Assembly (NCBI GenBank): GCA_027604005.1
Contig: JADGJT010000358.1
Location: 2,172-23,220, forward strand
Direction: 5' to 3'
DNA: 21,049 nt
From: Dinochytrium kinnereticum
Lineage: Eukaryota; Chytridiomycota; Chytridiomycetes; Chytridiales; Chytridiaceae
Part shown: one piece after another, positions 1-21,049 of the stretch
How positions within the stretch are numbered: the stretch's first letter is position 1
Layout of the letters: every line of letters starts with the position of its first letter
Notes under the pieces: generated by a model
Told to the model about the DNA's origin: nothing
Database searches by the model: none
What the model saw: only the letters and a program-made list of their open reading frames with translations
Made by a program: the position numbers and the translations under genes

Positions 1-2
1 CC

Positions 3-1418
3 ATGGACGAGACTACTGTCCATTCGCCTAAGAATGTTGCCACCATCGTTCAGATTGAAATGGATGATGGGGACAAGCTCCGCGGGTTCAACTGGGCGGA
101 CCCAACCCTCAAAGACGTCACTTCGCTGGAACGATTTTGCTCGCGTCTGATACACTCACCCGACAACATGCCGTTTGGCTCTCACGTTAGGAAACTTGAT
201 CTTCGAGCTTTTGACGCCCTTCGCTACTCCGACTTGATTTCGTCTATCGTGGGCTTCACTCCAAACTTGCAGACTTGGCTACTGGGATGCTCTGCTTCAG
301 TCTCAATCGATATTTCCGTACTGCAAGCGATTGCTGGCAATGCTGCATGCCTGAACAAACTACACACTTTTGCCGTTCATCAACCAAACTCACCATCCGT
401 CCTTCAATTATTGCCGTCTCCACCATTCTCTCCAACTCTGACAAACAGGACAGTTTCCTCTTTGGAAGGTTTGAGCGAGGAGGCCCTAGTTGACCTTGTG
501 CAAGAGGATTTGAGTCGGCTAAAGTTGATTTTTGGGAAGCTTGAAACGTTGAGCGTGGAGCTACAATGTGTAGATCCCAGCGTTCTATCTTTCATTTCAA
601 ATGCATCCCACATGAACCTGAAGAAAGTCGAGATTCTTGCGTCAGAATCTCAGCACTTGGCTCAAGAATCTGAGATAACAGAGTCGATCGTCTCAATGTT
701 CTCGCAATGTCAGAATCTTGAAAGTGTTAACTTAGAGGGCTTCTTGCATAATGGAAGCTTGCTGAACGAGGATAATGCCGGAGTCGTAATTTCGGCTATT
801 GGGAGATGGCTTCCGAGATTGAAAGTTCTAAGGACGCCGACGAAAGTTGCTATTGATGCGAAACAGCTTTCGGGCCTCCTCGCGTGTTGTCCAGCTTTAG
901 AAGACCTGGCTTTGCTGAAAATCCCGGATGCGTCAGATCAAGCCGCGGTCGAACTGGTGAAATCTCTAATATATAACGGGCAGAGCCTTCGAAATGTATC
1001 TTTTGGTCTCGACGACGGCCCCGACAGTAACCCTGTTCACACCAAGCCCGAAGACATTCATACTAAGACTATCAACCCCCAGCCTCTACTGGAGCCCACT
1101 ATTTTCGAGTTTCTGGAGCGACGCGGTCGTTCTCTTCGTGGATTAGAGATCCGAGGCTGGCCCTCAAGTGATCGCCTTCTGCGAACCGTGGCAAAACATT
1201 GTACACTTCTTGATCTTTTATTTCTGTCTCCATGCTCTGGGATACGCTCTGAGGCCGCAATCCGCGACGTCTTGACCAGGACCCGTACGCTGCGTTATTT
1301 AAAGCTAGACCAGACTTTGCCATCAGCGTCTGCAGCCGCCGTTCTGGCCTGTGATGAAGTCAAGTCTAGAGGTGGATGTGATCGAGAGAGGTTGACCATT
1401 GGGAGAGTGGGGCTGTGA
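3..1418 (+). CDS. Leucine-rich/RNI-like protein, possibly F-box family, perhaps 5'-partial
   Basis: This is an uninterrupted frame of 471 residues. It is rich in spaced leucines of the LRR/ribonuclease-inhibitor-like kind, for example 'LKKVEILASES' and 'LRGLEIRGWPSSDRLLRTV', with 'CTLLDLLFLSPCSGI' and 'LRYLKLDQTL' near the end. Such arrays in fungi usually form the substrate-recognition half of F-box proteins. No F-box is visible, but the first ATG lies two bases inside the window, so an N-terminal exon could be missing. Serine/threonine-rich loops break the repeat around residues 130-160 and 340-360. The stop codon is only 35 bp before the first possible ATG of the next gene on the same strand. 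The specific function is not recognised. The reading frame is well supported and the family call is moderate. Confidence 0.6.
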   Translation: MDETTVHSPKNVATIVQIEMDDGDKLRGFNWADPTLKDVTSLERFCSRLIHSPDNMPFGSHVRKLDLRAFDALRYSDLISSIVGFTPNLQTWLLGCSASVSIDISVLQAIAGNAACLNKLHTFAVHQPNSPSVLQLLPSPPFSPTLTNRTVSSLEGLSEEALVDLVQEDLSRLKLIFGKLETLSVELQCVDPSVLSFISNASHMNLKKVEILASESQHLAQESEITESIVSMFSQCQNLESVNLEGFLHNGSLLNEDNAGVVISAIGRWLPRLKVLRTPTKVAIDAKQLSGLLACCPALEDLALLKIPDASDQAAVELVKSLIYNGQSLRNVSFGLDDGPDSNPVHTKPEDIHTKTINPQPLLEPTIFEFLERRGRSLRGLEIRGWPSSDRLLRTVAKHCTLLDLLFLSPCSGIRSEAAIRDVLTRTRTLRYLKLDQTLPSASAAAVLACDEVKSRGGCDRERLTIGRVGL

Positions 1419-1453
1419 TGATGGATAAGTGGGCTTTTTTTGCATGCAAATAA

Positions 1454-2135
1454 ATGTTGACCGTGTTCCTGGCTATCTTTTGGGCTCTCCCATCTAAAAC
1501 CAAGGAGATAAAAGATAATGGTCCACAATCTGGCTGGTCTCCGTACCAAGGAGATCTGAGTTGGGTTGAACTACAAGCAGTCGTGGGCACGATGGCGGTT
1601 GAGCGCTTTTCCAGAAGACCAGAGGTGACAGATCAGTATATCAAATGGCGAGCGGATATGCCCAAGATCTACGCATCAGTTCCCGATTTCATAAAGATAG
1701 AAGTCCTTGCATTCCCTTACGACATCGATGGATACGGGAAAAAGGTTGCCAGGGGTGATATTCAACAGCCTGGCCTCAAGAACAAAGTTTTTCTTCGTTC
1801 ATTCCCTGATTTAACATGTTCCAGGTTCTTAGACTGAATGACTTTCCATACGCAACAAAACCTGAGGAAAACATCCAGCATTTGGTGTTGTGGTATTTGG
1901 GAGAAGATGAACTTTCAAGGGACGAAGTGGTGGCGATTCTTCAGGAAAAGATGCCTGGCTTTGAATATCTCGTAAGAGCCATTTAATCAGCAAGCAATAT
2001 ATAAATAACTGTATAGTATTTTGTGAACCCTCCAAACCGCAAGACGATACCCGAGGTATGCATAATTATCTGTAAGATAGCTAACTTGTCTATCAGATCA
2101 ACCATTATCAAGTTTTCGCGAGACCACTGAAATAA
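1454..2135 (+). CDS. DUF3605 family protein, four exons
   Basis: The exons are 1454-1786, 1825-1971, 2017-2055 and 2097-2135, giving 185 residues. The family hallmarks appear in order: a 'LSWVELQAVVG' segment, 'RRPEVTDQYIKWRADM' with the R-x-P...Y..W pattern, 'LRLNDFPYATKPEENIQHLV', a Tyr-Phe-Val-Asn-Pro-Pro stretch, and the terminal 'INHYQVFARPLK'. This is how fungal DUF3605 proteins read; the family includes the GlcNAc-induced Gig1 group of Candida. Its biochemical role is unknown. Introns 2 and 3 (45 and 41 nt) have good GTAAGA and GTATGC donors. Intron 1 is drawn as 38 nt from a weak GTTTTT donor; an 80-nt alternative from 1745 keeps the same frame. The start is uncertain: the ATG at 1592 would delete the conserved W-x-E-L segment, so 1454 is preferred even though it gives a hydrophobic N-terminus. 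Confidence 0.75.
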
Positions 2136-2153
2136 TCAATACTGTGTAGAAGG

Positions 2154-2171
2154 AATAAATGCACATTTATT
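2154..2171. terminator. Palindromic bidirectional poly(A) signal
   Basis: Eight-base arms AATAAATG and CATTTATT are separated by the two bases CA, so a canonical AATAAA hexamer is present on both strands within 18 bp. It lies 18 bp after the stop of the DUF3605 gene and about 35 bp after the stop of the convergent CreC gene. Shared use as the 3'-end signal of both genes is inferred from position. Confidence 0.6.
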
Positions 2172-2206
2172 TACATACGTATTAATTAAAAGTATATCGG
2201 CAACAT

Positions 2207-4234
2207 TTAAAGCGCCCCTTCATCCACCTCAGGCTTTGGTCTTAACCAAATCTTTATTATCCCCATTCGATCTGTGGTTATGATGGCCTCTTCACGGAAA
2301 GTGATAGAAGACATTGGCTCGTGATGAATATTCTTGACCTGGCCATTCCGTGAGACTTAAAAAGGATAAATCTCTTACCATGAATGGCTCCAAAACAGCA
2401 ACTTCTCTCTTCGATTGAACTGGATGCACAATTTCTACATTTCCAACCTTATCGCCTTCCATCTTTGTTCTGCGCAAGGTTCCAAACTACAGTAATTTGT
2501 TAGATCTTCGTGAAAATGAAAAACAGCTTACCGCTTTAGGACGATGCAAAGAAGAAACCGAAAAATCCCACATACATATACGTGTATCTTCTCCTACGCT
2601 ACCGAATCTATAACTGCGATCGGTACAATTGTATGGATCAAAGGCTACGCCGTTTACCTAGACAATGACAGTTAAATAAGGAAGCTAAAATTGAATTACC
2701 CAGGATGAGTGGCCCTGACACCGAGCTATTAGTTTTCCTCTAAACGCCCATACCGTAACCAAATCATCCTGCCCACCTGTTACAATAAATCTTCCATCCG
2801 GCGACCAGCACACACAAATGAGCCCGCCAAAATATGATGGATACACGTCAAGAACTCTCTCAGCTGCATGGTCAATGATCCGCAGCTTACCATCCATTGA
2901 TGTCACGGCTAAATGGACGCAGTCTGGAGAGAATGCCAATGCAGTAATGGGCCTCCTAGAAATGTACCAAACTGCGACAGGATTTCCTTTCTGGGTCTTT
3001 CCTGGTTTGTGAACAGAGAATCTACAAAGTAAATTAATTTGAGGTTTGGACGAAACATACGAATCGCTTTCGTTCGGAGGGGGGATAAAGGTATGATCTT
3101 CTTTCTCTTTATCAAAGACCCAGATGGAACCATCATCATAGCCCGCTAAAAATAAGTTCTCTGAGCCCTAAAAATGTTAGATATAGTTATGAGACACTGA
3201 TATACGGGCATCCACTTGATACATGTCACCATTGACTTGCTGTTGCCAGCCTATGTCATTAGTTTTCACGCGTTAAAATAGGGTGTACCTGCCGGTTTAT
3301 CCGACCAACCTTTCCGGTCAATGGCGAATACCATAAAACGTCTCCAGTACTAAAGCCAATCACCGTGTCAAGATTATCTCTCGTGAGAACATTGACATCA
3401 TGGCATGTAATGAAGGCATCCTTAAAATGAATACACGATAGAGGTTCCTAAGGAAGAAAGATGAACATATGCCCAAAAGTCTGATACACTTACTCGAAAT
3501 TTGCTATGATAATCAGCCCATGCAAATGCCTTTCCGCAATTGTAAAATAAATAGGTCTGGTCGGGTGGCTTAAACATAAGGAATTTGGCCAACTGCTCAT
3601 GGGCCACTATTTTCGAAACAAACGATGGTTTGGAAATGGATGGCTTCTTCGCTTTTAGTTTTCCCTTATTATAAAACATTGACTGAGATTTGTCTATGTA
3701 GAGTACGTTAGAAAATAGTTTTCCCGCCTATACAAGTACTAACCAGAGCTAGAAGTTTCAGTTGATTCCGTTGTCCAGTTTGATACGATCGTGTTTGAAG
3801 TCGAAGAGGTTTCACTTAGAGCATTGATGGTGGAGAATAAATTGGTGGGCGAAGGCGATGTCATTGAAGGGGCTTGCGTTGGAGAAAAGGATTCGGAGAG
3901 AGGATGGCTGTCAGTCCTGGGTGGTATGGTAATTGGACCCGCGACAGATTTATTATTTGCGCCATCCATAGATTTTATTGTCATAAGGTTGACGAAAGTA
4001 CCTGTGAGTTCGTCATGTAAATGCTAGGCCACAGTTGCCAGTCTGACGCTCACCAATATACGGACTTGGTTGTCCGTTGTCAAGACGTATCTCATCTCGC
4101 AGGACATAAGTGCCTTCTAACGTACTGAAGGAGATGACTCGCTCTGGTCCGATAGTTCGGAAAGAGCCTGCAGGAGAACCCGAAGCCGATCCCATAGACA
4201 GCCCAAGGTCACTTGCAGACCTTGCCAGCGACAT
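2207..4234 (-). CDS. creC: CreC/WDR20-type WD40 protein, ten exons
   Basis: The exons, 5' to 3', are 4234-4054, 4001-3744, 3693-3494, 3447-3289, 3250-3206, 3167-3061, 3021-2700, 2657-2532, 2486-2379 and 2338-2207, encoding 545 residues. The introns are 38-52 nt. The N-terminus has the family strand 'EGTYVLRDEIRLDNG'. A Ser/Thr-rich insert spans about residues 77-147. The propeller then includes 'TRDNLDTVIGFSTGDVLWYS', 'MVTCIKWMPGSENLFLAG', 'LAFSPDCVHLAVTSMDGKL' (about 345-363) and 'YFGGLICVCWSPDGRFIVTG'. The last two are near-diagnostic of CreC/WDR20. Known family role: the partner and activator of a ubiquitin-specific protease (CreB in Aspergillus carbon catabolite repression; USP12/USP46 in animals). 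It is divergent from the SEC12 gene, with 33 bp between the ATGs. Confidence 0.92.
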
Positions 4235-4267
4235 GTTCAGGATCCAGAAATTTGTCTCGAAAAAACC
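4235..4267. promoter_or_regulatory. 33-bp divergent inter-ATG interval
   Basis: These are the only bases between the start codons of the CreC and SEC12 genes. No TATA box is visible; there is a short A-run just before the SEC12 ATG. Either the 5' leaders overlap and each promoter lies inside the other gene, or one gene has an unseen upstream non-coding exon. Confidence 0.5.
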
Positions 4268-5750
4268 ATGAGCATTGGAAGCAAACCGAGGCCCAAGGGC
4301 ACTTCATCGCATACCATTGGATTTCCCGTCTTCTCTGTGGCCTTTGCCCCGAAGAAGGCCAGGATCGCCATTGCTGGAGGTGGAGGACCTAACAAATCTG
4401 GTGTTAAGAATGCTGTCGTATGTTGAAAAAGGCAATGTAATGATCTAATCATGATTCTATCACTATGGACAGATTATGTATGATATTGATGAGGAGACCC
4501 TGGCCATGACCAAGCTTGCCTCTCATTTCTTCGGTCAGGATGATGACGGTTGCATGAGCATAGCTTTGCACCCAAAGGTGTCTCAAAACTATCGGACGAA
4601 ACTTACTTGTCTCAGGAGAAGAGCATTGTGGCTGCTGCTAACAGCCCTGACCCAAAAGTTGATGCGAATTGCAGGGTGTTTACTTTGAAAAAAGATAGGT
4701 CCGCAATCTGAAAAGGTTTCGGTACATCTTTGCTGAAGTTTTAGGGTAGTTTGGTGTTCCAGAATGCCGTGCAAACAGTGGATAACCAAAAGGATGGCTA
4801 CCAACGGGTTGCATGCTTTTCTCCTGATGGTTCAAAGTTGGTCACGGGCTCAACGGAAGGAAAGGTTTGAAAAACTGACTTTGACTCTTCTAATATTCAA
4901 AAAGCTTGTGCTGTGGGACTGGCCTAATTTAAAGGTGGCCTTGAACCCGTTTGATATGGGCGGAGATATTTATGACGCGCATTTTGATTCCAGCTCGAAA
5001 ATGGCAAGAAACATTAAACTTCATTGACTGATAGATTTCGCAGTTTGTTGCATGTTCTGAAAATAGGTGTGGGGTCATAACGATTGACAAGGGAAAGACG
5101 ATTTGGTCGGTCGAGAAGCCTCTCATGAAGAAAACAATTCCATGTGAATTCCGCGGTTCAAAGTATAATCTCTTCTGTAAATAAGTGTTTCTAAGTGATT
5201 AGATTTGGCCATGGATCGTCAGAGGGCTGTCTTTTCACGCTTGTGAACGCAAAATCAAGAAAAAAGTCTTTTGTATGCAAATGGGACGCAAAGGCGTGGG
5301 TTCTCGCGAGGTCTACGGTCATTGCTTTGAAGCCAGCCACCGCGTTTGCTATAAGCCAGAAGGGCGATCTTTTGGCTGTAGGATTGGCTGATACAAGTAT
5401 TCACGTCTTCTCAACTCGAAGCTTACAGGTTTCTTGCTCCCCTGAGTATTTCTCATTTTATCCTAGCTTGTTCATAAAATTCCATCAGCCCATGGGTTCC
5501 CAATTACGTCGCTGGCCTTTAGTCCATCTGGGGCTATCATTGCATCTGGTTCTGCTGATGGAACATGCCATATCGCCAAGCTTCCCAAAAGCTACAGTAT
5601 GCTCGCACGTCCTTTGCCTATACTGAAATCTTTATTCCCCCCCCCCCAGCAAATCCTTTCTTCTACGTGCTTCAGGTGTTCTTCTTGTTCCTGTTTGTCG
5701 GTGGGATGGTGTTCTACCTGCTGGCGTTGGATGATGATGGGGAGCTCTGA
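4268..5750 (+). CDS. SEC12: SEC12-like Sar1 guanine-nucleotide exchange factor, nine exons
   Basis: The exons are 4268-4417, 4473-4577, 4616-4698, 4750-4864, 4905-5003, 5044-5162, 5203-5428, 5467-5596 and 5650-5750, encoding 375 residues. Known role: an ER membrane exchange factor that activates Sar1 to start COPII coat assembly. The sequence shows 'FPVFSVAF' followed by the Gly-rich K-loop GGGGPNKSGVKNAV (about 37-50), the typical Sec12/PREB signature. WD repeats follow ('YQRVACFSPDGSKLVTGSTE', 'FPITSLAFSPSGAIIASGSA'). A single hydrophobic span at about 346-369 lies just before the end, fitting a type II ER protein with a cytosolic propeller. The lumenal tail is only DDDGEL. Intron 5 (5004-5043) uses a GC donor. 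Intron 3 has a weak GTCCGC donor and is the least certain junction. Intron 8 ends in a C11 tract. Confidence 0.9.
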
Positions 5751-5810
5751 TGAGGACTCATCGAAAAGAATTAGAATACATATTTGTGCAACAATTTGTT
5801 CTTTGAGAAA

Positions 5811-6266
5811 ATGGTAAAGGTCGAAACATAACTGCTGAGGTTAACGACCACAGGGAGGAGGTTCGCACTATCCTTACCCCAAGTGGGTCTGGTCTTACTA
5901 CGGTGGCTGGTGGGCCACCCCCAAGAACGTTGTAACAAATTCTATCATAACTCTGGGAGGTATTTTCACTCTTGCCGGTGTGATCTGGTCGGCATCTGCC
6001 GAAAGAGAGGTATTTGGCCAATATAGGGTCAACCTAACGATCTCAGGTTCGCCACACCTACCCTAACCGCTGGATTCCCTCAATGCTTTGGTCCAAGGAA
6101 TTCCATGTAAGAATTGGTATTTTTTGCCTTTCTGTAACGCCTGTAGGATCCCGAGTTCAGGGCTCAATGGGAGGCTCAATTGAAGAAGGAAGGGAAGGCT
6201 CCCATAGAACCCATTCCGGAATCCTTCCGCAGCTGGTGGCCTTTGTATAACAGCAAGAAGGAATGA
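5811..6266 (+). CDS. Small single-pass membrane protein, probably mitochondrial, four exons
   Basis: The exons are 5811-5813, 5854-6009, 6047-6106 and 6147-6266, giving 112 residues. The first coding exon is just the ATG, so the protein starts M-GGGSHYPYPKWVWS. An aromatic, Gly-rich segment (GGWW, 18-21) precedes one hydrophobic helix at about 27-48. It is followed by 'SASAERE' and a polar, proline-containing tail with 'WIPSMLWSKEF' and 'DPEFRAQWEAQLKKEG'. The introns are 40, 37 and 40 nt with good GT/AG ends. The composition and the 'PYPKWVWS..GGWW' start resemble short conserved fungal proteins that I associate with the mitochondrial inner membrane, possibly a respiratory accessory subunit. 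I cannot name it with certainty. It lies 60 bp after the SEC12 stop on the same strand. Confidence 0.75.
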
Positions 6267-6304
6267 ATTGTTTATACCTGATCTTCAGTTGCATATTTCT
6301 ATAC

Positions 6305-6310
6305 TTTATT
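6305..6310 (-). terminator. Poly(A) signal of the coiled-coil gene
   Basis: TTTATT on the plus strand reads AATAAA on the minus strand, 46 bp beyond the stop codon of the 1053-residue gene and inside the 90-bp convergent interval. Confidence 0.45.
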
Positions 6311-6356
6311 GAACTTCTTTGGATTCCTCCTGAATTTTCAGCAATTTTCCCTATTT

Positions 6357-9300
6357 TCAGACCATTCTTCTTGCTTTCATAGCTATTTTATCCTTTGAGG
6401 TCTTGATGGTTTGATGCTTTACGGGAGTTGCCCTTGGTGCTGGGGATGGGCTCTGTGTTACTGCTGTCTTATCACTGCATGGGCTTTGAAAGTCGCGAAG
6501 GGATTCATCCGGAAATCTAGTTGTCGAATGGCCCATACTGTCCGTTTGAAGATCGATGATGTACAGTGGTGACTTAGTGCGAGGTCGATGAAGCTCAAAA
6601 GCAACGGATCTCCCGGAAGTGGGTGCTTTTGGAAAGCTATTCTCGGGAAGAAGAACTGAGGGAGGCTGGAAAGGAGTTTGGCTACGACTGCTGCCGCCGC
6701 TACGCCTTTTGCTTGATCCGGAGACTGGAGTTGCGAAGGAGGAAAAGACGGACGTCGCCCATTTTTCCGATCCGCGGTTGACTTTTTCGCTGCTTCCTAA
6801 TTCCTCCCCCATGGCGTCTGCGCCTTCTGAAGTAGGTTTAATGGCTGGTATGTTGACTACTTTAGAGGCGCGCTGGATGGCATCATTTTCCCATAATCTT
6901 ATTGGAGGTTGAGCAACAGAATTATCCAAGTCCTGTCGTGTTGGTCCTTTTGCTAAGTAAAGAGTTAGAGGTATTATGAGTGGTTGAAATACTATTTTTC
7001 AGGCGCATATATCTGTACTCGTTGTTTTTCTGCTCCAGCAAAGCGATTCGCATGTTATTGCAATTTATGAACTCCCGATACAATTCATCAAATCTAATTG
7101 CATCTACATCTCGTAAGAATTAACATCAAACCTTCCTTGTTTACCAGGCTCGTCTGCAAGCTGCCCCAGACTAATATCTGGAAATCTCATCATAGTATCT
7201 ACCATTAGTTGCAGCTCCTTTATTTTATACTCCCGTGTTTTAACCTCATTACGAGCTTGATTGAGTTCATCCTAATCCGGAAATGTTGGCCATTTTTCAT
7301 TCAACTTTCATGACTTACCTCGAACCTTTCATTTTCTTCTTTTGTAATGACCACTTGATGATGGAGGTCACCCATACGAATTTTTGTCTTCTCCCAGTTT
7401 TCTGTTATTTCCGTGACGGTCAGTGTAAGGCGGCCTTTTTCGTTTTCAGTTGTCAAAAGCCGGGCCAACGTTTCGTCAAGCTTGTTTTCCACATCTGACT
7501 TCGACTCTGCCAATTGCTCATATGCCATTTTTAGAGAAGAATGCTCTTGAGCAAGCGTTGTTAGATTCATCTCCAACGAATCCGCGAGTGCTTGAGTTTC
7601 ATTGAGGGTTGCCTTGACTTCAGCTGCATCTATGTGAAGGACTCGTGCTGAATTCATTAGCACTTTACTTCCGTTTTTTAAATTTACCCTCTTCTTGCAG
7701 AATGATATTTTGATCAAAAATGCTCTTTCTCTCTATTCTCACTTTCGAAAGCTCCTCGCTCAGATGTGATAGAGCAGCTTCGAGGTTTTCTATTTGAAAT
7801 TGCTGAGCTTTTGTTTTCTCGTCGCAGTCTACTTTCAGAGCACGCATTTCGTCTTGCAGTTGGCTTGAATTCTCTGCATGTTGCCTTTTGATTGTATCTA
7901 TTGCTTCTTCGCATGACCTGGCCAATTGCGCTTTCTGTGAAGGATGGTTAATATACGTTCTGTAGGTACTTTTATTTACCTCTTCCTCTAAAGCCCCAAT
8001 CTTACGTTTCAACCCTCGAATTTCAAAAAGATAGGGATTATTTACTTGAACTTCACAGTCTCGAGTGGCCGGAACCGCCTGGCCCTCCGTTAATATACAG
8101 TCTTTCAATCACAACAATACCGCGAACTCTCCAACACCAATACTCTGGGTCAGAACCTTTCCCCCAGTCTCCGCTCGGAAGTTGCCGAATTCTGTTGCAA
8201 TGATTTTCGGATAAGAGACGATTGGAGCTTCCACTACTGGCTTTGATTGACCGGTTGGCGTGGTTTTTCCATCAGCGATAGTACCAGATGTAATTGACTG
8301 TCGTTGCACTGATGAGGAACGATCACGTTGTTGCTCCTTGATAATCACTGATCCTTGTTTGGCTGAGATGTTTTGAATTGCTGGTGAAATGTTTGTCTCT
8401 AGAACAATTGAAGTTCTGTATCTGTTCGCCGGCGCGGAGCCTAAGGTATCGCTTGGACGACCTGCTATCGGCATCTTGACGGCAATGTTTTCGCTAATCG
8501 GCCCATCATTCTCAGCTTGCTTAAATGACGGTGTGTGATCGACGGAATTCATGAGTATATGCGATGCCTGTCGCGAACGTCCTTGTGGCGGAGAAGAGTT
8601 TAAAACAGCAGATTCTAAGCTGGAAGCTGTGGACTGCTGGAGAGTCATTGTAGGGACTGCTTCGTCCCGTTCCGTCATTGTTCCTTTGCTTTCCACCCTT
8701 TTCTTGCAATGTGTTAGTTAATTCCCTTCATATGAACACTACCGACAGCTTGCGAAAAGTTGACTTGATGGATTGTTTGATAACCACTTCGATAATGTTG
8801 TTTGATTCATCTCCTCCATGAGGTAATCGCGCGATAACCTCTTTGAATAGCGAAATCTCTTCTTCCATCTCCTCTAACTCATTCAGCAGCAATTTAAGTT
8901 GTTCCTCTCGGACTTGAAAGAACGAAAAAATTTGGAAGACACTCTGCATGCACAGTCTAATCGCAAGAGATAATAAGGGTGTTTTCACGGAAGAAGGCCT
9001 TTTTGTGTTGCTCTTGTGGGAGCCACCGTCTTTCAAATCTATCAAGGATTTAAGGCCGATAACCAGATCGTCAGCGGGAATAGACACCTATTCGAAGAAT
9101 AAATAACTGTGTGCATTACTAATAATAAGCGTTGACTCTTACAGAATTTAGATACGTTAAGGTGGCTCCAGCGTAATCGCAAAAAAATTCAAGGTATTGA
9201 TGGCTTTCATTATCAGCAAACTCCAGCAATCGTGACAATTCTTGGGTGATGTTGTTGACATTCCGGCAAAAGAATCCTAATTCCTCTAAGTGCAGCTTCT

Positions 9301-9948
9301 CTCGCCACTTTCTATTCAAAACGACATTATTAAACGACATTAAACCCAACTCCTACTCTGAAATCTCAAGATTTGTGGGATAGTGTATCGTCAAGGTATG
9401 GTCTGCTGGCTTCCTGGAAATGCTAGGGCGTTTGACATCTACAGCCTTCTTTGTCGCTGTTGAGTTCCGGAACCTGGAAAGTTCCTGCTTTCCACTGCTT
9501 CTAACAACAGGCGCAGAATAAAGCTTCTTGGCTCCTTTTAGCGACGACTGAAAATCCATACTGCATGTCATTTTTATTTCCTCTAGCTATCTGATACGAA
9601 CAAGTCTCCCTTTTCTGCCAACAGCACCTCTGCTATCTTCAAAACAGACTGAAATCGAGGCTGTCTCATTATATGTCTGAACAGAAGTATTCTGTCAGCT
9701 TCTTCCATACCATCCAAATCGATTGTGCTTTGTGGGTTGATTGAATCAAAGTTAGGCACAACGGCTTTGGCGTCAGCCTGGCGTGAATAAGGGTGCTGAG
9801 CATCATCGATCTTTCGTTTAGTTGAAGTTGAGGGAGATGTGCTTGCTTCGAACGTGTGAAGGTTGCTAGCTTGGCTTTTGGGAATGGGAGGTGTGGGTAA
9901 TGAATTGTTTGCAATTGGAAGAGAAGGGCTGAGGAACTGTGATGGCAT
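6357..9948 (-). CDS. Unrecognised long coiled-coil protein, eleven exons
   Basis: The exons, 5' to 3', are 9948-9602, 9560-9357, 9311-9143, 9087-8743, 8702-8121, 8078-7980, 7934-7688, 7647-7319, 7271-7145, 7109-6993 and 6952-6357, giving 1053 residues in one continuous frame. Layout: a Ser/Pro-rich N-terminus (1-75); a helical segment with 'MEEADRILLFRHIMRQPRF'; a second helical domain at about 184-355 containing 'WREKLHLEELGFFCRNVNN' and an acidic 'LNELEEMEEEISLFKEVIA'; a disordered Ser/Thr/Gln-rich linker (356-545); a long coiled coil from about 560 to 850, broken near 'MMRFPDISLGQLADEP'; and a basic, disordered C-terminus. I recognise no family. A centrosomal, flagellar or cytoskeletal scaffold is a guess from architecture only. 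Exon 1/2 is the least certain junction (weak GTTCGT donor; a GTGCTG donor with a different acceptor is also in frame). Intron 9 is the shortest in the window at 35 nt. Confidence 0.78.
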
Positions 9949-10042
9949 TGGAAGATGTATTTGATGCGATTGAGATGCCCTGTTTTTAGGTTAGTTCGGC
10001 AGAAACGTATTATGATTACTGAGCTCCATCGTCATCCATCAA

Positions 10043-10062
10043 AGTTTTGCCCGGGCAAAACT
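10043..10062. repeat. Perfect 20-bp palindrome in a promoter
   Basis: AGTTTTGCCC is followed directly by its exact reverse complement GGGCAAAACT, with no spacer. It lies 94 bp upstream of the start codon of the 1053-residue gene and downstream of the small minus-strand gene. The symmetry suggests a binding site for a dimeric factor. Function is inferred. Confidence 0.6.
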
Positions 10063-10146
10063 GGGTGAACATACGCATGCATTCAGAGCAATCGATAGCG
10101 AACATAAACTTGAGCTGAAATCTTCGTTTGACGCCCTTAATAATAG

Positions 10147-10488
10147 TCAGCGCATCCCTTCAGACTCTGAGCATGGCACCTCCGCAAAAGTATATCTCAC
10201 TCCAAGTGTGGTGTCCTTTCTCAACACAGAGACAGATTCAGACCTCAAGTCAATCCTTTCCTGCACCTGAATTAGATTCTTTTCCCCTTTACCAAATTAG
10301 GAGCTGACCAGAACAATCTCATGCGGGTTCCTGACGACCACCTGCATTTCTGCCACGTCACCACAGGTGAACTTGATTTCCGCCAGCATGTCCTTCTTCT
10401 CCAGAAACACCCATCCCTCCTTCCCTCCCGTCTGCGCGTCTCCCTGGTTAAGACGCGAGTACTTGAGTATGGGCCACTGCTTCGCCAT
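10147..10488 (-). CDS. Small hypothetical protein, two exons
   Basis: The exons are 10488-10309 and 10266-10147, giving 99 residues (M-AKQWPILKYSRLNQGDAQ... to ...EVPCSESEGMR). The 42-nt intron has a weak GTCAGC donor but a good branch-like TCTAAT and CAG acceptor. If it is not spliced, the frame ends at 63 residues (10297). The first exon has the even amino-acid mix and codon choice of a real gene ('GWVFLEKKDMLAEIKFTCGD' and 'VVVRNPHEIVL'). No family is recognised and no signal peptide or membrane span is visible. It is divergent from the adenylyl cyclase gene. One caution is that the opposite strand over 10013-10270 is also open for about 85 codons, so the second exon is not secure. Confidence 0.5.
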
Positions 10489-10724
10489 GTCTATCCTGCG
10501 TGCGTTCGTGGTGTCGCGTAGCTGCTGGCTTGCTGATGTGGGAATCTGACTTCAACAGATCTTACTTGTGCCACCTCAAGGGCAGGGCCGTGACTGACAA
10601 GTTCGCAGAACATCAAGATGCCAATGCACCTTGCTACGGCCTGCCAGTAGACAACGACATCAACGAGCGCACGACACCCACCCACCCACCCACCCTTCAC
10701 CCCGCTAAGGAGATAACTGGTAGG
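10489..10724. promoter_or_regulatory. Divergent upstream region of small gene and cyclase, with G-quadruplex-type tract
   Basis: This is the 236 bp between the start of the small minus-strand gene and the preferred ATG of the cyclase. At 10677-10695 five CCC tracts are separated by single A residues; the minus strand therefore carries five GGG runs with one-base T loops, a textbook parallel G-quadruplex pattern, 29 bp before the cyclase ATG. The plus-strand frame stays open up to an ATG at 10500, so part of this could be coding. Confidence 0.45.
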
Positions 10725-13700
10725 ATGGAAGCCACAGGGAGGGTCGAGATTCACAAGGTCACCGAGCACCCAATGGCTGATGGCGTTTGGATTGAGCAGA
10801 TGTTGAAGCCAAGGGCACGATCCGCCGCCCCACGCTCAACTCGTTCACGACCATCGACTGGGAAAGACCTTGGTGTGATGAAGTTACCGGGGGCTCAAGG
10901 GCATCAGTATTCTGGAATACCACCGTCGATCAGTCCTGCTGTCCAAAAGATTAAGGCGTCACAGGCTATCAACGAGAAGAACTCAAAGATGTATATGCAA
11001 AAGTTCACGACGAACCCTGCCGCAGCAAGATCTGCTAAAGGAAAGATTGTGGAGATACCCACACACCAGCAATCCACGGGGCATACGCAGTTTGGGAGGC
11101 CAAGGAGTGCATTGCAGCTTCGGAACGGGAAGGATATTCACGGAGCCTATAAGGACCCAGCTCTTATAGCGTCACCAATTTCTTTAAATCTTATTTCTTC
11201 GATGAAGGATGATGGATTGTCGTCTGCAGTTGCTAGTATCTTTAATTCCGGGGATGGAACCGCTAAAGCCATATCAAACACCAAACCGGCAAATATCCAG
11301 AACCATCCAACAGGCGCCATTACCACGACCCATCCCGTTGGTGCACATACAGCCGGATTTTATTCGAAAAATCATTTTACCTCCGCCCGCAATGCAGTGA
11401 AATCCGCCGACTTATCCAATTTGCTTCGCCCAAAATCCGCAAGTAACCACAAGAGATCTCATACAGTTGAAGGAATCGTCACCGAAGAACTTGCTAACGA
11501 TAGCTTTGTCATCGGACGCTCTCAAAATAAGGATATGAGCGGATTTACCGTTGCTCGTATTGATGTCGATGACCATAGCACCGACCGATCACCCAAACTG
11601 CCTAACAGAAAGATGTTTCATTTTTCGGATATAGCAATGATTGATACACACTTATGTACTCTAACGGACCCTGAATGTACTACAGAGCAAACCCTGGAGG
11701 CATTATCTGCTCTTATTATGCTAGCTGAGGACAACAGTAGGAAATTATATATCAACACAATATTTATATTACACAGAAACGACGGGGATAACAGCCCTTT
11801 ATGATCATGGGGCTGTTACAATCTTATTAGCTCTGATAAATCGCGTGCAAGATAATGTGGACGTTCAAATTCAGGCCTGTCATTTACTTGAGCTACTTGC
11901 AGAAGACAACCGTATGGTGAATTTAAAACGGACGCTAACAGTTCAACCAGATTTGACAGTCATGTCTATATTCAAGCAAAATGGTATCCCCACAATCTTA
12001 AAAACCGTCGCCAATATCTCTAAAGGTTTTTAGTGTCTCTTTAAAATCCACTAAAATAATCTAGAATATCATAACCGAAGTAACCACACATACGTGGGTG
12101 ATCACTCCAATAATCGTAACCCTGGAAAGCTTTCGACCAGAGGCAAGAAAACCCTTCTCTCGCAGTCTCGGTCAAACTCGAAAAACAATTTGTACCGAGC
12201 ATCGTCCTTGGGAAGTGCAACATCCTTGACCTCTCTTGCTCCAAGCGATGGACTAGAATCCTCTTCAGCAATCACCGATCGAATCGACCGAAAGAGCTCA
12301 TATATTCATGGCGGCCATAGCTCGAATGCGAATGCGAATCAGATCGCATACAACATAAGTATGTTGAATGAAGACAGTCTGATGATGGGCCTGCTGCAGA
12401 AATACTTTGATCCGCGCTTCCTGAATCAAATGGAAAAAATGGATAAGACTACACGAGCCGAGATAATCAAGCATCTTTTGTTTTTATTTGAGAAAGTTGA
12501 TCGGCTACTTGCGGTCAGCTCCTGTATTTCCTTAGATATTGAATTAGAGGATGCGATGGACAATATTGCAAATGAGGCTGCAAGTATTCTTAGCTGCGAG
12601 CTTATTCTAATGTACTTGATTGATCCGGATACTGGAGAACTTGTTGTTTGTGAATACGACCCTACGTTAGACCCGAAGGAGAAGGAACTACTATCAGATT
12701 TAAGGTTTCCAGCTGGAACGGGTATTGCCGGATGGGTTGCGCAGCGTGACGAACCAGTCAATATTCGAGATGCTGCTAATCATGAGCATTTTGATGCAGA
12801 CGTTGACACTAGGGGTGCTCCCGACATCATTCCTCATTCAATAATGTGCTTCCCCATCAAAACGCGGGAAAACACTTTAAAAGGTGTAATTGAGGCCGTA
12901 AACAAGATTGGGCAGAACGGAGTTCTTCAGCCATTCAACCATGAAGATGAATTTCTTCTAAAGACGTTGTGCAAGCAGGCTGGAATTATTATCAACAACG
13001 CTCAGATGTACGATACTATGAAGAAAACACAAAAGAAGGTCGAAGTGCTTCTTGAGACCACGCGTTCGCTGGGATCAACGCTGGAGCTGGATCTCCTCGT
13101 TAAAATGATCATGGACGCAGCCAAAGAGCTTCTTTCCGCCGATAGATGTACCTTATTCTTGATTGATTCAAAAGGAAAGCAGTTACGAGCTCATATTCAA
13201 GGTCGAGATATTATACAGGAGATCAGAATTCCAATGAATTCTGGAATCGCTGGTTTTGTCTTTACATCTGGAAGTACGTTACGTCACTCAGTCTTCTTGC
13301 TAACACTGAAAAAAGGTTCCGTTAACATTCATGATGCGTACAAGGACTCAAGGTTTGAATAGTATAGTTATTTTTTCTTAACCATGAAAGATTTAATCCA
13401 GAAGTTGATCGTCAGACCGGCTATATTACTCGCAATATTCTCTGCATGCCCATTAAGAACATAAGCGGGGAAGCGATTGGTGTCACGCAGATGATCAATC
13501 GAAAGAAAGGAGCTTTCGGTGCTGAGGATGAAAAAATCCTAAGTTCTTTTTCTGCGCAAGGTACGAGTTTCTGAGATTACTAAGGCTAACTCCACGAAGC
13601 TGCTGTCGCAATCGAAAAGTCGTACCTGTTCAAAAAGACCGAGGACATGCTTCGGGAAACCTCGCAAATGAAGAACTACCTGTCTATGATTCTTCAGTCT

Positions 13701-15076
13701 ATCACGAACGTAGTATTGACTCTCGACGGAGAAGGCCACCTAAGCCATATCAACCACCCGTCAAAGATGGAGATGGAATCCATGCTCGACGAGATGAAAA
13801 CGACTCATTACGAGAAGTGGTTGGGTATCGAAAATGCAACGTTCATATCCGACATTGATAGAGCTTATAATACTCCGGGTGGAACTATTATCGCACAAGA
13901 CTACGAACTTTGCCTAGATGGAAAGGTGCGAAATGTTAACTATACAATTGTGCAGATGACTACCGAGCTTGCGATTGGAGCGAGTGAGAATATAACGGGG
14001 AAGAGCTTAAAAGATACTGCGACCTATGAGAGTACTGGCGTTGTGATAGTCCTCGAAGACATTAGTTCCGAAAAGCGAGCTTTGATGACACTTGGAAGGT
14101 AACTGTACCATAGTCAATCATTCATTCTTAGACTTGTACAGGTACATGTCGCCAGCACTAGCTAAGCAGGTGATGGCGGAGGATGGTGGCCAGCTTGGAG
14201 GAAAGAGAAAAAAAGTGGCGATTCTCTTTTCCGATATACGGTCGTTTACAACGCTATCAGAATCCATGGAACCACATGAGGTTGTCGAGCTTCTCAACCA
14301 TCACTTCAGTGACGCTGTCAATGCTATTCTTGCTGAGCAAGGTACTGAACTTAAAGATTATTAAGGTATTAAGTCTTGCTCAGGTATTTTGGATAAATAC
14401 ATCGGCGACGCCGTTATGGCCGTATTCGGAGTGCCTTTCGTAAGCCCAGACGACTCTATACACGCATGCAATGCTGCCTTAAGGATGAAAGAAAGTCTTG
14501 CAATATTCAATGACTACCGATTAAAACATAACCAGAAAGAGATAAAGATTGGTATTGGACTTAATACTGGAATGGTGAGAATATATCAGCTATTTATTGT
14601 CATTAAATACTTTCTAGGTATTATCTGGAAACATCGGCTCAACAAAGAGGATGGAATTTTCTTGTATCGGAGATGCCGTGAACCTCTCCTCAAGAATCGA
14701 GGGCCTGACCAAACAATACCATGTCACTATTCTTATCACAGAACACACACTACTCGAGACTCATGATCAATTTATTACAAGAGAAGTTGACCAAGTGGTT
14801 GTGACAGGAAAATCGACAAAGGTCGGCATCTACGAGCTGCTTGGTCGTAAAGGTGATCCCTTACCCGACGAAGTCCTCGAAGGTGTCCACTTGTTCTTGC
14901 AAGGGCTCTCTAAGTATCGAAAGAGGTTCTTCAAGGAGGCTATCGATCTTTTTGAGACAGCCATACGAATTGCAGACGATGGACCGAGTAAGACGCTATT
15001 ACAGAGATGCAAAAACTATCTCGCAAACCCGCCGCAATCTGATTGGAACGGGGTTTACGTCGCTGAGGGTAAATGA
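10725..15076 (+). CDS. ARM-GAF-GAF-PAS class III adenylyl cyclase, ten exons
   Basis: The exons are 10725-11736, 11777-11911, 11951-12025, 12065-13273, 13316-13352, 13391-13560, 13600-14098, 14142-14341, 14384-14574 and 14618-15076, encoding 1328 residues. It is predicted to convert ATP to cAMP and pyrophosphate in the cytosol; no membrane span is seen. Domains: a disordered N-terminus (1-310); an armadillo-like helical segment at about 320-408 ('ITALYDHGAVTILLALI', 'QACHLLELLAEDN'); GAF-A at about 555-715 with N687, K688, F698, D702, E703; GAF-B at about 735-890 with N859, R860, F865, D869, E870; PAS at about 905-1043; and the catalytic domain from about 1047. Catalytic residues: metal-binding D1077 (FSDIR) and D1121 (KYIGD), adenine-selecting K1117 with S1191, and transition-state N1198 and R1202. 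The order GAF-GAF-PAS-cyclase is that of Anabaena CyaB1/CyaB2. The start at 10725 is preferred; the frame continues open to 10500. Confidence 0.9.
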
Positions 15077-15145
15077 TGATGGAAGTCTCGGTCCAGGAGT
15101 TAAAAATGCCTTCTCCAAAGCAAGTTAAAGATTTGGTCTCAATAT

Positions 15146-15155
15146 AATAAATAAA
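15146..15155 (+). terminator. Overlapping poly(A) signals of the cyclase gene
   Basis: Two overlapping AATAAA hexamers (15146-15151 and 15150-15155) lie about 70 bp after the cyclase stop. They are followed by a short inverted repeat, ACGGC and GCCGT around a six-base loop (15163-15178). Confidence 0.5.
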
Positions 15156-15193
15156 TGCTCGAACGGCTTGTAGGCCGTCTCACTCAGCAACTT

Positions 15194-16104
15194 TCATTTC
15201 TTGGATGCACTCCACTCCTTCGTAAGATCCACACCCTCCAAATGGGTATTGGTGATTTTTATCCTGCGACCCCTTCTTGCTTTCGCTTTCGCAATGACCT
15301 TATTCAATGTTAGCCAGTCGAATGAAAAAAAGCGCACCTTCTTTGACTTCATCAACGTACTCCCATCCAAAGTCCTCAGACCAGCTTATCGGCCATCAAT
15401 ATTATTAACCAATATGAAAGAAATACCCTTATTAAGCTCTTTTAGAAGAGCCTCCTCATCAGTCGGTAGCTCGACTTCATGCCAATACTTTGCGAATTCG
15501 GATGCCGGGTATTGAGCAGGGCCTATCTCACAAAGTAAGTAAGGACCCAAAAATAAAACCCCCAAACCATCACCGACCCTCTCGTTCAAGCAGTTGTAAT
15601 AAGCAAGACGTGGAGTGTCATCCTTGTTTCGCATTAAAAGTATTTCACCAGACTTTTCCAGTTCCTAATGAATCCGACGTTAAAGAAAGATTCATTTGCA
15701 GTTTCGTCGCTTACATCCACCATAGTGTATATATCTGGGCATGATTCTTTGAGCTCTCGAATGTCCGTACCCCCACTTTTCATATTACTTCTCAACAGAT
15801 CCAGCAATCCCTCCTTCGTCTTAATGGAGAATTCATGCTACACCCCGCATGAGACATTCAGGATTCCGCGTCAGTTTCATACCTTATACCATATAGTCTT
15901 GGCGGCCAGATCATAACCTATCTTTTCACAGGTTCTCCATACCGAAGTTTCAGCCAGACGAAACGTAAGCTTCTTTTGCAGCGCCTGGAATGAGATGGTA
16001 TCTCCATTCAATTCCTACCACAGTTAACGAAACATGCCTGTTGAAACCTATCCGGGTACCTTTAATGCTTTCAGGATATCAAAGAGCCTCTTTTGGTCGC
16101 CCAT
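15194..16104 (-). CDS. TFA2: Transcription initiation factor TFIIE, beta subunit, seven exons
   Basis: The exons, 5' to 3', are 16104-16060, 16014-15883, 15837-15715, 15664-15578, 15526-15427, 15384-15338 and 15298-15194, giving 212 residues. TFIIE-beta joins the RNA polymerase II pre-initiation complex and helps recruit TFIIH. Visible family features: an N-terminal winged-helix segment ('LFDILKALK', 'FSIKTKEGLLDLLRSN', 'GGTDIRELKESCPDIYTMV'); 'SGEILLMRNKDDTPRLAYYN', matching the conserved start of the second winged helix; a W-containing 'FAKYWHEVELPTDEEALLKE'; and a very basic C-terminus ending in 'RRIKITNTHLEGVDLTKEW'. It is shorter than human TFIIE-beta (291 residues), lacking the long N-terminal tail, so an extra 5' exon is possible. 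Intron 4 (51 nt, GTCGGT donor) is in frame and the least certain. It is convergent with the cyclase. Confidence 0.88.
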
Positions 16105-16262
16105 TATAGTAAGTGAAATTCTTGGTTTGCAGGTTTCAACAAGCAAAACAAGAATGGCCTGTGCCCATTATTTTATCATGCAAACTGCGCATCCGTGTTT
16201 TATGAGGTTGAATCAAAACTATTATTACATTATTAACCGCTAGGGCATCAACCAAACAACAA

Positions 16263-18026
16263 TCACTCATCCACATCAGACGGAGAGATGCTCCGTACTA
16301 ACGCCCTGACCGCCCTCCTCCCTCTCCGAGGATGAATAGCAACCTTTGCTAAAAAGGTCCCATCAAGCTCAGTGTCTTGCATATCGCAGAACCTCGCGCG
16401 GTAAGCATCCAAGGCCTTTTGCAGCAAGAATCGCTTACCAGCCAACTTCGGGTTGATGTGAGCCAGCCTCCAAGCGATCTCATTGCAAAAGGCTTCCTGA
16501 TTGTACCTTAACGAAGTATTGTCCGCTTCAAAAGGATCTAAGGAGGATGGAAATGGCGCGACGGGATTATCTGGATCGTGAAAAGGAGGGAGATATGCGG
16601 CATGGAGGGATTGGAGGAATGCTTCAAAAGTCCCGAGCGCCCGAGGGTAGATGCAGTTGGCTTCCTTGAATTCGGTATCGACGGCGGAGCTGTCGACCAA
16701 GTCCACATCAACACGAATACGAGTTTTGTAAAGCCGCCCCTCTGCTATTCCCTCAAATGTGATGGACTTTGGTGACTTCTGCCTCCTGGCTAGAAGAGAT
16801 AGTATCTCTGACCATTCTGAGTTCTCGTTTGTCCTCCTTGCCTCGTTGAGGAGCTCGTTCTCATCCATGTCATTCGCAGGATCCTCCACTTTATCATTCC
16901 TCTTCCGAAGAGTTCCATTGACGTATTTTTCTTGACGAAGGACACGGCGAGACCGTAGTTCAGGGAAGCGGTTCCGGAAACTGTCGACGGCCCTCTGTAT
17001 CAGACCCCGACGACCGCCAATCTCAGACTCGTTCAGATAAGAAAGCTTCCAACCCAAAAGGTTGACGGAGCTCTCGTAATCCCAACGGTTCCCTTTATAG
17101 TCTTGCTTCTCGCAGTTGGCCTTCGGGTAGACACAATTCTGGAACTTAAACTCCTCAGATATCTCATCAAACGCGATGTTGTCAATGTCCGTTCGAATGT
17201 GGAATTGCTGTCTGACGCCTTTTATAGTATAAGAGAAGGTAATCCATTCAACACCATCTTTGACTTCAACCAAAGGAATTGTAGCTGGAATCGCATGTGG
17301 TTTGGGCTGACCGTCATCTGTCATTGAAGGCTTATCTTCGCTTTCTACAGGAATTTCTTCCTCTTGGGCTTTGCGTTTTCGGGGGGCTTTCGTTGATGCT
17401 ACTTTTTTTGATTGCGAATGCGGAGCCGGTGTTGGAGCTTTTCTTTGTTGGGGTTGATGCATTGAGTGTCGAGTGGATGGTGTTGTCGGTGCTACGGCGG
17501 ATATCGTGGATTGTGAAGGTGAGCCGGACGGAGTTCCCATGGCTGCTAAAGCATTCATATGAGCAATCTGCTGCTGCTGCTGGAATATGATCCGAGCTTG
17601 AACTTCAAGTGCTTGCTGTGCGGCTGCTGAGTGCTGAGACGGGTGATGCAAGGCCATTCCGTAAGGATGCATCAAATGGGCGGGGTAAGGGAGTTGATGG
17701 TGGGGAACAGCGAGATGATCCATGCCTGGCGACCCGGCAAGCAGAGAGTACATCTGTGCAGGTGAGGCGAAGCCTGGGTAGTGCATGGAAGGATCCATCG
17801 AGAGGAGGCTAGGATGCATCGAGTGTTGTGCAGCGGCAGCATAAAAATCCAGCTCGCTTTGTGATCTTGGGGGGGTCGGTGGAACGAGATGCGCTGGGTG
17901 CTGTTGGTCGAGGAGTGACGGGCTGCCCTCGTGGACGGAGAGCATATCGCTGGACCTTTGAAATTGATTCTTCCGCCTCTTGAACGCTTTGATCGCAGCC
18001 TCATCAAACTTTCTGTCCGCCATCAT
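16263..18026 (-). CDS. Tandem DUF8032-domain protein, probably nuclear, intronless
   Basis: From the ATG at 18026 this encodes 587 residues; the same frame stays open to an ATG at 18122 (619 residues), but that extension is a hydrophobic stretch unlike the basic 'MADRKFDEAAIKAFKRRK' start. Numbering below is from 18122. Residues 34-290 are low-complexity, rich in His, Pro, Gln, Ser and Ala, with a Q5 run and a candidate nuclear localisation signal (APRKRKAQ, about 246). A DUF8032-type domain spans about 290-393 ('NCVYPKANCEKQDYKGNRWD', 'GGRRGLIQRAVDSFRNRF'). A second, more diverged copy at about 452-578 ('ANCIYPRALG', 'GKRFLLQKALDAYRARF') carries an insert of about 30 residues. DUF8032 is a fungal family of unknown function. 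A transcription-linked role is inference from composition. It is the only multi-domain gene here without introns. Confidence 0.82.
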   Translation of the reverse strand: MMADRKFDEAAIKAFKRRKNQFQRSSDMLSVHEGSPSLLDQQHPAHLVPPTPPRSQSELDFYAAAAQHSMHPSLLSMDPSMHYPGFASPAQMYSLLAGSPGMDHLAVPHHQLPYPAHLMHPYGMALHHPSQHSAAAQQALEVQARIIFQQQQQIAHMNALAAMGTPSGSPSQSTISAVAPTTPSTRHSMHQPQQRKAPTPAPHSQSKKVASTKAPRKRKAQEEEIPVESEDKPSMTDDGQPKPHAIPATIPLVEVKDGVEWITFSYTIKGVRQQFHIRTDIDNIAFDEISEEFKFQNCVYPKANCEKQDYKGNRWDYESSVNLLGWKLSYLNESEIGGRRGLIQRAVDSFRNRFPELRSRRVLRQEKYVNGTLRKRNDKVEDPANDMDENELLNEARRTNENSEWSEILSLLARRQKSPKSITFEGIAEGRLYKTRIRVDVDLVDSSAVDTEFKEANCIYPRALGTFEAFLQSLHAAYLPPFHDPDNPVAPFPSSLDPFEADNTSLRYNQEAFCNEIAWRLAHINPKLAGKRFLLQKALDAYRARFCDMQDTELDGTFLAKVAIHPRRGRRAVRALVRSISPSDVDE

Positions 18027-18757
18027 CCACAATAGTTCACTGCCAACGAAGGCGACGGGTCTTTTGAAGGATCGTAACAACAGGCAAGCAACCGCACCAA
18101 CTGCAAGCAAGGGACACTGCAAAGATGCTGTTTGCCGATGGTGATGCTCCCCCGCGATTAAGAAACTAACAAAGCTTAGACTCCAGGAAAGGCCAGGCTG
18201 TGAGAGGGACGGAGCAAGCAGCAGAGCAGCCGGAGAAAGAAAAACGGGTCCAAACAGAAGGTGGTTAGCGCGAGGTGTGCAGATTGAGCTGCTGCGATGC
18301 GGTCAAAGTTGGTTTCCACCCGTGGGCCCAGAAAGGCTGAAAAGCAGAAGTCGAGTCCCTGCCGCAAGTTGTCACGTCCAGAGGGGTGGCTGGTGGCTCG
18401 CAGCAGCAGCGACCCTTGGGCCCAAAAGCAGCATCCGCATTTGTCCGGAAGCCTGGATTTCGGACTTTTAAACATCCTTCTGCAAGGACCAGCATTGAGA
18501 CCGATATCCGAACGTTCTGCTGCTGCTGAAACCCCCTTTAACAGTTGTTTGAGAGGAGGCATCATCTGAGCAACGACGCTGGCCGGACGCTTCGGTCCGA
18601 TAGCACGCTTTGCCTGTCTCCAGCGCGATCATGGTTACAGTACTTACAGCAGGTTGTAATAACGAAATGCCTCCCAGTGCTCTGGTGACGTGCGTGACGA
18701 AGAGCTTCCAAGATCAACGGAATCGCAGGAAGCTTCTGGCATCGCAAGGACAATATT
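18027..18757. other. 731-bp divergent upstream region
   Basis: This is the longest stretch without a gene I trust. It lies between the DUF8032 gene and the 82-residue coiled-coil gene, which point away from each other, so it should hold both promoters and 5' leaders. It contains two GGGCCC-centred palindromes, TGGGCCCA at 18325-18332 and TTGGGCCCAA at 18417-18426, and short CAG/CTG runs (near 18398 and 18520). A 129-codon minus-strand frame (18176-18565) and overlapping plus-strand frames exist, but their translations are Cys/Ser/Arg-rich, show no domain and overlap each other. I do not call them genes. Confidence 0.5.
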
Positions 18758-19047
18758 ATGGCAAACCAAACCTCCCCACCTCAGCCGATGAGTACTCAAG
18801 GATCCGCAGAACATGACATAAAACTGCGAGAAACTCAAGATGCCCAATCTGGACTGGAAGGTTTGTCTGATGGTATTCGCTCTCTAAAGCCAGATGATCA
18901 GCCTTGATAGATCATCTCAAATCTCTGAATTCCGAGAACGGTCGTCTTCTGGTCGAACTTAAGAACATGGAGTTGATTCTCGCGAGGCTGTCCGAAGATC
19001 AGAAGACGGTGCTGCAGCAGTCTGCCAGCGTTCAAGCCGCTGCATGA
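18758..19047 (+). CDS. 82-residue coiled-coil protein, two exons
   Basis: The exons are 18758-18860 and 18902-19047 around a 41-nt GT/AG intron. Neither exon alone forms a good gene, but joined they give one clean 82-residue frame. The N-terminus is short and polar (MANQTSPPQPMSTQGSAEHD). The rest is a heptad-like amphipathic helix: 'LIDHLKSLNSENGRLLVELK' and 'MELILARLSEDQKTVLQQSA', ending in SVQAAA. This is the shape of a small helical subunit of a larger complex. I cannot assign a family. An in-frame ATG at 18788 would shorten it by ten residues. An AATAAA at 19094-19099 lies 46 bp after the stop. Confidence 0.7.
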
Positions 19048-19093
19048 GCGGCCATCTATGCCAGGCAGCAGTTATGAAGATTTGCATGCACTT

Positions 19094-19099
19094 AATAAA
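19094..19099 (+). terminator. Poly(A) signal of the 82-residue gene
   Basis: A canonical AATAAA lies 46 bp after the stop of the small coiled-coil gene and 78 bp before the CFAP77 start codon. Confidence 0.45.
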
Positions 19100-19177
19100 A
19101 CGGGTGATTTACCTGCCGTGCCTTTCTTGCAAATCCACATCTAGCCTCTCTCAATTGACATCCTATAGCTAGTAATC

Positions 19178-20298
19178 ATGAGGCCTTCAGGAAGCTCCTC
19201 GAAGACTACGCACAACCCGTTGCTAGTTAGAGACTCTGTCGGTAAAACGAGGCCGTCCGTGTTTGACCTTCCTGGATCAGAGCATGTTTACGGGAAAAAG
19301 GTTGAAAGAAACCCGGAAGAGACAGCGGCGCAAGGTAAATAAAGTCATGAGCAATTATCGGCTTTGATCGCTGGAAGTTGATTATGATTCAGTCCTACAG
19401 CACTGGAATGTGAAGGCCACATCAAAGCATGCCATCCCCGCTCTCGATTACATTACGATGAATCGCAATACTGCCAAGCAAGGGATCAATTCTCCAAAGG
19501 ACATTCGGGAGTATCGAAAGTCACACCCTGTCAGGATGAAAGTTGGAGACAATGAAGTTTACGCCAAGTTGAACACTGCTACCAACGGCGAGACGTCTGC
19601 TGAGCTGCGAAGGCAGAGATTAATTGGACCTCTTCCTAGTGACTATGATAAGGGTTTTGCATATGGCAAGCCGACAAGGTAAAACGTGATGACGAGGTTT
19701 GTTTGTTCTAAGATTCAACTGCAGACCGTCAACACCAGTTGCACGCTTGATGACCGATGCTTATCAAAGAGAATGGATAGAAGATCAGGAGAAACGAGAA
19801 AAAGAACGGGAAACCTCCGAGAGGGTATGCAAACCATACATAAAAACTTTGAATTAAAGGCCATGCCCATAGGAACGTGCGAAGAGGAAGCAGAACAAAA
19901 CAATTACCCCCGCTAAAGTTGCTTTGCCAAAGAAAGTGCTACTCATCGACAAGGACCCGAAAGATCTATTTAAACTGAGCAAGTTCCAAAAGGCACAGCC
20001 TAAGATCAGCTCTTTGAGGAAAAATGAGCCTATAACTTTAGTCCATGAGGGGAGTCCTTCAAACTACACTAGCGGAAATATCTTGCAGAAGAAACCGTCC
20101 TCTGCCGATGCCGAGAAGGTTGTTGCAAGGTCTGCTGAGCCACCGGCCGCGGATGTACATTCGAAGCGGGAGGTTCGGTTCGATAATGGCTTGGATCGTG
20201 AGATTGAGAAAACTAAAAAATACACCACGGAGCCCGGACGTGCTCCTGAAGGATGGGAACCTACTGCCGAACTGCTGAGGTCTCTGAAAGTCAACTGA
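19178..20298 (+). CDS. CFAP77: Cilia- and flagella-associated protein 77, four exons
   Basis: The exons are 19178-19334, 19393-19678, 19725-19824 and 19873-20298, encoding 322 residues, close to the roughly 320 of the human protein. CFAP77 is a microtubule inner protein of axonemal doublets. Recognisable parts: the N-terminal 'FDLPGSEHVYGKKVERNPEE' followed by 'VLQHWNVK'; 'DIREYRKSHPVR'; 'LIGPLPSDYDKGFAYGKPTR' running across a splice junction into PSTPVARLMTDAYQREWIED; then a charged helix and 'FKLSKFQKAQPKISSLR'. The Y-G-x-P-T-R-P-S-T-P motif, rebuilt only after removing the 46-nt intron, is the strongest support for both the family and the gene model. The C-terminal 100 residues are polar and probably disordered, ending in 'GWEPTAELLRSLKVN'. 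The gene implies a flagellated (zoosporic) life stage. Confidence 0.85.
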
Positions 20299-20464
20299 GT
20301 AACTACAATCCAACAGCGGGGAGCCGGCAATCAATTAAGATCTTCCAAGTTAACGCGGAGTGGTGAGATGCGGTCAAAATAGATCAGATAACCACCCATA
20401 AGAAAGTTCTTTTTATCAAATCCAAAGATGAGAGGACCTGGAAAGGTCTTCCGAGAAACATGTA

Positions 20465-20491
20465 AATAAAGCCATGCGGTGACCTAATAAA
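20465..20491 (+). terminator. Candidate poly(A) signals after CFAP77
   Basis: AATAAA occurs at 20465-20470 and 20486-20491, 166 to 187 bp after the CFAP77 stop, in the 285-bp convergent interval with NIP7. Upstream, at 20435-20448, a five-base-pair hairpin (GACCT, GGAA loop, AGGTC) is present. No minus-strand AATAAA for NIP7 is seen. Confidence 0.35.
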
Positions 20492-20583
20492 TAATGTATT
20501 GAAAAGTAGTATGCACAAAGGGAGCAGATACTTAAGGGGGCCATCGCAAGACGCCAGAAACAGGTGAAATAACGAAAAATGCA

Positions 20584-21026
20584 CTAAATAAGCATATCCT
20601 CATTCCGGAGATACTCCCCAACATCTGCTTGATGGTAAACCACAATAGCTGTAGGATCCACCTTGCGAGTATCCTGGGTCGTTCTCGCAGTCACTCCGAA
20701 ACCCAAGGGGACGTCCGACATTGAGAAAATAACAACACCCTGATGTTCCGGGGTATCTTCGGTGATTCGTCCAAGGTGTGCCTTCAAAACATGGTTTCCA
20801 TACATGAACGGCATCTCCCCGTTCGGCTTCACCCAAACCTTATACTGAAAAAGCATGAGCGCTTTCTTTATCAAAATGTGATAAATATACCTTCGCGTAT
20901 TGAGCAAGGTACTCCAGAGCGGTGATGTGAAGCTTGAACTTTCCAGATTTGGTGAACTTTCCAAAGCAAACTCCAAGGGAGAGCATCTGCGGGTTGATGC
21001 TGGAAGCCTTCTTCATGATCTCATCG
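20584..21026 (-). CDS. NIP7: 60S ribosome biogenesis protein NIP7, 3' part
   Basis: The two terminal exons are present: 21026-20891 and 20844-20584, around a 46-nt intron. Together they give the C-terminal 131 or so residues. The sequence reads as NIP7 throughout: '[20 protein letters not shown]', '[10 protein letters not shown]' then [13 protein letters not shown], and the PUA domain with '[20 protein letters not shown]', '[20 protein letters not shown]' and '[20 protein letters not shown]'. NIP7 is an RNA-binding factor of pre-60S particles needed for 27S pre-rRNA processing. The upstream exon boundary is an acceptor ending GCATCAG at 21027; the 5' exons (roughly the first 50 residues) lie beyond the window edge. 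Confidence 0.95.
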
Positions 21027-21049
21027 CTGATGCATTAAATATTAGTCAA

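Follow-up and report, generated by a model that had tools for sequence, protein, structure and literature searches.

Adenylyl cyclases with a built-in sensor for cyclic nucleotides are known from cyanobacteria, and the Anabaena enzymes CyaB1 and CyaB2 are the systems with which we compare the gene described here. The second GAF domain of CyaB2 (GAF-B) contacts cAMP through R291, T293, I308, D356 and N359, as listed in PMC4411481. The residues of the NKFDE motif make no ligand contact according to PMC11977230, yet mutating them harms binding. For the catalytic domain, PMC12264004 points out two metal-binding Asp residues and an Asn-Arg motif and reports that replacing Glu and Cys by Lys and Asp turns a guanylyl into an adenylyl cyclase.

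We analyzed a stretch of 21,049 nt (the window) from the chytrid Dinochytrium kinnereticum (Chytridiomycota; order Chytridiales), which lies on contig 357 of a 22.4 Mb genome in 558 contigs. It contains a real and complete gene for a tandem-GAF adenylyl cyclase. The splice model was built by hand as a prediction from the genomic DNA and comprises the exons 10725-11736, 11795-11911, 11960-12025, 12065-13273, 13316-13352, 13391-13560, 13600-14098, 14142-14341, 14384-14574 and 14618-15076. The nine introns are 38-58 nt long and all have GT-AG ends. Seven of them disrupt the frame or meet a stop when read through; introns 2 and 4 do not, so that for these two the support comes from the splice signals and the alignment of relatives. 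The features of the gene are the following:

10725..15076, plus strand: whole tandem-GAF adenylyl cyclase gene; splice model of ten exons, 1319 residues, start backed by the Chytridium orthologue P0003.
11652..12024, plus strand: ARM-like helical segment (residues about 310-398), exons 1-3; present in several of 26 orthologues, helices at high confidence in the P0005 model.
12487..13029, plus strand: GAF-A (residues about 540-720), NKFDE residues kept, most cAMP contacts gone; from Pfam and the contact columns.
13042..13616, plus strand: GAF-B (residues about 725-876), CyaB2-type contact residues and NRFDE; from Pfam, the contact columns and the contact list of PMC4411481.
13617..14096, plus strand: signalling helix and PAS-like domain (residues about 877-1036); from the alpha/beta element pattern in the P0005 model.
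14194..14821, plus strand: class III cyclase catalytic domain (residues 1055-1235); from Pfam, PDB matches and residue columns.
14864..15031, plus strand: TPR-like C-terminal helices (residues about 1250-1305); from the P0005 model, with a sub-cut-off TPR_2 match in P0005.

A sequence-only reading made before this analysis had placed the cyclase at 12478-15076, which covers the part from the GAF domains to the stop codon, but the gene starts about 1.75 kb upstream. The NCBI protein for the gene, P0001 (HDU67_006422, 1315 aa), is 99% identical to our model across the part used in the search. Its start lies 63 residues farther upstream, and it is missing what exons 2 and 3 encode (ARM-like; window 11795-12025) as well as six residues at the end of GAF-B (window about 13540-13610). 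The exon 2-3 segment is kept in several of the 26 aligned orthologues, while others are annotated too short to tell, and the Chytridium lagenaria orthologue (P0003) begins at the same place as our model. A chance open reading frame or a pseudogene is ruled out by the open spliced frame, the strong domain scores and nearest orthologues that are 81-84% identical, and bacterial contamination by the introns together with the position of the protein within the fungal clade. A fusion of neighboring genes is unlikely because many species, and also EukProt entries named as transcript assemblies, have GAF and cyclase domains in one protein.

In the remainder of the window we noted on the minus strand a TFA2 winged-helix match just below the cut-off (15386-15664), perhaps a TFIIE-beta gene just downstream of the cyclase, a 679-aa frame without Pfam match in which two similar segments of about 100 residues can be seen by eye (16263-18302), and a UPF0113 PUA domain (20584-21012), which probably belongs to the ribosome-biogenesis protein NIP7. 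A plasmid search added nothing.

The domain order GAF-A, GAF-B, PAS, class III cyclase had been read from the sequence. The Pfam scan of the 1319-residue protein bears out the two GAF domains (4e-35, two stretches) and the catalytic domain (Guanylate_cyc, 8.8e-27), the former lying N-terminal to the latter as in the broad CyaB-like architecture, but it finds neither PAS nor Arm domains in the window protein, and the PAS-like domain is seen only in the fold model of an orthologue. Among the relatives, P0018 has a sub-cut-off PAS_4 match and the amoebozoan P0122 a PAS domain. The part N-terminal to the GAF domains comprises about 520 residues and is partly ARM-like; in the orthologue P0012 a Pfam Arm match (E 0.016) falls below the cut-off. 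The structure model is that of the orthologue P0005, used in place of the window protein, and with a pTM of 0.45 the relative placement of its domains is uncertain. The VIA-align comparison is well tested for model residues 711-932 only. An NCBIfam scan gave distant partial matches, all below the cut-off, and the LRR and PP2C domains that would mark a Cyr1-type cyclase are both absent from the Pfam scan of the window protein.

NKFDE-type residues are present in both GAF domains, nine positions below the numbers given for them earlier: N678/K679/F689/D693/E694 in GAF-A and N850/R851/F856/D860/E861 in GAF-B. The contact residues differ between the two. In the alignments used for mapping, GAF-B has R759, T761, I776, D820 and T823 at the CyaB2 contact positions and is thus of contact type at all five, whereas GAF-A has L578, L580, E595, D646 and G649 and keeps one of five, which sets it apart from the CyaB2 type. 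A position was counted when it held R; T or S; I, V, L or M; D; and N, T or S, respectively, a rule chosen after the CyaB2 list was known, and two misframed rows were omitted. All 22 fungal orthologues counted in this way have five contacts in GAF-B, and none has four or more in GAF-A (two or fewer in 21 of 22). Nevertheless the NKFDE residues persist in these same fungal GAF-A domains (N in 22, K in 21, F in 22, D in 22 and E in 20 of 22 rows). The motif alone is therefore no basis for calling binding, and its presence in both domains does not imply that both bind, GAF-A being without the ligand contacts in the 22 fungal rows compared.

At least four contacts in GAF-A are found in 2 of 11 cyanobacterial CyaB-like rows, in four of eight other eukaryotes and in 31 of 32 other bacterial or unnamed rows (GAF-B: 32 of 32). 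A joint GAF-A count from the alignment for the second tree was set aside, its N359 column being a gap in most non-chytrid rows. The chytrid paralogues never reach four contacts in GAF-A (0/6) and do so in GAF-B in five of six cases, though never five. All five readable rows of this family (P0041, P0042, P0043, P0046, P0048, P0061) have Ala at the position of CyaB2 T293, so the pocket chemistry drifts, hinting at a changed ligand preference.

Over 17 fungal rows the mean pairwise identity is 39% for GAF-A, 68% for GAF-B, 49% for the PAS-like domain, 74% for the catalytic domain and 40% for the C-terminal tail. The closest solved tandem GAF is that of Anabaena CyaB2, which is also the best match of GAF-B; PDE5 matches GAF-B well too (1.1e-33), and a PDE5 GAF structure is the best PDB match of GAF-A by E-value. 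GAF-A of the P0005 model has only two residues left in its third strand, and a helix of four residues at a place where that of GAF-B has seven. GAF-B is most likely the sole GAF that still looks able to bind a cyclic nucleotide.

In the catalytic domain the metal Asp pair (D1068 and D1112), the adenine-type K1108, N1189 and R1193 are all present, and judged by these residues the active site is intact and of the adenylyl-cyclase type. Of the 22 fungal rows, 21 carry Ser at position 1182 (S1182 in the window protein; Rozella has Thr), and Thr is found there in all paralogues (6/6), other eukaryotes (8/8), cyanobacterial rows (11/11) and other rows (32/32). We take Thr or Ser at this position to mark class IIIb and to be linked to bicarbonate sensing.

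The first protein search gave 5827 matches among 7997 scored candidates, of which the best 120 were examined. Forty of these 120 rows bear fungal species names, all from genera that we take to be zoosporic on general knowledge, the lineages of four having been checked. No name of a non-zoosporic fungus occurs among the best 120 of the 5827 matches, which does not prove absence. Rozella, Catenaria and many chytrids have orthologues; one from Spizellomyces punctatus, a species for which transformation is reported (PMC7213984), is SPPG_00950 (P0011). When protist and fungal rows served as queries, a second search gave P0122 from the amoebozoan Planoprotostelium fungivorum, and a third with the second chytrid paralogue as query gave 29 proteins, 14 of them with a fungal species name, all chytrids. 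Relatives occur also in other eukaryotes and in many bacteria, so the flagellated fungal lineage proposed earlier does contain the enzyme but is not specific for it; the eukaryotic range is only sketched here, as many EukProt rows bear no species name. In one EukProt protein (P0121, 1936 aa) a PDEase_I domain precedes a class III cyclase, and five GAF stretches are present as well; here opposed enzymes are fused in a eukaryote.

In a careful tree of 65 rows and 758 columns with midpoint root the 17 fungal orthologues group together (99/96); Rozella is the earliest branch of this group, followed by Catenaria together with an unnamed row and next by the chytrids. This order fits descent by inheritance. 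Outside this group P0060, presumably an ichthyosporean by its gene prefix, comes next (99/93), followed by the chytrid paralogues (99/97); the label other eukaryote changes three times on the tree. AU tests rejected a grouping with the cyanobacterial rows of the fungal orthologues alone (p 9e-60), a test that parted the fungal rows from their nearest paralogues and was too easy. The fairer tests of wider groups rejected the same placement for orthologues, paralogues and P0060 together (p 0.0017) and weakly for all eukaryotic rows with P0036 (p 0.034), while all eukaryotes with P0036 as one group was neither rejected (p 0.228) nor thereby shown. Recent transfer from cyanobacteria into fungi is thus ruled out, and an old link of all eukaryotic rows is rejected weakly. 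In the tree the fungal proteins stand apart from the cyanobacterial CyaB-like ones, and the AU tests speak against a common descent of the two to the exclusion of others.

The same genome also encodes, on the minus strand of G000:C63:32500-42000 (L016), successive LRR (770 aa), PP2C (597 aa) and cyclase frames, upstream of which lies an RA-like frame, an arrangement that we take to be that of yeast Cyr1. The locus was found through a PP2C adjoining a cyclase match; a search with PF08509 for this type gave no match anywhere, controls included, and is uninformative. The tandem-GAF enzyme is therefore additional to the usual fungal cyclase, and the contrast drawn earlier with a very different LRR/PP2C cyclase in Dikarya is blunted, as this chytrid has that type too. 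A second tandem-GAF cyclase of the genome is P0043, in which Pfam gives one strong GAF stretch. At G000:C163:600-9500 (L018) two divergently oriented genes each have frames of a rhodopsin-like protein and of a guanylyl cyclase; of the four rhodopsin frames one is above the Pfam cut-off, one gene appears by eye to have the guanylyl-type Glu, and the locus resembles an RGC/NeoR pair. Two further loci were noted: on G000:C176 (L010, L019) a GAF in an 820-aa frame lies shortly ahead of PDEase_I frames, perhaps a GAF-linked phosphodiesterase, and on G000:C241 (L011, L017) a GAF-bearing frame is followed by a frame resembling by eye the C-terminal end of a class III cyclase.

We consider it probable, from the residues and domains described, that the product is a soluble homodimeric class III adenylyl cyclase which is activated by cyclic nucleotide through GAF-B only. 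A cyclic nucleotide, most likely the enzyme's own cAMP, would enter the pocket of GAF-B, and closure of the pocket could be relayed along the helix that follows GAF-B and then via the PAS-like domain, so that it reaches the catalytic dimer and raises activity in a positive-feedback switch such as that of Anabaena CyaB1 and CyaB2. GAF-A, having kept its fold and NKFDE scaffold residues and lost most ligand contacts, probably serves dimerization and signal relay, and the N-terminal part with its ARM-like helices may place or tether the enzyme. We infer the dimer, the ligand and the activation, and likewise what GAF-A and the N-terminal part do and which role the enzyme has in the cell. Several observations weigh against this reading: the Ser that most fungal rows have at position 1182, the drift of pocket chemistry seen in the paralogue family, the missing Pfam PAS match and the uncertain domain placement in a model that is of an orthologue.

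The ligand may instead be cGMP, as T823 stands in place of CyaB2 N359 and PDE5 matches GAF-B well. The enzyme would then turn a cGMP signal, for instance from rhodopsin-guanylyl cyclases of the zoospore, into cAMP, and the rhodopsin and guanylyl-cyclase gene pair in the genome could supply it. The first GAF of PDE5, which senses cGMP, is indeed close to GAF-B in the alignment, the stretch ILCMPIKN included, PDE5 and PDE2 likewise have Thr at the N359 position, and the isolated GAF-B of CyaB2 binds cGMP too (PMC4411481). However, GAF-B matches CyaB2 best, the tandem GAF of CyaB2 is specific for cAMP (PMC4411481), and R759 with T761 is the CyaB2 pair where PDE5 has Ser at the second position; we regard cGMP as the unlikely ligand.

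Still less likely is control by another input, be it bicarbonate, redox, a PAS ligand or N-terminal partners, in place of the GAF pockets. The N-terminal segment is conserved in several orthologues, and there are bicarbonate sensors among class III relatives whose active site is similar, but the conservation of GAF-B comes close to that of the catalytic domain (68% against 74%) and its contact types are complete in 22 of 22 fungal rows, which is hard to explain without a ligand. That both GAF domains bind cAMP as in CyaB2 is very improbable: the NKFDE-type residues of both domains speak for it, yet GAF-A has one of five contact types, none of 22 fungal GAF-A domains has at least four, and its third strand is shortened and its helix shorter than that of GAF-B in the P0005 model. 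Moreover, the second GAF of PDE5, a non-binder, also shows the NKFDE residues in the alignment.

The spread over zoosporic fungi, Rozella and amoebozoan relatives makes the enzyme a candidate for switch-like cAMP signals in flagellated fungal spores. A bolder and distinctly doubtful extension is that it forms a node of cross-talk in zoosporic fungi, where cGMP from rhodopsin-guanylyl cyclases or a first pulse of cAMP would fill GAF-B and latch a burst of cAMP by which swimming or encystment of the zoospores is set; such a relay would predate the diversification of fungi, perhaps the split of fungi and animals, and would have been lost with the flagellum. In the literature searched, with subscription papers and preprints mostly outside it, we came across no account of fungal adenylyl cyclases with a tandem GAF. 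The chemistry belongs to a known kind, and nothing in that literature appears to describe the family in fungi, its single pocket or its N-terminal part.

With the Cyr1-type cyclase the enzyme shares the class III catalytic domain, whereas no GAF was found in the frames of L016. The tandem GAF of PDE2 and PDE5 has a binding GAF which GAF-B resembles and another which does not bind, but its output domain is a phosphodiesterase. P0122 of Planoprotostelium fungivorum (Amoebozoa) has GAF, PAS and cyclase domains and shares with the fungal proteins a part of the tree that is largely eukaryotic; it differs in having Thr at the Ser position and groups with other protist rows. Bacterial GAF-GAF-PAS cyclases of about 785 aa (Maridesulfovibrio, Sulfuritalea, Vicinamibacteria and others) share the core order at mostly 34-39% identity, but have near-full contacts in both GAF domains and are too short for the N-terminal part. 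Anabaena CyaB1 and CyaB2 have the order GAF-GAF-PAS-class III cyclase and agree with the chytrid protein in the order of the GAF and cyclase domains, with a PAS-like domain between GAF-B and the cyclase by the fold model of the orthologue, and in the contact residues of GAF-B, and 9 of 11 cyanobacterial CyaB-like rows are likewise without a near-full GAF-A pocket; the chytrid protein differs from the Anabaena enzymes in standing apart in the tree, in its long N-terminal part and in having Ser for Thr at 1182.
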